Assembly (NCBI GenBank): GCA_012520725.1 | Contig: JAAYNQ010000002.1 | Coordinates: forward strand, 1 to 64,000 | Direction: 5' to 3' | Origin: Syntrophomonadaceae bacterium | Lineage (GTDB): Bacteria; Bacillota; Syntrophomonadia; Syntrophomonadales; Syntrophomonadaceae | DNA: 64,000 nucleotides | Part shown: positions 1 to 64,000 of the stretch, piece by piece | Numbering within the stretch: the first letter of the stretch is position 1 | Layout of the letters: each line of letters opens with the position of its first letter | Notes under the pieces: model-generated | The model's database searches: none | What the model saw: only the letters and a program-made list of their open reading frames with translations | Told to the model about the DNA's origin: nothing | Program-made: the position numbers and the translations under genes

Positions 1-352
1 CGTTAAGTTTTCGAGGACCAGCAAAACCCTTGGCTGTGTTAACCTTAACCCCATAACCCAAGAATCTTATGAAATCCCGTTCCTTTTTTAAAACCCTGTC
101 CAGTCCAGGTGAGGAAACCTCCATATGATCATAGTATAAGTCTTTTTCATCAATTATACTTTTAACCGCCCTTGATGCTTTGGCGCAGGTATCCAGATCA
201 ACCCCAGAGTCCTTATCGATGAATATTCTTAAGATCTGTCCTTCGCTTTCTCTTCGATATTCAACCTCATGCAATTCTATATCTATTTGGGCTAAACGGC
301 ATTCTATCTCGCTGACCAATTCCTGCAGGTTTTTGCTTCCCACAGCCTGCAC
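1..352 (-). CDS. rimP: Ribosome maturation factor RimP (N-terminal part, cut by window edge)
   Basis: RimP assists late maturation of the 30S ribosomal subunit. I translated the minus strand by hand. From a GTG at 352-350, preceded by a GAGG-type ribosome site, the frame gives a start MQAVGSKNLQELVSEIE, then the family pattern ELHEVEYRRESEGQILRIFID and a segment MEVSSPGLDRVLKKERDF. EVSSPGLDRxL is the conserved RimP signature. The frame is open to base 1, so about 117 codons are visible and the C-terminal domain lies outside the window. It sits just downstream of polC, as ylxS/rimP does in Bacillus, and would normally be followed by nusA. An alternative start a few codons downstream cannot be excluded. 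Confidence 0.9.
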   Translation of the reverse strand, partial: MQAVGSKNLQELVSEIECRLAQIDIELHEVEYRRESEGQILRIFIDKDSGVDLDTCAKASRAVKSIIDEKDLYYDHMEVSSPGLDRVLKKERDFIRFLGYGVKVNTAKGFAGPRKLN

Positions 353-388
353 CCCCAATCCTCATTGCTGCTATGATTAACAATAGAA

Positions 389-410
389 AAAGTGGGTGCC
401 GACCCACTTT
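389..410 (-). terminator. Hairpin between polC and rimP (terminator/attenuator)
   Basis: The sequence holds a perfect 9-bp stem, AAAGTGGGT against ACCCACTTT, with a 4-base loop. On the minus strand it is followed by a short T-rich stretch. It lies in the 167-bp gap between the polC stop and the rimP start. Position and shape fit an intrinsic terminator or attenuator that could limit readthrough from polC into the rimP-nusA operon. The regulatory role is inference. Confidence 0.6.
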
Positions 411-519
411 GCCTAAAGAGTATTAGAAAACTAATATGATTATACCATACCTAATTCATAACGCAAATATATTCAATAGTTTAAAGCTGTAAAATATTGA
501 TTGTCTGCAATATTTTTCA

Positions 520-3500
520 TCAAGCAAAAAGGCTAATTTGCGTGCTTTCAGGTAAATCAGCGAAACAATTATATTCCTTTAACACCGCCATGGCAGTTTT
601 ATTCAAGTGGGTCCGGGTTTGAAACTCTTCTACCGACACAAAGGCTTTATCCTGTCGAGCTTCCACTATCCCCAGGGCTGCATTTTCTCCTACATTGGGC
701 AGTGCAGAAAAAGGCAATAGTAAACCATTTTGTACTACCTTGAATTTATGAGCATCTGATTCATAAATATCCACCGGATAAAAAGAGAATCCACGCGCAT
801 ACATCTCCAGGGCCAACTCCAGAATAGTGATCAGCTTTTTCTCCTTAGGTGGAGCGGAATAGCCCATTTTTTCTATTTCCTTTATCCTTTTCCGCACTGA
901 GTCATAGCCGGCCAGGATAGTTCTGGCATCAAAATCCTCCGCCCGGATGCTGAAAAAACTGGCGTAGAATGCCAGAGGATAGTTTACTTTAAAGTAAGCT
1001 ATCCGGTAGGCCATGGTAACATAGGCTACTGCATGGGCCCGGGGAAACATATATTTTATTTTCTGGCAGGATTGTATGTACCAATCTGGTACCTGCTGCT
1101 TTTCCATCAAGGATATATCCTCTTTGCTCAGGCCTCGCCCCTTGCGCACTCGCTCCATAATGTTAAAGGCCTGTTTCTTCTCCACTCCTTGGCTGATTAA
1201 ATAAGTCATAATGTCGTCCCGGGTACAAATAACCTGTTTCAAATTGGATATACCTTGGCTAATTAAATCCTGGGCATTATTCAACCATACATCAGTACCA
1301 TGAGAAAGGCCGCTAATACGAACCAACTCTCCAAAGCTGGTAGGCCTGGTGGCTTCCAGCATCTGTCTAACAAAACGGGTACCAAATTCTGGTATCCCAA
1401 AAGTACCTACCCCGGAGTTAATATCTTCCTTCTTGATTCCCAAAACCTCTACTCCAGAAAATATTTGCATGGTATCAGGGTCATCCAGGCTGATGTTCGA
1501 AGCTTTAACCCCGGTTAACAGTTCCAGTTCTCTGATCACGGTAGGGTCATCATGGCCCAGAATATCCAATTTGACCAGCTGATCGCCGATGGCATGATAC
1601 TCAAAATGAGTGGTAACCACTCCGGAATCCTTTTTATCAGCTGGATGCTGCAGAGGAGTAAATTCATGTATATCACGGCCTTTGGGTACCACAATCAAAC
1701 CTCCGGGATGTTGCCCGGTGGTCCTTCTTACCCCACTTATCCCCCTGACCAGGCGTTTTATCTCACAGTTTTTCAAATTCAATTGCTGTTCTTCAAGAAA
1801 TTTCTTCACAAAGCCATAGGCAGTTTTTTCTGCTATGGTGGATATGGTACCGGCCCTAAATACATTCTCCTTCCCGAACAGCTCTTCTACATAATGGTGA
1901 GCCTGTATTTGGTAATCCCCGGAAAAGTTTAGATCAATATCCGGAACCTTATCCCCTTCAAATCCCAGGAAAGTCTCAAAAGGTATATTAAAGCCATCTT
2001 TATACATCTCTTGGCCACAATGGGGGCAGTTCCGGTCTTCCAGGTCTACCCCGCACTCAACCGCTGTACCTGCTGTAAAAAGGGTGTGATGACAAGCCCG
2101 GCATAAATAATGGGGGGGTAGAGGGTTGACTTCAGTAATATTAGTTAGATAGGCCACCAAAGAAGATCCTACCGATCCCCGGGAACCTACCAGATATCCG
2201 TCCTGATTGGATTTCTCCACTAATTTATGAGCAATCAGATATAAAACACTAAAACCATGTTCAGTGATGGAATGCAGTTCATGTTTTATGCGCTGCTCCA
2301 CTATTTCCGGCAGTTCTTTCCCGTATAGTTCATAAGCCCTTTTCCAGGTCAGTTTAGTAATTTCCTGGGCTGCACTGTCTATCTGGGGTGGATAAAAGCC
2401 ATCGGGTACCGGTTTGATATCCTCTATCATAGCGTTAATCTCCTGGGGATATTGCACCACTACCGCCAGAGCATTTTCTCTTCCCAGATAGGAGAATTCT
2501 TCCAACATCTCATCGGTGCTTTTAAAATAAAGGCTGGAATCGGAATCGCTATCATCATATCCCTGTCCGGCCTGAATAATGGTCCGGTAAATTTCATCCT
2601 CCGGTTCGATAAAATGCACATCGCCGCTGGCTACTACTGCTTTGCCCAGGCGAAGGCCCAGATTAAAAATATCCCGGTTAATCTTTTTTAACTGCTCTAT
2701 GCTATCCACTCTATTATCCCGTAGCAGGAATTCATTATTGCTGATAGGTTGTATTTCCAGGTAATCATAGAATTCAGCTATTCTAATTATTTCTTCTTCC
2801 TCTAGCCCATTCAAAAAGGCCTGATACAATTCGCCTGCCTGGCAGGCAGTCCCCAGAAACAGACCATCTCTATATTTTTCTAATAAATAACGAGGTATTT
2901 TAGGATGACGATAAAAATAATCCAAATAGGATAGACTTACTAGACGGTAGAGGTTTTTTAAGCCTTCTAGGTTACGAGCCAATAATATAACATGATAAGG
3001 ACGTTCTTTTTTGTCCGCTTCCACCAGATAGGCCTCCATGCCATAAATCACTTTAATACCATATTCCCTGGCTGCCTGGCAGGCATCGGGGAAAGCCTGA
3101 ACTCCTCCATGGTCAGTAATAGCAATAGCTGGATGCTTCCACTGAGCTGCTCGCTTGATCAATTCCTTGACATCAGCCAGTCCATCCATGGCACTCATTT
3201 TGGTATGGGCATGTAATTCAATCCGCTTAAACTTACTCTTATCTTCCCGGATTGCTTTGGGCAAAATCAGGTATTTATCCATTATCAAAACCAATTCCTT
3301 AACATAATTATCATAGCGAACACTGCCCATGGCTTTAATCCAGCTGCCAATCTCTATACCGTCATCCTCCTTAGTGTTGACAAAGCCCTTTACAATCAGA
3401 CTATCCCTATAATCACTCAAGTAATAATTAATGATGTACCTGCCGTCTTTCAAGGAGGTATAATCTTTATCCCATATTTCCCCTTCCACCACGGCCGAGC

Positions 3501-4143
3501 TCATACCTTCTTCAATATCACTAAGGCTAAGTGCCGGATGGTCTGGGGTTAATCCATTGGCTTTATTACGTTCAGCCTTTTTCCAGCTTTTAATAGGTGT
3601 GGGGATACTTATATCCAAAATTTCCAAGGGCCTGCGCCTAATGCCAGGGTCGGGCTGCAGTTGGGCAGCAGAATTAGCTTCCTCCCACACTGCTCTTACC
3701 AGAACCTGTAGGCAGTAATGTTCCTGGAACCACTGAGAAATACCTTCACATATACCCTTATTTAAGACATCATGATATACTTCCTCCTCAGTGCTTACCA
3801 GGTCTATTCCTTTATCTCTGATCCTCCATTCAATGCCTCCACTCCTGGGATAGCTCTCCAAACTGCAGATCTCTTCCTGGCATTGAGCTAGAATAGGCTC
3901 CAGACTGGACTGCCCAGAGCAGGGTATAATATGTAAGTTATCAAGAAAAAACCAATGTTTGTGCAGAGCCCGGGTGGTTTGATTTATAAGATCAGCAGGA
4001 AGAGGCTGTCCCATCTCAATGAACAACCTCCACTCTTTAGATGATCGTTTGATCTCTAGCCTTTTTATAAAAGTGTTTTTCCAGCAAGAAGCTAATTCCG
4101 GCTGGAGCAAACCCTCCAAGACCCTGAAGAAATCCTGCTTCAG
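520..4143 (-). CDS. polC: DNA polymerase III alpha subunit, PolC type, without exonuclease domain
   Basis: Replicative DNA polymerase of low-GC Gram-positives. Numbering from the TTG at 4119: N-terminal and OB region 1-295; PHP domain beginning at 300 with HxH at 303/305 and TDH at 335-337; polymerase core with the zinc-binding pairs C673/C676 and C698/C701; catalytic PDIDLNFSG at 726-734; C-terminal clamp-binding motif QISLF. In Bacillus PolC a proofreading DEDDh exonuclease of about 180 residues is inserted inside the PHP domain. Here YGMEAYLVEADKKE runs straight into RPYHVILLARN (residues 359-383), so that insert is missing and the protein is about 1,200 aa instead of about 1,430. Start: TTG 4119 has no usable ribosome site, whereas CTG at 4143 in the same frame lies 7 bases after GGGGAGGG, so I extend to CTG (1,207 aa). 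It lies 20 bp downstream of the mgtC-like gene. Confidence 0.95.
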   Translation of the reverse strand: MKQDFFRVLEGLLQPELASCWKNTFIKRLEIKRSSKEWRLFIEMGQPLPADLINQTTRALHKHWFFLDNLHIIPCSGQSSLEPILAQCQEEICSLESYPRSGGIEWRIRDKGIDLVSTEEEVYHDVLNKGICEGISQWFQEHYCLQVLVRAVWEEANSAAQLQPDPGIRRRPLEILDISIPTPIKSWKKAERNKANGLTPDHPALSLSDIEEGMSSAVVEGEIWDKDYTSLKDGRYIINYYLSDYRDSLIVKGFVNTKEDDGIEIGSWIKAMGSVRYDNYVKELVLIMDKYLILPKAIREDKSKFKRIELHAHTKMSAMDGLADVKELIKRAAQWKHPAIAITDHGGVQAFPDACQAAREYGIKVIYGMEAYLVEADKKERPYHVILLARNLEGLKNLYRLVSLSYLDYFYRHPKIPRYLLEKYRDGLFLGTACQAGELYQAFLNGLEEEEIIRIAEFYDYLEIQPISNNEFLLRDNRVDSIEQLKKINRDIFNLGLRLGKAVVASGDVHFIEPEDEIYRTIIQAGQGYDDSDSDSSLYFKSTDEMLEEFSYLGRENALAVVVQYPQEINAMIEDIKPVPDGFYPPQIDSAAQEITKLTWKRAYELYGKELPEIVEQRIKHELHSITEHGFSVLYLIAHKLVEKSNQDGYLVGSRGSVGSSLVAYLTNITEVNPLPPHYLCRACHHTLFTAGTAVECGVDLEDRNCPHCGQEMYKDGFNIPFETFLGFEGDKVPDIDLNFSGDYQIQAHHYVEELFGKENVFRAGTISTIAEKTAYGFVKKFLEEQQLNLKNCEIKRLVRGISGVRRTTGQHPGGLIVVPKGRDIHEFTPLQHPADKKDSGVVTTHFEYHAIGDQLVKLDILGHDDPTVIRELELLTGVKASNISLDDPDTMQIFSGVEVLGIKKEDINSGVGTFGIPEFGTRFVRQMLEATRPTSFGELVRISGLSHGTDVWLNNAQDLISQGISNLKQVICTRDDIMTYLISQGVEKKQAFNIMERVRKGRGLSKEDISLMEKQQVPDWYIQSCQKIKYMFPRAHAVAYVTMAYRIAYFKVNYPLAFYASFFSIRAEDFDARTILAGYDSVRKRIKEIEKMGYSAPPKEKKLITILELALEMYARGFSFYPVDIYESDAHKFKVVQNGLLLPFSALPNVGENAALGIVEARQDKAFVSVEEFQTRTHLNKTAMAVLKEYNCFADLPESTQISLFA

Positions 4144-4163
4144 TTTATTTCCCTCCCCGCCTT

Positions 4164-4826
4164 TTAGTTTAATCTTTCAATACTCCGCAGTCCTTTAACA
4201 TTGGATAATTCTTCAATAACCTGTTCAACGGAAAGACCGGCCGGGATTTGCAACAGCACTTCTATCTCCAGGTAGTTGTCTTCAACTTGTGTCAGCTGGA
4301 TGTTTTTAATCAATACGCATAAATCCCCTAAAATAGATCCTATAATCCCAACCTGGCCGGGCTTGTCTTCAACTACCATAACAATGCCTTTGTACTCCCG
4401 GCGGCCGGTGAACCTGGCTTCAAATTTAATAAAATAGATTAAAACAAACAGGATTAGGATAGTGGTAGCTATGGCGGGCACATATAAACCAGCCCCCACT
4501 GCCAAACCTATACAAGCAACTACCCACAGTCCGGCGGCAGTAGTAAGACCTTGGACTGAAGCCCCTTCCCGCATTATGGTTCCAGCCCCTAAAAAGCCAA
4601 TCCCGCTGATAACCTGGGCTGCTATTCGGCCTGGATCAGCATTTACCGTCTGGTAGTATTGCAGGTATATGTCAATGGAAACAATCATGGCTAAAGCAGA
4701 ACCAACACAGACCAGGGTGTAGGTTCTGAGTCCTGCCGGACGGCTCAGGCTCTCTCGCTCCAAGCCGATTAATCCGCCCAAAATCCCAGCCAGGGCAAGT
4801 TTAAATATTATTTCATAGATAAGCAT
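4164..4826 (-). CDS. MgtC/SapB family membrane protein with C-terminal ACT-like domain
   Basis: Predicted inner-membrane protein of the MgtC/SapB/YhiD family, 220 aa. The first ~145 residues are hydrophobic with several membrane segments and carry family hallmarks: GLIGLERE near residue 20, the RTYTLVCVGSA stretch, and GIGFLGAGTIMREG near 95. The last ~75 residues (VVEDKPGQVGIIGSILGDL and onward) look like an ACT regulatory domain, as in the longer members of the family. In pathogens MgtC is linked to low-magnesium survival; in environmental Firmicutes the function is not established. It lies between proS and polC, 44 bp after proS, and is probably cotranscribed with polC. Confidence 0.85.
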   Translation of the reverse strand: MLIYEIIFKLALAGILGGLIGLERESLSRPAGLRTYTLVCVGSALAMIVSIDIYLQYYQTVNADPGRIAAQVISGIGFLGAGTIMREGASVQGLTTAAGLWVVACIGLAVGAGLYVPAIATTILILFVLIYFIKFEARFTGRREYKGIVMVVEDKPGQVGIIGSILGDLCVLIKNIQLTQVEDNYLEIEVLLQIPAGLSVEQVIEELSNVKGLRSIERLN

Positions 4827-4870
4827 GGGTTAATACACATCCTTGTTTATTGGTGGCTGAGTTTTCTTGC

Positions 4871-6580
4871 TTAATACTGGCTTAATATACTGTTTATTTC
4901 CTCTACTATATCCTCAACGGCAATAAGCACGGTTTCATTTTCCCATCTTTTTTTGACTTCCACCTTGTTTTCCTGCAGAGCCTTGGGGCCAATAGTAATA
5001 CGCAGAGGTATACCGGTCAAGTCTGCGTCCTTAAACTTAACTCCAGCTCTTTCGTCCCGGTCATCAATAATTACCTCCAGCCCCTGGCCACTTAACTGCT
5101 CATATATGCTCCAGGCCAGATCCATCTGTTCGGTCTTTTTAGTATTGATGGGAACAATGATAAGCTGGTAAGGAGCTATGGGTAGAGGCCATATTATACC
5201 ATTCTCATCATGGTTTTGTTCAACTGCGGCAGCCATGGTGCGGGAAATGCCTATTCCGTAACAGCCCATGATAAATGGCCTTTCCTGACCGTTCTTATCC
5301 AGGAAAGTGGCTTTCATCGCCTCTGAATACTTGGTACCCAGTTTGAATATATGTCCTACCTCAATGCCCCGGGTAGTATCCAACTCCGCAGAACAGACCG
5401 GACAAGGATCTCCTTTTATTGCATTTCTAAGATCGGCTATGGTTTCCGGGACAAAATCCCGGCCCAGATTGACATTCATCAAGTGGTACCCATCCTCGTT
5501 GGCGCCACAGATGAAATTGTCCATGAGCTCTATTTCCTGGTCGGCGTAAACCTTAAACTCAGCCCCTACCGGCCCCAGAGAGCCCACACTAACCCCCAGA
5601 ACCTGACTGACCTGGTTTTCATCGGCTATTAGCAGCTCATTGCATCCCAGCAGGTTTTTCAGTTTGACCTCGTTTAATTCCCTATCACCCCGGATGACGG
5701 CCCCTACATATTCTCCATCAGCCCAGTATATAAGGGTTTTAACAATGCTTTCAGCCGGAACTGCCAGACTATGCATCACATCCTCTACCGTTCTCACTCC
5801 CGGGGTGTGTATTTTCTCCAGAGGCCTGGCTTCTGCTCTTTTGGCTCCATCCGGCTCTGGAGCAGGACATTGTGCTTTTTCTACATTAGCCGCATAATGA
5901 CATTTATCACAATAGACAATTTCCGCTTCTCCGCTGGAGGCCATAACCATAAATTCGTGGCTCTCGTTGCCCCCGATGGCTCCGCTGTCGGCTTCCACCA
6001 CCCGGTACTTAAGATTCATTCTTTCAAATATCCGGCTATAGGCTTCGTACATCTTTTTATAGGAAAGATCCAATCCATCTTCATCTATATCGAAGGAATA
6101 AAGGTCTTTCATAATGAATTCCCGGCCTCGCATCAAGCCAAAGCGCGGTCTGATTTCATCCCGGTATTTATTCTGAATTTGATACAAGAGCAAGGGCAGA
6201 TCCCGGTAAGAATGCACATCCTGCTTGACTAAAGTGGTGATTATTTCCTCATGGGTGGGCCCCAAAGCAAAGGAGCGCTTATGGCGGTCCTTCAGTCTAA
6301 ACATTTCATCTCCATATACCTCCCAGCGGCCTGATTCCTGCCACAATTCAGCAGGTTGGATAATTGGCATAAGTACTTCCTGCCCCCCAGCCCTATCCAT
6401 TTCTTCCCGCACTATGTTCATTATCTTTTTTAACACCCGGAAAGCCAGAGGCAGATAGGAGTATACACCTCCACTGTTTTTCCGAATGAATCCGGCCCGC
6501 AGCAAGAGTTGATGACTGACTATCTCTGCCTCGCTAGGTACCTCTCTTAAAGTTGGATTGAATATTTCCGATGACTTCAA
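4871..6580 (-). CDS. proS: Prolyl-tRNA synthetase (bacterial type)
   Basis: Cytoplasmic class II enzyme that charges tRNA-Pro. The 569-aa length fits the bacterial ProS with an editing insertion. Visible features: class II motif 2 region with [12 protein letters not shown] near residue 107 and [20 protein letters not shown] near 140; the YbaK-like insertion domain around 225-390 ([24 protein letters not shown]), which hydrolyses mischarged Ala-tRNA-Pro; motif 3 with [17 protein letters not shown] near 440; and the C-terminal anticodon-binding domain. TTG start at 6580 with GGAGG 9 bases upstream. It follows ispG by 66 bp; proS after ispG/rseP is the usual Firmicute order. Confidence 0.97.
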
Positions 6581-6646
6581 GTCCCTACCTCCTTGTGTGC
6601 TAATCAGCCGTTGATGAAAAAGAAAACTTGTCTTATCCCTTGCTGT

Positions 6647-7705
6647 TTATTCATAATCAGCAATAGCTTTCATCAATTCATCAAGCAGCTCATTTTCCGG
6701 CACTTTCTTGATAATTTTACCCTTCTTAAATAATATACCCAAACCTCTTCCCCCGGCTATACCAATATCAGCATCCCGTGCTTCTCCAGGCCCATTAACT
6801 ATACATCCCATAACTGCAACCTTTAAGTTGCGATCCATAAACCTCACTCTATGATCTACTTCTTCAACTATACCAAATAAGTCTATCTCACACCGGCCGC
6901 AGGTGGGACAAGAGATTAGTTCCACTCCCCGCTGGCGCAAGTCGGCACTGCGCAGAATTTCATAGGCAGCCCATACTTCGTAAACGGGATCTGAACTTAT
7001 GGATACCCTTAAGGTATCTCCGATACCTTCATTCAGTAAAATGCCCAAACCCATAGCTGATTTGACCAGTGCCCGGGGAATAGTACCAGCTTCGGTAATA
7101 CCCAGGTGCAGAGGATAGTCCACCATCTCAGCCATCAATCGATAAGCCTGTACACTTAAGGCCACTGAGGAAGCTTTCAGGGATATTTTTATATCATAGA
7201 AACCCATGTCTTCTAATACCTTGACATTCTCCATAGCACTTTCAACCATGGCCTGGGGACCGGGGGCTTTATATCTGGCCAATATCTTTTTATCCAGAGA
7301 GCCCGCATTGACCCCAATTCTAATGGGTATTTTCTTATCCCGGCAGGCTTTTACCACCTCTTGCACTTTGCTTTTAGCCCCAATATTTCCTGGATTGATT
7401 CTTAGCCCATCACAGCCTGCCTTTATACTCTCCAAGGCCAGGCGATGGTCAAAATGTATATCAGCAATAAGGGGTATCTTGATTCTCGCTTTAATCGAGG
7501 CCAGGGCCTGAGCCGCTTCCCGATCCAATACCGCCACCCGGATCAATTCACAGCCTGCTTCCTGCAAGCTAATTATCTGTTTTACGGTTGCCTCAACATT
7601 ACGGGTATCGGTAGTAGTCATGGATTGAACCACAATGGGATGATCTCCGCCTACCGGCACCTCTCCTACCCATACTACCCGGCTGTCTCTTCGCTTTTTT
7701 CTCAT
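6647..7705 (-). CDS. ispG: 4-hydroxy-3-methylbut-2-enyl diphosphate synthase (flavodoxin/ferredoxin)
   Basis: IspG (GcpE) converts methylerythritol cyclodiphosphate to HMBPP in the MEP isoprenoid pathway, using a 4Fe-4S cluster. Cluster ligands are visible: C266 and C269 in SCPTCGRC, C301 in GCIVNGPGEA, and the matching Glu308. The N-terminal TIM-barrel half begins with VVQSMTTTDT and contains ADIHFDHRLA near 81-90. At 352 aa it is the normal bacterial size. The ATG overlaps the rseP stop by 4 bases (ATGA), which shows translational coupling. It shares the operon with dxr, another MEP pathway gene, and with uppS, which consumes the product. Confidence 0.97.
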   Translation of the reverse strand: MRKKRRDSRVVWVGEVPVGGDHPIVVQSMTTTDTRNVEATVKQIISLQEAGCELIRVAVLDREAAQALASIKARIKIPLIADIHFDHRLALESIKAGCDGLRINPGNIGAKSKVQEVVKACRDKKIPIRIGVNAGSLDKKILARYKAPGPQAMVESAMENVKVLEDMGFYDIKISLKASSVALSVQAYRLMAEMVDYPLHLGITEAGTIPRALVKSAMGLGILLNEGIGDTLRVSISSDPVYEVWAAYEILRSADLRQRGVELISCPTCGRCEIDLFGIVEEVDHRVRFMDRNLKVAVMGCIVNGPGEARDADIGIAGGRGLGILFKKGKIIKKVPENELLDELMKAIADYE

Positions 7706-8733
7706 CCTCTAAAAAACCTCATAATATCATTGAAAGTAACCAGGACAATGAGCAACATCAGAAACAGGAATCCCAACCAGTGAATAAATCCCTCTTTTTC
7801 AGGTGCTACTGGCTTCCTGCGTACCGCCTCCACCAGGGCGAATAGAATTCTACTACCATCCAGAGCGGGTATGGGCAAGAGGTTAAGAATACCCAAATTG
7901 ATACTCAAAAAAGCGGAAAAACTTAAAAGGAATACGGTACCCACCCGGGCAGCATCTCCAATCAGGCCTACGATCCCTACTGGACCAGCAATATCAGCTG
8001 CTGAGGCCCCACCAGTGATCATTATCCACAGGCCCCCTAATAGTACCAAAGTAAGCTCATAAGTTTGCTGCAGTCCTATTTTAACGGCGGTAAGTAAACC
8101 CTGCTTTTCATATATCACCTGGCTGGATACTCCAATGATAGATAAACCGGTATTGGGATTTTCCTCAGTAATTACCTCCAGCTGCTGCTGCTGCCCATCC
8201 CGCTCCAGTTCCAGGATTACTGGAGTACCGGGAGCCTGCTCGGTAAGCCGGCTGGTAAATTCCTGCCAGTTCTTAACCTGCACTCCATCCACCGCCAGTA
8301 TGCGATCACCTGGAAGCATACCGGCTGCTTCCGCCGGTTGCCCCTCAAATACCATGCCAATTATGGGTTCATCGGTAGCCTGAGGTATTCCGATAAAGGT
8401 ATAGCTGTAAATGAATATCAAAAGGGCCAGCACGAAATTCATGAAAGGCCCGGCAAAGGATACCCGGATTTTCTCCAGGGGGGTGCGATGGCTATAACCA
8501 TCAGGATGGGATTGATCTCCCGGCTCCTCTCCAGCCATACGGACAAATCCTCCCAGAGGAAACACTCTGATGGAGTATTCTACTCCGTTTCGTTTCCAGG
8601 AAATGAGCTTGGGCCCAAAGCCAATGGCAAACTCGTGTACCGGTATACCCACTCTCCGAGCAGCTATAAAATGCCCCGTCTCATGAAACAGTATTAATAC
8701 AGCTATAATTATCAGGGCAATCAATATGGTCAT
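7702..8733 (-). CDS. rseP: RIP metalloprotease RseP (site-2 protease family)
   Basis: Membrane-embedded zinc protease that cleaves transmembrane substrates such as anti-sigma factors and leftover signal peptides. The HExxH motif is in the first membrane helix (LFHETGHF, His17-Glu18-His21). A PDZ domain spans roughly 110-185 (GMLPGDRILAVDGVQVKNW). The second catalytic motif, NLLPIPALDG near 285, supplies the Asp ligand. The length of 343 aa is typical. ATG start with AAGGTGGG upstream. The position between dxr and ispG matches Bacillus rasP. Which sigma pathway it serves here cannot be told from the window. Confidence 0.95.
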   Translation of the reverse strand: MTILIALIIIAVLILFHETGHFIAARRVGIPVHEFAIGFGPKLISWKRNGVEYSIRVFPLGGFVRMAGEEPGDQSHPDGYSHRTPLEKIRVSFAGPFMNFVLALLIFIYSYTFIGIPQATDEPIIGMVFEGQPAEAAGMLPGDRILAVDGVQVKNWQEFTSRLTEQAPGTPVILELERDGQQQQLEVITEENPNTGLSIIGVSSQVIYEKQGLLTAVKIGLQQTYELTLVLLGGLWIMITGGASAADIAGPVGIVGLIGDAARVGTVFLLSFSAFLSINLGILNLLPIPALDGSRILFALVEAVRRKPVAPEKEGFIHWLGFLFLMLLIVLVTFNDIMRFFRG

Positions 8734-8853
8734 TAATTAAATCCCACCTTTATTGCTTTAATCTATTTATGGACTTATAGAACAAGTCCTTGACTGGTAA
8801 AAAAGGATATCCATTTTGCTTTTACACCTTGAGCAATTGCTAGCAAAATAGAA

Positions 8854-10014
8854 CTAAAGCAGTTTGGATAACTCATGGCTCCTTTGCCTGGCCCAGCTAT
8901 CTGCTTGCAAAATGCTCTCCAGGTTCGGGTTCTTCACCAAGTCATGAACCTCCATCACCCTTTCCACCAGAATTGCTATACCAGTAAAAGGGATTTCCCC
9001 CTTTAAGAACTTATTAACTGCTACTTCATTGGCTGCATTTAGTACTGCCGGCATAGTGCCTCCAGTCTGCCCGGCCTGATAAGCCAGACCCAGAGCCGGA
9101 AATCTCAATATATCCGGGGCTTCAAAATGTAGCGCACCCAGGAGAGTCAGATCCAAATCCGCTGCTGGTGAAACCATTCGTTCCGGATAGCTCAGGGCGT
9201 ATTGTATAGGGATTCTCATGTCGTGAGATCCCAGATGAGCAAGGAACGAACCATCCACGAACTCCGCCAAAGAATGGATTATACTTTCTCTTTGTACTAC
9301 CACGTTTATTCTATCATAATTTATCCCAAATAAATGATGGGCTTCAATTACCTCCAGGCCTTTATTCATCAGGGTAGCTGAGTCCACGGTGATTTTGGGT
9401 CCCATAACCCAGGTAGGATGTTGTAAGGCCATTTCCACGGTAACCCGATCCAATCGACTTTGCTCCCAGTCCTTAAACGGGCCCCCGGAAGCAGTCAACC
9501 ATATTCTTTTTAAATATCGTTCTTCTCCTTTAATGCACTGAAACACCGCCGAGTGTTCACTATCCACCGGGATCAACTCCGCTTCATACTGCCGGGCCTG
9601 TTCCATAACTATATCACCGGCGGCTACCAGGGTTTCTTTGTTAGCCAGAGCCACCCTTTTCCCGGCCTTAAGGGCGGCCAGAGTGGGTTCAATACCAATG
9701 GCTCCGCTAAGGGCAATGACTACCAGGTCTGCAGTGGGCCAGGCGGCCAGTTGGCACAGCCCCTCCAATCCGGATAAAACCGTAGTACCTACCGCAGCCT
9801 CTTGTCTCATTTCCTTATAAGCAAGCGCATCGCCTACTGCTATTACATTGACTTGATGCTGGCGAGCCTGCTCTGCTAGCAGCTCTACCTCATCCCGGGC
9901 TGCAATTCCCAATAACTCGAATCGCTCCTTCTGCTTATCAATAACATCCAGGGTTTGCCGGCCAATAGAACCGGTAGAACCCAATACCACAACCTTTTTT
10001 TTCTCCAAGCTCAT
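8854..10014 (-). CDS. dxr: 1-deoxy-D-xylulose-5-phosphate reductoisomerase
   Basis: Dxr (IspC) makes 2-C-methyl-D-erythritol 4-phosphate, the committed step of the MEP isoprenoid pathway, using NADPH and a divalent metal. The NADPH-binding GSTGSIGRQTLDVID is at the N-terminus. The metal and substrate region follows: PVDSEHSAVFQC near 150, TASGGPF near 180, and LMNKGLEVIEAHHLF near 215. The frame opens upstream at a GTG (10029), but the ATG at 10014 has GGAGG (10026-10022) 7 bases upstream and overlaps the stop of the preceding permease gene as ATGA, so I use it (386 aa). The gap to rseP is 120 bp and holds nothing recognisable. Confidence 0.97.
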   Translation of the reverse strand: MSLEKKKVVVLGSTGSIGRQTLDVIDKQKERFELLGIAARDEVELLAEQARQHQVNVIAVGDALAYKEMRQEAAVGTTVLSGLEGLCQLAAWPTADLVVIALSGAIGIEPTLAALKAGKRVALANKETLVAAGDIVMEQARQYEAELIPVDSEHSAVFQCIKGEERYLKRIWLTASGGPFKDWEQSRLDRVTVEMALQHPTWVMGPKITVDSATLMNKGLEVIEAHHLFGINYDRINVVVQRESIIHSLAEFVDGSFLAHLGSHDMRIPIQYALSYPERMVSPAADLDLTLLGALHFEAPDILRFPALGLAYQAGQTGGTMPAVLNAANEVAVNKFLKGEIPFTGIAILVERVMEVHDLVKNPNLESILQADSWARQRSHELSKLL

Positions 10015-11129
10015 CTGTCTTGCCTCCACTTAAAGCTTTCAAATAAACCGGCCCGGTAGCAGGCAACAATAATGACTACGATTATTGGCCCTAATAGAAG
10101 TCCCACCCCACCCCAGAGTTTTAGACCAAAATAAAGAGCCATCAAGGTAATCAAAGGATGTAAGCCAATATTCTCGCCTATAATCTTAGGTTCAGTGAAC
10201 TGCCGAACCAGGGATATAAATAAATATATAGTCAACAAACCTATCCCTAATTTAGTATGGCCCAGCATAAACTCAATGAAAATCCAGGGAACAAAGAGCA
10301 AACCGGGCCCCAAAATAGGGAGCATATCCAGAAATCCTACTATCATTCCTATGGTTAGAACATAATCCACTCCCAGAATCTGTAACAAGATCATGGTTAA
10401 TACCGCGGTAATACTTATCAATATTAAATAGGCTCTCAGGAATCCCAGCAGAATCTTAACCAACTGATTAAATATCTTAGTGGTTTTACTCTGGGTATTC
10501 AGAGAAAGAAATCTATAAAGAAACTCTTTAATCAGATAACGATCACTGCTTATGAGATAAGTAGCGATGGCGGCAATCATTATAAAAGCAAACAAACCGG
10601 GCAGTAGTGAAACAGTGGCCGTTAATAAATCAATGCTGCTGCTGACCATGGAACTCAAGGTTTTTATGCTTTGCTGCAGGCTGTTGTGCAGAGCCTCCTG
10701 CACTTCTGGGGGTAGGTTAAGCTCCAAAAAAAATAGTCTTAAGTCACTGACGGCAGTCAAAAACGATTCAGTAATCCCGTCCGAGTATGAAACCAGAGTA
10801 GGAACCAGTTTCACCAGATCTTTGATTATGCGAGAAATCAACCAGGATATTATATAAAAGAAACCACCAACAAAAAGCAAGAGACTTAGGGCTACCGCCC
10901 AACCCCGCTTCATTTTGGTTTTGCGCTGCAGCCAAATGACGGCTGGTTCAATGATTACTGCCATAATTAAAGCAATTACAAATGGCAGCAATAATGATGG
11001 CAGATAAGCGAGTACCCCTCCCATCACGGGCAGTAGATAGGCAGTTACCAGATATGCAGCCAGAAGAATCAGAACCAAGATGCCCAGTTTCACCAACAGT
11101 TTTACATATCGGTTTAATTCAGGATCCAA
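10011..11129 (-). CDS. AI-2E family transporter / sporulation-type membrane protein (YtvI-like)
   Basis: Polytopic membrane protein of the AI-2E transporter (UPF0118) superfamily, about 372 aa, close to the size of Bacillus YtvI. Hydrophobic helices flank a long extracytoplasmic stretch (about 90-200). The C-terminal part has the family core GLLFVPWIFIEFMLGH, followed by EPKIIGENIGLHPLITLMALYFG. Start: TTG at 11129 has GAGGG 6 bases upstream; a longer reading from TTG 11147 lacks a good site. It lies in the cdsA-dxr interval and is coupled to dxr by a 4-base overlap. The substrate is unknown; some members export isoprenoid-related or small hydrophobic molecules, but nothing in the sequence shows that here. 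Confidence 0.8.
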   Translation of the reverse strand: MDPELNRYVKLLVKLGILVLILLAAYLVTAYLLPVMGGVLAYLPSLLLPFVIALIMAVIIEPAVIWLQRKTKMKRGWAVALSLLLFVGGFFYIISWLISRIIKDLVKLVPTLVSYSDGITESFLTAVSDLRLFFLELNLPPEVQEALHNSLQQSIKTLSSMVSSSIDLLTATVSLLPGLFAFIMIAAIATYLISSDRYLIKEFLYRFLSLNTQSKTTKIFNQLVKILLGFLRAYLILISITAVLTMILLQILGVDYVLTIGMIVGFLDMLPILGPGLLFVPWIFIEFMLGHTKLGIGLLTIYLFISLVRQFTEPKIIGENIGLHPLITLMALYFGLKLWGGVGLLLGPIIVVIIVACYRAGLFESFKWRQDR

Positions 11130-11183
11130 TACATTCCCTCTTTTCAAAAACTGTTATCGGCTATCAACCGGCAATTTGTAGGT

Positions 11184-11969
11184 CTAAACACAATAAAGAA
11201 AAAAATAATAAACCAGCGGCAGCACCATTAGAAAACTGTCAAATCTATCCAGTACACCTCCGTGTCCGGGAATGATTTTTCCGCTATCTTTAACCCCAAA
11301 ATATCGTTTCATGGCTGATATCATGAGGTCACCTATTTGTGCCATTATACTGGCACTTAAGCCTAATATCAATACATAGGCAAAATTTGTAGAGGTAATT
11401 TCTATTATACTGAAAAACAGAGCCGAGACCATCATAGACAATAGTACTGCTCCCACTGCACCTTCCCGGGTTTTCTTAGGACTTAATTCCGGAGCCAGGG
11501 TCTTATGGCCCCAAAAGCGACCGGCAAAATATCCACCGGTATCGCTGGCCCAGGTAAGCAAGAAAGCTAATACCATAATCCAAAAACGATCATCCAGATA
11601 ATAAATTCTAAAAGCAAAGCTGATAAAAAAGCCCAGGTAAAAGGCCCCATAAAAACTCAAGGCGATATCACTGATATTCAAGCCCGGATATCCAAGAATC
11701 AAAAATATGGCCATTAATAGCATTATCAACAGCAAAGCCGGGAGTAAATAGGAAGTATCCGCAGCTTGTAACATAATTATAAGCAAAAGCAGATAACCCG
11801 GAATATACTGGGGACTATAGCCCTTGACCGACATCATGCGATAGTATTCAAACAAAGCTATTATTCCCAGGAGGATAAAAAAGCCCCACCAATAATAAGC
11901 GCCCAGGTAAAGTATGCTTAATAATAAAGGTATACCGATTACTGCGCTAAATATTCTTACTTTTAACAT
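11184..11969 (-). CDS. cdsA: Phosphatidate cytidylyltransferase
   Basis: Integral membrane enzyme that makes CDP-diacylglycerol from phosphatidate and CTP, the branch point to all acidic phospholipids. The CDP-alcohol signature is complete near the C-terminus: SAMKRYFGVKDSGKIIPGHG followed by GVLDRFDS. The N-terminal two thirds is a series of hydrophobic helices. The length of 261 aa is usual. The start overlaps the end of uppS by 23 bp, so the two are translationally linked, as in most bacteria (frr-uppS-cdsA). Confidence 0.96.
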   Translation of the reverse strand: MLKVRIFSAVIGIPLLLSILYLGAYYWWGFFILLGIIALFEYYRMMSVKGYSPQYIPGYLLLLIIMLQAADTSYLLPALLLIMLLMAIFLILGYPGLNISDIALSFYGAFYLGFFISFAFRIYYLDDRFWIMVLAFLLTWASDTGGYFAGRFWGHKTLAPELSPKKTREGAVGAVLLSMMVSALFFSIIEITSTNFAYVLILGLSASIMAQIGDLMISAMKRYFGVKDSGKIIPGHGGVLDRFDSFLMVLPLVYYFFLYCV

Positions 11970-12720
11970 TTTTCCCTTCCTGCTTGGAGTTGTTTAAGCC
12001 CCCAAACCTGCGATCCCTTTTAGCATAATCACTAATCGCCTGCAATAGGTGCTCCCGGGTAAACTCAGGCCAGCTTACATCAGTAATCCACAGTTCGGTA
12101 TAAGCCACTTGCCATAAAAGAAAATTGCTCAGCCTAAATTCACCAGCGGTTCTGATAAGCAAATCAGGATCAGGTAGATCATGAGTATATAAATACTTGG
12201 AAAACAGGTCTTCATCCAAATCATCGATATTGACCCGACCCTCCAGCAAATCCCGACCCCAACTCTTTACCCCCCGCACAATCTCTGGACGACTACCGTA
12301 ATTTATGGCCAGATTAAAGGCCATAGCTTGATTATTTCGGGTAAGTTCTATAGCTCTTTCAATCTCTTTTACACATTTTGGAGGCAGAGAATAATAGTCC
12401 CCCCAAACATTAATCTTTATATTGTTTTCGTGCAGTTCCTGAAGTTCCCGGTTTAAGAATTCTATCAAGAGATCCATAAGATAACTTACTTCACTTTTAG
12501 GCCGTCTCCAATTTTCTGTAGAAAAAGCATAAAGGGTCAGGGCCTGCACCTTAATCTCAATACAGGCCTCAACTACCCGTTTAATTGCCTTCATCCCTTC
12601 TCTATGTCCCATGGTTCTAGGCAATAAGCGCTTACTGGCCCACCTGCCATTTCCATCCATAATGATAGCAATATGACGAGGTAAATTTTCAAAGCCAGTA
12701 GCATTTTCTTTCTTATGCAT
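11947..12720 (-). CDS. uppS: Isoprenyl transferase (undecaprenyl diphosphate synthase)
   Basis: Cis-prenyltransferase that makes undecaprenyl diphosphate, the lipid carrier for peptidoglycan. The signature HIAIIMDGNGRWA lies near residue 17, with TLYAFSTENWRRP near 65. The C-terminal RTAGEFRLSNFLLWQ and ELWITDVSWPEF are family-typical. The frame is open to 12867, but the ATG at 12720 has AAGGG at good distance and gives the usual length (257 aa); the upstream extension does not resemble the family. The usual loop sequence is RTxGExRxSNFLLWQ, so the active site looks intact. Confidence 0.96.
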   Translation of the reverse strand: MHKKENATGFENLPRHIAIIMDGNGRWASKRLLPRTMGHREGMKAIKRVVEACIEIKVQALTLYAFSTENWRRPKSEVSYLMDLLIEFLNRELQELHENNIKINVWGDYYSLPPKCVKEIERAIELTRNNQAMAFNLAINYGSRPEIVRGVKSWGRDLLEGRVNIDDLDEDLFSKYLYTHDLPDPDLLIRTAGEFRLSNFLLWQVAYTELWITDVSWPEFTREHLLQAISDYAKRDRRFGGLNNSKQEGKNVKSKNI

Positions 12721-12823
12721 ACCATCCCTTCTCTCGCCCAAACTATAATACCCCCTAAAATGGGGGCATATGGATACCATTATAAATATAGGTAAAAGAT
12801 AGCGCAATCTAAATTCATGAGCA

Positions 12824-13381
12824 TTATACTTCCATAATTTCTTTTTCCTTGGCCTGTAATATCCCATCCACTTTTTTCACATACTTATCAGTGAATTTTT
12901 GGATTTCATCCATACCTTTTTTGCTTTCATCTTCAGAAAGCAGTTTTTCTTTTTCACTCATCTTGATCATGTCATTGGAGTCCCGACGTATATTACGAAT
13001 CGCTACTTTAGTCTCTTCGCCCTTTTTCTTGACTACCTTTACCAAATCCTTTCTCCTCTCCTCGGTCAGCTGGGGTATGGCAATACGAATAAGATTGCCA
13101 TCATTAGATGGGGTTACCCCCAGGTCGGATTTAAATATGGCTTTTTCAATAGCCGGAATAATACTCTTATCCCAGGGCTGTATAACTAAGAGTCTGGCCT
13201 CAGGTACGGTAATATTGCCCAATTGATTGATGGGGGTAGCTTCCCCATAATAATCAACCATAATCTTTTCAACCATAGCCGGATTAGCCCTTCCCGCCCT
13301 CAGGGTGGAAAGGTCCTTGGTCAGGAACTCAATACTCTTTTGCATCTTTTCTTCAGCATCACGCAAAATATCTTTTATCAT
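12824..13381 (-). CDS. frr: Ribosome recycling factor
   Basis: RRF splits post-termination ribosomes together with EF-G. At 185 aa it has the exact family length. Family features: DLSTLRAGRANPAMVEKI near residue 23, YYGEATPINQLGNITVPEAR, and KKKGEETKVAIRNIRRD near 130. ATG start with GGGAGG 8 bases upstream, 4 bp after the pyrH stop. It belongs to the rpsB-tsf-pyrH-frr translation operon. Confidence 0.98.
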   Translation of the reverse strand: MIKDILRDAEEKMQKSIEFLTKDLSTLRAGRANPAMVEKIMVDYYGEATPINQLGNITVPEARLLVIQPWDKSIIPAIEKAIFKSDLGVTPSNDGNLIRIAIPQLTEERRKDLVKVVKKKGEETKVAIRNIRRDSNDMIKMSEKEKLLSEDESKKGMDEIQKFTDKYVKKVDGILQAKEKEIMEV

Positions 13382-13385
13382 TGTA

Positions 13386-14102
13386 TTACCTCCCTACGTA
13401 GGTGCCAATTCTTTCGCCCATAACCGCCTTAAGAATATTCCCGTATTTGGTTAAATCAAACACAATTATCGGTATATTGTTCTCCATACATAGCGAGGCC
13501 GCGGTGGAATCCATTACACCCAATCCCTTGTTGATAACCTCTATATACTCCAGGAAATTATATTTGATTGCTCCCGGATTATGGACTGGATCAGAATCGT
13601 ATACTCCATCTACTTTCTTGGCCATTAGTATGGCCTCTGCTTCTATCTCCGCAGACCTCAAAGCCGCAGCAGTATCAGTAGAAAAATAGGGGTTGCCGGT
13701 CCCCCCTGCAAAAATAACCACCCGGCCTTTTTCCAGATGACGAATTGCTCGACGCCTGATATAGGGCTCCGCTACTTCCTTCATTTCAATGGCAGACATA
13801 ACCCGGGTAGGCATGTTGAGCTGTTCCAAGGCATCCTGCAAGGCCAGCGAATTTATTACCGTAGCCAACATCCCCATATAATCTGCAGTAGCTCTATCCA
13901 TGCCCTTGGCGCTGCCGGCAACGCCACGCCAAATGTTGCCTCCACCAACTACGATCCCGGTTTCGACTCCCTTTTCTACTACTTCGACTACCTGTTTGGA
14001 TATATCAGTAATAATCTCATGATTGATGCCGTAGCCGTCTTTTCCAGCCAGAGCTTCGCCACTGAGTTTTAGTACCACCCGCCTATATGGACCAGCTTGC
14101 AA
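13386..14102 (-). CDS. pyrH: Uridylate kinase
   Basis: Bacterial-type UMP kinase of the amino-acid-kinase fold; it phosphorylates UMP to UDP for pyrimidine nucleotide synthesis. Visible: [13 protein letters not shown] at the N-terminus, [11 protein letters not shown] near 50, and the C-terminal [19 protein letters not shown]. Length 238 aa, normal. TTG start with GGAGG 9 bases upstream. It sits 24 bp after tsf and 4 bp before frr. Confidence 0.97.
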
Positions 14103-14126
14103 AATATAACCTCCTAGATTAAAAGC

Positions 14127-14774
14127 CTATTTTAATTGGGCCATGACCTCAGCTACAAAATCATTATCTTTTTTCTCAATTCCTTCTCCCACCTCATAAC
14201 GGGCAAATCGTCTGATGTTAATGTTCTCACCAATTTTGGCTACACTCTCATGTATAAGTTGTTCTACAGTGATATCAGGATCTTTGATAAAAGCCTGTTC
14301 CAGGAGACAGTTTTCCTTATAATACTTCTCTATTCTTCCTTCTACCATCTTTTCAATTATTTTTTCCGGTTTACCCTCTTCCAGGGCTTGAGCCCGAAGT
14401 ACAGCTTTTTCCCGTTCGATTTCATTATCTGGAACATCAGTCCGGCTTACATATTCCGGTTTGGCAGCTGCAATCTGCATGGCAATATCATGCACCAATT
14501 GTTGGAATTGATCGGTTTTAGCTACAAAATCGGTCTCACAATTGACTTCTACTAAAACTCCAATTCTTCCTCCGCCATGAATATACGAAGCCACTACTCC
14601 TTCACTGGCAATTCGGCCGGCTTTTTTAGCTGCCTTGGCCAAACCTTTGGTTCTCAATTCATCTATAGCTTTTTCCATATCCCCTGCCGTAGCTACCAGA
14701 GCGTTTTTACAATCCATCATACCGGCTCCGGTCCTTTCCCGCAGTTCTTTAACCATTGCTGCTGTAATATTCAC
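14127..14774 (-). CDS. tsf: Translation elongation factor Ts (short form)
   Basis: EF-Ts regenerates EF-Tu-GTP. The N-terminal module [19 protein letters not shown] is classic. The core contains [26 protein letters not shown] around residue 62-87 (given here as the motif region), and the C-terminal [16 protein letters not shown] closes it. At 215 aa it is the short Firmicute form, like that of Thermus, with only one core subdomain. GTG start with GGAGG 8 bases upstream. It follows rpsB and a weak hairpin. Confidence 0.97.
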
Positions 14775-14840
14775 TAATACAACCTCCTAATCATCGGATT
14801 ATTACAATATAGTAATATAGTATAGTAACAGGCTGGATAG

Positions 14841-14865
14841 AAAAAAGGGAACATAAGCCCCCTTT
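14841..14865 (-). terminator. Weak hairpin between rpsB and tsf
   Basis: On the minus strand AAAGGG pairs with CCCTTT across a 10-base loop, followed by a run of T. It lies directly after the rpsB stop and before tsf. It looks like a leaky intrinsic terminator that would lower tsf expression relative to rpsB; this is inference from shape and position. Confidence 0.45.
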
Positions 14866-14868
14866 ATT

Positions 14869-15567
14869 TTAAGCAGTAACCTGTTCTCCCTGCCTGCCTT
14901 CCAATACCGCATCGGCTATGCGCGAGGAAATCAGTTTTACAGCCCTGATGGCATCATCATTGCCGGGAATCACATAATCTATCTCGTCCGGATCACAATT
15001 AGTGTCCACAATAGCAACCACTGGTATATTAAGCTTACGCGCTTCTGCCACCGCAATTTTTTCTTTCCTTGGATCCACTACAAACACAGCCCCGGGCAAC
15101 TTATCCATATCCTTTATGCCACCTAAAAAGCGCTCTAATCTTTCTTTCTCATTGAGAAGACGGGCCACCTCTTTTTTGGTCAAGACATCCATAGCGCCGC
15201 TTTCTTCCATCTGTTCCAGCTGTTTCAAACGCAGTACTCTTTGACGAATAGTCTTGTAGTTGGTAAGCATTCCACCCAACCAGCGCTGATTTACAAAGTG
15301 CATCCCACAGCGACGAGCTTCTTCCTTGATGGTTTCCTGGGCTTGCTTTTTGGTCCCGACAAAAAGAACACTTTTTCCATCGGCCACGGTGTTTTTAATA
15401 AAAGCATAGGCCTCATCAAACTTCTTCACCGTTTGCTGCAGATCAATAATATAAATCCCATTGCGCTCCATATAAATATAGGTAGCCATCTTGGGATTCC
15501 ACCTGCGGGTTTGATGACCAAAGTGAACTCCTGCTTCCAGCAATTGCTTCATAGTAATAACTGACAT
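14869..15567 (-). CDS. rpsB: 30S ribosomal protein S2
   Basis: S2 binds the 30S subunit late and helps recruit S1. Visible family signatures: [20 protein letters not shown] at the N-terminus, [25 protein letters not shown] near 92-105, and [20 protein letters not shown] near 184. Length 232 aa. ATG start with AAAGGAGG. It is the first gene of an operon that runs on to tsf, pyrH and frr, driven by the promoter at 15672-15701. Confidence 0.98.
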
Positions 15568-15671
15568 TATTATCCTCCTTTTAGTTTTTCCTCCGCTATT
15601 TCATTCCAACCGGCAAACTTACGGCAAGCACTAACCAGTCAGTCCCATAGCGTGTGTATTTACCAAAAATT

Positions 15672-15701
15672 AATATACCATAAGCATTGCTTTAAGTGCA
15701 A
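15672..15701 (-). promoter_or_regulatory. Predicted sigma-A promoter of the rpsB operon
   Basis: Minus strand: TTGCAC at 15701-15696, an 18-base spacer ending in TGG, then TATATT at 15677-15672. The -10 element is strong and extended (TGn), while the -35 is only partial. It lies about 100 bp upstream of rpsB, downstream of the codY terminator, so it would start the rpsB transcript near 15665. Confidence 0.55.
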
Positions 15702-15711
15702 GAAGATATAC

Positions 15712-15735
15712 AAAAAAGCAGCTTTTTGGCTTCTT
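15712..15735 (-). terminator. Second hairpin after codY, just upstream of the rpsB promoter
   Basis: Minus strand AAGAAGC and GCTGCTT pair with one mismatch around an A-rich loop and run into six Ts. It sits between the main codY terminator and the rpsB promoter and could act as a backup terminator. The stem is short and imperfect. Confidence 0.35.
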
Positions 15736-15807
15736 TATTGATTCCCCTACCCAGGTAAATATATCAGGGCTTTAAGGACTAAATACCGGTTCCCGGAAGG
15801 GTGTAGC

Positions 15808-15838
15808 AAAAAAAAGGCCAACCTTATTGTGGTCAACC
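15808..15838 (-). terminator. Intrinsic terminator after codY
   Basis: Minus strand GGTTGACC pairs with GGTTGGCC (8 pairs, including G-U wobbles) around a 7-base loop and is followed by eight Ts (15815-15808). It lies 25 bp after the codY stop and ends the dprA-to-codY transcription unit. Confidence 0.75.
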
Positions 15839-15863
15839 TCATTAAAATTTATATGTATTTTAT

Positions 15864-16646
15864 CTATTTTCTCAACTCCTCCAATAAATGGTCGTTGAGG
15901 ATTTTTATATAGGTGCCTTTCATCCCTAAGGATCTGGACTCTATAACTCCAGCACTCTCAAATTTCCTCAGGGCACTGACTATAACCGAGCGGGTTATAC
16001 CCACCTGGTCGGCTATGCGACTGGCCACCAGCAATCCTTCAGTACCGTCCAATTCATCCAGAATATGCTCTATGGCCCCCCTTTCCGAAAAGGACAGGGT
16101 AGCCAGGGCTATCTGTACTGATGCCTTTTTACGCGCCTGTTCCTCAATCCGTTCAGATATCATGCGCATTATCTCATTAGCTACTACTATTGCTCCGTAT
16201 TCAGATAGAACTATATCCTCATCGCTAAACCCTTCATTCTCTTTCATTAAGATAAGGGTCCCAATTCTCTTGGCACCGCCAAATACCGGGGTTATGGACC
16301 AAAAACGATCAGAGCAATTACAATCACCTTCATTATAATAAAACAAGCATTTGCGCCCTGGCTCCAGGGTTACATTGGTCTGGGTTTCCTGAATATTATT
16401 GAACTCCTGATTAAAACTTTCCGGAAATCGTTCCACATAGCTCTTAAGTTCTTCAATACCCGTACAGGGCGATTTATCATTAAAGGCATATCCAGTCAGC
16501 TGACCGCGACGACCGAATATAAACACACTGCATTCCAGGTTGGATGCCATGACCTCAGCGATTTCAAAAAAGTTAACCGGGTTTCCTCCTATTTTCTGTA
16601 GTGTTTTGTTGATTGAACGGGATTTTTCTAGTAAAGCCTTTGCCAC
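15864..16646 (-). CDS. codY: GTP-sensing transcriptional pleiotropic repressor CodY
   Basis: CodY senses branched-chain amino acids and GTP and represses nutrient-acquisition, motility and sporulation genes in rich conditions. Visible: an N-terminal GAF-type sensor domain (FFEIAEVMASNLECSVFIFGRRG, residues roughly 26-48); a linker helix AIVVANEIMRMISER near 150; and the C-terminal winged helix with IADQVGITRSVIVSALRKFESAG near 207. Length 260 aa, as in Bacillus. GTG start with AGGAGG. It closes the xerC-hslV-hslU-codY cluster, the same order as Bacillus codV-clpQ-clpY-codY, with a 13-bp gap to hslU. Confidence 0.97.
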   Translation of the reverse strand: MAKALLEKSRSINKTLQKIGGNPVNFFEIAEVMASNLECSVFIFGRRGQLTGYAFNDKSPCTGIEELKSYVERFPESFNQEFNNIQETQTNVTLEPGRKCLFYYNEGDCNCSDRFWSITPVFGGAKRIGTLILMKENEGFSDEDIVLSEYGAIVVANEIMRMISERIEEQARKKASVQIALATLSFSERGAIEHILDELDGTEGLLVASRIADQVGITRSVIVSALRKFESAGVIESRSLGMKGTYIKILNDHLLEELRK

Positions 16647-16659
16647 CTATATTTACCTC

Positions 16660-18060
16660 CTACAATATATATCTGCTCAGATCATCATCTTTCAAGATGG
16701 GTTCCAATCTTTTATGAACATAGGATTTGTCTATTGTTATCTCCTGTCCCAGCATTTCTGGGGCATAAAACATAAGCTCCTCCAATACTTTTTCCATAAC
16801 CGTATGAAGTCGTCTGGCACCTATATTCTCAGTTTTTGCATTAACTGTATAAGCTACTTCTGCCAAATAGGCTATGGCGTCCTCGGTGAAATCAATCTTG
16901 ACCCCCTCAGTTGATAATAAGGCTGAATATTGCTTTATAAGAGAATTATGAGGCTCAGTAAGGATTCGGATCAGGTCTTTTTCACTTAAGCTATCCAGCT
17001 CCACCCTTATAGGGAACCTGCCCTGCAATTCCGGAATCAGGTCCGATGGTTTGCTGGTGTGAAAAGCCCCAGCCGCTATAAAGAGAATATGATCTGTTTT
17101 CACTGGTCCGTATTTGCTAGTAACCGTTGCCCCCTCCACAATGGGCAAAATGTCCCTTTGGACCCCTCCCCGGGATACATCAGGTCCATAGGAATTGTCC
17201 TTTCCGGCTATTTTGTCAATTTCATCCAGGAATATAATGCCGTCCTGTTCTGCTCTCTCGATGGCCAGTCTATAGACCTCATCCATGTCTATCAATTGTT
17301 GAGCTTCTTCCGCAGTGAGTATTTTACGGGCTTCAGCTATGCTGAGTTTTTTCCTCTTCTTTTTTTTAGGCAGCATATTGCCGAACATATCCTGAAGATT
17401 GACACCCATCTCCTCCACCCCGGATCCGGAAATTATTTCCATGAAGGAAGGACCTTTCTCCTCCACTTCTATCTCAATGATCTCATCTTCCATTTCCAGA
17501 CGATTTACTTTTTGTTTAAGTATTTCCCTTTGCTGCTGAATTTGCCTGCGTCGGGGTTCATCTTCCTCCAAGGTCTCAGAACTGTTGGCAGCCGAACCCA
17601 AAAACAACTCCAGCGGATTATTAGGAATCCTTTTCTTTTTCTGGGGCAAGGGAAGAATATAGTCAACTATCCGCTCTTCGGCCATCGCTTTCGCTTTGTC
17701 TTCCACCTCCTCCAACTTTTCTTGTTTAACCATGCGAATCGAAGTTTCCAGCAGATCCCTAATCATTGAATCTACATCCCGACCTACATAACCGATCTCA
17801 GTAAATTTACTTGCTTCCACCTTTATGAAGGGCGCTTTTACCATTTTGGCCAATCTGCGCGCTATTTCTGTTTTGCCCACTCCGGTGGAACCAATCATAA
17901 TAATATTTTTTGGATATATCTCTTCCCGCAAGTCGCTGGCCAGCTTCTTGCGGCGGTATCGATTGCGCAAAGCAATGGCTACTGCTTTTTTGGCTTCCTT
18001 TTGTCCGATAATATGCTTATCCAGTTCGGCTACTATTTCCCTGGGAGTCAATTGATACAG
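16660..18060 (-). CDS. hslU: ATP-dependent protease ATPase subunit HslU (ClpY)
   Basis: AAA+ unfoldase that feeds substrates to the HslV peptidase. Walker A is GSTGVGKTE near residue 54; Walker B is [10 protein letters not shown] near 248; an intermediate I-domain rich in charged residues spans about 115-235; the C-terminal LSRYIL tail docks into HslV. Start: TTG 18051 (463 aa) has its nearest Shine-Dalgarno 17 bases away, but in-frame CTG at 18060 has GGAGG exactly 8 bases upstream and gives an N-terminus YQLTPREIV that fits the family. I therefore extend to CTG (466 aa). The 169-bp gap to hslV contains only a weak dyad. Confidence 0.95.
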
Positions 18061-18229
18061 GGTTGATTCCTCCTTACTAATGCTTTTACTAAAGGGTTAT
18101 ACAGTCTTAGTGAATAACCGTTCTATCATTCATTTATAATAATGCTCCACTTACTGGCTGGCTAAGCCCCTACCCAAGCCAGTCCAGCTGAAAAGCTATC
18201 CGATCCATAATGTTTATCGTATAAACTAC

Positions 18230-18763
18230 TTAATTGAGCTCTTCCACCGTAATTTGTTGGTTAGTAAAAATACAAATCTCCGCTGCTATCAGCATAGCTT
18301 GTTCTACTATTTCCCTGGCACTTAAATTGCTGTAACGATATAAGGCCCGGGCAGCCGCTAAAGCATAACTGCCTCCAGAGCCGATGGCGATTATCCCATC
18401 ATCAGGCTCGATCAATTCGCCGCTGCCGGAAATTACAAACATTTTTTCCCGATCAGCTACAATCAACAAGGCTTCCAGCTGCCGTAATATCCGGTCTGAT
18501 CTCCATTCCTTGGCCAGTTCCACTGCAGCCCGGGTCATATTACCCCCATATTCTTTAAGCCGGTCCTCAAATTTGCCAAAAAGAGTAAAAGCATCCGCTA
18601 CCGAACCGGCGAACCCAGCTAGGACCTGGCCTTCATAGAGCCGGCGGATCTTGTTGGCATGATGCTTCATTACTGTATTCTGCCCCAATGTTACCTGACC
18701 ATCACCGGCAATGGCGGTTTGGCCATCTCTCCTCACTGCTAATATAGTAGTTGCTTTAAACAT
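18230..18763 (-). CDS. hslV: ATP-dependent protease peptidase subunit HslV (ClpQ)
   Basis: Proteasome-like peptidase that forms a double hexamer with HslU. The mature N-terminal nucleophile is Thr. Here the protein begins [15 protein letters not shown], so a 4-residue propeptide (MFKA) must be removed to expose Thr5, as in Thermotoga HslV, rather than only Met as in E. coli. Conserved [22 protein letters not shown] and [16 protein letters not shown] are present. Length 177 aa. It starts 2 bp after xerC and precedes hslU. Confidence 0.96.
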
Positions 18764-18765
18764 GT

Positions 18766-19674
18766 TTACCTCCGAGGTAATGAATTAGTATGGATTTCTT
18801 TAATACTATCCCGGGTCAAGTGGGTATATATCTGGGTGGTGGACAACTTTACATGACCTAACAATTCCTGTACCGACCTCAAATCGGCTCCGGCATTTAA
18901 TAAATGAGTGGCAAAAGAATGCCTCATGGTATGGGGACTGATTTTCTGATTTATTGAGGCCTGCTCCATGTATTTGTTGACAATGTTCCTTACACTGCGG
19001 GAGGATAATCTTTCTGCATATTTATTTAAAAACACGGCCTCGCAGTTTTTCTGGCTTTTTTCCAGCATAAGGCTACGGAATTTAAAATAGCGCCAAAGGG
19101 CTTCTTTAGCCTGCCTTCCCAGGGGTATGAGGCGCTCTTTACTTCCCTTGCCCATTACCGTGATTAATTCTTCCCCCATATCTATATCTTTCATATTCAT
19201 CCCCACCAGCTCGCTTACCCGCAAGCCGGCAGCATAAAGGGTTTCCAGTATGGCCCGGTCTCTGCTGCCCAAGGGAGTATGTATATCCGGAGTTTCCATA
19301 AGAAGCTGCATTTCTAAAGGATAAAGGAATTTAGGCAAGCGTTGATCCTGTTTGGGGGTGGAAACTGCTGCAATAGGATTGTTCTTAATTATGCCTTCCC
19401 GGCAGAGGTATTTGGTGAACGATCTTAAGGCAGCCAATTTCCGGGCCTGGGTCGCTCGGCTTAATCCCCGGGATTGTAGAAAAGCCAGGTATGCCCTGAC
19501 TGTTCTGTGATCCAGCTGATCTATTGCTATGTTTTCCCGGGCTAGATGATATTCAGCGGCTACAAAATCCAGGAATTGCTGCAGATCCTTTTTATACCCC
19601 GCTATAGTAAGATTGGAAGCACTCTTTTCAATCATCAAATAATCAAAAAAAGCGTTCAAATGACTGCTAAACAC
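18766..19674 (-). CDS. xerC: Tyrosine recombinase XerC (CodV-like)
   Basis: Site-specific recombinase that resolves chromosome dimers at dif with XerD. N-terminal SAM-like domain ([17 protein letters not shown]) and catalytic domain with Arg in [26 protein letters not shown] (HxxR), [15 protein letters not shown] and the Tyr nucleophile in IYTH. A GTG at 19674 with GGGAG 8 bases upstream gives 302 aa, the family length; the frame is open 15 codons further but without family similarity. Assigned XerC rather than XerD from its place before hslV-hslU-codY. A small dyad (CTAGCA/TGCTAG) at 19701-19716 lies upstream. Confidence 0.93.
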
Positions 19675-19738
19675 AAATATTACTCCCACATTAAATCTCT
19701 CTAGCAAAAATGCTAGCATATGCGGAAAGCTTTTACAA

Positions 19739-21049
19739 CTATGGCATAAACAATTCTGAAAATTTCTTCATTTCCTCTAACGATCGTCCCACATAGGCCC
19801 GGTATCTGGCTTTCTTATCTTTAATCTTCTCCTTAAGAGGGGGTAAGAGGCCGAAATTGGCGTTTATGGGCTGAAAATTTTTACTTTCGGAATTACTGAT
19901 AAATTGCAACAAAGAACCGATTAAGGTATATGGGGAAGGTACTAAGGCTTCCTGCCCTTTAAGGATTTGCCAGGCATTGATACCGGCTATGAGACCGGTA
20001 GCTGCCGATTCCATATATCCCTCCACCCCGGTAATCTGCCCTGCCAGGAGCAAATGGGGCCTGGATTTAAACTGCAGGGTAGGATGCAAAAGCTGAGGGC
20101 TGTTAATATAGGTATTTCTATGCATGGCTCCATAACGGACAATTTCCGCTCGTTCCAAACCGGGAATCAATCTGATTAATTTCTGCTGCTCGGACCGTTT
20201 CAATCGGGTCTGGAATCCTACCAGACCGAATACCCGTGCTTCTTGGTCCTCTTGCCTGAGCTGTACCACCGCATAGGGTTGTTTTCCATTTCGGGGATCT
20301 TTGAGCCCAACCGGCCTTAAGGGGCCAAAGCGTAAGGTGTCAAAACCTCTGCCGGCCATGACTTCAACCGGCATACAGCCCTCAAATACCATCTGATCAT
20401 CTACACTGTGGCCCTGGAAGGTATCGGCTTGTATCAGGTGATGGTAAAAACGTTCATACTCCTCCTGGTTCATGGGGCAATTATAATAATCATCGCTGCC
20501 CTTGCCATAACGGGAAGCTTTAAATACTATATCCAGATCTATACTCTCAAAACTAACACTGGGAGCAATGGCATCATAGAAAAACAGGTTTTCCTTGCCA
20601 CTTAGTTGCTGTAACTCTTGAGCCATGGCGTCCGAGCTTAGCGGACCGGTAGCTATGATGCTAATTCCTTCTTCCGGGATCCGGGTCACTTCTTCTCTGA
20701 TGATCTCAATATTTTTCATGCTCTCTATTCTACCGGTAACCAGACGGGAAAAAAGCCGTCTGTCTACAGCCAAGGCTGACCCGGCCGGGACTCTGCTCTT
20801 CCCGGCACAATCCAGCAAGAGGGAACCTAAAATTCCCATTTCCTGTTTCAGTAGTCCCTGAGCACTATCAGTAAGTTCTGATTTCAAGGAGTTGCTGCAC
20901 ACCAGTTCTGCCAGGTAGCCGGTCTCGTGTACGGGGGTGTTCTTAACTGGCCGCATCTCAAAAAGTCTAACCGGACAGCCCCGGCTAGCCAGAAAATATG
21001 CCGCTTCGCTGCCAGCCAGGCCTCCCCCGATTACATTTACTGCTCTCAT
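19739..21049 (-). CDS. trmFO: Methylenetetrahydrofolate-tRNA-(uracil-5-)-methyltransferase TrmFO
   Basis: Flavoprotein that makes m5U54 in the T-loop of tRNA, using methylene-THF as carbon donor. The FAD-binding NVIGGGLAGSEAAYFLA is at the N-terminus, followed by FEMRPVKNTPVHETGYLAEL and VCSNSLKSE, a conserved family stretch with the functional Cys51. ITGVEGYMESAATGLIAG marks the C-terminal FAD contact. Length 436 aa. It overlaps topA by 4 bases (ATGA). The topA-trmFO(gid)-xerC-hslVU-codY order is standard for Bacilli and Clostridia. Confidence 0.97.
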   Translation of the reverse strand: MRAVNVIGGGLAGSEAAYFLASRGCPVRLFEMRPVKNTPVHETGYLAELVCSNSLKSELTDSAQGLLKQEMGILGSLLLDCAGKSRVPAGSALAVDRRLFSRLVTGRIESMKNIEIIREEVTRIPEEGISIIATGPLSSDAMAQELQQLSGKENLFFYDAIAPSVSFESIDLDIVFKASRYGKGSDDYYNCPMNQEEYERFYHHLIQADTFQGHSVDDQMVFEGCMPVEVMAGRGFDTLRFGPLRPVGLKDPRNGKQPYAVVQLRQEDQEARVFGLVGFQTRLKRSEQQKLIRLIPGLERAEIVRYGAMHRNTYINSPQLLHPTLQFKSRPHLLLAGQITGVEGYMESAATGLIAGINAWQILKGQEALVPSPYTLIGSLLQFISNSESKNFQPINANFGLLPPLKEKIKDKKARYRAYVGRSLEEMKKFSELFMP

Positions 21050-23124
21050 TCCTGAGTCTCCTTTGCATAACTGCAGTTTGGGTTCTGGCAGAGCAATTTG
21101 GGGTTCTTGTCTTTTGCTGCTTTTTCTACCACCGCATCACCGCATTCAGGGCACTTTTCCCCGGTAGGCTTATTCCAGGAACGAAAACTGCAATCTGGAT
21201 AATTACTGCAGCCATAGAAGCGACGTCCTTTTTTACTTTTCAGGGCTACTATAGAACCCTGGCAGAAGGGGCAATTAACCCCTACCTCTTCATTTAATGA
21301 CTCGGTATGCCGGCATTCGGGAAATCCGGAACAGGCTAAAAATTTGCCAAAACGGCCATATTTGATCAGCAGGGGACGACCACAGACCACACATTCCTTG
21401 CCTGCTTCTTCATCTTTGATTTCAATTTTGTCCAACAATTCCTGGGCTTTTTCCAAATCAGAAGAGAATGGTTGATAAAAATCACGCACCACTTGCCTCC
21501 ATTCCATATTCCCTTCTGCTATCTGATCCAATTCCTCTTCCATTTGGGCAGTGAATTCCACTCCCACCACATTGGAGAAGTTTTCTTTTAACAAATCCAC
21601 TACAATTATTCCCAATTCGGTAGGGACAAAGTTTTTATTCTGCCGCTCTACATAGTTACGGCGTAAAATGGTGTCAATGATGGGAGCATAAGTACTGGGA
21701 CGACCAATATTTTTTTCCTCCAGGAGTTTGACCAGACTGGCCTCAGTAAAACGTGGAGGTGGTTGAGTAAAATGCTGCTCTGATTTTATCTCCTGCAATT
21801 TAAGACTCTGTCCTTCCTTTAGCTCCGGTATGGGATTCTTAATTTCCTCTTCTTCACTGTCGTTATAGACCTTTTTATAGCCGGGAAATTTTAAACGGGA
21901 GGAGCTAGCTTTGAGCAGGTATTCACCAGCCTTTATATCAACCGCCAGGGTATCGAATAAGGCAGGAGCCATTTGACTGGCCACATAGCGTTCCCAAATC
22001 AGCTTGTAGAGCCTGTATTGGTCCCGGGACAAGTAGTCCTTCACGGTCTGAGGGGTACGATATACTGAAGTTGGCCGTATAGCCTCATGAGCATCCTGGG
22101 CACTTTTCCTGCTCTTGTATTCATTGGGACTTTCTGGAGCATATTCCGGGCCATAAAAAGATTTAATGAAATCCAGTGCTTCGTCCTGGGCTACACTTGC
22201 TATCCTGGTGGAATCAGTTCTTAGGTAAGTAATCAAACCTACCGTTCCGTCTTTACCCAAGGATAGCCCTTCATACAGTTCCTGAGCCACCCGCATAGTT
22301 CGTTTAGCATAGAAATTAAGCCTTTTGGAAGCTTCCTGCTGTAAGGTGCTGGTAATAAAAGGGGGATTAGCCCGCTTGCGTTTTTCCTTCTTTTCCACTC
22401 TGGCCACTTTTAGCTGGGCTTTTTTTAACTCTTTTTCTATTTCTTCTTTTTGAGCTTCTGACTTGATTTCCAGTCTTTCGTTTTTATACATGGCCACCCG
22501 GGCGTTAAATGAATTCTTTTTCCGGTCAGCCACCAATGCTTCCATAGTCCAATACTCTACCGGCTGAAAGTTTTTGATTTCTTCTTCCCGTTCACAGATT
22601 AGTCTTAAGGCTACCGATTGTACTCTTCCAGCACTCAATCCTTTGCGAATTTTGCTCCAGAGCAGTGGACTTAAGTTATAACCCAACAAGCGATCCAGTA
22701 TCCTTCGGGCTTGCTGAGCATTAACCCGATTCATATCAATAGGCCGGGCGTTTTTTATAGCATTTTTTACTGCTTCTTTGGTTATTTCATTAAATTCTAT
22801 CCGGCACTTGGAGCCGTCAGGAATTTTAATGGCCTTTTGCAAATGCCAGGCAATGGCTTCACCTTCCCGGTCCGGGTCAGTGGCCAACAAGACTCGATTA
22901 GATTTACTTGACTCATCTTTGATTTCCTTTAAAACCTCGCCCTTGCCCCGTATGGTTATATACTGGGGCTCAAAATCATTATCGATGTCTATACCCAGCT
23001 TACTCTTGGGCAAATCCTTGATATGTCCTACGGATGCCTTTATCCGGTAATTCTTGCCCAGGAATTTTCCAATAGTTTTGGCCTTGGCCGCAGATTCAAC
23101 AATTATTAAAGTATTACCCGCCAA
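21046..23124 (-). CDS. topA: DNA topoisomerase I
   Basis: Type IA topoisomerase that relaxes negative supercoils. Toprim domain at the N-terminus (LIIVESAAKAKTIGKFLG; later DPDREGEAIAWH near 115-125). The active Tyr lies in TYLRTDSTRIA near 300. Three C-terminal four-Cys zinc ribbons start near CVVCGRPLL, CPFCQGSIV and CPECGDAVV. The frame opens at a GTG (23133) that overlaps its own ribosome site; TTG at 23124 lies 8 bases after GGAGAGG and gives 692 aa. It is 32 bp after dprA. Confidence 0.97.
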   Translation of the reverse strand: MAGNTLIIVESAAKAKTIGKFLGKNYRIKASVGHIKDLPKSKLGIDIDNDFEPQYITIRGKGEVLKEIKDESSKSNRVLLATDPDREGEAIAWHLQKAIKIPDGSKCRIEFNEITKEAVKNAIKNARPIDMNRVNAQQARRILDRLLGYNLSPLLWSKIRKGLSAGRVQSVALRLICEREEEIKNFQPVEYWTMEALVADRKKNSFNARVAMYKNERLEIKSEAQKEEIEKELKKAQLKVARVEKKEKRKRANPPFITSTLQQEASKRLNFYAKRTMRVAQELYEGLSLGKDGTVGLITYLRTDSTRIASVAQDEALDFIKSFYGPEYAPESPNEYKSRKSAQDAHEAIRPTSVYRTPQTVKDYLSRDQYRLYKLIWERYVASQMAPALFDTLAVDIKAGEYLLKASSSRLKFPGYKKVYNDSEEEEIKNPIPELKEGQSLKLQEIKSEQHFTQPPPRFTEASLVKLLEEKNIGRPSTYAPIIDTILRRNYVERQNKNFVPTELGIIVVDLLKENFSNVVGVEFTAQMEEELDQIAEGNMEWRQVVRDFYQPFSSDLEKAQELLDKIEIKDEEAGKECVVCGRPLLIKYGRFGKFLACSGFPECRHTESLNEEVGVNCPFCQGSIVALKSKKGRRFYGCSNYPDCSFRSWNKPTGEKCPECGDAVVEKAAKDKNPKLLCQNPNCSYAKETQE

Positions 23125-23156
23125 TATTTTCACCTCTCCGTGTCACAACCTTCTAA

Positions 23157-24251
23157 TTAAAGCTTGACATAGTAATTACCCGGTAATGCTTGTACTATAC
23201 CTTTGAGTTCAAGATTAAGCAGCAATATGCTAAGATGGCCAAAATCAAAACCGGTTTTATCTAACAATGTATCAAAATGGCATGGTTCCCAACTCATATT
23301 CTCCATTATCACTGATTCTTCCTTATCGGGCAAGAATAATTCTTCTTGTTTAATCAGCTTAGGACCAGGATCTTGGGCCAGATGGGCATATTCCTGTATA
23401 ATATCTGAAATTTCTGTATACACTATGGCCCCCTGTTGGATCAATTTATTGGCACCGGCACTGGCCGGGCTGTTAATTGGGCCGGGAACAGCAAAAACAT
23501 CTTTGCCCTGTTCCAGGGCAAAATCAACCGTTATCAAAGCCCCGCTTTTCAAACCTGCCTCTACCACTACCACTCCCTGAGCCAGGCCGGATATTAGACG
23601 ATTTCTCATGGGAAAGTTCCGAGCTTCAGGACTGGTAGCAGGGGGAAACTCACTGATAATTAAACCTTCCCTGGCCACCCGATCATATAAAGGTTTGTTT
23701 TCCCGGGGATAGACCACATCGATCCCATTGCCCAGTACTCCTATGGTAAAACCCTGCCCTTCCAATGCCCCCAGGTGAGCTTCCCGATCCACCCCCCGGG
23801 CCATACCGCTGACTACAGTAACCTGATGCTGGGCCAAAGCCTGGCCCAGTTTCCTAGCCGTATGTTTGCCGTAAGGAGTAGCAGCCCGGGAGCCCACTAC
23901 CGCTAAGGAAAAATCATTCACCCCTCCTATTTGGCCCCGGTAATAAAGTATGACCGGAGGTTGGGAGATATACCTCAAGGCCTGGGGATAGGATTTCTCT
24001 TCTATGGTGACAACCCCAATATCCCTCTTTTCCAGTTTTTCCAAAAAAGACAGGGGGTGGGTGCCCTTTCTTAAAGCTATGATTTCATCCAGGATCGGAG
24101 GCGGCAAAGAAGCCTGGCGCAGCTTAGAAGCGCTTAACTGGAGAAAAGACAGGCAACTACCAAATTCCTCCTTTATTCTCATTAATCTTCCATGCCCCAC
24201 TCCCTTAACAGAATGAAGCATACATACAGCAGCCTTTTCCTCTCTTCCCAT
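23157..24251 (-). CDS. dprA: DNA-processing protein DprA (Smf)
   Basis: DprA loads RecA onto incoming single-stranded DNA in transformation. Present are an N-terminal helical (SAM/HhH-like) region, the Rossmann-fold core with SRAATPYGKHTARKLGQALA near 118-137 and VVSGMARGVDREAHLGAL near 145, then VYPRENKPLYDRV, NFPMRNRLISGLA and EQGKDVFAVPGPI, all classic. A short C-terminal winged-helix follows. Length 364 aa, normal. ATG with GGAAGG upstream. First gene of the dprA-topA-trmFO cluster. DprA is widely kept in non-competent Firmicutes, so it is no proof of competence. Confidence 0.97.
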   Translation of the reverse strand: MGREEKAAVCMLHSVKGVGHGRLMRIKEEFGSCLSFLQLSASKLRQASLPPPILDEIIALRKGTHPLSFLEKLEKRDIGVVTIEEKSYPQALRYISQPPVILYYRGQIGGVNDFSLAVVGSRAATPYGKHTARKLGQALAQHQVTVVSGMARGVDREAHLGALEGQGFTIGVLGNGIDVVYPRENKPLYDRVAREGLIISEFPPATSPEARNFPMRNRLISGLAQGVVVVEAGLKSGALITVDFALEQGKDVFAVPGPINSPASAGANKLIQQGAIVYTEISDIIQEYAHLAQDPGPKLIKQEELFLPDKEESVIMENMSWEPCHFDTLLDKTGFDFGHLSILLLNLELKGIVQALPGNYYVKL

Positions 24252-24354
24252 AATGCACCTTCCATTTACTTTTTTTAGATGATATGTGAATTTATTTCAA
24301 ATGACAAGCTGTTTAGAAAAAGAACAAATCTATTACTTGGCATTTAAGAATACC

Positions 24355-24384
24355 ACATAAGCCAAGTCTTTAGCGGGTAAAATA
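24355..24384 (+). promoter_or_regulatory. Sigma-F-like promoter candidate for the plus-strand mini-operon
   Basis: Plus strand: ACATA at 24355-24359, a 15-base spacer, then GGGTAAAATA at 24375-24384. The Bacillus sigma-F consensus as I remember it is GywTA-N15-GgnrAnAnTw; this site has one mismatch in each element. The predicted start would fall about 8 bases before the ribosome site of the first small ORF. The same bases include TAAAAT, a possible sigma-A -10, but no -35 is visible for it. Suggestive only. Confidence 0.3.
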
Positions 24385-24414
24385 AAATGATTTTATATGA
24401 AGGGGGTTTTTTTA

Positions 24415-24600
24415 TTGATAGCAGGACTAATGGATTATAAAAACTCGGCGATGAAAAAGATGATGCAGCAGGATAAGGTAGACCCAGGTAGCTTCAGTTT
24501 TTTGGAGCCTGGCTGGTGGGCTCTTCATGCTACAGCAATAACGGCTATTTGGGTAATAGCCGACCGAATTGCCCGCAGTTCATCCAGGCCCAATGTCTAA
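24415..24600 (+). CDS. Unknown small protein with one predicted membrane helix
   Basis: Not recognised. A plus-strand ORF in a window where all large genes are on minus. TTG at 24415 lies 8 bases after GAAGGGGG and gives 61 aa; ATG at 24430 (56 aa) or at 24397 are alternatives. The N-terminal half is charged and Met-rich (NSAMKKMMQQDKVDP), then SFSFLEPGWWALHATAITAI, a probable membrane or amphipathic helix, and a basic Arg-rich tail ending SSSRPNV. The stop is followed at once by the ribosome site of a second small ORF, so the two look like a bicistronic unit. Function unknown; a link to sporulation is only suggested by the promoter and nearby sig genes. Confidence 0.55.
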   Translation: MIAGLMDYKNSAMKKMMQQDKVDPGSFSFLEPGWWALHATAITAIWVIADRIARSSSRPNV

Positions 24601-24610
24601 GGGGGATTGT

Positions 24611-24778
24611 ATGCTGATTCACAGTGCCAAACCACTTTCCTATCACCAAAACCGGATACAAATCCCTTTACGAGCAGAAGATCTGTTGGATGAAAATGTA
24701 TATGACGAGGTCTGGCTACCATGGGGAGATGATCCCGAAAGCGATATCTACCGGCTGATGGAACAGAACCGGCTGTAG
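24611..24778 (+). CDS. Unknown small acidic protein
   Basis: Not recognised. ATG at 24611 follows AAGGGGG (24599-24605), which overlaps the stop of the preceding small ORF, so translation is probably coupled. The 55-aa product starts with MLIHSAKPLSYHQNRIQIPL and is then strongly acidic with aromatic residues (AEDLLDENVYDEVWLPWGDD), ending IYRLMEQNRL. No membrane helix, no cysteines. It may be a soluble partner of the upstream membrane protein. A hairpin about 65 bp after the stop could end the transcript. Confidence 0.55.
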   Translation: MLIHSAKPLSYHQNRIQIPLRAEDLLDENVYDEVWLPWGDDPESDIYRLMEQNRL

Positions 24779-24842
24779 CTTGGGCTGTGCATTATCCTGA
24801 CTTGGCTATTCCAAAACTCTGCAACAAAACAGAACAGACTTT

Positions 24843-24872
24843 GGGGCTGTATCCAAAATGGGGTACAGCCCC
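24843..24872 (+). terminator. Hairpin ending the plus-strand mini-operon
   Basis: GGGGCTGTA pairs perfectly with TACAGCCCC (9 bp) around a 12-base loop, followed by CTTTGTATTCT. The tail is less T-rich than a textbook intrinsic terminator. The remaining stretch to 25032 shows only a weak GGGGA/TCCCC dyad near 24899-24918 and no gene. Confidence 0.55.
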
Positions 24873-25032
24873 CTTTGTATTCTATAGTATAAGTAGGTGG
24901 GGACAAGCTTTTATCCCCTGCAGGATCCTGCTGTCCAGGCTGCTTGGTGGCCAGTGTATCAATCCTGACTATTTCTCAAAACTCCTGTCAGTCTATAGCA
25001 GCTTCTAAAGGGCATCACCCATAGGTCCAATC

Positions 25033-26442
25033 TTAACGTCCCCGGGACCCGGCTTCCACCAGCAGGCTTTCCATCTGGCTATCACCGAAAAGGTCGTAGA
25101 CTCTTATGGCTATCCGGTAAGTATCTTGTAAGGGCAGCTTTAACTTAATGCTAAGCTGCAGGCTGGAGTCATAGTGTTTTTTATTCCGTAAAATCTGAAC
25201 CTGGGAATAAAAGGTTTCCCCGTCATAGTCCAAATCCACTTCCCAGAAATCGATGACACTGCCAAAGTGCCAGTTCTCCTGCAAATCCTGAATATGTCTG
25301 CTATCCGGTTTATAGTCTTCGATGCCGATTAAGATGAGGGCATAATCATGGTCATAAGGCTGAATCAGGGGATCCATTAGGCGCAAAGATCCGGTGTTAG
25401 CCTGGAGCGGAGGTCCTAAGTGTTCCACAGCAAATGAGCCTAATCCTTGTTTAATCAAACGCTTTATGCTGGTCTGAATGGCTATAGGGCTATTATCACA
25501 ACTTAGCCAGCAGCGCTCCAATTGTTGGCTGATGGCTGCGGTGGTTCCTGAACCAGCGTAAAAGTCAGCTACCAGTGAGCCTGGGCTGGATGCGGATAGA
25601 ATAATTCTTCTTAGTAGAGCTTCTGGCTTTTGGGTGGGAAATTTCAGGTTTTCCGCGGCAGTAGGACTGAGTATTTTATTAATATCCGTCCACCAATCCT
25701 GCATCAAAGCCCCCTGGGAATGCAGTTTATATTTATCACCCTTGACCTTGGTCAAGCCTCTTTCACGGGTGGCGGCGGTATACGGACGATACTGGGGATT
25801 AAATATGTATTCATCGCTTTTAGCGTACCATAGAATCAAGTCATGTTTACGATGAAAATGTCTTTTAGTACCACTGCCTCCGCTATAACACCATACTATT
25901 TCATTAACCAGGTTGTGAGGAGAAAATATTTCATCCAATAAGATTTTCACATAATGACTCACATGCCAATCCAAATGCACCAATAAACTGCCCTGTACTG
26001 ACAATAACTCTTTCATCAGGCATAATCGAGGATAAAGGTGATCCAGATATTGCTCTATATCTGCAAATCCCGGATCAACAAAAACCGGTCGACTTATGTA
26101 TTCCCAGGGCCGGTCCTCAGCAGCCTTAAATTTGACCCGGGAATGGTAGGTATTGGAGCTAAGATAAGGGGGATCTATGTATATAAGATCAAAAGCCTTC
26201 CCATAGCCACTATGGAGCAAAAACTGCATCACCTGGAGGTTATCACCCTGGAAAATCCGTCCTGAAGGCTTATTATCCTTAGGGGGCAGCGACTCAGGCA
26301 GAAATAATTCAAATATGGAATCCCTGTCCCCAGCAGCGTAGGGGTGAACTATTTCTATAATATGATGATCAAAATCCTTATCATTAACTGGAGCATGGCT
26401 AGTTTTACTATCCCAGGCCAGTCTAATACTAAACTCACTCAA
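25033..26442 (-). CDS. Solitary site-specific DNA-methyltransferase (adenine-specific, beta class)
   Basis: S-adenosylmethionine-dependent DNA methyltransferase, 469 aa. Catalytic motif IV is DLIYIDPPYLSSNTYHSR near residue 84, and motif I (VADFYAGSGTTAA) comes later, near 290. This IV-then-I order defines the beta group, and DPPY points to N6-adenine. SLLVHLDWHVSHYVK and NEIVWCYSGGSGTKRHFHRKHD are typical of Mod-like enzymes. The last ~130 residues form a separate C-terminal domain (ENWHFGSVIDFWEVDLDYDG) seen with some Mod-type proteins. No restriction gene is nearby, so it looks like an orphan. TTG start with AAGGAG 9 bases upstream. It faces the plus-strand mini-operon tail to tail. Target sequence unknown. 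Confidence 0.85.
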   Translation of the reverse strand: MSEFSIRLAWDSKTSHAPVNDKDFDHHIIEIVHPYAAGDRDSIFELFLPESLPPKDNKPSGRIFQGDNLQVMQFLLHSGYGKAFDLIYIDPPYLSSNTYHSRVKFKAAEDRPWEYISRPVFVDPGFADIEQYLDHLYPRLCLMKELLSVQGSLLVHLDWHVSHYVKILLDEIFSPHNLVNEIVWCYSGGSGTKRHFHRKHDLILWYAKSDEYIFNPQYRPYTAATRERGLTKVKGDKYKLHSQGALMQDWWTDINKILSPTAAENLKFPTQKPEALLRRIILSASSPGSLVADFYAGSGTTAAISQQLERCWLSCDNSPIAIQTSIKRLIKQGLGSFAVEHLGPPLQANTGSLRLMDPLIQPYDHDYALILIGIEDYKPDSRHIQDLQENWHFGSVIDFWEVDLDYDGETFYSQVQILRNKKHYDSSLQLSIKLKLPLQDTYRIAIRVYDLFGDSQMESLLVEAGSRGR

Positions 26443-26603
26443 AGAGCAGCTCTCCTTACCTTTTTTCTTGATCTAAAAGAAGTTTACCATAAAAGGCGAG
26501 TTAATTTGGCATAAGACAGTATAATAGTCATCCGCGTATTGGTTGGACCATCGACTCATCACTTTTCTTGCCCATAACCCATGCTTATTAGCGGCTAAAG
26601 CAA

Positions 26604-26631
26604 AATGGGCCGGAAGTAAATCCAACCCATT
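26604..26631 (-). terminator. Hairpin downstream of the small sigG-linked gene
   Basis: Minus strand AATGGGTTGGA pairs with TCCGGCCCATT (11 pairs, two G-U) around a 6-base loop, followed by TTGCTTT. It would end the spoIIGA-sigE-sigG-small gene transcripts. The T-tract is weak. The rest of 26443-26699 shows nothing recognisable. Confidence 0.5.
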
Positions 26632-26699
26632 ATGGCTCCAAAATTAAATTATTTATCCGCTTCTTAGATTTTCCTGCCATATATTTCAAGAGGGGAATC

Positions 26700-26837
26700 T
26701 TATTCGTATTCCAATTGAATTTTAACCAGGTTGTCAGGGGTAAAAGCCCGTTCCGAAGCATAATAGTGATTGGTAATTGGAATTAGCAGTGTGAATATAA
26801 TAGCTACCAGGGTTACCAGCAACAAATTCCTTCCCAT
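26700..26837 (-). CDS. Small predicted membrane-anchored protein downstream of sigG
   Basis: I found this ORF by hand translation; it is 45 codons long. ATG at 26837 has a full GGAGG 7 bases upstream. The product starts MGRNLLLVTLVAIIFTLLIP, an uninterrupted hydrophobic segment that is either a signal anchor or uncleaved signal, and ends with a short polar tail, SERAFTPDNLVKIQLEYE. It begins 18 bp after the sigG stop and is followed by a hairpin, so it is almost surely in the sigG transcript. No family recognised. By position it may act in the forespore or its membrane, but that is inference. Confidence 0.6.
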   Translation of the reverse strand: MGRNLLLVTLVAIIFTLLIPITNHYYASERAFTPDNLVKIQLEYE

Positions 26838-26855
26838 CCTGGTCCCTCCTTTTTT

Positions 26856-27629
26856 CTAGATATGTTTCTTCAACTGCTTTAAAGCGGCCTTTTCCAGTCT
26901 GGAAACCTGGGCTTGGGATATGCCTATCTCTTCCGCTACCTCCATTTGGGTTTTGCCGGAGAAGAAGCGCAGGTTGACAATGTGTTTCTCCCGCTCGTTT
27001 AGTTTTTTCATGGCTTCTTTAATGGATATTTCTTCCAGCCATTGTTCATCGGTATTCTTGTCATCGCTTATCTGATCCATTACCAGGATAGGATCTCCCC
27101 CATCATTATATATAGGTTCGAATAAGGACACCGGCTCTTGTATGGCGTCCAGGGCAAATACCACTTCCTCCCGGGGTATCGCTAATTCCTGAGCGATTTG
27201 GCTTATTGAGGGTTCGGCTTCATTGGCATTCACCAACTTTTCCCGGGCCTGCAAGGCTTTATAAGCTATATCCCGTAAGGAGCGAGACACTCGTACCGCA
27301 TTATTGTCCCTTAAATATCTTCTGATTTCACCGATAACCATGGGTACGGCATAAGTGGAAAACCTTACATTCTGACCCAGGTCAAAATTATCTATGGCCT
27401 TTATCAAACCGATACATCCCACCTGAAACAAATCGTCCACATATTCGCCCCGGTTGCTAAAGCGTTGTATCACACTTAATACTAATCTTAAATTGCCCTG
27501 TATCAAGGTTTCCCGGGCTTCATTATCACCCTCCTGCATCTTCGCAAATAATATTCTCATGGTTTCATTCTTCAATACTGGAAGCTTGGAAGTATTAACT
27601 CCACATATCTCGACCTTGTTTGTCAACAC
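26856..27629 (-). CDS. sigG: RNA polymerase sporulation sigma factor SigG
   Basis: Late forespore-specific sigma factor. The 257-aa product has region 2 (NLRLVLSVIQRF, then DDLFQVGCIGLIKAIDNFD, RFSTYAVPMVIGEIRRYLRD), region 3 (VSRSLRDIAYKALQARE) and region 4 with LNEREKHIVNLRFFSGKTQ and the helix-turn-helix MEVAEEIGISQAQVSRLEK. The N-terminus NKVEICGVNTSKLPVLKNE is diagnostic of SigG rather than SigF. GTG start with GGGGA 9 bases upstream. It follows spoIIGA-sigE with a 299-bp gap that carries an inverted repeat, as separate sigG regulation would require. Confidence 0.97.
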   Translation of the reverse strand: MLTNKVEICGVNTSKLPVLKNETMRILFAKMQEGDNEARETLIQGNLRLVLSVIQRFSNRGEYVDDLFQVGCIGLIKAIDNFDLGQNVRFSTYAVPMVIGEIRRYLRDNNAVRVSRSLRDIAYKALQAREKLVNANEAEPSISQIAQELAIPREEVVFALDAIQEPVSLFEPIYNDGGDPILVMDQISDDKNTDEQWLEEISIKEAMKKLNEREKHIVNLRFFSGKTQMEVAEEIGISQAQVSRLEKAALKQLKKHI

Positions 27630-27678
27630 CTAACACATCCCCTGCCAAGTTTAATCTTCAAGGGTACTACTTCTTTAC

Positions 27679-27794
27679 AATTGAGGATTTTGCATTAGCC
27701 AGGCATTTCCCATAGCTTTAAGAAAAAACCCTAAACTCAAAAACTTCTGCACTTGAATAGAAGGCAGGATTTTTCATATACAAAACCCTCAATT
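27679..27794. repeat. Long-range inverted repeat in the sigE-sigG interval
   Basis: AATTGAGGATTTTG at 27679-27692 and CAAAACCCTCAATT at 27781-27794 are inverted copies, 14 bp with one position that becomes a G-U pair in RNA, separated by 88 bases. The sigG start lies 50 bp below the lower arm. The remaining gap sequence (27630-27928) is AT-rich with no clear promoter consensus that I can defend. Confidence 0.45.
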
Positions 27795-27928
27795 ACCTGT
27801 GGATTAACAAAAAGGTTTTTATTAATTATTTACGCTTATACCAAAAATTATTCGGAAGGTAGAATATCGAGATTTTTTATGCCCAAGTGGAGTAAAGAAA
27901 TGGCTGCCGGCTATAATACATTCCCCTG

Positions 27929-28651
27929 CTATTCGATTTTCTTGATTTCTCGCTGCAGCCTTTTTAAAATACGCTTTTCCAGGCGGGATATATAGGATTG
28001 GGAAATTCCTAAAATATCAGCTACTTCTTTTTGGGTTTTTTCTCCCCCTCCCATTAAACCAAAGCGCAGTTGAATAATGGTTTTTTCCCGGTTGCTGAGT
28101 TTATGCATAGCCTGCCATAATAGGCTTTTTTCCACTTCCCCTTCAATTTTTTTATATATCATATCACTTTCAGTGCCTAATACATCGGAAAGCAATAATT
28201 CGTTGCCATCCCAATCCACGTTTAAAGGTTCATCCAGGGAAATATCCCCCCGGTTTTTTAAGTTACGCCGCAGGTACATCAATATTTCATTTTCTATACA
28301 GCGGGAGGCATAAGTGGCCAATTTGATGTTTTTGCTGGGTTCGAAGGTATTGACAGCTTTGATTAGACCTATGGTTCCTATGGAAACCAAATCTTCGATG
28401 TTAATACCGGTATTTTCAAACTTTTTTGCAATATAGACTACCAAGCGTAAATTGTGTTCGATCAGGGTTGATTTAACCGTCATTTCACCCTGTCCCAGGC
28501 GAGTAATTAGATCCATTTCCTGCCGTTCCCCCAGGGGAGGGGGAAGTACTTCGGTAGACCCTATATAATGGATTGCTCTACTCAACTTAAGGGCTACCAG
28601 TATTTTGATTAGCCCCAGCCTAACCCGACTGATACTTTTTTGCCATCCCAT
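27929..28651 (-). CDS. sigE: RNA polymerase sporulation sigma factor SigE precursor
   Basis: Mother-cell sigma factor, made as inactive pro-SigE. The N-terminal pro-sequence (about 30 residues: [20 protein letters not shown]) precedes TEVLPPPL, the region where SpoIIGA cleaves in Bacillus. Region 2 ([54 protein letters not shown]) and region 4 ([34 protein letters not shown]) follow. Length 240 aa. ATG with GGAGGAG. It begins 12 bp after spoIIGA, the protease that activates it. Confidence 0.97.
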
Positions 28652-28663
28652 AGCTATCTCCTC

Positions 28664-29539
28664 CTATCCACCTTCAACTATTTCTGCTGGAATCAACATT
28701 TGGTAATGGTTATGGGTACTCAATTTTCCCTGATATATTCCGACCACCATGTTCTTGTAACTGGGATAATTATGACCCAGATCCACCTTAACCTCATCAG
28801 CTCTGATACCCACCAGCATTCCATGCTCTTTGCCAATAGAAGTAAAGGGTATTAAACGCAAACGCCGGGACCAACTGCATTCTATCAAATCATCCAGCAA
28901 CTGGCCTTCATCATGGTTGCGCTTAATAGCTTCCTTTACATCCTCCGGCAAACACTCCTTCAGCAAATCGTACTCGGCTACAATAACCGGCTTGTTGGTT
29001 AGAGGATCCCGGAGATTGTTCCCGGTATCTAAAAAGCCCTTGCCACTACAGCTCTTTTGGTCAAAAACCATTTCTACCTTGAATTTGAGCAGGCCCGGTA
29101 TAATCCGCTGGCTGATCCATTTACCTCCAAATATTCCAATTAGCAAAGCAGATAATATACCCGCTCCCAACCATAGATAATGGGAATTAAGATTGTAGGC
29201 CTGCACCATATAGGAACAAGCTATGGAAGCTCCGGCTACCATGAAATTAATAGCATAAAAGAAAACAAAGGCTCTTTTAAACAGTTCCCAGCTGTCCAGG
29301 GGTAAAGCTATTAACAGCATTAAGCACGAAAAAAGTATCTTGGCGGGAAAAGTGTAGAAGCCCTGTAAGAATGGCAAAAGGTAACCAACTGCATATAAGC
29401 CACCCAAAAAGGCTGCTACTCCTATCCTGCTTAATACCGGAGTTGTTCGGGCCATCCGGGCGGTGGCCCAGAGGATGATAAAATCCATAATAAAATTAAT
29501 CAAGAGGGTCATATCGGCGTAAACTTCAGGTCTATCCAC
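28664..29539 (-). CDS. spoIIGA: Sigma-E processing peptidase SpoIIGA
   Basis: Membrane-bound aspartic protease that cleaves pro-SigE at the septum. Five or so hydrophobic helices occupy residues 1-150, then a cytoplasmic protease domain with the active-site motif FLDTGNNLRDPLTNKPV near 168 (DTGN) and a C-terminal half. Length 291 aa. GTG start with GGTGAT upstream. It lies between ftsZ and sigE as in Bacillus. Upstream (29540-29730) there is a perfect TATAAT preceded by TGG at 29662-29657 on the minus strand, but no clear -35 or Spo0A box, so the promoter is left undecided. Confidence 0.93.
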   Translation of the reverse strand: MDRPEVYADMTLLINFIMDFIILWATARMARTTPVLSRIGVAAFLGGLYAVGYLLPFLQGFYTFPAKILFSCLMLLIALPLDSWELFKRAFVFFYAINFMVAGASIACSYMVQAYNLNSHYLWLGAGILSALLIGIFGGKWISQRIIPGLLKFKVEMVFDQKSCSGKGFLDTGNNLRDPLTNKPVIVAEYDLLKECLPEDVKEAIKRNHDEGQLLDDLIECSWSRRLRLIPFTSIGKEHGMLVGIRADEVKVDLGHNYPSYKNMVVGIYQGKLSTHNHYQMLIPAEIVEGG

Positions 29540-29730
29540 TAGATCACCATCTCATCCTATAATTATCACACCCTTGCTGCTGCAATAATTCAACAGTCTT
29601 TGCTTTATCACATCAGTAAATACTTATTCCTTTTTCTGCCCCGGCATGTATTCCAAATTATACCAAATGCCAGGGGTGTTTTTTGTTTTTTTATCTGCAA
29701 CAGCAGGGCTATAATAAGCTATAAAATGGG

Positions 29731-29756
29731 AAAAACCGGGGATCTAAGATCCCCGG
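29731..29756 (-). terminator. Intrinsic terminator after ftsZ
   Basis: A perfect 21-bp palindrome with CCGGGGATCT and its complement (29736-29756) is followed on the minus strand by TTTTT (29735-29731). It lies about 60 bp after the ftsZ stop and ends the dcw operon before spoIIGA. Confidence 0.85.
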
Positions 29757-29817
29757 TCAGCTCCGGTCAATAATTATGTGTTATTAGTCCTCTGTTCTGT
29801 TCCTTTGGCCCCAGAAA

Positions 29818-30885
29818 CTATCTGTTTTTCCGCAAAAAGGGAGGTATTTCCAGATCAGCTCTATCCAAAAAAGATGGGGGTGGTTCCATGATCCGGCCTT
29901 TCCCACTATCCCCAGCTATTGAGGGCTTGGCGGTATCAAAACCAGTAGCTATAACAGTGACTCGAACTCCATCATCCAGGTTTTCATCAATATTGGCTCC
30001 AAAAATTATATTGGCTTCCGAGTCTGCAGCCTGATGTATTATTTCAGCTGCTTCATTAATCTCAAACAAGGTAAGATCACTGCCGCCACTAATATTGAAT
30101 AATACCCCCTTGGCCCCCTCGATAGATGTTTCCAGGAGAGGACTGGAAATAGCCAGGCGGGCAGCTTCTGCAGCCCGGTTTTCACCCTTGGCCTGGCCAA
30201 TGCCCATTAGAGCTGATCCTGTATTCTGCATAACCGTCTGGACATCGGCAAAATCACAATTAATGACTCCGGGTACCGCAATCAAATCGGATATTCCCTG
30301 CACGCCCTGCCGTAGAATATCATCGGCTATCTTAAAAGCATCATTAAAGGCGGTGTTTTTATCCACTACCTGTAACAAGCGGTCATTGGGAATGGTGATC
30401 AAACTATCTACTTCGGCTCTAAGGTTATTAATGCCATTCTCCGCCTGGGTATTTCTCTTGCGACCTTCAAAAGTAAAGGGTTTGGTCACTACTCCTACGG
30501 TAAGGGCTCCGATTTGCCTGGCTATTCTGGCCACAATGGGTGCTCCTCCGGTCCCAGTTCCTCCTCCCATACCAGCGGTAACAAAAACCATATCCGCTCC
30601 CTGCAGGGCTGATTTTATTTCATCAGCATTTTCTTCGGCCGCTTTCATGCCTATTTCAGGGTCAGCACCCGCGCCCAGTCCTTTGGTCAGTTTTGCTCCT
30701 ACCTGTATTTTTTTCTCCGCTCGAGATAAATAGAGGGCCTGGGCATCTGTATTGACGGCGATAAATTCTACTCCCTTTAAGCCGGCATCGATCATTCTGT
30801 TAATGGCGTTGTTGCCACCACCACCAATACCGATAACCTTGATGTTGGCGAACTGCTGTATCTCTACATCAAAATCCAATGGCAT
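29818..30885 (-). CDS. ftsZ: Cell division protein FtsZ
   Basis: Tubulin-like GTPase that forms the division ring. GTP-binding signature [12 protein letters not shown] near residue 105; N-terminal [18 protein letters not shown]7 loop [15 protein letters not shown] near 205, where the Asp completes the GTPase site of the neighbour subunit. A very short linker leads to the conserved C-terminal tail [11 protein letters not shown] that binds FtsA and SepF. ATG at 30885 with AGAGGAGG; 355 aa. The longer frame to 30912 has no family support. It follows ftsA by 19 bp. Confidence 0.98.
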
Positions 30886-30904
30886 TAATATACCTCCTCT
30901 AATT

Positions 30905-32131
30905 TTACGCAAAAAAATCTCTTAGCCAATAATTAATTTTATTAAACAGGCCATTAACTCGCGGCTTATTCTCATAACTAAGATCCAGATTATTGCCAGC
31001 GTAGATTAAGCCTCCAATAACAGTAGCATATTCAGGACGATTGATATCTGACTGTACACCACGAAGATTCTCCGGTATCCCCAGTCTGACTGTTATATCC
31101 AAGTGCTTTTCCATTACCTCATCTATGCCTTTGAGTTGTGCTGCCCCACCGGTAAGCACAATCCCACCCGGCATTTGCTCTAAGCATCCAAAACGTTTTA
31201 GCTCAGCATATATCATCTCTATCAATTCTACGACCCGGGCATTTATAATGTCAGCAATAACTTGTTGAGATACCTGTCTGACCTCTTTGCCCCTCAGATT
31301 CTGAACCTTAATAATATTGGCATCAGAAGCCTGTTCGGGTCCTGCTACCCCATCCTCTTCCTTTATTTTCACCGCATGTTCCAGAGAAGTTTTCAACACT
31401 ATTGCTAAATCTCGGGTGATATAATCGCCACCAACAGGTAAAACCGAAGCATGCAAGAGTTTTCCACCTTCAAAATAAGCAATATCTGTGGTGCCTCCCC
31501 CGATGTCGATTAACACTACTCCCATTTCTTTTTCTGCCGGCAGTAATACTGCCTGGGCCGCCAGAATGGGATTATAAATCAGCCGCTCTATCTGCAAATC
31601 AATTTTCTCAGCACAGCGATACATGTTTTGTATAGCTGCAGTAGCGGCAATAACAATGGTCACTTCGGTTTCCAGCCGGCTTCCTACCATACCTACCGGG
31701 TCCTTGACCCCATCATATCCATCAACCACGTATTGTCTTTCAATGGTCTGTACCACACATCGATCCATAGGTAAAGCAACATTTCGTGCCGATTGCAGTA
31801 CCCGGGACTTATCTTCGGTAGCAATTTCATAATTGGGATTGCCTACTGCCACTACGGCGCGATTATTCAAGGTACTGATGCTGCTGCCGGAATAGCCTAG
31901 TATAGCACTGTCAATTTCTTTTCCGGCCAGTCTTTCCAATTTATGCAAACATTCATCTATCACCTTGGCTGCAGTATCTATATCGATAATATTGCCTTTT
32001 CTCAAGCCTTGACTGTCTACCGTTGTTATCCCCAATATATGAATATCCTCGCCGTAGTTTAGCTCAGCCATGGCAGCTTTAATTTTGCTGCTGCCGGCAT
32101 CGAGGCATACTACTATGTTTTGTTTTCTGAT
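30905..32131 (-). CDS. ftsA: Cell division protein FtsA (probable AUC start codon)
   Basis: Actin-like ATPase that tethers FtsZ to the membrane. The first ATG in frame (32071) would begin at [10 protein letters not shown] and lose the first beta strand and phosphate-1 loop. Reading upstream in the same frame gives [20 protein letters not shown], the missing ATP-binding strand, directly before that ATG. Between the upstream in-frame stop and 32071 there is no ATG, GTG, TTG or CTG. The best start is ATC at 32131, 9 bases after AAGGGG; GTT or ATA codons nearby are less well placed. This gives 408 aa. Later motifs: [16 protein letters not shown] near 210, [15 protein letters not shown] near 325. 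The C-terminal amphipathic helix [13 protein letters not shown] is present. Confidence 0.92.
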
Positions 32132-32212
32132 AACAACGCACCCCTTATAAAATGCCTATACTGATAAATACCACAAATGCTTGCCTATTCCTTTAATCGG
32201 GGCTGATTTTCT

Positions 32213-32548
32213 TTAGTGTTTTTTTAATAGATATCGACGAATTATACCCAAATTATTGAACAGGCGAACCCCAAATACGATAACCGCAGCCAGGTATAGT
32301 TCAACTCCCAGGCGGTCTCCCATATATGCTAGTCCCGCCGCTAAAAGCATATTGACAAAAAAGCCGGAGGTAAAAATCAGATAATCAAAACTGTCTTCCA
32401 TATAGGCTCTAATTCCCCCAAACACCGAATCCAAAGCGGCTAAAACGGCAATGGACATATACTTGGTATACACCAGGGGCAGCATTACCGGCAATTGAAA
32501 GCCCAGTACTAATCCCACCAACAAACAGAATACTGCCAATAACCACAT
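32213..32548 (-). CDS. sbp: Small basic protein Sbp family (DUF1290)
   Basis: Short polytopic membrane protein found between ftsQ and ftsA/ftsZ in many Firmicutes; function not established. 111 aa from ATG 32548, which has GGTGGAG 8 bases upstream; the frame is open 14 codons further without support. Hydrophobic segments: WLLAVFCLLVGLVLGF, YMSIAVLAALDSVFGG, DYLIFTSGFFVNMLLAAGLA and LYLAAVIVFGVRLF. The motif LAALDSVFGGIRA is the family hallmark. A basic C-terminus (RRYLLKKH) follows. It lies 4 bp after the DUF881 gene. Confidence 0.85.
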   Translation of the reverse strand: MWLLAVFCLLVGLVLGFQLPVMLPLVYTKYMSIAVLAALDSVFGGIRAYMEDSFDYLIFTSGFFVNMLLAAGLAYMGDRLGVELYLAAVIVFGVRLFNNLGIIRRYLLKKH

Positions 32549-32552
32549 ACCA

Positions 32553-33272
32553 CTACTCCACCTTTTCTTGATACTGGGAAGGAACTGCATAGTTTATTTT
32601 GATAGGACCGCTATAGGCAGGCAGCTTAATTGTTTCCACTTTCTGTATACTGGTTTGTAACCCCAGGAATTTCAAGGTGTTTAAATGGCCCCCATTCAGC
32701 ATAAGTCCGCTATGAAGCATATCCGGATCACCAATAGCTTCAATTGTAAAAGGAGGTCCGATTTTGGTCCAATTAACCAGAATCAGAGTGCCGGCACAAC
32801 GAATTTCTGACATATTGGTAAGCCTTTCGCCATTAACTGCTATGGCTTCAGCCCCTGATGCTTTTAATTCATTAACCAGTATAAGCAAATCAGAATCATG
32901 TACAATAGAATAATTAGCATTATCCCCCGGTTGTATATTAAGATTACTGTCATTGAGGGTTACTACCACCCCGGGTCCTTCTGCCGGAATGGTCCCTGCC
33001 ATCATCTGGGCTTTCTTTAACTCATCCTGCAGATCTTTCATGGCTTTATCTGTTTCCCGCACATTGATTAACTTATCCCTTAAGGATAATACCTCTTCTT
33101 CCAAAGTCTCTTTCTGCTGGGTCACGGTATTCAACTTCTGAGTTAATTCATCCACCCTTTCCGGCATTAGGTCAGCCTGGTAGGTATCAGTTGCCTTAAA
33201 CTGAACCGCTAAAAGTATACCCATAACCAGGCAAACCAAAGCAATGGATATCTGTGCCCCTTTACCTTTCAT
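32553..33272 (-). CDS. DUF881 family membrane-anchored protein
   Basis: Family of unknown function found next to ftsQ and sbp in Clostridia and Bacilli. 239 aa from ATG 33272 with AAGGTGG upstream. One N-terminal membrane helix (ISIALVCLVMGILLAVQF), then a coiled coil (about 50-100: VDELTQKLNTVTQQKETLEE) and an extracytoplasmic globular domain with GPGVVVTLNDS near 115 and ASGAEAIAVNGERL near 155, both family-typical. It sits between ftsQ and sbp and probably acts in the divisome or envelope; that is inference from context. Confidence 0.85.
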   Translation of the reverse strand: MKGKGAQISIALVCLVMGILLAVQFKATDTYQADLMPERVDELTQKLNTVTQQKETLEEEVLSLRDKLINVRETDKAMKDLQDELKKAQMMAGTIPAEGPGVVVTLNDSNLNIQPGDNANYSIVHDSDLLILVNELKASGAEAIAVNGERLTNMSEIRCAGTLILVNWTKIGPPFTIEAIGDPDMLHSGLMLNGGHLNTLKFLGLQTSIQKVETIKLPAYSGPIKINYAVPSQYQEKVE

Positions 33273-33294
33273 AAAACCACCTTCTATAGTCCAT

Positions 33295-34032
33295 TTACTT
33301 GATTTGTAGCGCTGGTTGACCAGCAAACCTGAGGTCTATGTACTGTAGCACACCGGTACCTTCCTCTTCCAGCTTTTCTTCAATCTGAAACACCTGGTTT
33401 ATTAAGGCTACTTTTTCTTCCAAACGTTCTAAATTGCCAAATTTGATTTCGCTTCCTCTTAGAGTGTATATTAATATTTCGTTATTGTCCGAGTCATAGT
33501 GAAATTCCGATATCTGCTCCTCATCTTCCTGGGGCAGAAGCTGATAGATTTCTGCCACCATCTGTACCCCTTCGGTGGCTATGGCATGTCCCAAATTGAC
33601 TTCCTCGGGGGGCTTATCAACTGTAATCAAACAATAATGGCCGGCTGGGAGGTTAATTACTCTATCTATGCACACCCCTTCCTCATCCAAGACCAAAAAA
33701 TTATCATGATAAGGCATCAGCGCCCACTGTTTTCTTTCCTCCACCGTAATCTTTATCTCCCGGGGCAGGCGGCGGATTACCTGAGCCGATTTTATCAGGG
33801 GGTGAATCTCTATGGCTCGAGCGCAAAGGCGGTTGTTGACCTTAAATATATTGGTTCCAAGGCTTAGGTCAGACAAGCGTAAGACTTCGGACTCTGAAAC
33901 CTTTTCGGTTCCGCTTATGGAAATTTTATCAATATAGAAAAAAGAACTATATAAAAAAAACAACAGGCATATGAGAGCAATAAAAATCAATATTGCAATA
34001 TAAAAAAGGCTGCGGGATCTCTGCTTTACCAT
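33295..34032 (-). CDS. ftsQ: Cell division protein FtsQ/DivIB
   Basis: Bitopic divisome protein that bridges early and late division factors and stabilises FtsL/FtsB. One membrane helix (LFYIAILIFIALICLLFFLY) is followed by a POTRA domain (FYIDKISISGTEKVSESEVLRL) and the FtsQ domain (IKITVEERKQWALMPYHDNFLVLDEEGV). Length 245 aa, typical of Firmicute DivIB. ATG with AGGAG upstream. It lies 86 bp after murA; in many relatives murB sits in this neighbourhood but is absent here. Confidence 0.92.
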   Translation of the reverse strand: MVKQRSRSLFYIAILIFIALICLLFFLYSSFFYIDKISISGTEKVSESEVLRLSDLSLGTNIFKVNNRLCARAIEIHPLIKSAQVIRRLPREIKITVEERKQWALMPYHDNFLVLDEEGVCIDRVINLPAGHYCLITVDKPPEEVNLGHAIATEGVQMVAEIYQLLPQEDEEQISEFHYDSDNNEILIYTLRGSEIKFGNLERLEEKVALINQVFQIEEKLEEEGTGVLQYIDLRFAGQPALQIK

Positions 34033-34118
34033 TATTTCTCCTAACCCACCATTATTGTGATGATTATACCAGAAATCGACTGAAAAATCATTAAATTATA
34101 GACCTAAGACCCCATAAA

Positions 34119-35369
34119 TTAATTTTTTCTCTCTATATCGGCTCCCAATCCTCTTAGCTTAAGATGGATGTTTTCATATCCCCGGTCTATATGTCTTACC
34201 CCGGTGATTTCTGTCCGCCCCTTGGCAAATAATCCAGCTAGAATCAAAGCAGCTCCAGCCCTTAAATCGCTGGCCTCCACGCAGGCTCCTTCCAATTCTT
34301 CCCGGCCTTTGATTATGGCCACTCTTCCTTCGATTTTTATGTCTGCGCCCATGCGTCTCAGCTCCGGCACATGCATGTAACGGTTTTCAAAAATAGTCTC
34401 AACTACTATACTGGTTCCTTTAATGGTAGAGAGCAAAGCCATAGTTTGAGGCTGCATATCGGTAGGAAAGCCGGGATAGGGCATAGTCTTAAAATCAGCC
34501 GGCCTGAAACACCTGCTGCCCATAACCCTGATGCCGGTGCTGGTCTGCATTATTTCCACTCCTATTTCTCTCAGTTTATAAACCAAAGGTTGAATATGTT
34601 CCTTGGCCACATTCTCAATAAATACATCTCCCCGGCTTATGGCTGCCCCAATCATAAAGGTACCAGCTTCAATCCTATCTGGAATAACCACATGATTAAT
34701 ACCGCCAAACTTACTTACCCCGTCTATTCGAATGGAATCCAAGCCGGCTCCTTTAATCCTGGCTCCCATACGATTTAAGAAATTTTGCAAATCAACAATT
34801 TCGGGTTCCCGGGCGGCATTTCGAATTATAGTAGTACCTGGTACCGTACTGGCCGCCATGATCAGGTTTTCCGTAGCGCCTACACTGGGGAAGTCCAATA
34901 GTATTTCCTTTCCCGATTTGGGCCTGCCTTCTCCAATCATAAATCCGGCTTTTTCCCAAACCCGGTAACCTAAGTTATTAAAGCCCTTTAAATGCAAATC
35001 TACCGGCCGACTGCCTATAGCACAGCCACCGGAATAAGCTACTTTAGCGGTCCCGAAACGAGCTAATAGGGCACCCATAACCAGATTGGAAGCCCGCATC
35101 TTGCGGGATATTTCTTCTGGTATCTCACAGGACCTGATATTTCGACTATCAATTATCAAAGAATCGCTCTCTCGTTTAACCCTGGCCCCTAAAATACTCA
35201 AGGCCTCTGACATAACTTTAATGTCTTCCAGGTCTGGTACTTCTGATAAAACTACCTCACTGGAAGAGAGTATACTAGCTGCCATTATCGGCAATACCGC
35301 ATTTTTGGCTCCGCTTATCTTAACCTGCCCCTTAAGGGAAGCTCCTCCATTGATAATCAAGCTATCCAA
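34119..35369 (-). CDS. murA: UDP-N-acetylglucosamine 1-carboxyvinyltransferase
   Basis: MurA transfers enolpyruvate from PEP to UDP-GlcNAc, the first committed step of peptidoglycan synthesis. Lys22-Asn23 in SGAKNAVLP and the catalytic Cys116 in GGCAIGSRPVDLHL are present; Cys here means the enzyme should be fosfomycin-sensitive at this residue. GFPTDMQPQTMALL near 300 and the C-terminal HIDRGYENIHLKLRGLGAD complete the fold. Length 416 aa. TTG start with GGGGGTG upstream. It follows murC by 39 bp. Confidence 0.96.
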   Translation of the reverse strand: MDSLIINGGASLKGQVKISGAKNAVLPIMAASILSSSEVVLSEVPDLEDIKVMSEALSILGARVKRESDSLIIDSRNIRSCEIPEEISRKMRASNLVMGALLARFGTAKVAYSGGCAIGSRPVDLHLKGFNNLGYRVWEKAGFMIGEGRPKSGKEILLDFPSVGATENLIMAASTVPGTTIIRNAAREPEIVDLQNFLNRMGARIKGAGLDSIRIDGVSKFGGINHVVIPDRIEAGTFMIGAAISRGDVFIENVAKEHIQPLVYKLREIGVEIMQTSTGIRVMGSRCFRPADFKTMPYPGFPTDMQPQTMALLSTIKGTSIVVETIFENRYMHVPELRRMGADIKIEGRVAIIKGREELEGACVEASDLRAGAALILAGLFAKGRTEITGVRHIDRGYENIHLKLRGLGADIERKN

Positions 35370-35408
35370 CTAAAAACACCCCCATCAGGGTTTTACCTGA
35401 AGAAAGTC

Positions 35409-36776
35409 TTATTGATTTTCTACTAACTCCCGCCCTATTTTCCAAATATCTCCAGCCCCCATAGTAATAATCATATCCCCTTCCTGCATGTTCTGTAGCA
35501 GGTATTCTTTGATATCGGCAAAAGTAGGCAGATAAAGGGTTCGGCATCCAGTATTCTTGGTAGCCTGATATACATTCCAGCCGCTTACCCCCTCCAAAGG
35601 TGATTCCCCGGCTGAATAAATCCCAGTAATTATAGCCAGATCAGCTTCTTTTAGAGACTCTCCCAGTTTCTCACCCAGCAGTTTGGTACGGGTATATCGA
35701 TGGGGCTGGAATACTACTACAATCCGTCCCGGGTGCACCTTGCGAGCGGCATCGATGGTAACTCTTATTTCGGTGGGATGGTGGGCATAGTCATCAATTA
35801 TCACCGCCCCCTCCCGGTATCCAATCAGCTCAAATCGTCTTCCTGCCCCCCTAAAATCCTTAATGGCTCTTCGGGCCTCTTCCCAACTTCCCCCTAGCTC
35901 CAAAGTGACGGCAATAGCAGCCAAAGCATTAATCGCATTATGCTGACCGGGAACCGCCAGTTCCATAGTGCCTATCTCTTTACCCTGTTTAAATACCCGG
36001 CACTTTGATCCCATACCTTCAGGTATCCAATTATCGAAATAATAATCGTTGCTCGGCTCCATACCGTAAGTGATGACCCGGGTTTTAGCACTTGCCTTTA
36101 TTATCTGATTAAACTCATCTTCTCCATATAGCAAGGCAAACCCATCGGGCTTTACCTGCTCAATATACTGACGGAAAGCATTCTGAATATTTTCCACTGA
36201 TTTGTAGTAGTCCAAATGGTCATCTTCGATATTGGTGATAACTGCCACGTAAGGATTCAATTCCAGGAAGGAGGCATCACTTTCATCAGCTTCCACTACT
36301 GCATAACTGCCTTGCCCCAAACAGGCATTTAAACGACTGCCCTGTAATTCTCCTCCCACAATAAATGTAGGATCAAAGCCATTATAGTCCAGGCACATAT
36401 AGATCATAGAGGTAGTAGTTGTCTTTCCGTGGGCTCCGGCTACCGCTATCCCTTGTCGTTTATTCACCAACTCAGCCAGCATCTGGCCTCGCGAGAAAAT
36501 CGGAATCCCTTTCTCCCGGGCAGCTACGATTTCGGGGTTATTGGAGGGAATAGCGGTAGAAAATACCAGACGTTGAATACCTTCCTGGACATGGGATGAA
36601 GAATGGCCTTGAAATACTTCTATACCCAGTTCCGATAATTTTTTAGTTGTATTATTACTCTGCAGGTCAGAACCACTTACTTTATATCCTTCTTCACTCA
36701 GGACCCTGGCAATACCGCTCATGCCTGCTCCAGCAATTCCTACCATGTGCACCCATACTGCTTTGGCAGCGGCCAT
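35409..36776 (-). CDS. murC: UDP-N-acetylmuramate--L-alanine ligase
   Basis: Cytoplasmic Mur ligase that adds L-Ala to UDP-MurNAc. N-terminal HMVGIAGAGMSGIARVL (UDP-binding), ATP-binding AGAHGKTTTTSMI near 113-125, YAVVEADESDASF near 157, and the C-terminal IDDYAHHPTEIRVTI near 335. Length 455 aa. ATG with AAGGAG. It has an unusually long upstream interval (158 bp to murG) that contains a possible short leader ORF. Confidence 0.97.
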   Translation of the reverse strand: MAAAKAVWVHMVGIAGAGMSGIARVLSEEGYKVSGSDLQSNNTTKKLSELGIEVFQGHSSSHVQEGIQRLVFSTAIPSNNPEIVAAREKGIPIFSRGQMLAELVNKRQGIAVAGAHGKTTTTSMIYMCLDYNGFDPTFIVGGELQGSRLNACLGQGSYAVVEADESDASFLELNPYVAVITNIEDDHLDYYKSVENIQNAFRQYIEQVKPDGFALLYGEDEFNQIIKASAKTRVITYGMEPSNDYYFDNWIPEGMGSKCRVFKQGKEIGTMELAVPGQHNAINALAAIAVTLELGGSWEEARRAIKDFRGAGRRFELIGYREGAVIIDDYAHHPTEIRVTIDAARKVHPGRIVVVFQPHRYTRTKLLGEKLGESLKEADLAIITGIYSAGESPLEGVSGWNVYQATKNTGCRTLYLPTFADIKEYLLQNMQEGDMIITMGAGDIWKIGRELVENQ

Positions 36777-36808
36777 ATCCTCATCTCCTTAAACTTTATA
36801 TAAAAGAA

Positions 36809-36856
36809 TTACATCTTATAGTATGCACAATTAACAAAAGTGGTTACATTAGCCAT
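36809..36856 (-). CDS. Possible 15-codon leader peptide upstream of murC
   Basis: Minus strand: AAGGAGACAGGCT precedes ATG at 36856, giving MANVTTFVNCAYYKM and a TAA. The stop lies 32 bp before the murC ATG. The Shine-Dalgarno is good for such a short frame, which is the only argument for it; there is no attenuator hairpin visible between it and murC. It could be chance. Confidence 0.25.
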   Translation of the reverse strand: MANVTTFVNCAYYKM

Positions 36857-36934
36857 AGCCTGTCTCCTTATTTCACTGTTTACATTTACGCTAAGGATGT
36901 CGATGGTTGATATAGCTTTAGGAAATATGGCGGC

Positions 36935-38029
36935 TTAGTATTTTTTCAAGATGATATCCAATATTTTATTCAAAGCATTTGGCCGGGCTTCATTTTTAAT
37001 ATTGCTACTCATCTGTTTTAGAATGTCTTTATTTTTCCTTAATTCTTCCAGTTTCTTATATAGAGTTTCTCCATCCAAGAACTCATCAATAACCATAGTA
37101 GCTGCTTTTTTTTGCAGCAGGGCCCGGGCATTTTTTTCCTGGTGATTTTCAGCCGCGTAAGGATAAGGTACCAGAATGGCAGGCAGCCCCAGTATGGCCA
37201 GTTCACTCAAGGTGCTGGCTCCAGCCCGGCAAAGGGCCAGGTCAGCAGCTGCCATTGCATCTTCTATATTATGCATGAAAGGTTTAAGCAATAAGCGATC
37301 CTTATTGAAGCGAAGAGATTCAATTTGTGGGCTGATACCCTCATACTCCATTTCACCGCTTATCCAAATCACCTGTATATCCGGCAGTGAATACTCCTGT
37401 AATAATTGCAGGACGGCTCTATTAATGGATGCAGCTCCCCTACTGCCTCCAAAAGCCAATAAAGTAAAAACACCCCGCTTCAGGCCAAGTTTTTTAATGG
37501 CAGCTTCCCGGTTAACCTCCATAATTTCATGTCTGACCGGCAAACCTGTTACTTTGATATTGGCAGCCTTCAGATAGCGGGCCGCCTCAGGAAAATTGAT
37601 CATAACACAGTCAACCTTTTTGGCCAGTTTACGGTTAGCTATTCCGGGATAGGCATTTTGTTCATGAATAAATGTTTTGCAACCTGGGAAAAGGGTAGCT
37701 GCCGATACCACTGGAAAAGACACATAACCACCAGTACCAACTACTATTTGGGGCCCGAAACCCTTAATTATGCTCCAAGCTTGAAATATACTACGGGGAA
37801 ATTTGACCAAGGAGGCAGAGGCCTTAAGGAGGGAAGAACGATTCAGCCCGGAAATATCCACCGTAACGAAATCCAATCCAGTCTGGGGCACGATTTTGCT
37901 TTCCAGTCCCTGTTGGGTACCTACATATAATATATTTGAAGCAGGAAGCCTGTCCTTTATCCCACTGGCTATAGCCAAGGCTGGGTAAATATGTCCTCCG
38001 GTTCCGCCTCCGCTAATCACAACTTTCAT
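36935..38029 (-). CDS. murG: UDP-GlcNAc:lipid I N-acetylglucosaminyltransferase MurG
   Basis: Membrane-associated GT-B glycosyltransferase that turns lipid I into lipid II. The G-loop 1 motif [16 protein letters not shown] is at the start; the second loop [14 protein letters not shown] near 185; and the UDP-GlcNAc site [27 protein letters not shown] lies near 265-291 (motif region). ATG at 38029 with AAAGGAG; 364 aa, the family length; the frame is open 22 codons more without similarity. It lies between ftsW and murC as in Bacillus and most Clostridia. Confidence 0.96.
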
Positions 38030-38101
38030 AAGTCTTTTCTCCTTTTCTGCTGGAGGTTCAGCTGGAATTTTAATCAACACCAGGCTTATTAACAATTACT
38101 A

Positions 38102-39202
38102 TTAACGACTGGAACTATAACGGGAAATATTTAAGAGCAAACCCACTGCTACCATAGTAAAAGCCAAAGAAGAACCGCCATAGCTTATAAAGGGCAAGGT
38201 AATACCGGTAACCGGCAATACTCCTGATACCACCCCAATATTGATGGCCGCTTGAAATACTATCATTACAGTTAATCCGGCAGCCAATAGACTACCAAAG
38301 GTATCGGGAGCATAAATGGCAATCTTGAAGCCTCGCCAGGCAAAAAGCAGAAATAAGCCGATAACCAGTCCGGCTCCTATAAAACCCAGTTCTTCCCCTA
38401 AAATGGCGAAAATAAAATCTGTATGCTGTTCAGGCAGGTAAAAAAACTTTTGCCTGCTTCTACCTAACCCCAGACCAAATAGCCCCCCGGACCCCAGTGC
38501 ATATAATGATTGTATAGTCTGGAATCCTTCATCACTGGCGTATTTCCAGGGATCCAAAAAAGCGATCCATCGTTCCATACGATAGGGTTCCATTTTTATC
38601 AGGGCTCCAACTGCCCCTACTCCCCCTATGGCCATTAATCCCAAATGGGATACTCTAGCTCCGGCAGCCACCATCAGAAAAAATACTGTTCCGGCAATAG
38701 CGAAAGCAGTTCCCAGGTCAGGCTGCTTCATGATCAGCCCACATACCAGAGCCAGCAGCAATACATATGGTAATATTCCGTATTTGAAGGTCTTCATTTT
38801 ATCCAGGTTTATGTCCATGGCCCGGGCAATAAACATGACCATAGCCAGTTTAGCCATTTCCGAAGGGGCAAACCCTGCAAAACCCAGGTTAAGCCAGCGG
38901 CTGGAACCCTTGGTTTCAACCCCTAAAGGAGTTATTACCAGAATCAAACACAATAGGGCCAACACCATCATGGGTAAGGTTAATTCCCGTAGCCGAAGGT
39001 AGTTGATTTTCATCACTATGATCATGGCTGCTATTCCTATAACTACCCATAATAGCTGTTTTTTAAAGAAAAAATAGGGGTCATCATATCTAACCCCAGC
39101 AGTTACTGCACTGGAGCTAAATACCATAACCAACCCTATGCCCAGTAAGGTCAGTGTAGTTATAAAGAGAATGAAATCAGGTGGTCCTTTTTTTAATCTC
39201 AA
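38102..39202 (-). CDS. ftsW: Peptidoglycan glycosyltransferase FtsW (SEDS family)
   Basis: Polytopic SEDS glycosyltransferase that polymerises lipid II at the septum with a partner class B PBP. About ten hydrophobic helices; conserved KGSSRWLNLGFAGFAPSEMAKL near 97-118 and LPEQHTDFIFAILGEELGF near 268, then FISYGGSSLAFTMVAVGLLLNISR at the C-terminus. Length 366 aa. TTG start with GGGAGG 9 bases upstream. Only one SEDS gene is visible in the cluster, so it could serve as FtsW or SpoVE; FtsW is preferred from position. Confidence 0.93.
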   Translation of the reverse strand: MRLKKGPPDFILFITTLTLLGIGLVMVFSSSAVTAGVRYDDPYFFFKKQLLWVVIGIAAMIIVMKINYLRLRELTLPMMVLALLCLILVITPLGVETKGSSRWLNLGFAGFAPSEMAKLAMVMFIARAMDINLDKMKTFKYGILPYVLLLALVCGLIMKQPDLGTAFAIAGTVFFLMVAAGARVSHLGLMAIGGVGAVGALIKMEPYRMERWIAFLDPWKYASDEGFQTIQSLYALGSGGLFGLGLGRSRQKFFYLPEQHTDFIFAILGEELGFIGAGLVIGLFLLFAWRGFKIAIYAPDTFGSLLAAGLTVMIVFQAAINIGVVSGVLPVTGITLPFISYGGSSLAFTMVAVGLLLNISRYSSSR

Positions 39203-39286
39203 ACTATTTTTCCTCCCTGCCCTCCAGCATAGATCTCTGTTCTCTATTGATGCTTCCCTATCTTAAAACTCTTAGCTCATGATATT

Positions 39287-40660
39287 CTATTCAAGAGCTT
39301 TCCCACTAAGAGATTTGACCAATTGACAGAATAAATCTCCCCGGTGTTCGTAACTGGGAAACATATCCCAGCTGGCACAGGCTGGAGATAATAATACCAC
39401 ATCTCCCGGCTTTGCCAAATTATAAGCCATCCTTACCGCCTCCGGAAAACTCCCTACCTCATGTATATTCTTGTAGTTCACATCCATGACTGCCTGTTTG
39501 ATCTCTTCTTTAGCTTCTCCCAGCAAAATTAGTTCTTTTACCTTGCTCTTTATCAGCTCTGCCAGTTGATCAAAAGAAGAGCCCTTATTCCGGCCTCCGG
39601 CGATAAGTATTATAGGATTATCGAAAGATTCCAGTGCTTTTATAGCCGATTCCGGATTGGTAGCCTTGGAGTCGTTGATATAGAGAATATTATTTTGGCA
39701 ATCTACCTCTTCCAACCGATGCCTTACCCCTTTAAAACTGCTCAAAACTTCGGCTATAGCAGGTGCAGCTATTCCGCCCAGGTAGGCCATCATAGCCGCA
39801 CAGAGTACATTCTCCAGATTATGTTTTCCTCGCAATTTTATCCGGTTAAGAGGGCAAATCCGTACTTTTTTGTTCTCGACCATAATTGTCACATGATTAT
39901 CTTCCACAAAAGCCCCTTCAGATAATGGCTGTTCAGCTGAAAAATAGAAGAGTCGAGCCGGACAACTAGGGCCAAGTTCTCTTAATATAGGGTCTTCATA
40001 ATTGAAAACCGCATAGTCCTCTGGCCTTTGCTTTTGGAATATTTTAGCCTTGGCTTCAACATAAGCCCTCATGCTTTGATGGCGGTCCAGGTGATCAGGA
40101 GTTATATTTAAGATGCCGCATATATGGGGCCTGAAGTCCACTGCTGTCTCCAGCTGGAAACTGGACACTTCTACTGCGATTACTGCATCCTCTACCTCAT
40201 CCACCAGGGTAGCCAGAGCAATTCCAATATTACCAGCAGTAAATGCCCTTTTTCCTCCCCGGGCCAATATTTCCTGCAAAAGAGCAGTGGTAGTGGTTTT
40301 TCCGTTGGTTCCAGTAATGGCCAATAACTCAGTCTGCTCCTTCTTTAGACGATAGGCCAGTTCCAACTCTCCAATAACAGGAATGCCTTGAGCAAAAGCC
40401 TCTTGAAAGGGCTGGATATTCAAGGCAATACCTGGACTAGCAATCAGCAGGTCGTAATTGTGCCGGCTTACCTTGGGATAATCACCGGTATAGATTTCAA
40501 TGCCTGCTCTTTGCATACTCTCTATATCAATTCCTGTTTCATCGGCGGCTTTATGATCACATACTGTCACCAAAGCATTCCTGCTCCTGAGGATTTGCGC
40601 TGCTGCTATCCCACTTCTCCCCAAGCCTACTACCAGCACTTTTTTATTTTCCAGCTTCAA
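39287..40660 (-). CDS. murD: UDP-N-acetylmuramoyl-L-alanine--D-glutamate ligase
   Basis: Adds D-Glu to UDP-MurNAc-L-Ala. N-terminal KVLVVGLGRSGIAAAQIL, ATP loop ITGTNGKTTTTALLQEI near 115, GILNITPDHLDRH near 180, NDSKATNPESAIKAL near 320, and the C-terminal LLSPACASWDMFPSYEHRGD, all classic. The frame opens at GTG 40669, but TTG at 40660 is 8 bases from AAGGAAG and fits the family N-terminus (457 aa). It lies 43 bp after mraY. Confidence 0.96.
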   Translation of the reverse strand: MKLENKKVLVVGLGRSGIAAAQILRSRNALVTVCDHKAADETGIDIESMQRAGIEIYTGDYPKVSRHNYDLLIASPGIALNIQPFQEAFAQGIPVIGELELAYRLKKEQTELLAITGTNGKTTTTALLQEILARGGKRAFTAGNIGIALATLVDEVEDAVIAVEVSSFQLETAVDFRPHICGILNITPDHLDRHQSMRAYVEAKAKIFQKQRPEDYAVFNYEDPILRELGPSCPARLFYFSAEQPLSEGAFVEDNHVTIMVENKKVRICPLNRIKLRGKHNLENVLCAAMMAYLGGIAAPAIAEVLSSFKGVRHRLEEVDCQNNILYINDSKATNPESAIKALESFDNPIILIAGGRNKGSSFDQLAELIKSKVKELILLGEAKEEIKQAVMDVNYKNIHEVGSFPEAVRMAYNLAKPGDVVLLSPACASWDMFPSYEHRGDLFCQLVKSLSGKALE

Positions 40661-40702
40661 GTAACCCACTTCCTTTAAAATACTATGAAAAACCAGGTGA
40701 CC

Positions 40703-41683
40703 CTATCCCAGTCCTTTGAAGCTCCATAAGCCCAATAGTACAAAAAACAAACCCATACACCAAAAGGTTCTAACCACTTTTCTTTCTGACCACCCTTTAA
40801 GTTCATAATGATGGTGAAGGGGAGCCATACGGAATATCCTTTTTCCAGTAGTCTGGTAAGATATTATCTGCAGTATAACACTCAGGGTTTCTATTACATA
40901 GACCCCGCCGATTATGATCAGGGCTATCTCTGAACGGGTTATAGCTGCAGCCGCAGCTACCGCTGCTCCTAAGGCCATGGAACCTGTATCTCCCATGAAT
41001 ACTCGAGCCGGATAACGGTTAAATACCAGGAAGCCCAAACAAGCTCCGGCTAATGCGCCGCAAAATATGGCCAGGTTATAATGGGCAGTCATTAAAGACA
41101 CAATAAGAAAAGCCAGGGCCACTAAGAGGGTGATTCCACTGGCTAGTCCATCCAGACCATCGGTAAGATTTACTGCATTGGAAGAGGCCAATAAAACGAA
41201 CACCAAGAAAGGTATATATAAATATCCCAGGTCGATTGAATTACCGCTAAAGGGAATGATGATACTGGTTCCCCGTTCCAAATAAAACATGAGAAAAAGG
41301 GAAAACAATATCCCCACCAAAAGCTGCAGTCCTATCTTTTCCCGGGCTCTTAATCCCAAAGATCGTTTAAGCACTACCTTGATATAGTCATCCCAAAAAC
41401 CTATACCTCCAAAAGCCAACATGACCAAGACCGCCAGCAATACTTCCACACTGGCCCCAGCCATAATAAAGCTGGAAACCATCACCGCAGTGATAATGAT
41501 AATACCACCCATGGTGGGAGTGCCGGCCTTTTTCAAATGCCTCTGAGGTCCATCTTCCCTGATGCTCTGCCCCACTTTCAGTCTGCTCAAAAAAGGAATC
41601 ATAAAAGGCCCCATAGCTATCGAAATAATAATAGCTATTCCCGCTGCCAGTATAGCGTTGATAATATAATCATAGCCCTGCAT
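40703..41683 (-). CDS. mraY: Phospho-N-acetylmuramoyl-pentapeptide-transferase
   Basis: Integral membrane enzyme that makes lipid I from UDP-MurNAc-pentapeptide and undecaprenyl phosphate. About ten helices. Conserved: HLKKAGTPTMGGI near 49, the Asp pair GFWDDYIKV near 97, NAVNLTDGLDGLASG near 170, NRYPARVFMGDTGSMALG near 220, and FRMAPLHHHYELKGWSE near 288. ATG at 41683 follows GGAGGAG; a TTG one codon earlier is also possible. 326 aa. Confidence 0.97.
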   Translation of the reverse strand: MQGYDYIINAILAAGIAIIISIAMGPFMIPFLSRLKVGQSIREDGPQRHLKKAGTPTMGGIIIITAVMVSSFIMAGASVEVLLAVLVMLAFGGIGFWDDYIKVVLKRSLGLRAREKIGLQLLVGILFSLFLMFYLERGTSIIIPFSGNSIDLGYLYIPFLVFVLLASSNAVNLTDGLDGLASGITLLVALAFLIVSLMTAHYNLAIFCGALAGACLGFLVFNRYPARVFMGDTGSMALGAAVAAAAAITRSEIALIIIGGVYVIETLSVILQIISYQTTGKRIFRMAPLHHHYELKGWSERKVVRTFWCMGLFFVLLGLWSFKGLG

Positions 41684-41728
41684 CAACTACTCTCCTCCAA
41701 AAAATTTAACATATATTAAAGTGTGATT

Positions 41729-41781
41729 CTGCTGCGAAAACCCTGGAGCAAAATTGCTTTGAATGCATGAATATGCAGCAG
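41729..41781. other. Cluster of dyads in the murF-mraY interval
   Basis: CTGCTGC (41729-41735) pairs with GCAGCAG (41775-41781), enclosing AGCAAAATTGCT (41747-41758) and overlapping TGCATGAATATGCA (41764-41777). The 186-bp gap has no convincing gene and no T-tract after the stem. It may form a structured RNA segment in the dcw transcript, or mean nothing. Confidence 0.3.
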
Positions 41782-41873
41782 CCCTAAATCTGAATTCAAA
41801 AACAAGGGTTGGACCATGCAAAAACTGATGTGGACATACCCCATATACCTTTTTCCAGGAAAAAATATAAAGA

Positions 41874-43274
41874 TTAGTACTCTCCTTCATTCGGTATCAG
41901 GGTTTTATCTACCAATTTCTCCAACTCCATAGCTCGTGAGGCCTTGAAGACTATGGTACTCTTTTTATTCCACACTTGTCGTATTAAATCCAGGCAATGC
42001 TCGGGCTCCGGGTAGTAATAGATATTCTTTGCCGGCATACCGGCTTCCTTGGCCCCTTCAGCAATAAACCTGGCCCTATCCCCTACTGTGATCAGGGTAT
42101 CCACTTTCAGTTCCCAGGCCTTTTGCCCCACCTCTATATGTCCTTTTTGCTCATAGTCGCCCAGTTCGAACATATCGCCCAAAACCGCAACCAGATTTCC
42201 CGAACCGGCTATAGCCCTGGCAGTTTCCAGGGCTGCGGCCATAGATATGGGGTTAGCATTGTAAGTATCGTTTATTAATGCTCCCCCCTCTGGATATTTA
42301 TAGATATTCAACCGGTTCCCATAAGGTTGATAGAGATCCAGACCAGATTGAATTGAAACCGGGTCCAGGCCCATTAAAAAAGCTACCCCGGCAGAGGCCG
42401 CAATGTTTGGGGCCAAAGGTCTGGCCGGCAGTCCGAAATGCAGATGAGCCAGTTTTCCCATAAGATCCATATCGATATGCATACCCTGACTATCCAGCTG
42501 GACTTCCTTTATTTGAAAATCACAGTGGGATTTATAACCAAAGGTATACTGGCGACAGGAATACCTGGAGGCTTCTTTTACCAGTATTTCATGGTCTCCG
42601 TTAATTAGAGCAAAATCCTCTGAATTTAAAACAGCCAGTATCTCGCATTTAGCCTGAGCTATATTCTCCAATTGTCCCAGCTTTTCCAGGTGAACCTTTT
42701 CTACGTTGGTGATTACTGAACAAGTGGGTCGGGCTATATTTACCAGTCTTAATATTTCTCCCGGACCTCGCATAGCCATTTCCAGTACTGCACACTGATG
42801 CTTTTTCTCCAATCTGAACAAGGTTAAGGGTACACCTATATCATTATTGAAGTTGGCCTCGGTTTTCAAAGTGTTAAATTTACTGCTTAGACAATAGTAA
42901 ATCATTTCTTTGGTGGTAGTTTTGCCTACACTGCCAGTGACAGCTATAAGTGGAATGGGGAATTGGCTCCTATAGTACCGGGCTAAATCCTGTAAAGCCT
43001 GTAGAGTATCCTCAACCATAATTAAAGCTTTGCCCTCCGGAAGGGGTAGGAATGGGTCCCAGAGACGAGATATTACCGCTGCCGAGGCCCCATTTTGCAG
43101 GGCTGGCACTACATAGTCATGACCATCAAAATTCTCCCCGGCTAAGGCAAAAAACAGGCTTCCTTCAGCAGTATTTCTGGAATCGGTGCTGATAGCCTGA
43201 ATATTCATACTCCAAGGGCCTTTTATAAGTTTTCCCTTTATTTGAGCACATATGATCTCTAGGCTTAAGTTCAT
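41874..43274 (-). CDS. murF: UDP-N-acetylmuramoyl-tripeptide--D-alanyl-D-alanine ligase
   Basis: Adds D-Ala-D-Ala to the UDP-MurNAc-tripeptide. N-terminal domain with AISTDSRNTAEGSLFFALAG; ATP loop VTGSVGKTTTKEMIYYCL near 114; NFNNDIGVPLTLF near 142; INDTYNANPISMAAAL near 330; VLGDMFELGDYEQKGH near 362, all diagnostic of MurF. 466 aa. ATG with AGGAT upstream. It lies 5 bp after murE. Confidence 0.96.
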   Translation of the reverse strand: MNLSLEIICAQIKGKLIKGPWSMNIQAISTDSRNTAEGSLFFALAGENFDGHDYVVPALQNGASAAVISRLWDPFLPLPEGKALIMVEDTLQALQDLARYYRSQFPIPLIAVTGSVGKTTTKEMIYYCLSSKFNTLKTEANFNNDIGVPLTLFRLEKKHQCAVLEMAMRGPGEILRLVNIARPTCSVITNVEKVHLEKLGQLENIAQAKCEILAVLNSEDFALINGDHEILVKEASRYSCRQYTFGYKSHCDFQIKEVQLDSQGMHIDMDLMGKLAHLHFGLPARPLAPNIAASAGVAFLMGLDPVSIQSGLDLYQPYGNRLNIYKYPEGGALINDTYNANPISMAAALETARAIAGSGNLVAVLGDMFELGDYEQKGHIEVGQKAWELKVDTLITVGDRARFIAEGAKEAGMPAKNIYYYPEPEHCLDLIRQVWNKKSTIVFKASRAMELEKLVDKTLIPNEGEY

Positions 43275-43279
43275 TTTCT

Positions 43280-44743
43280 TTATCCTTTCAAAAACTCTGC
43301 CGCCACTTTGCGATCATCAAATTCTAAGACCTTATCTTTAACTAATTGATAGGTTTCATGACCTTTGCCGGCAATGATAATCAAATCGCCTTTTTTCCCG
43401 AAATTAATAGCATGACGAATAGCTTCCCGGCGGTCGACAATGATAGCGTAACGGGAGTTTTTAACCTGGTCCAGGCCAGGTATGATATCTGCTATTATAG
43501 CCTCTGCTTCTTCACTGCGAGGATTGTCAGAGGTTACAATACAAAAATTGCTATAGCGAGCTGCTATTTCTCCCATCAAGGGGCGCTTGCCCTTATCCCT
43601 GTCCCCACCGCAGCCGAATACTGTTATAAGCCGGTTTTCTACAATCTGCCTGGCGGCCTTTAATATGTTTTCCAAGCCATCAGGAGTATGTGCATAATCT
43701 ACTATCACCGTAAAATCCTGCTGAGATGGCACCTTTTCAAATCGTCCGGCTACTCCCGGCAAGTCCTCAATAGCCTGAGCGATATCCCTTTCTTCTATGC
43801 CGGCGGCCAATCCAAAAGTAATGGCGGCCAAGGCGTTATAAACACTGAAGCGCCCAATAAGTTGCATATCGATTGCTTTGGGCTGATCCCCGTTGTAGCT
43901 ATATTCAAAACTGCTACCAGTCAGGCTAAAGCTTAGTTTATGAGCCTGCACATGGGCAGCTTGATCAACTCCATAAGTAAAACAGCGCACCTCTCGGGAA
44001 GCCTCCCGGAAGGATTCAGCATATGCATCATCAGCGTTTATTATACTAAAACAATTATCACCCTCAAGCATTTTAAATAATTTTAATTTGGACTGCAAAT
44101 AATTTTCCATATTCAGATGATAATCCAGGTGATCCTGGGTAAGATTGGTAAATACTGCGGCATGGAATTGGATTTGCTCCACCCGGTGCAAGTCCAGGGC
44201 ATGAGAAGACACTTCCATCACCAGGTATTCCGCCTTCTCCCGGCAGCACAGACTCATGAACTCCTGGATTTCCAGAGCTTCCGGGGTAGTCCTTCCCAAA
44301 TCCATCTCTATATCTCCTATTTTTGCATATAAGGTCCCTAAAATGGCCGTCTTTTTTCCCGCTTTATCTAATATTGCTTTGATCAGATGAGTGGTGGTAG
44401 TTTTACCATTGGTTCCGGTAACTCCAATAACCTTTAACTGGCAGTCAGGTTTACCATAATAATTCCTCGCTAAAAATGCTAAGGCCTTCCTGGTATTGGC
44501 AGTACGAATTAAGAGTATTCCAGATGGCACCTCAATTTCTTTCTCAACCAAAACCGCTACGGCACCTTTCTTGATAGCATCGGCGACAAACAAATGCCCG
44601 TCCGTTTTAAAACCAGTTATAGCTACAAACAGACAAGCCGGGGTAGCTTTTCTAGAATCATATTGTACCCCACTTATCTCAATTCCGGGGTCACCCGAGA
44701 TAATCTCATAATCTACACCTTCAAAAAGCTCTTCCAGTTTCAA
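43280..44743 (-). CDS. murE: UDP-N-acetylmuramoyl-L-alanyl-D-glutamate--2,6-diaminopimelate ligase
   Basis: Adds the third stem-peptide residue. ATP loop GVTGTNGKTTTTHLIKAIL, EVSSHALDLHRV, and FTNLTQDHLDYHLNMENY are present. The substrate-selecting motif is SDNPRSEE; DNPR with Arg is the hallmark of meso-diaminopimelate ligases, unlike lysine-adding MurE. The frame is open to 44827, but TTG at 44743 follows AAGGGAGGG by 6 bases and gives 487 aa with the expected N-terminus (KLEELFEGVDYE). The Shine-Dalgarno lies inside the longer reading. Confidence 0.96.
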   Translation of the reverse strand: MKLEELFEGVDYEIISGDPGIEISGVQYDSRKATPACLFVAITGFKTDGHLFVADAIKKGAVAVLVEKEIEVPSGILLIRTANTRKALAFLARNYYGKPDCQLKVIGVTGTNGKTTTTHLIKAILDKAGKKTAILGTLYAKIGDIEMDLGRTTPEALEIQEFMSLCCREKAEYLVMEVSSHALDLHRVEQIQFHAAVFTNLTQDHLDYHLNMENYLQSKLKLFKMLEGDNCFSIINADDAYAESFREASREVRCFTYGVDQAAHVQAHKLSFSLTGSSFEYSYNGDQPKAIDMQLIGRFSVYNALAAITFGLAAGIEERDIAQAIEDLPGVAGRFEKVPSQQDFTVIVDYAHTPDGLENILKAARQIVENRLITVFGCGGDRDKGKRPLMGEIAARYSNFCIVTSDNPRSEEAEAIIADIIPGLDQVKNSRYAIIVDRREAIRHAINFGKKGDLIIIAGKGHETYQLVKDKVLEFDDRKVAAEFLKG

Positions 44744-44816
44744 ATTCAACCCTCCCTTATAAAAGGTATAATGGTCAGCTATCCTTTTATTTGAATTCTT
44801 GCCAGCTTCTTCAGCT

Positions 44817-46934
44817 TTATTCTCCAATGGGCTGAAACTTAACCCTCAGGCTGGAACCAGTGCTTATTACCTTGCCGGCTTCCGGTTTCTGTTCATAGGC
44901 CAGACCATGTCCTTCGGGAATCAAGTGTAAACCCAGTTTAGCTAATATGCTGGCTACTTCTTTCATGGATTTGCCCTGCAAATCAGGTACGGTTACTTCT
45001 CCTTCATTGTTTTCCTCAGCGTAAGGAGACATATGAATAATAACCTGGGCTCCCTTGTTGATCTTGGTCCCAGCCAAGGGAGTCTGCTGCCAGACAATCT
45101 CCCCGTCTCCTTCCACTTTAACCTGAAGCATCCGTTTATTAATTGCCGATATGGCTTCAGACAACGGCAAGTTAACCACATCCGGGGTAACTACCTGTGC
45201 CTGTTTTTCACTGCTTTCCTCACCATTCTCGCTTTGGTATATAGGCTCTTCCAAATAGCGCAGAGAATCCTTCATTATTTCTCGAAAAGCAGGCGCAGCC
45301 ACCCAGCCGCCATAGTAAGGATAACCCTGGGGCGCGTCAACTACCACCATACACACCAGGCGGGGTTTATGGGCTGGAGCAAAACCCACAAAGGAAGCTA
45401 CATACTCATTAGCCAAATAGCCGCCAGTGGGAGCTATTTTCTGAGCCGTACCGGTTTTACCGGCACAGCGATATCCTTCCAAATAAGCATTACGCCCAGT
45501 ACCATTTATTACCTCACCTTCCAGAATGATACATAGGCGATGGGCGCTTTCTTCTGAAATAACCTGTTCGACTACTTTCGGCTTGTTTTCATGTATTATT
45601 TCCCCTTCCCGGTTTATTACCTGTTTTACCAGGTGGGGCTGCATTTTCTGGCCATTATTGGCTACGGCAGCCACCGCAGTAATTAATTGAATGGGGGTTA
45701 CTGCATTGGCCTGCCCCATGGCCATGGTACCCAGGTCGATTTGCTTGGCATTCTTCTTGTTGACTAATATCCCGGTAGCCTCTCCAGGAAGGTCTACACC
45801 AGTTTTTTTCCCAAAGCCGAATTTCTCCACATATTCAAAATACCGGGCCAGGCCTAATTCCATTCCTACCTCCACAAAGCCCACATTGCATGAATTCTCT
45901 ACAATCTGAGCAAAGGTCTGGTCACCATGAGCACGGCGATTCGGGCAACCGATGGTCTCCTTGCCTACCTTAATATAACCGGGACAATAAAACTTGGTGT
46001 TTTCATGGACTATCTTTTCCTCCAGGGCCATGGCGGCAGTAGTGATTTTCATAGTTGAGCCTGGTTCATAGGCATCATTGATACACCAATTGCGGCGATT
46101 AGCATCAGGATAATCTCCATAATGGTTAGGATCAAAGGTGGGACGATTGGCCAAGGCTAAGATTTCCCCGGTAGAGGGATCCATAACTATAGCTGCAGCA
46201 GCCTTGGCCTGTCTTTCTTTAAACACCTTATCCAATTCCCTTTCAGTAATATACTGAATGGTTTCATCTATAGTAAGAATAAGATTCGCCCCGTCCACTG
46301 GTGCGATATATTTGTGGGTGGCCTCCGGAATGGGACGATTGGCTGCATCATGCTCGATCACAATACGCCCAGGAGTACCCCCTACCAGTTCATTATAATA
46401 ATAGTCAATTCCCTCCAGACCGGTATTATCAAGACCAGCGATTCCCAGCACATGGCTGGCCAGAGTACCTTTCGGATAATAGCGGCGGCTTTCTTCTGTC
46501 ATATCAATCCCAGGCAGGTCCATATCCCTTATGGCCGCTGACTTCTCCGGGTCTACCTGGCGTTTTATCCATTCAAAGGAGCTGGCCTTGGTAATCCGCT
46601 CCAGCAATGCTTCTTCGTCCATATCCAATACCTGGGCTAGTTTTTTGGCTATTGTTTTTTCCTCACCGCTGGCTAATACTTCAGCCGGTATAGCGTATAT
46701 AGAATCCGCACTGATGGATATGGCTAATTCTTTTCCATTCCGATCATAGATAATACCACGTTTGGATTCTACCGGAACATCCCGCATTCTGTTTTGCATG
46801 GCTTTTTCCGACAATTCGTTGCCTCGTACGAATTGTACCCAAAAAACTCTGAATCCCAAAGCAAAAAAGCCCAACGCAAATAATAAAAAAAGCGTTATTA
46901 TACGCTTCCTCACAATAAGATTGCTGGTTTGCAT
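44817..46934 (-). CDS. Class B penicillin-binding protein with PASTA domains (PBP2B/SpoVD type)
   Basis: Septal transpeptidase that crosslinks peptidoglycan with an FtsW/SpoVE partner. Membrane helix at 12-33; dimerisation domain from about 50 (KRGIIYDRNGKELA); transpeptidase domain with the SxxK box at Ser293 (PGSTMK), SxN at 348-350 (SCN) and KTG at 493-495. Two C-terminal PASTA domains follow (about 580-640 and 645-703, the second with VTVPDLQGKSMKEVASILAK). 705 aa. In Bacillus this slot holds both pbpB and spoVD; here only one such gene is present, so it could be FtsI/PBP2B, SpoVD or serve both. Confidence 0.92.
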   Translation of the reverse strand: MQTSNLIVRKRIITLFLLFALGFFALGFRVFWVQFVRGNELSEKAMQNRMRDVPVESKRGIIYDRNGKELAISISADSIYAIPAEVLASGEEKTIAKKLAQVLDMDEEALLERITKASSFEWIKRQVDPEKSAAIRDMDLPGIDMTEESRRYYPKGTLASHVLGIAGLDNTGLEGIDYYYNELVGGTPGRIVIEHDAANRPIPEATHKYIAPVDGANLILTIDETIQYITERELDKVFKERQAKAAAAIVMDPSTGEILALANRPTFDPNHYGDYPDANRRNWCINDAYEPGSTMKITTAAMALEEKIVHENTKFYCPGYIKVGKETIGCPNRRAHGDQTFAQIVENSCNVGFVEVGMELGLARYFEYVEKFGFGKKTGVDLPGEATGILVNKKNAKQIDLGTMAMGQANAVTPIQLITAVAAVANNGQKMQPHLVKQVINREGEIIHENKPKVVEQVISEESAHRLCIILEGEVINGTGRNAYLEGYRCAGKTGTAQKIAPTGGYLANEYVASFVGFAPAHKPRLVCMVVVDAPQGYPYYGGWVAAPAFREIMKDSLRYLEEPIYQSENGEESSEKQAQVVTPDVVNLPLSEAISAINKRMLQVKVEGDGEIVWQQTPLAGTKINKGAQVIIHMSPYAEENNEGEVTVPDLQGKSMKEVASILAKLGLHLIPEGHGLAYEQKPEAGKVISTGSSLRVKFQPIGE

Positions 46935-46957
46935 TTGTTAAAAGCACCCCATTTTTA

Positions 46958-47455
46958 TTAGTTATTATCAGCGAGCTGCATCAAGCTAAGATATAATTTT
47001 TCTAGAGAACCGCCTTCATTATCTTCAAGAACTAAGCTTTCGTCTACCGTTGCCACCTGAGAGCTATCCTGGGATGAAGAATTGCTCTGGCCAGAAACCG
47101 CCATTTTAATACTATTGTCCGGTTTATACATATTAAGCTCAGTTTGGGCTACTGTTTCTATGCGAGGTAGTGCAGTCAATTGAGCTATCCGGTATTCTAT
47201 CCGGTCATTTTCAGTCTGCAGTCCGCTAATATCCTTTTCCAATTGTATTATCTGATAACCCAAGCTAGCTGATTGTATACAAAGACCCACCAGAAATATG
47301 CCATATAAAAACAGCCCTATACCTAACTTCCCCAGCAGTTTTTTGCGTTTATTGGCTTTTTTCTTAACCACTTTTTTTACTATTCGCTGTTTACGCGGCT
47401 CAATTACGATTTCTTCATTCCATGCTGGTTCATACGTATAGCCCGCCTGTATCAT
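46958..47455 (-). CDS. ftsL: Cell division protein FtsL
   Basis: Small bitopic divisome protein. A very basic N-terminal part (KQRIVKKVVKKKANKRKKLL), one membrane helix (IGLFLYGIFLVGLCIQSASL), then a coiled coil (IIQLEKDISGLQTENDRIEY) that would pair with DivIC/FtsB. A Ser- and acid-rich tail of about 45 residues extends beyond the usual FtsL core. 165 aa, longer than Bacillus FtsL (117 aa). ATG with GGAGG. Recognised mainly from position between rsmH and the PBP gene plus topology. Confidence 0.85.
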   Translation of the reverse strand: MIQAGYTYEPAWNEEIVIEPRKQRIVKKVVKKKANKRKKLLGKLGIGLFLYGIFLVGLCIQSASLGYQIIQLEKDISGLQTENDRIEYRIAQLTALPRIETVAQTELNMYKPDNSIKMAVSGQSNSSSQDSSQVATVDESLVLEDNEGGSLEKLYLSLMQLADNN

Positions 47456-47482
47456 ATTATTCGGTCCTCCTCTAATATAGAA

Positions 47483-48406
47483 CTATATTTTCTGGGCCAC
47501 CCTCAGTTTAGCACTTCTGGCCCGGTGATTACTCAAAGATTCTTCTTCACTGGCAGTTATGGGCCGGCGATTCAGCAATCTCAACTGAGCTCTTTGTCCC
47601 CCGCAGGTACACACCGGTTGCCGGGGAGGACATATACAATTCCGGGTTCTTTCGGAAAAGAAACGTTTAACCATTCTATCCTCCAGTGAATGGAAGGTAA
47701 TTACCGCCAGTTTGCCTCCTGGTTTTAAGGCTTCCACCGCCTGGGGTAAGGCTTCTTCTATGGCACCCAACTCATCATTGACCGTTATACGTATGGCCTG
47801 AAAGGTCCTCCGGGCCGGGTGCTTTTCCCGCCGGTAGTGGGCTGGAACCGCTTGTTTAATAATTTCCACCAGTTCCAGAGTAGTATCGATGGTCTTAATA
47901 TTTCGCGCCTTAACTATGGCCCCGGCTATTCTCCGCCCATAGCGCTCTTCACCCAGGCGATAGATGATATCAGCCAACTCTTCTTCCGGGCATAGATTGA
48001 TAATATCCCAGGCCTTAAGGCCAGAACTTTTATCCATTCGCATATCTAATTCAGCTTCCTGATGGAAACTAAACCCCCTGTGAGCCTGATCCAATTGAAA
48101 GGAAGATACTCCCAGATCCATCATGATTCCATCTACCTGTCCCAGTTCCTCAGGTTCTACAATCCTACTTAAATCCCGGAAATTACCATGCACGAAACGT
48201 ATTCTGCTGTCTGTCAATTGCTCCTGGCAGAGCTCCAGAATTTGTATATCACGGTCTATGGCTATCACCCGGGCTTGTTCTCCCAAACGTGCTATTAAGG
48301 CTTTTAGGTGTCCGCCTCCCCCCAGGGTACAGTCAATATATAATCCGTTGGGATCTCCCATCAAACAGTTAATAGTCTCCTCCAGCAGTACCGGTTGGTG
48401 GATCAT
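47483..48406 (-). CDS. rsmH: 16S rRNA (cytosine(1402)-N(4))-methyltransferase RsmH
   Basis: SAM-dependent methyltransferase for m4C1402 of 16S rRNA (MraW). SAM site IDCTLGGGGHLKALIARLG; MMDLGVSSFQLDQAHRGFSF near 97; ARRTFQAIRITVNDELGAIE; VITFHSLEDRMVKRFF near 240; a C-terminal CICPPRQPVCTCGG with clustered Cys. ATG at 48406 with AGGAG; 307 aa. The frame is open 7 codons more. It lies 10 bp after mraZ. Confidence 0.96.
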   Translation of the reverse strand: MIHQPVLLEETINCLMGDPNGLYIDCTLGGGGHLKALIARLGEQARVIAIDRDIQILELCQEQLTDSRIRFVHGNFRDLSRIVEPEELGQVDGIMMDLGVSSFQLDQAHRGFSFHQEAELDMRMDKSSGLKAWDIINLCPEEELADIIYRLGEERYGRRIAGAIVKARNIKTIDTTLELVEIIKQAVPAHYRREKHPARRTFQAIRITVNDELGAIEEALPQAVEALKPGGKLAVITFHSLEDRMVKRFFSERTRNCICPPRQPVCTCGGQRAQLRLLNRRPITASEEESLSNHRARSAKLRVAQKI

Positions 48407-48416
48407 AAACACTCTC

Positions 48417-48848
48417 CTAAATACCAAGATCGATCAGTTTTTCAGCGATATCTTCATAGGAAGCCGCTGCATTTTGATTATAGCTTTCCCACTTATCGCT
48501 GGCCCAAATCTCAATCCGTGATCCAACCCCGATAACACTGACATCCTTTTCAATTCCAGCATAGTTTCTAAGGTTCAAGCTTAATACGGTGCGGCCCTGC
48601 TTATCCAGTTCCAATTCCGCTGCCCCAGAGAAGAAAAAGCGCACAAAAGACCTTACATCAGCTCTGGTTAAAGGCAGGGCCTGTAATTTCTCTTCTATAC
48701 TCTTCCATTCTTCCAAGGGATATAGGAAAATACAATTATCCAGCCCTTTGGTGGCCACAAATCGCTCCCCCAAAAGTTCACGAAACCTGGAGGGAATAGT
48801 AATACGGCCTTTATTGTCCAATGCGTGCTGGTATTCTCCCAGAAACAT
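48417..48848 (-). CDS. mraZ: Transcriptional regulator MraZ
   Basis: First gene of the dcw cluster; a ring-forming DNA-binding protein with two AbrB-like (SpoVT) half-domains. Each half carries the DxxGRxxxP-type motif: ALDNKGRITIPSRFRELLG near 9 and ELDKQGRTVLSLNLRNYAG near 80. 143 aa, the family length. ATG with a purine-rich GGGAGAGG about 9 bases upstream. Known MraZ proteins bind short direct repeats upstream of their own gene; matching repeats occur here at 48886-48910. Confidence 0.95.
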   Translation of the reverse strand: MFLGEYQHALDNKGRITIPSRFRELLGERFVATKGLDNCIFLYPLEEWKSIEEKLQALPLTRADVRSFVRFFFSGAAELELDKQGRTVLSLNLRNYAGIEKDVSVIGVGSRIEIWASDKWESYNQNAAASYEDIAEKLIDLGI

Positions 48849-48862
48849 AGAAATTTTCCTCT

Positions 48863-48910
48863 CCCACTGGTTTTAGGGATATTCATCCACTACCATCCAC
48901 TTCTCTCCAC
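48863..48910 (-). promoter_or_regulatory. MraZ operator: GTGGA direct repeats at 10-bp period
   Basis: On the minus strand GTGGA occurs at 48910-48906, 48900-48896 and 48890-48886, exactly 10 bp apart, with a fourth related GTGGG at 48867-48863 next to the mraZ ribosome site. MraZ is known to bind arrays of (G)TGG(G/A) repeats spaced by one DNA turn. No confident -35/-10 pair was found upstream. Confidence 0.7.
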
Positions 48911-48992
48911 TCTATTCTCCTTCACATTCTAAATACCCTGCTTTGTGAATATCGTAACATGTCGGTAAATTATTCCAGATTTCTGCGCAAGC

Positions 48993-49021
48993 AAAAAAAT
49001 ACCCCAAATAATGGGGTTTTT
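48993..49021. terminator. Bidirectional hairpin between the PHP gene and mraZ
   Basis: ACCCCA (49001-49006) pairs with TGGGGT (49012-49017), flanked by seven As on one side and five Ts on the other, so it can work on either strand. On the minus strand it separates the PHP-domain gene and its repeats from the mraZ promoter region. Confidence 0.6.
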
Positions 49022-49168
49022 GCGGTATTTCCTTTTCCGTATTGCCGGCTTATGGAGAAAAAAGGGTAAAATAGTCCTATTATTATTGGGACCTTTTAGT
49101 ATCGGGAGCAAATGCGGTTTGACAATGGACAGGGTTCTGCCTATCAATCTTCATAATTTCGGATGCCT

Positions 49169-49320
49169 GTAGGGGCGACCTGCGGTCGCCCACCTGGGGT
49201 CGGCGATAAATACCGTACATTTGGCATTATACGGGCGGGAGGTGTAGGGGCGACCTACGGTCGCCAGCTGGGGAATGACCAAATCACGTTGTAAGCTGGT
49301 AGGGGCGACCTGCGGTCGCC
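49169..49320. repeat. Three copies of a GTAGGGGCGACC-type dyad repeat
   Basis: The 22-base unit starting GTAGGGGCGACC and ending GGTCGCC occurs at 49169-49190, 49244-49265 and 49299-49320, all in the same orientation; copy 2 differs by one base. Each holds a GGCGACC/GGTCGCC dyad around a 3-base loop. Spacers differ in length and sequence. Very similar dispersed repeats are known in several Firmicutes and other bacteria (REP-like or MITE-like). The 318-bp stretch from the hairpin to the PHP gene holds no other feature. Confidence 0.8.
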
Positions 49321-49339
49321 AGCCTGGCCAGGGTCGATT

Positions 49340-50383
49340 CTATTCTATCCATATGGCATTAGAGAATATCCAGGGACGGTATCCCAGCAGATGGCGATGA
49401 TATACCTCAACTCGATACACTCCTGGCTCAAGATCATAAAAAACATGTTGGCGGCCGCGGCTGCTTTCTACCTCTATCCCATTTCTGAGGAGCTTTACCA
49501 GAGCCGGTTTAGGAGTAAACACCCACCCGGTCAGCTTGCTGCTAAAAGGTAGCGAATCCCCCATCTGCCATCTCTTCCCCTCCCCTTCCACAAAAAAACG
49601 AAATCCATAGCTGTTTATGAAATAATCATAGGCAATCCATAGCTGCCCCTGGCGGATGGCATGGTATATTTTGTACTTGTCATCTGCAACTTGCCCGCTT
49701 AAAGGGGTAGGGCATAAAACATGAACATTTATGCAGCGAAAGGCAGTTTCATAAGGGGATACGGTCACCCATAAAATTCCTGCTTTCATCTTAAAACCAT
49801 GAGCATCCGAACCTCCTACGGCAATTATTTTCTTCCCCTGCCCCTGATACTGATCCAGTTTTTGTAGAGCCAGGGGACAAGGTCCGGTTAATGCTGCATG
49901 GGGATATATAAGCAAAAATAAACCTTTTATAATACTGCTAACATGTTCTTTCCACTGGGAAGTGAAGTTCCAAACCTCAATCCCTTGAAAATCCTGGACC
50001 TGCCAATCGGTCCACTGATACTTAATCCCATCTCCAAATACAGGGGATCCTTTTTCAAAAGGATGGGCAATGATACCTATTCCATCCTGGCGGTTTACTC
50101 CATCTATTACCTCTTGCGGGTACTCATCATTATTCTTCACTTCCTGGCTGATATCCAGGCATATATAATGATTTTGGCTGACATTGGCCTCCATTCCAAT
50201 CATCACCAAGACCCCTTGCTGATAACCTTCCTTTTTTTCGTATAGCCCTTTGAGGGTATAGTGGTCAGTGATAATGATAAAGTCCAAGCCGGCCTGGGCG
50301 GCTCGGGCTGCTATATCCTCGATATCCAGCGAACCATCAGAATAAGTAGAGTGCATATGCAAATTGCCGAGATATTCATACAT
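49340..50383 (-). CDS. PHP-domain protein, probable metal-dependent phosphoesterase
   Basis: 347 aa from ATG 50383 with GGAGG 8 bases upstream. The N-terminus is a PHP domain: NLHMHSTYSDGSLDI (motif I, HxHxxxSDG), DFIIITDHYTLKG (motif II, TDH), GIIAHPFEKGSP (motif III, AHP) and IAVGGSDAHGFKM (GSDAH, motif IV). The C-terminal ~100 residues (ELLRNGIEVESSRGRQ region, VYRVEVYHRHL) resemble an Ig-like or beta-sandwich extension sometimes fused to such phosphoesterases. Substrate unknown. It ends next to the dyad repeats and lies 277 bp after the ACT gene. Confidence 0.85.
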   Translation of the reverse strand: MYEYLGNLHMHSTYSDGSLDIEDIAARAAQAGLDFIIITDHYTLKGLYEKKEGYQQGVLVMIGMEANVSQNHYICLDISQEVKNNDEYPQEVIDGVNRQDGIGIIAHPFEKGSPVFGDGIKYQWTDWQVQDFQGIEVWNFTSQWKEHVSSIIKGLFLLIYPHAALTGPCPLALQKLDQYQGQGKKIIAVGGSDAHGFKMKAGILWVTVSPYETAFRCINVHVLCPTPLSGQVADDKYKIYHAIRQGQLWIAYDYFINSYGFRFFVEGEGKRWQMGDSLPFSSKLTGWVFTPKPALVKLLRNGIEVESSRGRQHVFYDLEPGVYRVEVYHRHLLGYRPWIFSNAIWIE

Positions 50384-50499
50384 CAAAATCACCTCCATGA
50401 CCTTGGGGGACGGAATTGGGCTCAAGCATTTTCCCTGCCCACATCAAGCTTTTCTGAGTACCAGCAGTTTTAATACCTGAGCATCAGAATCGACCCCAG

Positions 50500-50541
50500 G
50501 GTCAAAAACAAAAGGTAGGGCGATAAACGCTTGCTACCTTT
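50500..50541 (-). terminator. Intrinsic terminator after the ACT-domain gene
   Basis: AAAGGTAG (50511-50518) pairs perfectly with CTACCTTT (50534-50541), with an inner GCG/CGC pair around ATAAA. On the minus strand it is followed by TGTTTTTG. It ends the tcdA-nth-paaK-ACT transcription unit. Elsewhere in 50384-50660 nothing is visible. Confidence 0.7.
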
Positions 50542-50660
50542 CCACTCCTGTTCCGGATTAAGCTTGTTTTCCCGTATAACTTATTCTTCTGTAATACTTA
50601 TTCCCCTTATTAAACTTTATTCTAGGCTTTAGATTAAAATTACTTTCAGTAAGGCTGGAT

Positions 50661-51089
50661 CTACAGTTTATACAGGGTACTTTCATCCAGAAATTTTATT
50701 CCCTTTTCGTTAAATATTTTTCTGGCTTTGGCAATGTCCTCCACCTTGAATATCACCAGGGCATCATCACCCCTGGTTCCCAGGAAGGCATAAAGATACT
50801 CAATGCTGAGTTCCTGCTCCGTCATCCGTTCCAGAACCGAAGCCAGTCCTCCGGGAGAGTCGGGGACCTGCACCGCTATCACTTCGGTTTCGCTAACAGT
50901 AAACCTGGCATCCTTCAACACCTGATAGGCCTTGGCCGGATCGCTGACTATCAACCTTAAAATACCGAAATCGGAAGTGTCGGCTATGGATAAAGCCCGG
51001 ATGTTTATTCCTGCTTCACCCAGGACCCTGGTCACATGAGCAAGTCGTCCCACTTTGTTTTCCAGGAATACAGATATCTGTTTGGCCAT
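50661..51089 (-). CDS. Tandem ACT-domain protein
   Basis: 142 aa made of two ACT domains: residues 1-70 (ISVFLENKVGRLAHVTRVLG, INIRALSIADTSDFGILRLI) and 70-142 (VIAVQVPDSPGGLASVLERM). ACT domains bind small ligands, often amino acids. This protein is commonly found next to a phenylacetate-CoA ligase paralogue, as here (14 bp after paaK), and probably senses the related amino acid or acid; that is inference. ATG with AGGAGG. No catalytic domain is attached. Confidence 0.85.
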   Translation of the reverse strand: MAKQISVFLENKVGRLAHVTRVLGEAGINIRALSIADTSDFGILRLIVSDPAKAYQVLKDARFTVSETEVIAVQVPDSPGGLASVLERMTEQELSIEYLYAFLGTRGDDALVIFKVEDIAKARKIFNEKGIKFLDESTLYKL

Positions 51090-51103
51090 AATTATACCTC
51101 CTT

Positions 51104-52405
51104 TTAAATATTCCGTTTGTCGATCACTCTCTTGGCTTTGCCTTCGCTTCTTTCTAGGGTCTTAGGTTCTACCAGGCGAACCCGGACAGCAATACCCAGA
51201 GCACTTTCCAGTTCCTTGCCGATTTGCAGGCCCAGTCTCTCCATTTTTCTAACTTCATCACTAAATACTGATTCAGAGACCTCTACATAGACTTCCAGTT
51301 CGTCCAGGTTGCCCCGCCTATCCACTACCAACAGATAGTGAGGTTCTACTCCCGGTATATTCAATAGGACACTTTCCACCATGGAGGGAAATACATTAAC
51401 CCCCCTAATAATAACCATATCGTCAGAACGCCCCAGCACTTTAGCCATACGGGCATGGGTTCTGCCACACTCACAGACAGATCGGTTAAGGGTACTTAAA
51501 TCCCGGGTCCGATATCTGATTATGGGTAGAGCCTCTTTGGTAACGGTGGTTAAAACCAATTCCCCAGGCGTACCCTCTGGCAAAACCTCACAGGTCTCGG
51601 GATCAATGATTTCAGGAATAAAATGGTCCTCGGCTATATGCAGCCCATTTTTCCTGGGGCATTCTATGGCAACTCCGGGTCCGATTATCTCACTTAAACC
51701 ATATATATCATAAGCATCTATTTCCAATTTACCTTCAATTTCCCGGCGCATATTCTCGGACCAGGGCTCAGCTCCGAATACTCCAGCCTTCAACTTTAAG
51801 TCGGAAGGTTTGATCCCCATTTCCTGCATAACCTCGTGCATAAAAAGTGCATAGGAAGGGGTACAGGTTAAAATGTTAGTCCCAAAATCCTGCATCAGCA
51901 TTATCTGTCTTTTGGTGTTGCCCCCTGAGGTGGGTATTACTGAAGCCCCTATTTTTTCCGCTCCATAATGAGCTCCTAGTCCTCCGGTAAAAAGTCCATA
52001 TCCATATGAATTCTGAATCACTGAATACCTGCTGGCTCCGGCGCTATACAGGGATCTGGCCATCAATTCTGCCCAGGTGTCTATATCCTTGCTGGTATAA
52101 CCGACTACTGTTGGTTTGCCCGTGGTACCGGAAGAAGAGTGTATGCGAACTACCTCACTCATGGGTACGGCAAACAGTCCGAAAGGATAATTGTCTCTTA
52201 AATCCTGCTTGGTGGTAAAGGGCAATAGCTTCAGGTCTTCCAACCTTCTAATATCCTCAGGTTTTACTCCCAGCGCTTCCATTTTTTCTCTATAAGCGGG
52301 GACAAAAGCATAAACCCGGTATATTGTTTCCTGCAACCTTCTCAGCTGGAGTTTTTCCAAATATTCTCTAGGCATACATTCCTTTTCTTTATCCCAATAA
52401 TTCAT
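51104..52405 (-). CDS. paaK: Phenylacetate--CoA ligase family protein
   Basis: Adenylate-forming enzyme that activates an aryl acid to its CoA thioester. P-loop-like [15 protein letters not shown] near 93; [15 protein letters not shown] near 240; RTRDL near 310; the C-terminal Lys region [15 protein letters not shown]. 433 aa from ATG 52405 with AGGAGG. The start overlaps the stop of the preceding glycosylase gene by 1 base. In fermentative and syntrophic anaerobes this paralogue often accompanies indolepyruvate oxidoreductase and aromatic amino-acid breakdown; the oxidoreductase is not in the window. Confidence 0.9.
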
Positions 52406-53112
52406 TATTCTACCTCCTGTTTTCCTATTCCTGCCCAGGTATATTCTTGGCAGCAGTTCTTTAGGGGACATTTAAAACACTGGGGCCGCTTCTTGCGACA
52501 GCATTCAGCTCCCAGAGCTACCAGTAAAGCATGAAATTCATTATAAATTTCTACCTGCTTAACAATATGGGCCTGTATAAAATCCTGCATTTGGGTATAA
52601 TTCACATTCCCCTCTACCAAACCTACACGGGAAAAAATCCTTATAGTATAGGTATCCACCACAAATATAGCTTTATTTCCGGCATATAGTAATATGGAAT
52701 CGGCTGTTTCCGGCCCTATCCCCCATATACCCAATAATTTGCTTCTCAGTTCTTCCAGGGGAGTCTGGAACATATGCTCCAGACTCCCCTTATATTCCAC
52801 TTCTATAAATTCCAGGACAGCCTTGATTTTCTTGGCCTTCTGACGATTATACAAGGCGGGTTTAATAAGATCTGCCAGCTTTTCCTGGGGTAATTCCAGC
52901 AAGGCATGGTAATCCAAAACCCTCTGCTCTTTTAGATTGGCTATAGCTTTTTCTACGTTTTTCCAGGCTACCGCCTGGGTCAATATGGCCCCCAATATTA
53001 CCTCCAACTGACTATCAGCCGGCCACCAACCCCGGGGACCATAATGTTGATACAATTGATTATAAATCTGAGCAATGATAGCTTTAGGATTTGACATCTT
53101 ATCCCTCTTCAT
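52405..53112 (-). CDS. Endonuclease III-like DNA glycosylase (HhH-GPD, MagIII-type)
   Basis: Base-excision repair glycosylase with a helix-hairpin-helix and a 4Fe-4S cluster. The HhH-GPD core is [18 protein letters not shown] followed by the catalytic Asp in [11 protein letters not shown]. The cluster ligands are C-x6-C-x2-C-x5-C near the C-terminus ([17 protein letters not shown]). In Endonuclease III the hairpin carries the lyase Lys (GRKTA); here it is GPETA without Lys, as in MagIII-type 3-methyladenine glycosylases, so a monofunctional enzyme is predicted. 235 aa. It is coupled to tcdA (overlapping stop and start). Confidence 0.85.
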
Positions 53113-53819
53113 TATTCTGATATAGCCTGAGATTTTATCAGGCTATTGACCGTATGGGCTGCCAAGAGTAGACCTGCGGTGGCAGTAACATATATCATAC
53201 TTCCCAGTTCTCTACCCTTGAGCAAGGGCAGTTCACGGGAATAGACCACCTTAAGTCCTGAATAAATGCCTTTTTTTCGTAGTTCACGCCTTATCCTGCG
53301 TGCTACAGGACAGATCTTGGTATCTTTGATGTCGGCAATGGTAAGCATAAGAGGGTTAAGCCGATTAGCGGTACCCATGGAGCTAATAATGGGAATATCT
53401 CGACTCAGACAGGTTTCTATTAAATGGATTTTATCCGGTAAAGAATCGATGGCATCAATAAGATAGTCACAGCCGGCTCCCAGAATAGTTGAACTGTTTT
53501 CTTCATTGTAGGCGCAGGTAAAGCAATCCAAGTCCAGATCAGGATTTATCTGCAACATCCTGGAGGCCATTACCTCAGTTTTATACTGACCTATGGTAGA
53601 ACTCAAGGCTGGCAATTGCCGGTTAATATTGCTTTCTTCTACCCGATCCGGATCCACTATGCTTATATGGCCTACCCCACAGCGGCATAAAGCTTCAGCG
53701 GCATGGGAACCCACTCCACCCAAGCCGACCACCGTAACCCGTGACACCTTGAGTTTTTCCAGGCCTGCTTCTCCGGTCAAGAGCTGGGTCCTTTGAAAAA
53801 AGCTGTCCACACTGTTCAT
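53112..53819 (-). CDS. tcdA: tRNA threonylcarbamoyladenosine dehydratase (ThiF/MoeB fold)
   Basis: E1-like enzyme that cyclises t6A37 to ct6A. ATP-binding VTVVGLGGVGSHAAEALCRCGVG near 29-51; DRVEESNINRQLPAL near 58; DYLIDAIDSLPDKI near 118; STMG-like SSMGTANRLNPL. It lacks the CxxC zinc pairs of ThiF/MoeB, as TcdA does. 235 aa. It lies downstream of aspS and the 6S gene, as Bacillus yrvM does. The ribosome site is weak (GGCGG). Confidence 0.88.
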   Translation of the reverse strand: MNSVDSFFQRTQLLTGEAGLEKLKVSRVTVVGLGGVGSHAAEALCRCGVGHISIVDPDRVEESNINRQLPALSSTIGQYKTEVMASRMLQINPDLDLDCFTCAYNEENSSTILGAGCDYLIDAIDSLPDKIHLIETCLSRDIPIISSMGTANRLNPLMLTIADIKDTKICPVARRIRRELRKKGIYSGLKVVYSRELPLLKGRELGSMIYVTATAGLLLAAHTVNSLIKSQAISE

Positions 53820-53877
53820 AAACCGCCATCGACCTCGTCGTATTATTTCTTAGAAGATAATAAATCAGATATAGGCA

Positions 53878-54072
53878 AAAAAACACCCCACCGAGCCGTG
53901 GTCGCCGTGGGTTTAACCTGCTTGGCAGGTGGGTGCCCTCCCGCATAATTGATGCGTCCCGGTACCGGGCATGCAAGCCTTATGCGGAGTCCAGGCTCCC
54001 TAAGTGTTGGTGTTGGAAAAACTTTTCCGGCTTCTCACGCACACAGCAGGGATTCTCGTTCAATCTCTGGTT
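53878..54072 (-). ncRNA. ssrS: 6S RNA (ssrS/bsrA-like)
   Basis: No protein frame fits this interval. It has a strong own promoter and ends in a run of seven Ts (53883-53877), giving an RNA of about 195 nt. It folds by eye as one long irregular hairpin: apical stem TTATGCGGAG/CTCCCGCATAA (53980-53989 with 53938-53948); below it GGCTCCC/GGGTGCC (53994-54000 with 53931-53937); then an open central bubble whose 3-prime side holds a small ACCTGC/GCAGGT hairpin (53916-53930); and a closing stem between 54028-54040 and 53895-53907. This is the 6S RNA plan. The place between aspS and tcdA is where Bacillus keeps bsrA. 6S RNA binds the sigma-A holoenzyme and mimics an open promoter. Confidence 0.82.
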
Positions 54073-54078
54073 AGAAAA

Positions 54079-54107
54079 AATATACCACAGAATCTACAAT
54101 TCAGCAA
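54079..54107 (-). promoter_or_regulatory. Sigma-A promoter of the 6S RNA gene
   Basis: Minus strand: TTGCTG at 54107-54102, a 17-base spacer ending TGG, then TATATT at 54084-54079 (extended -10). The predicted start is near 54072. It lies just after the aspS stop, so 6S has its own promoter within an operon context. Confidence 0.75.
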
Positions 54108-54140
54108 GAATGCTGCACTGTAATAATCATCCAGGAGACT

Positions 54141-55904
54141 TTATTTTTTCTCCCTGATTCTAATAGCCAGCTCCCTTAATTGTTTATTGCTGACTGTTGA
54201 CGGAGCATTAGTCATGGGACAAGATGCACTCTGGGTTTTGGGAAAAGCTATAACATCACGAATACTGTTTAGGCCGCCCATTATCATCAGCAGGCGATCT
54301 ATGCCGAAGGCAATACCACCATGGGGCGGGGTACCATATTCGAAAGCGTCCAGCAGATAACCAAATTTATCCCGGGCTTCTTCCCAGGACATCCCCAGGA
54401 GGGAAAAGACCTTTTCCTGCCATTCTCTCCTATGTATCCTTATGCTGCCTCCCCCGATTTCAGTACCATTCAAGACCAGGTCATAAGCTCTGGCCTTGAT
54501 GCCCTCTGGATTATTATCCAACTTATCCAAGTCCGACAGCCGGGGAGAGGTAAACATGTGATGAACGGATACATAACGCTCTTCCTCCTGATCATATTCA
54601 AAAAGGGGAAAATCATGGATCCATACAAAATTAAGCTCATTTCTATCAATCAGATCCAGGCGACGAGCCAATTCCATTCTTAAAAATCCCAATACCCGTG
54701 ATACTATCTCCTGCTTATCAGCGGCAAAAAGCAATAGGTCTCCGGGTTGGGCTTTAAGAGCGGACATTATCTGCTCTATTTCCTGATCGCTTAAAAACTT
54801 GGTAATAGGAGATTTCAGCTCATTTTCAGTCACTACAATCCAGGCCATGCCTTTGGCTCCATAATCAACCGCTAATTGTCCCAGCTGATCTATTTCCCGC
54901 CTTTTAAAGGAGGCACAACCTTTGGCATTGATGGCTCTTACCACTCCCCCGGCCTGTATGGCACTGGAGAATACCTGAAACTGGGATTGGGCCATAAATC
55001 CAGTCAAATCTACAATTTCCAGGCCGAAACGGAGATCTGGGGCATCGCTGCCATATTTCTTCATGGATTCATCATAGGACAGGCGAGGAAATGGAATATT
55101 AATATCCTTATTTATACCCACTTTAAATAAACGGGCCATCATTTCCTCCATCAGTCCCATTATATCTTCTTCATCTATGAAGGACATTTCTATATCCAGT
55201 TGAGTAAATTCCGGCTGCCGGTCCGCCCTCAAATCCTCATCACGAAAGCAACGAGCCACCTGAAAATACTTTTCCATACCCGCAACCATCAACAATTGTT
55301 TGAATATCTGGGGAGATTGAGGCAAGGCAAAGAATTCCCCTTGGTGAACCCGGCTGGGAACCAGATAATCCCTGGCTCCTTCAGGACTGCTTTTAGTCAA
55401 AATGGGGGTTTCAATTTCGATAAAACCCTGGCTATCCAGAAAATCCCGCATGGTTTTCACTACCCGGTGCCTGAGCATGAGGTTCTCCCTCATTTCCCCT
55501 CTCCTCAGATCCAGGTAGCGATATTTCAGGCGTAAAGTCTCATCCACATCGATACCATCTTCTATATAGAAGGGAGGGGTTTTGGCGGTGTTCATTATTT
55601 CCATTTTCTCTACATAGATTTCAATTTTACCGGTTTTCAGATTAGGATTCTCGGTGTCCGCAGGCCGCAGACTCACCTTGCCCTGTACCGCTACCACATA
55701 TTCGCTTCTAACCTGTTCCGCCAGGTGGAAGGCATCCTGGTCAACTTCAGGACTGAACACTACCTGAATTAGACCGGAACGATCACGCAAATCAATAAAT
55801 ATAAGTCCTCCATGATCTCTCCGGCTATTTACCCAGCCATTCAGAACCACCTCTACACCAACATCTTTAACCTCCAGGTCAGTAGCATTATGAGTTCTTT
55901 TCAT
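54141..55904 (-). CDS. aspS: Aspartyl-tRNA synthetase
   Basis: Class IIb synthetase. N-terminal OB-fold anticodon-binding domain (NGWVNSRRDHGGLIFIDLRD); motif 2 RCFRDEDLRADRQPEFTQLD near 217; the bacterial GAD insertion domain (about 290-420); motif 3 HGGIAFGIDRLLMIMGG near 530. 587 aa, the bacterial length. ATG with AGGAGG 8 bases upstream. Last protein gene of hemZ-hisS-aspS, with 14 bp to hisS. If the genome lacks a separate AsnRS it may be the non-discriminating form; the window cannot show this. Confidence 0.97.
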   Translation of the reverse strand: MKRTHNATDLEVKDVGVEVVLNGWVNSRRDHGGLIFIDLRDRSGLIQVVFSPEVDQDAFHLAEQVRSEYVVAVQGKVSLRPADTENPNLKTGKIEIYVEKMEIMNTAKTPPFYIEDGIDVDETLRLKYRYLDLRRGEMRENLMLRHRVVKTMRDFLDSQGFIEIETPILTKSSPEGARDYLVPSRVHQGEFFALPQSPQIFKQLLMVAGMEKYFQVARCFRDEDLRADRQPEFTQLDIEMSFIDEEDIMGLMEEMMARLFKVGINKDINIPFPRLSYDESMKKYGSDAPDLRFGLEIVDLTGFMAQSQFQVFSSAIQAGGVVRAINAKGCASFKRREIDQLGQLAVDYGAKGMAWIVVTENELKSPITKFLSDQEIEQIMSALKAQPGDLLLFAADKQEIVSRVLGFLRMELARRLDLIDRNELNFVWIHDFPLFEYDQEEERYVSVHHMFTSPRLSDLDKLDNNPEGIKARAYDLVLNGTEIGGGSIRIHRREWQEKVFSLLGMSWEEARDKFGYLLDAFEYGTPPHGGIAFGIDRLLMIMGGLNSIRDVIAFPKTQSASCPMTNAPSTVSNKQLRELAIRIREKK

Positions 55905-55918
55905 CTGCCATTATCCTC

Positions 55919-57187
55919 CTAATCTATCAGCAAAGTTCTGCTTACCGCGCGCAGCAAATCGTTTTCGGCTACTTGAAACTGTTCTTTGCTACGCATATTC
56001 CTCAAAGTAACAAAGCCTTTTTGCACCTCTTCTTCTCCCAGGAAAAGTACCAGGCGGGCTCCTATTTTATCGGCGAATTTCATCTGGGCCCGGGCTTTAC
56101 GCTGGTTATAATCCTTTTCTGCTTTTATGCCGGCTCCCCGCAATGCCTGCAGTATTTTCATGCCCTGTGCTTCATAAGCTGAATCCATCACCGCTACAAA
56201 AACATCTATTTCAGGTGGCGGGAGCAGCATTTCTCCTTTTTTTTCCACCGCCAGCAACAAGCGTTCCAGGCCCAGGGCAAAACCAATACCGGGTAAATCA
56301 GGTCCGCCGCACTGTTCAACCAGTCCGTTGTAACGGCCTCCGCCTCCCACTGCACTCTGGGCTCCAATCCCTGGAATGTGTATTTCAAAAGCGGTATTGG
56401 TATAATAATCCAGGCCCCGCACCAGCCCGTCATCATGGATAAATAAAATCCCCTGTTGAGCTAAAGCTCCTTTTACCTGCTCATAGTGCTCCAGACAGTT
56501 CTCACAGAGATGATCAGCCAGAGTGGGATAGCCTTCAATAGCCTGGTGACAGGCTTCATTCTTGCAATCCAAGACCCGCAGGGGGTTATTAATATACCTG
56601 GCCTGACAGTCCGGGCACAGATTATCCTGGTAGGGCTGGATGTAATCTATCAGTTTCTGCCGGTAACGGCCCCGGCATTGGGGGCATCCTACCGAATTCA
56701 GATGTAATTCATATTCCTCCAGACCCAGTCGGGCCAAGATTTCCAGTAGCAACATTATCACTTCCCCATCCAGGTAAGGGTTGTTGCTGCCGAAGGCTTC
56801 TGCACCAAACTGGTGAAACTGCCGGTAGCGGCCGGTCTGGGGACGATCATATCTGAACATGGGTCCCATATAGTACCATTTAACCGGCAAAAGGCCTGCA
56901 TAGCTGCTGTGTTCAATCAAGGCCCGGACACAGGATGCAGTGCCCTCCGGACGCAAAGTAAGACTGCGGCCTGATTTGTCGTTAAAGGTATACATTTCTT
57001 TACTTACTATATCGGTAGTTTCGCCTACCCCGCGCTGGAACAACTCGGTATGTTCAAATATGGGTACTCTTATTTCCCGATATCCGAAAATTTCTGCGGT
57101 TTCTTTCATAATACTCTCAATATACTGCCATTTGATAGAATCCTGGGGCAGAATATCATATGTTCCTCTGGGAGCTTTGGTCAGCAT
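55919..57187 (-). CDS. hisS: Histidyl-tRNA synthetase
   Basis: Class IIa synthetase. PRGTYDILPQDSIKW at the N-terminus; motif 2 MFRYDRPQTGRYRQFHQFG near 110; histidine motifs LVRGLDYYTNTAFEIHI near 258 and the Gly-rich AVGGGGRYNGLVEQCGG; motif 3 GIGFALGLERLLLAV near 305. A four-Cys insertion is present (CPQCRGRY and CPDCQARY), seen in many bacterial HisS. 422 aa. ATG with GGGAGG. It follows hemZ by 67 bp. Confidence 0.97.
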   Translation of the reverse strand: MLTKAPRGTYDILPQDSIKWQYIESIMKETAEIFGYREIRVPIFEHTELFQRGVGETTDIVSKEMYTFNDKSGRSLTLRPEGTASCVRALIEHSSYAGLLPVKWYYMGPMFRYDRPQTGRYRQFHQFGAEAFGSNNPYLDGEVIMLLLEILARLGLEEYELHLNSVGCPQCRGRYRQKLIDYIQPYQDNLCPDCQARYINNPLRVLDCKNEACHQAIEGYPTLADHLCENCLEHYEQVKGALAQQGILFIHDDGLVRGLDYYTNTAFEIHIPGIGAQSAVGGGGRYNGLVEQCGGPDLPGIGFALGLERLLLAVEKKGEMLLPPPEIDVFVAVMDSAYEAQGMKILQALRGAGIKAEKDYNQRKARAQMKFADKIGARLVLFLGEEEVQKGFVTLRNMRSKEQFQVAENDLLRAVSRTLLID

Positions 57188-57254
57188 AAATATCCTCCCA
57201 ACCTAAATTATGCCATGATTTAAACCAGGCATGGTTTACATTCCTTGGATAATT

Positions 57255-58739
57255 CTAATTTAAGGCCCAGAGCTTGTCAACTTTGCGTTTTACCAGCTCT
57301 TCTACTGATCCCGCATAAGCTGATGGATCTTTAGGCTGGTAAGAGGAGGAAAGCCGCCAATCATCGGGACGGATAAACTTGCTGGCTGCACCTCCCCCCA
57401 AACCGATGATGGTCTGCCTTTCTTCCATCATCTGAATATTATAGATACATTCATCTGCAGGCCGGGCATAACCTATATTCTCCATTGCCGCTGACATGTA
57501 CTTTTGGCGATACATGTAGTAGGGATTATAACCTGCGGCCCGCAAACGGGTGGAGAACAATTCCACCCCTTCTTGTACTTGGCTTACCCGGTTCTTAATA
57601 TCGCCTGTTGCTTCTGCCTCGGCCATGAGGGAACCTCGTTTACGAGCCAGGGTGTGAACAGTTATATTATCCGGGTCTAATTGGAGAATCTTCTCTGCTG
57701 TGTATAGGTATTCCGGGATACTTTCTCCCGGCAATCCCACTATTAGATCCATATTCAGTTTTTTAATACCTGCCGATCTTACCCATTCAACCGATCGCAA
57801 CACTCCTTTCTGATCATGATTCCGGCCTATCCTTTGCAAGGTGGAATCATTCATGCTTTGAGGATTAACGCAGATACGGTTTACCCCGGCCTCTTGCATA
57901 AGCTTTAACTTAAGCGGGCTCAGGGTATCCGGTCTGCCTGCCTCTACTGTGATCTCCTGAGTCAGTGGACTGATGAAGCGTTCCTGCAATAAATCCAGTA
58001 AAGACTCCAGATCCCTTTCGGAGAGCACAGTAGGGGTACCTCCACCGATGTAGATGCTTTGAACGGCTATATCCTGCTCTTGCAAAAATTCCCCAATTCT
58101 CGTTATTTCATAGTGCAGGGCTTCCAAAAAGGGGTTCACTTGCTGCTGGTAGTTACTTAACACCGCAGCCGGAAAAGAACAATAATAACAGCGACTGGGG
58201 CAAAACGGAATCCCTATATATACACTCAGCAATTTGCCAACCTGTTCCCGGGAAAGCAAAAAGGGCCGGTTATTAAGGGCTACTTCCAGGAGCAAGGCCG
58301 CTTTGTCCTGGTTTAAAAAATAATCCGTCTGCAGAATATGCTCTATTTTAGCCGGGGCGAATCCTTCATCCAATAAACGATGTACCAGTTTAACCGGTCT
58401 TACCCCGGTTAGAAGACCGTAAGGATTGATATTGCTGCCGGTATGCTGGCAGAGTAAACGGTAGGTGAAACTGCGGAGCAGCCATTTGCTCTCATGATTC
58501 AGCACCTCCCCCTGATCAAGCAAGAGGTGCTTTTCACTCTTCACGGTTTCTCTGTTTTTGTCCTTTATAGCTCCCCTGATAAAGAGCTTATTCTTTTCTT
58601 TGCTGATCTTTACCTGGACCGCGGCTTCTTCCTGGGGAGAAGAGCCCAGTATAATCCGACAGCCGGGAAAAGCCAGTCGGATCAATTCATGCAAAGTTGT
58701 ATAGAGTTGTTCCGGCTTAAAATCACAATAAACTAGCAT
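57255..58739 (-). CDS. hemZ: Coproporphyrinogen dehydrogenase-like radical SAM protein HemZ
   Basis: Radical SAM enzyme of the oxygen-independent coproporphyrinogen oxidase family. The CxxxCxxC motif is in GIPFCPSRCYYCSFP near 176; YIGGGTPTVLSERDLESLL near 228; MDLIVGLPGES near 330. The long N-terminal domain (about 165 residues) ahead of the radical SAM core is the HemZ hallmark, unlike HemN/HemW. 494 aa. ATG with AAGGAG. Upstream are a degenerate frame and two T-box leaders. Whether it acts in haem synthesis is not certain for the family. Confidence 0.9.
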   Translation of the reverse strand: MLVYCDFKPEQLYTTLHELIRLAFPGCRIILGSSPQEEAAVQVKISKEKNKLFIRGAIKDKNRETVKSEKHLLLDQGEVLNHESKWLLRSFTYRLLCQHTGSNINPYGLLTGVRPVKLVHRLLDEGFAPAKIEHILQTDYFLNQDKAALLLEVALNNRPFLLSREQVGKLLSVYIGIPFCPSRCYYCSFPAAVLSNYQQQVNPFLEALHYEITRIGEFLQEQDIAVQSIYIGGGTPTVLSERDLESLLDLLQERFISPLTQEITVEAGRPDTLSPLKLKLMQEAGVNRICVNPQSMNDSTLQRIGRNHDQKGVLRSVEWVRSAGIKKLNMDLIVGLPGESIPEYLYTAEKILQLDPDNITVHTLARKRGSLMAEAEATGDIKNRVSQVQEGVELFSTRLRAAGYNPYYMYRQKYMSAAMENIGYARPADECIYNIQMMEERQTIIGLGGGAASKFIRPDDWRLSSSYQPKDPSAYAGSVEELVKRKVDKLWALN

Positions 58740-58742
58740 GGC

Positions 58743-58966
58743 TTATCTCCTTCTTGATAATTGACGATTATAGTTATGAATTAATTTTAGCTCCCGGCAA
58801 TAATGACGAAGTTCCTCCAGAGCTTGGTTCAACCCTGTCTGCTTCCTGCCTGTCTCAACTTCACTATAGAAACAAAGGTGGCCCTGCCTCTGCTTATAGG
58901 AGGGGATTCAATCTTCACCAACCCTTAAAGGTAAAATCTCCAGTCTTTGGTATAGATTACCTCCCC
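58743..58966 (-). pseudogene. Degenerate or UGA-interrupted small reading frame before hemZ
   Basis: Stop-to-stop frame 58743-58907 encodes 54 codons beginning IPSYKQRQGHLCFYSEVETG and ending in NYNRQLSRRR, with its stop overlapping the hemZ ribosome site. It has no ATG and only a late TTG. One TGA (58910-58908) upstream, the same frame continues as NLYQRLEILPLRVGED back to AGGGGAGG just after the second T-box terminator. It looks like a gene remnant broken by one stop. Short, unrecognised, and possibly chance. Confidence 0.25.
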
Positions 58967-59178
58967 TAAAATAAAAATATCCTCTCATCCGTATAGGGAC
59001 GAGAGGCTTAAAACTTCCCGCGGTACCACCCTGATTGGCATAGATACCCACTTAAAAGATACGGGATAAATCAATCTTAAAGCTCAGCGTAAGGGCTAGC
59101 CCAGCAATAGACCTTATTCGAATCCGGGCGGCTAAATCAAGCAATCCTCACCAGTCCCTTGACTATACCGTATTAATC
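58967..59178 (-). promoter_or_regulatory. T-box leader 2 (downstream, compact)
   Basis: On the minus strand the T-box core AGGGTGGTACCGCGGGAAG is at 59032-59014. It is followed by a terminator, CCTCTCGTCC paired with GGATGAGAGG, and a T-rich tail (58980-58967). Upstream is a stem-III-like hairpin (TTAAGAT against ATCTTTTAA) and a TGAGC joint, but the segment where Stem I should be is short (AAGGG...CCCTT) and lacks the AGTA, AGAGA and GGCTGCAAG motifs. It would sense uncharged tRNA and control transcription into hemZ-hisS-aspS. The specifier cannot be read. Confidence 0.8.
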
Positions 59179-59461
59179 AAAAAAACTTCTCTATCCACTA
59201 TGGGACGAGAAGCGTTTTGCCACCCGCGGTACCACCCAATTTGCCATTTGGCCCGCTTACAATAAGATACAGGAAATATCCGATATCCCCTCTCTTTTAA
59301 CGGTAAGAGTTCCGCCACGACCTACTTGCAGATGTTTCAGCCGGGTGCTCCTGAGTGAACTTCAATAGGTTTCCTTATAGAGATGCTTGCAGCCGATGAC
59401 ATCTCTTCTCTGTATAATTTCACCTATCTACTTTACTCATTCATGGCATTTAGAATATGTA
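59179..59461 (-). promoter_or_regulatory. T-box leader 1 (upstream, canonical)
   Basis: A full T-box riboswitch on the minus strand. Stem I motifs: AAAGTA (59434-59429), CAGAGA (59412-59407), distal GGCTGCAAG (59394-59386), and the specifier side TTGAAGTTCACTCAGGAGC (59365-59347). Stem III loop ACCGTTA; T-box core GGGTGGTACCGCGGG at 59237-59223; terminator CTTCTCGTCC against GGATAGAGAAG with seven Ts (59185-59179). In the register of structurally known glycine T-boxes the codon right after GAA is the specifier, here GUU; UUC is one base further. Neither is His or Asp. Confidence 0.9.
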
Positions 59462-59467
59462 GTTAAC

Positions 59468-59496
59468 ATCATAGCACATAAGTGCCGGCAAGTAAA
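59468..59496 (-). promoter_or_regulatory. Sigma-A promoter of the T-box/hemZ-hisS-aspS operon
   Basis: Minus strand: TTTACT at 59496-59491, a 17-base spacer ending TGC, then TATGAT at 59473-59468 (extended -10). Start predicted near 59461, some 725 bases before hemZ. It lies between the hydrolase gene stop and T-box 1. Confidence 0.65.
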
Positions 59497-59546
59497 GCAA
59501 AAAAGTCCGGCTTAAAACCTGAAGCCATCAATCATATCCATCCGAT

Positions 59547-60179
59547 TTATATAGTTCCATTAAGAAAGGGATTGTGTTTACGTTCAAAGCCAATGGTAGT
59601 AGCTGGTCCATGCCCAGGATAGCATACCACATCATCCTCATAGCAAAAGAGTTTTTCTTGTATGTTTTGAATAAGCTGAGGATAGGAACCACCCGGAAAA
59701 TCTGTTCTGCCGATGGAACCCTGGAAAAGGGTGTCCCCGACAAATATTATCTTATCTACCTTAAGGCAGATACCGCCCTGACTATGGCCAGGGGTATGAA
59801 TTACTTCCAGTTCCACGGTGTTGCCTATTTTTATTATATCGCCCTCATCAATGAATTGGTCAGCCGGGGGACTGGTTACCTTGCTGCCCATCATAAAAGA
59901 GAAATTGGACACAGCATTTTCCAGCATCTTGGCATCATTTTTGTGTATCAATATTTTGGCCCCGGTGGCATCCTTCACCGCCCGATTGGCTCCAATATGA
60001 TCTATATGCCCATGAGTGTTGATTATATAAATGGCCTTAAGATTATCTTGTTCCAGCAGCTTCAGAATGGCTGGTGCATTCCCACCCGGATCAATAACTG
60101 CTACCTCTCTGGTTTCTTCACAGCCCACAATATAACAGTTTACTGCCATTGCGCTGATCTCCAAGCCTTTTAATATCAT
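59547..60179 (-). CDS. MBL-fold metallo-hydrolase, glyoxalase II-like
   Basis: Binuclear zinc hydrolase of the metallo-beta-lactamase fold. Metal ligands: NTHGHIDHIG (HxHxDH) near residue 54, TPGHSQGGICL near 130, GDTLFQGSIGRTD near 150, and YPGHGPATTIG near 188. 210 aa, the size of YqgX/YcbL-like hydrolases. ATG with AGGAGG. Substrate unknown; thioesters such as hydroxyacyl-glutathione analogues are typical. It sits 12 bp after dtd, a common relA-dtd-MBL arrangement. Confidence 0.88.
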   Translation of the reverse strand: MILKGLEISAMAVNCYIVGCEETREVAVIDPGGNAPAILKLLEQDNLKAIYIINTHGHIDHIGANRAVKDATGAKILIHKNDAKMLENAVSNFSFMMGSKVTSPPADQFIDEGDIIKIGNTVELEVIHTPGHSQGGICLKVDKIIFVGDTLFQGSIGRTDFPGGSYPQLIQNIQEKLFCYEDDVVCYPGHGPATTIGFERKHNPFLNGTI

Positions 60180-60191
60180 TACATATACCTC

Positions 60192-60641
60192 CTAAAACAA
60201 TTTCTCACTATCCAGTAAAATGGTTACTGGCCCATCATTATCAATCTTCACCAGCATTTCAGCTCCAAATACCCCGGTAGCCACCCTGATACCCTGATCT
60301 TGAAGATAATCAATGCTGTATTTATAGAGAGCCATAGCCTCTTTGGGCAAAGCGGCCTCACTAAAACCAGGTCTTCTTCCTTTACGGGCATCTCCGTAAA
60401 GGGTAAACTGGCTGACCAACAAGAGCTCTCCTCCCATATCCAGCAGAGAGCGGTTCATTTTACCCTCCTCATCGGGAAAAATTCTGAGATTGATGATCTT
60501 GTCCATCATATACTGGGCTTCTTTTTCTGTATCTCCTTTTTTAATACCAAGTAGGACCATCAATCCTGCACCTATCTCACCACAGGTTTTATGGTCTACT
60601 ACCACCTTGCTGCACTTGGTTCTTTGAACAACTGCCCTCAC
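60192..60641 (-). CDS. dtd: D-aminoacyl-tRNA deacylase
   Basis: Removes D-amino acids (and glycine) from mischarged tRNA. 149 aa, the family length. Conserved active-site motifs LVSQFTLYGDARKGRRPGF (SQxT) and KIDNDGPVTILLD (NxGPxT, with NDGPVT) are present, along with the N-terminal MRAVVQRTKCSKVVVD. GTG start with GGAGCG upstream. It begins 1 bp after relA stops. Confidence 0.97.
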   Translation of the reverse strand: MRAVVQRTKCSKVVVDHKTCGEIGAGLMVLLGIKKGDTEKEAQYMMDKIINLRIFPDEEGKMNRSLLDMGGELLLVSQFTLYGDARKGRRPGFSEAALPKEAMALYKYSIDYLQDQGIRVATGVFGAEMLVKIDNDGPVTILLDSEKLF

Positions 60642-60642
60642 C

Positions 60643-62826
60643 TTATTCGCTCCTTACTTCACCCGGCAATACTCTTCTTACCTCCATTACATCTCTTATC
60701 TTCTTTATTCTCTGCATCAAAGCCTGTAATTGGCCCATATCCTTAATTTCCAGCTTGAAATTCATTACTACCCAGTTCTTTTTGGTCAAACGTGAAAATA
60801 CCGAAATAATGTGTACCCTGGTATCGTTGATTTCCAGCATTACGTCAGCAGTCATACGAGGTCTATCCAAGGCCCGCACTTCCAGTTCCACGCTATACAG
60901 CCCTTTATCATCGGCCCATTCTACTTCGATGGTTCGCTCTTTTTCCTGCTTCAGGTAATTGATCATATTAGGGCAATCGCGACGATGTACTGATACCCCC
61001 CGTCCCCTGGTAATATAACCCAGGACACTGTCACCTGGCAAGGGATTGCAGCAACGAGCCAGCCTGATGGCCACATCATCTACCCCTTTAATCCGTAAAG
61101 CAGTGGTTTCCCGATCGGGCTGAATAGCCTTGCTGTGGACAGGTAATGGCGCAATATCCTCCAACTGGGCATCATGAAAATAAAGCTCTTTTTGCTTGTT
61201 GATAACCTGATTTACTGTAATAGCCCCATCTCCTACTGCGGCAAACAGGTCTTCAATGGAGGCAAAACTGAAGCGTTTGCTTACCTCCATAAGCTTCTCT
61301 TCCTTCAACAGTTCTTTGGGAGAAAGATGCCTTTTCTTCATCTCCTGTTCCAGCATATCATGGCCTTTTAAAATATTGGATTGACGTTGTTCTTTTTTAA
61401 ACCACTGTTTAATCCGGTTTCGGGCCGAGGAGGTCTTCACAAAATTCAACCAGTCATGGGAAGGCCCGGGAGAATTCTTGGAGGTAATAATTTCAACTAT
61501 ATCACCGTTATTAAGCTGATAATCCAATGGAACAATGCGGCCATTTACCCGAGCCCCGGTACAGCGATGACCTACTTCGGTATGAACCCGGTAAGCAAAA
61601 TCCACTGGACAGGAACCTTTGGGCAATTCGAATACGTCGCTTTTGGGAGTAAATACATAGACGGTGTCATCAAACAAATCTATCTTCAGCGACTCCATGA
61701 ACTCTCCGGTATCATTGATATCTTGCTGCCATTCCAGAATGCTGCGCAACCAGGCCAATTTTTTATCAAATTTCCTGGCCGATGCGCTTTCACCCTCTTT
61801 ATATTTCCAATGGGCAGCTATACCAAACTCGGCGGTCTTATGCATTTCCCAGGTGCGCACCTGTACCTCAAAGGGTTCTCCTCCCTTGCCTATAACGGTA
61901 GTGTGCAGAGACTGGTACATATTGGGCTTGGGAGTAGCTATATAATCCTTAAAGCGTCCGGGCAAGGGAGTCCACATAGTGTGGATTACTCCCAGCACGC
62001 CGTAACAAACCCAAATATCATCTACTACTACCCGAATCGCAATTTTATCATATATTTCATCGATATCTTTATTCTGTTTGATCATTTTTTTATAGATACT
62101 GTAAATGTTCTTGGGGCGCCCTTTTATATCGGCCTTAATGCCGGTCTTATCCAAGCCCTCCCGCAGCTGCTGGATGAGTTCATTAACATATTCTTCCCTC
62201 TCCCGTCTTTTCTTCTTGAGACGGCTGGCAACTTCACGATATACATTATGATTAAGGTAGGAAAAGGCCAGATCTTCCAATTCCCATTTAAACCTAAAAA
62301 TACCCAGACGGTGGGCCAGGGGAGCAAATATTTCCATGGTTTCCTGAGCTATTTCCTGCTGTTTGCGTTCACTCTGGTAATCAAGGGTACGCATATTGTG
62401 TAGCCGATCAGCCAGTTTTATCAACAAAACTCTAATATCCCGGGCCATAGCCAGGAACATCTTGCGCAGGTTTTCGGCCTGGGCATCTTCTCTGGACTTA
62501 AAATTGATCCGGCTCAACTTGGTTACCCCATCTACCAGGACGGCTATCTCTTCCCCAAAAATATGCAAAATATCGTTATAGGTATACTTGGTATCTTCCA
62601 CCACATCATGTAAAAGGGCAGCACATATTGAGGCCGTATCCATTTCAATATCAGCCAGTATCAATGCTACTTCCAAAGGATGGGTTATATATGGATCTCC
62701 TGAAATTCTCTTTTGTCCCTGATGAGCTTGATTAGCCAGCTCGAAGGCTTTAATGATTAAATCGGTATTAGCCCCCGAGTCATATCTCAAGACACAATCC
62801 ACTAAAGGCTGAACTTGAACACACAT
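60643..62826 (-). CDS. relA: Bifunctional (p)ppGpp synthetase/hydrolase Rel
   Basis: Long RelA/SpoT homologue, 727 aa. Hydrolase HD domain with His49, His73-Asp74 (LLHDVVEDT) and IKLADRLHNMRTL near 136. Synthetase domain: KGRPKNIYSIYKKM near 237, RVVVDDIWVCYGVLG, and GRFKDYIATPKPNMYQSLHT, where RFKD (RxKD) is the sign of Mn-dependent bifunctional enzymes rather than synthetase-only RelA. Then TGS (VYVFTPKSDVFELPKGSCP near 390), a zinc-finger/helical region with RLARCCNPLPGD, and C-terminal ACT. The HD residues look intact, so both activities are expected. Between recJ and dtd as in Bacillus, without apt. Confidence 0.97.
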   Translation of the reverse strand: MCVQVQPLVDCVLRYDSGANTDLIIKAFELANQAHQGQKRISGDPYITHPLEVALILADIEMDTASICAALLHDVVEDTKYTYNDILHIFGEEIAVLVDGVTKLSRINFKSREDAQAENLRKMFLAMARDIRVLLIKLADRLHNMRTLDYQSERKQQEIAQETMEIFAPLAHRLGIFRFKWELEDLAFSYLNHNVYREVASRLKKKRREREEYVNELIQQLREGLDKTGIKADIKGRPKNIYSIYKKMIKQNKDIDEIYDKIAIRVVVDDIWVCYGVLGVIHTMWTPLPGRFKDYIATPKPNMYQSLHTTVIGKGGEPFEVQVRTWEMHKTAEFGIAAHWKYKEGESASARKFDKKLAWLRSILEWQQDINDTGEFMESLKIDLFDDTVYVFTPKSDVFELPKGSCPVDFAYRVHTEVGHRCTGARVNGRIVPLDYQLNNGDIVEIITSKNSPGPSHDWLNFVKTSSARNRIKQWFKKEQRQSNILKGHDMLEQEMKKRHLSPKELLKEEKLMEVSKRFSFASIEDLFAAVGDGAITVNQVINKQKELYFHDAQLEDIAPLPVHSKAIQPDRETTALRIKGVDDVAIRLARCCNPLPGDSVLGYITRGRGVSVHRRDCPNMINYLKQEKERTIEVEWADDKGLYSVELEVRALDRPRMTADVMLEINDTRVHIISVFSRLTKKNWVVMNFKLEIKDMGQLQALMQRIKKIRDVMEVRRVLPGEVRSE

Positions 62827-62830
62827 AATA

Positions 62831-64000
62831 TCACCCTAAAAAAACTTTTACATCATTAGCAAAATTGCCCAAGGCCTGCTTTTCCTGTTCCCCTTCCCAA
62901 TAATAAGGTGATTTACTAAGCTGCAATGGTTTTTTTTCTGTATTTTTTAGCTTTATTTCAATAATACTACCCTTTTTATCCATTTGACACAAGCCAAGAT
63001 CATCCAGAACATGCAAGACTCCCAGAAGATCCAGGTAGGAATACTCTTGCCCCATACTATGGTTAAGCTTTAAGAGCAGATCTCCTGGCTCCATACTAAT
63101 AATCCCTTTTCCTATAGCCTGCAGGCTTTCCCATACCTTTTCAAGCCTTTCCTTTACAGGATATACCCGCTTCAGGTAGTTCCAATTTAAAGTGATATCA
63201 TCTTTCGAAAACAAGGCTCCTGCACTCATAGATCCTTCCTGCAATTGTTCCAAAACCAGTTTGGCTTCATAAGAGCTAAATGGAGCATCAGCAAAGAAGA
63301 TTTGATCAAATCTACCTTCAAAGGTATTACAGCCGCTATAAGCTCCATCAGTAAGCAGAACCTTATTCTGAGCTTGCCAGAATTCCTGCCTGACTTTACG
63401 CCGCTGATTCAAACTGCTTAGTCCGGCCTCTATTTTTATGCCGGGTATCATCCGGCCAATCTTCTTCATAGTCATGGGGCGATTAGCATAGATTAAAACT
63501 TTTTCATAATAGGTCCTGGCCAGGCTAGCTTTTTTCCATTCTATATTCTTGGGTTTCTCATCCATAGTCTCTATTTCACAATTCTTAAAAGAAGAATAGA
63601 TATTTTTTTCTATGATATCAGGCCAAGGCTGAATAAGCAGTCTCAGCTGGGGTGGGCAATCGTATTTTCCCAAGAGAAACTTCAGATAAGAAAGGGTCAT
63701 CAAGTATATCTTGTGCTTGCCCTGCCGGAAATCACTTTCACCTTTTTTTCGCTGCTCGGCTGTTAGTCGTCCGTGAAGTTCAGCTATAAGATCAGGTCGG
63801 AAAAAACTCCGAAATACATGTAACTGTCGAATAAGAATCCGGTAAGTGGGGGAGACCAAAAGAACTGGTCGCTTATGATAGATTTCTTCCAAACATCTTT
63901 CCCCTACTCGAACCAATGCCGAGCTAAAACTATTGCTGCACAAGCTGTCCGGTTGCCAGGAAGGTTTCATATCCTTAAGCTTTAACTGTAAATTTTTTTG
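62831..64000 (-). CDS. recJ: Probable RecJ C-terminal part with helicase-like region (cut by window edge)
   Basis: The frame is open from 64000 to the stop at 62831, so only about the last 390 residues are seen. Positioned directly before relA, where Firmicutes carry recJ. The visible part lacks the RecJ DHH motifs; it begins with LVRVGERCLEEIYHKRPVLL and has a superfamily-2-helicase-like block RPDLIAELHGRLTAEQRKK (motif IV-V style, followed by SDFRQGKHKIYLMT), then a second domain (GAYSGCNTFEGRFDQIFFAD near 225) and a small C-terminal winged-helix-like end. I infer a RecJ with a C-terminal helicase-like extension; a separate helicase-related gene is the alternative. Confidence 0.6.
   Translation of the reverse strand, partial: QKNLQLKLKDMKPSWQPDSLCSNSFSSALVRVGERCLEEIYHKRPVLLVSPTYRILIRQLHVFRSFFRPDLIAELHGRLTAEQRKKGESDFRQGKHKIYLMTLSYLKFLLGKYDCPPQLRLLIQPWPDIIEKNIYSSFKNCEIETMDEKPKNIEWKKASLARTYYEKVLIYANRPMTMKKIGRMIPGIKIEAGLSSLNQRRKVRQEFWQAQNKVLLTDGAYSGCNTFEGRFDQIFFADAPFSSYEAKLVLEQLQEGSMSAGALFSKDDITLNWNYLKRVYPVKERLEKVWESLQAIGKGIISMEPGDLLLKLNHSMGQEYSYLDLLGVLHVLDDLGLCQMDKKGSIIEIKLKNTEKKPLQLSKSPYYWEGEQEKQALGNFANDVKVFLG

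Follow-up and report, generated by a model that had tools for sequence, protein, structure and literature searches.

The PolC-type DNA polymerases III of Bacillus subtilis, Staphylococcus aureus and Geobacillus kaustophilus (Gka; structure 3F2B) carry a DEDDh exonuclease embedded in the PHP domain. PolCs lacking this insertion were described from Clostridia and Negativicutes in 2013 by Timinskas et al., and accounted for 6% of PolCs overall and 16% within PolC + DnaE1 sets (PMC3919608). That survey considered the PolC + DnaE1 replication system experimentally uncharacterised (PMC3919608), and no further work on exo-less PolC beyond two surveys was found in the open-access literature. In the DnaE1 of Mycobacterium tuberculosis (Mtb) the PHP domain itself is a nuclease: mutation of D226, the eighth metal ligand, abolishes its PHP exonuclease. 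Gka PolC, in which one PHP ligand is altered, has no PHP exonuclease (PMC5636811).

The PolC encoded in the window (the whole 64,000-nucleotide stretch analysed, from a Syntrophomonadaceae genome) shares the domain order, PHP fold and polymerase DxD of the classical enzymes, but it lacks the embedded exonuclease and, unlike Gka PolC, has all nine PHP ligands intact. Its architecture does not differ from that of the exo-less PolCs described in 2013: there is no Exo insertion, the taxonomic range is the same and includes Syntrophomonadaceae kin, and DnaE1 is encoded alongside. It is therefore a further member of a kind already known (PMC3919608), and the novelty implied by the first-pass annotation is not supported. 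What is new here is the frequency of the exo-less form in an even genome sample, its repeated changes on a tree, the decay intermediates, and a genome-wide check for exonucleases. The nine ligands that form the trinuclear zinc centre of PHP-exonuclease DnaE1 from M. tuberculosis and Thermus are all present; however, Mtb DnaE1 has a 29-residue loop beside the PHP site, whereas the window protein has a short loop and is a PolC, not a DnaE.

The window probably encodes a functional PolC that lost its DEDDh domain anciently, leaving PHP nucleases, its own and/or that of DnaE1, to proofread. PolC would have been inherited vertically in Syntrophomonadaceae, the embedded domain having been lost in an ancestor of the order or earlier, as we infer from the tree and the distribution. 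The enzyme is probably still of high fidelity within a PolC + DnaE1 replisome, where the 3'-5' proofreader is most likely the trinuclear-metal PHP nuclease of PolC, of DnaE1 or of both.

The polC gene and its junction

The polC frame contains no stops from about 4146 down to 520 (Table 1). Candidate starts (window 4119-4160) are an in-frame CTG at 4143, a few bases after GGGGAGGG, and the TTG at 4119, the first ATG, GTG or TTG of the frame. Pfam models for the PolC N-terminal domain I, PHP, polymerase, fingers and HhH all match (PF14480, PF02811, PF07733, PF17657, PF14579), with a single PHP match in hmmscan followed by the polymerase, finger and HhH domains. The protein is a PolC-type DNA polymerase III alpha subunit, scoring well above the cut-offs of the equivalogs TIGR01405 (1387 bits against 1043) and NF001688 (1504 bits against 873). 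Both equivalogs match in two stretches; those of TIGR01405 cover model positions 2-175 and 375-1211 when the whole genome is searched, so that the exonuclease is the sole part skipped.

Table 1. Positions of polC and its features in the window.
Feature	Position	Strand	Basis or remark
polC, exo-less PolC-type DNA polymerase III alpha subunit	520..4146 (5' end about 4146)	-	about 1200 aa
PHP domain, uninterrupted, residues 310-460	2767..3219	-	PF02811 match
Junction YGMEA-YLVEADKKERP-YH, 11 residues in place of an about 210-residue DEDDh exonuclease	2992..3045	-	insert-length comparison and DNA reading
Stretch with the nine PHP metal-ligand residues, all present	2614..3213	-	motif HHDHEHCDH
Polymerase active-site motif PDIDLNF, residues 735-741	1924..1944	-	motif at residue 735

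The DNA is continuous through the site of the exonuclease. One open frame, ITDHGGVQAF...YGMEAYLVEADKKERPYHVILL, covers 3120-2980 on the minus strand, with YGMEA at 3045-3031 and RPYH at 3003-2992. The first-pass annotation had described a PolC without its exonuclease, in which the two parts of PHP are joined directly with neither frameshift nor stop and the PHP and polymerase residues are kept, and this description is borne out: the embedded DEDDh exonuclease is confirmed to be missing. The insert that it had assumed in exo-bearing relatives is real, although it totals about 210 residues and not 180. A diverged exonuclease elsewhere in the protein, which would have undermined that description, is ruled out, as hmmscan gave no RNase_T or DEDDh match anywhere along it. 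Among 178 PolCs the distance from YGxEA to the next PHP histidine is sharply two-humped, with 10-23 residues in nearly all exo-less and 207-215 in exo-bearing proteins, and four intermediates of 37, 42, 82 and 196. The window PolC looks intact and, to judge by its conserved residues, functional.

By names read from the translations, polC is preceded by a conserved cluster, rpsB-tsf-pyrH-frr-uppS-cdsA-dxr-rseP-ispG-proS (window 520-15567), with a gene for an MgtC-like membrane protein between proS and polC (4164-4826). An ORF resembling DNA methyltransferases, with a DPPY motif, lies at 25033-26442, inside the region from topA/dprA to a sigma factor.

The PHP site

The nine PHP metal ligands of the window PolC are H312, H314, D321, H346, E371, H385, C435, D509 and H511, which is the pattern HHDHEH[C/H]DH of Mtb DnaE1-type PHP proofreading polymerases. 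In an AlphaFold2 model the PHP region has a pLDDT of 90.7 and the short turn is accommodated in the fold; the model is closest to PolC (top Foldseek match 3f2b) and next to PHP structures of DnaE. The site may thus cleave DNA and proofread, although we know of no PolC PHP domain with demonstrated exonuclease activity.

HHDHEHCDH is found in 127 of 128 exo-less PolCs, the exception being a D to E change, and in 45 of 50 exo-bearing ones. All five departures among the latter are D to N at the eighth ligand, a change absent from the 128 exo-less proteins. These five look like one clade and hence about one event, so the contrast is not taken as independent proof. Since the nine ligands are also kept in 45 of 50 exo-bearing clostridial PolCs, their conservation may reflect another role, structural or as a pyrophosphatase.

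The need for any proofreader in PolC would fall away if the exo-less enzyme were an accessory polymerase and DnaE1, with its own intact PHP, copied the chromosome, an idea raised for PolC by Timinskas et al. 2013 (PMC3919608). DnaE1 is present in the window's genome (L001, above the cut-off of the DnaE-type alpha-subunit equivalogs) with nine of nine PHP ligands, and 39 of 159 phylum genomes have no PolC match. A dispensable accessory would, however, be expected to decay or vanish more often, whereas full-length PolC with conserved polymerase and PHP residues is kept throughout the genus and in nearly all genomes of the family and order with a readable copy. An accessory role is therefore unlikely, and a replicative PolC with PHP proofreading is preferred.

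Distribution, gain and loss

Among named records the nearest, at 83% and 72% identity, are from Syntrophomonadaceae and Syntrophomonas MAGs, with S. zehnderi at 60%. Wherever a PolC from the genus, family or order can be read through the site, it has the exo-less junction; a few copies end at contig ends short of it, and some family genomes have no long PolC match. An even phylum sample of 159 genomes, with completeness of 90% or more, yielded PolC matches in 120. Forty-five of these carry the exonuclease, four are cut at contig ends and unassessable, and the other 71 have no intact copy of it (G181, which holds a relic, among them). The exo-less form is thus the commoner one in this sample (71 of 116 assessable PolC-bearing genomes), and the gap to the 6% of 2013 probably reflects how deep lineages and MAGs were sampled.

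The PolC tree was built from 85 core sequences with the insert left out, using a quick search and SH-aLRT support only, and its deep branches are weakly resolved. The exo trait changes eight times on it, five of these changes being forced by well-supported branches. The AU test rejected the hypothesis that exo-less PolC arose only once, strongly with all rows (p 3e-60) and more weakly (p 0.024) once the family with recent loss and several long or odd rows were removed. The insert has the same insertion site and DEDHD at the catalytic positions in all 50 exo-bearing proteins, and distances in the exonuclease track those in the core (Mantel r 0.795, 0 of 2000 permutations), which fits one old insertion followed by losses.

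Two sister proteins show such a loss in progress. L187 (G181:C143:35400-41000) retains a 196-residue exonuclease relic that is still matched by the PolC-exo profile (E 4.6e-4) and reads AAGGE at the five catalytic positions, against DEDHD in the 50 exo-bearing proteins, so that none of the five catalytic residues survives, while its sister L186 (G153:C164:17400-22300) has only a 37-residue Gly/Pro-rich scar. Other members of this family, G117 and G206, keep the domain intact. In another exo-less PolC, L172 (G121:C9:11500-16500), an 82-residue low-complexity linker occupies the exonuclease site and is possibly another scar of the lost domain.

The opposite polarity, with PolC originally lacking the exonuclease and acquiring it only afterwards, perhaps by repeated insertion or through spread by recombination, would suit the exo-less majority in the phylum sample, and the number of trait changes is independent of the root, so that the tree alone is no guide to gain or loss. 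The identical insertion site, the uniform insert length, the joint evolution of exonuclease and core, and the visible decay of L187 and L186, which shows loss in at least one lineage, make this improbable. The trait changes are accordingly read as losses and not regains, a preference that comes from the decay series and not from the tree.

Entire Firmicutes lineages may replicate without any DEDDh exonuclease, the embedded one having been lost repeatedly (at least five tree changes, with a catalytically dead relic in one lineage) once an active PHP proofreader in PolC had made it redundant; this explanation is put forward tentatively. If the PolC PHP does proofread, these lineages would be natural domain-deletion experiments, and related species with an intact, dead, scarred or absent exonuclease would make it possible to ask directly which nuclease underlies replication accuracy in PolC + DnaE1 bacteria.

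Candidate proofreaders in the window's genome

For the window's PolC, the first-pass annotation had allowed for proofreading in trans, for its absence, or for its takeover by PHP. All three were reasonable; the analyses favour takeover. Neither RNase_T (at E<=10) nor the PolC-exo profile matched anything in the window's genome, while the latter reached E 1e-47 to 1e-86 when other genomes were searched likewise; these profiles cover DEDDh exonucleases, and an unrelated proofreading nuclease would lie outside their reach. RNase_T likewise found nothing in the four other genomes of the genus, and two single-contig genomes, G025 from the family and G050 from the order, yielded no free-standing DEDDh protein either. 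On these profile searches the free-standing DnaQ-like exonuclease proposed as a possible partner is rejected for this genome. Although free-standing PolC-exo-like proteins do exist in some family members (G007, G021, G031), proofreading in trans by such an enzyme is very improbable in this lineage.

The 3'-5' exonuclease region of Pol I is vestigial, its PF01612 match starting at profile position 23 with the first catalytic motif missing. With no DEDDh exonuclease detectable, the Pol I exonuclease vestigial, and the nine ligands intact in both PolC and DnaE1, the putative PHP nucleases are the only recognised candidates for proofreading in this genome, and takeover by PHP is favoured.

That the junction arose as a deletion artefact of sequencing or assembly has a negligible chance, for although the window's assembly is fragmented (212 contigs, 4% estimated contamination), independent genomes carry the same junction in the genus (where the protein is 72-83% identical), the family and the order, at identities from 83% down to about 48% and including single-contig genomes.

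Besides the DnaE1, the window's genome encodes a second, error-prone-like DnaE (L002, G000:C147:240-6182) in which the eighth PHP ligand is changed from Asp to Asn. Immediately upstream of it are a 342-aa ORF that weakly resembles Y-family polymerases and an 80-aa ORF, a neighbourhood that looks like an ImuB-DnaE2 type cassette.

Follow-up and report, generated by a model that had tools for sequence, protein, structure and literature searches.

The ftsA gene of the Syntrophomonadaceae genome analysed here raises the question of where its translation begins. It is encoded on the minus strand of the stretch of DNA under study (the window, 64,000 nucleotides), and its 5′ end reads, 5′ to 3′, TAG (32158-32156) GCA TTT TAT AAG GGG TGC GTT GTT ATC (32131-32129), followed by AGA AAA CAA AAC ATA GTA GTA TGC CTC GAT GCC GGC AGC AGC and then by AAA ATT AAA GCT GCC ATG (32071-32069). 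The in-frame TAG (32156-32158, minus strand) excludes any start further upstream in this genome and, as the preliminary description had stated, no in-frame ATG, GTG, TTG or CTG lies between it and the first ATG of the frame (32069-32071, minus strand), which a conventional ORF listing takes as the start. The same description had proposed initiation at ATC (32129-32131), which follows AAGGGG (32146-32141) by 9 nt, as claimed; AAGGGG is part of the Shine-Dalgarno-like (SD) stretch TAAGGGGTGCG (32137-32147, minus strand). Read from this codon (AUC in the mRNA), ftsA occupies positions 30905-32131 and encodes 408 amino acids plus the stop.

The product is FtsA: it matches TIGR01174 (E = 8.5e-107; 357.4 bits against a cut-off of 175.85), both the FtsA and SHS2_FTSA families of Pfam, and FtsA chains in the PDB. 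The next gene on the same strand is ftsZ (29818-30886; TIGR00065, E = 1.6e-132), so that ftsA has the location expected of it; the ftsZ start is probably an ATG, and the frame in the ORF listing opens at an upstream TTG (30912). With the ATC reading, the N-terminal strand and loop of the ATP site are present, residues 5-21 aligning with residues 8-24 of 7q6g. The argument that a start at ATG 32071 would cost the protein this strand and loop is borne out, as the lost stretch is the one that aligns with the N terminus of 7q6g.

The comparison with related genomes that had been suggested as a check was made on a set consisting mostly of draft assemblies or metagenome bins. In a first search all 61 genomes had some match to the FtsA query, the weaker matches being to actin-like proteins of other kinds. 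Of the 63 genomes in the order, 56 match at E<=1e-40, and the class is made up of the same 63. The family sample consists of the 47 genomes, from 20 genera, with a readable ftsA 5′ end; outside it are one masked genome with no 5′ end (G063) and the genomes of the order with no usable ftsA match. At the codon aligned with the window ATC, we found ATT in 36 genomes, ATC in 10 and ACA in one, while ATG, GTG, TTG and ATA were found in none of the 47. The sole exception, G066, carries its ACA next to a GTG one codon upstream. All 46 AT[T/C] genomes have an SD-like stretch ahead of the codon, with its four Gs conserved at 80-98% per column; in the start column itself A and T are 100% conserved and the third base is only T or C. 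In the bodies of the same family ftsA genes ATA makes up 644 of the 1738 Ile codons (37%), and the chance of finding no ATA at the start codon would be about 10^-4.2 with the 20 genera taken as independent, an optimistic figure because the genera have common ancestry. Both a non-canonical start conserved across species and a strong, well-spaced SD, as seen in genes discriminated by IF3, are found here. Judging from the alignment, the AT[T/C] codon is neither due to chance nor confined to one strain.

It could be argued that initiation takes place at a canonical codon elsewhere, either ATG 32071 or lineage-specific upstream GTG, ATG or TTG codons, the ATT/ATC being internal or untranslated. The ORF listing selects 32071, and 8 of the 46 genomes have an in-frame ATG, GTG or TTG 3, 6 or 9 nt upstream of ATT/ATC, lineages in which initiation may therefore have moved; in four of these (genera g22 and g18) the upstream GTG overlaps the SD and is unlikely to be a start. 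In relatives of Syntrophomonas wolfei, the in-frame upstream codon is a GTG at 9 nt. In 31 of the 46 genomes, representing 15 genera and including the single-contig genome G007, there is no ATG, GTG or TTG from the preceding stop to ATT/ATC, and in the remaining 7 the canonical codons lie upstream of the SD only. Stops come very close in some cases: a TAG stands between SD and ATT in G026, and a TGA overlaps the beginning of the SD in G006 and G028. Downstream, the first canonical codons occur at 15 different distances, with none within 300 nt in one genome, and therefore no common downstream start exists. Moreover, the sister genome G003 (92% identical) lacks an ATG at the codon matching 32071, and the canonical codon that follows in its frame lies 168 nt downstream; a start at 32071 would also delete the ATP-site loop. 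Finally, the ATT/ATC column aligns with the codon at which ftsA begins in genomes from outside the family (see below). A canonical start elsewhere is accordingly very improbable, and the comparison strongly supports the proposed AUC start.

Two further ways of dispensing with an AUU/AUC start are hardly credible. Errors of sequencing or assembly, or a frameshift error, might mask a normal start in a set made up largely of drafts and bins; this is refuted by the occurrence of the same codon class in 46/47 genomes, single-contig ones included. A programmed frameshift could in principle start from the GTG in GGGGTG, which is found within the SD of most genomes. That GTG is accounted for by pairing with the 16S tail and, being inside the SD, has no SD of its own; since it is not universal (it is absent there in, e.g., G034, G006 and G028), we rejected this frameshift as well, with the same near-certainty as the error.

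Outside the family, 91 loci were collected (duplicates L066, L222 and L159 omitted), of which 87 were readable and 4 gave no reading. Each of the 87 starts with a canonical codon, located in the same column or at most a few codons away: 54 TTG, 22 GTG and 11 ATG, a count that includes a change by eye for L061 (TTG to GTG; the script alone gives 55/21/11). For L055, L056, L059, L188 and L225 the codon chosen by the script is too far downstream, the kind of codon being the same. Most of these starts align without gaps with the family ATT/ATC, 10 codons before a conserved Asp; in sister family f2 the GTG is one codon nearer (5/5 genomes), and in sister family f3 a GTG or ATG is a few codons further out (3/3 read). 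In the wider phylum sample (loci L160-L242), ftsA starts are mostly TTG with a strong SD. With 54 TTG and 11 ATG among 87, ftsA starts are therefore weak throughout this sample, and the AUU/AUC of the family, to which this class of ftsA start is limited among the genomes read, is the extreme.

A maximum-likelihood tree was built from 74 FtsA proteins (it lacks incomplete genes and L163, which trimming reduced to zero length), the first residues having been trimmed from the alignment so that the start codon has no influence on it. All 44 family rows group together in a single clade (support 100/100). The branches of the family part of the tree sum to 12.5 changes per site, and the codon changes 5 times on them, one change being that to ACA in G066. 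This pattern is explained by one switch, in an ancestor, away from a canonical start, the new codon having been retained since.

A switch of this kind leaves a serious, if less likely, alternative to selection: the AUU/AUC start would be real yet unregulated, a near-neutral relic left by a single change in the ancestor and tolerated because the SD is strong. The family being a single clade agrees with such a relic, as does the fact that ftsA starts are already weak, mostly TTG, in the phylum sample. It is harder to reconcile with the absence of ATG: this codon is one point mutation away, yet it occurs in 0/47 genomes over 12.5 changes per site of tree.

The behaviour of another gene of the same order, hslU, also argues against near-neutrality, its start shifting between ATG, GTG, TTG and CTG at one column. 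In the window hslU has an apparent CTG start (18060-18058, minus strand) after AAGGAGG; the CTG column is seen in all 5 genomes of the genus and in one other genus, and in other genera of the family the codon is mostly TTG, ATG or GTG. As far as the alignments tell, this variation amounts to ordinary drift, quite unlike the ftsA codon, which is locked.

Both genes were part of a comparison of 85 genes within the genus, made on syntenic regions of up to five genomes. A common canonical start with no conserved upstream stretch was found for 74 of them (51 ATG, 12 GTG and 11 TTG in the window genome), and a general loosening of start codons was rejected on this ground. The other 11, among them ftsA and hslU, were flagged and inspected by eye. 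ftsA was the only gene of the 85 seen to need AUU/AUC; the remaining nine flagged genes were tentatively put down to a conserved SD or promoter sequence, to the edge of a contig, to a TGA upstream that probably encodes selenocysteine, or to an ORF that is itself doubtful (A+ 53863). In genome G000, at about position 73219 of contig 208 and thus not in the window, we noticed a conserved ORF that begins HSATVAGL directly after a stop; it may resemble a formate dehydrogenase in which a TGA is decoded as selenocysteine.

Overall, the reading that we prefer, with a probability of about 0.82, is that ftsA is translated from the AUC at 32131-32129, and that this codon is a selectively maintained weak start, probably sensitive to IF3, that would keep FtsA scarce. 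In the family ancestor a canonical ftsA start, usually already weak (UUG/GUG), would have changed to AUU/AUC at the same position, and selection since then would retain AUU/AUC, the third base alternating for the most part between U and C. The strong upstream SD would place the AUC in the P site, where the ordinary CAU initiator tRNA would read it, and FtsA would therefore still begin with fMet. A pattern scan and ARAGORN indeed identify in the window genome an initiator-like tRNA-Met with an ordinary CAU anticodon and an initiator-type anticodon arm, and an altered initiator tRNA was rejected on this basis; a match to GGGCTATTAACCC on contig 126 was discarded as no tRNA.

We infer the sensitivity to IF3 and the role of the start in FtsA dosage as follows. 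IF3 makes 30S complexes on non-canonical starts dissociate faster (PMC8266586). As such complexes on AUU/AUC are destabilised by IF3, initiation on ftsA would reach only a fraction of the rate seen with AUG. Slow initiation would hold FtsA low relative to FtsZ, whose neighbouring gene starts with AUG: by automatic choice, ftsZ starts are 37 ATG and 1 GTG in the 38 loci found among the 47 family loci, and ATG in 14/23 phylum loci. An imbalance of FtsA to FtsZ reportedly inhibits division in E. coli, in work attributed to Dewar in 1992. With more FtsA, the ring contains less ZapA (PMC9426451).

The region upstream of the gene was also considered. An alignment of the 47 family upstream regions reveals a promoter-like element, AAAGGAATA and GTGGTATTT separated by about 11 nt (32163-32195 on the minus strand, limits approximate), that is conserved in nearly all of them and resembles a sigma-H promoter. 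No RNA structure or other regulatory sign around the ftsA start was found across the family (mean z -0.5, with scores based on mononucleotide shuffles only, 50 per sequence). A low, limited output of ftsA would be in keeping with an SD that positions AUU/AUC in the P site, with the AUG start of the adjacent ftsZ and with the short leader that follows the sigma-H-like promoter.

FtsA synthesis may further depend on free IF3 in the manner of infC, an analogy drawn in the preliminary description that proves apt: all 30 infC loci read in the same order, from 60 genomes with a match, have the same start class (19 ATC, 10 ATT and 1 ATA). If ftsA had been drawn into the IF3 circuit, the balance of free IF3 against 30S subunits would set the synthesis of both IF3 and FtsA, the AUU/AUC start class being common to their two genes. 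We consider this extension rather unlikely; if true, it would tie translation-initiation capacity directly to divisome assembly. As a separate observation, the only ATA among the 30 infC loci (L074) belongs to G066, whose ftsA (L052) is without AUU/AUC.

We found no report of an AUU/AUC start in ftsA in the open PMC literature, and as far as this literature shows, both such a start in ftsA and its family-wide retention are new; AUU-type starts in bacteria as such are already known. The family-wide scope is also new relative to the first observation, made in one genome. To our knowledge, few bacterial AUU, AUC or AUA starts are experimentally accepted. A core division gene that has kept AUU/AUC over at least 20 genera would be strong natural evidence for selection holding a start weak, an argument underlain by the fact that ATG, one mutation from ATT/ATC, is unseen at that codon in 47 genomes. 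It also offers a testable link between start-codon fidelity, through IF3, and cell division. Furthermore, our results suggest that ftsA of this family comes out truncated or wrong when annotated automatically.

Among known systems, E. coli pcnB is reported to have an AUU start (Binns and Masters, 2002). This start lowers the expression of a housekeeping protein, as we propose for ftsA; it concerns another gene in another phylum. In Caulobacter, ftsA proved to start 18 codons further upstream than annotated, and the N terminus missing from the annotation mattered (PMC4117421); the likeness is a start correction restoring an important N terminus, while no AUU/AUC start is evident in that case.

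The S. aureus infC (AUA), cvfC1 (AUU) and ccpN (AUA) genes have mapped non-canonical starts with an extended SD; in poor medium, the AUU/AUA starts of cvfC1 and ccpN reached about 10% of the expression obtained with AUG (PMC13009471). There, as in our family, a non-canonical start is conserved behind an extended SD in a Gram-positive, and an output below that of AUG, as in S. aureus, would be expected of ftsA too. cvfC1 and ccpN differ in being a regulator and a small-protein gene with experimentally mapped starts, whereas ftsA is a core divisome gene whose start is derived by comparison.

In the same organism as the window ftsA, infC belongs to the AUU/AUC/AUA start class, of which it is the classic, IF3-autoregulated gene, and it has a similar SD spacing. 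It differs in encoding the discriminating factor itself and in having its AUU/AUC-class start also in sister families, whereas ftsA, in the genomes read, starts in this way within a single family only. Placed side by side, the two starts of the window genome read GGAGGTGAACTTCTT ATC AGC AAG in infC and AAGGGGTGCGTTGTT ATC AGA AAA in ftsA.
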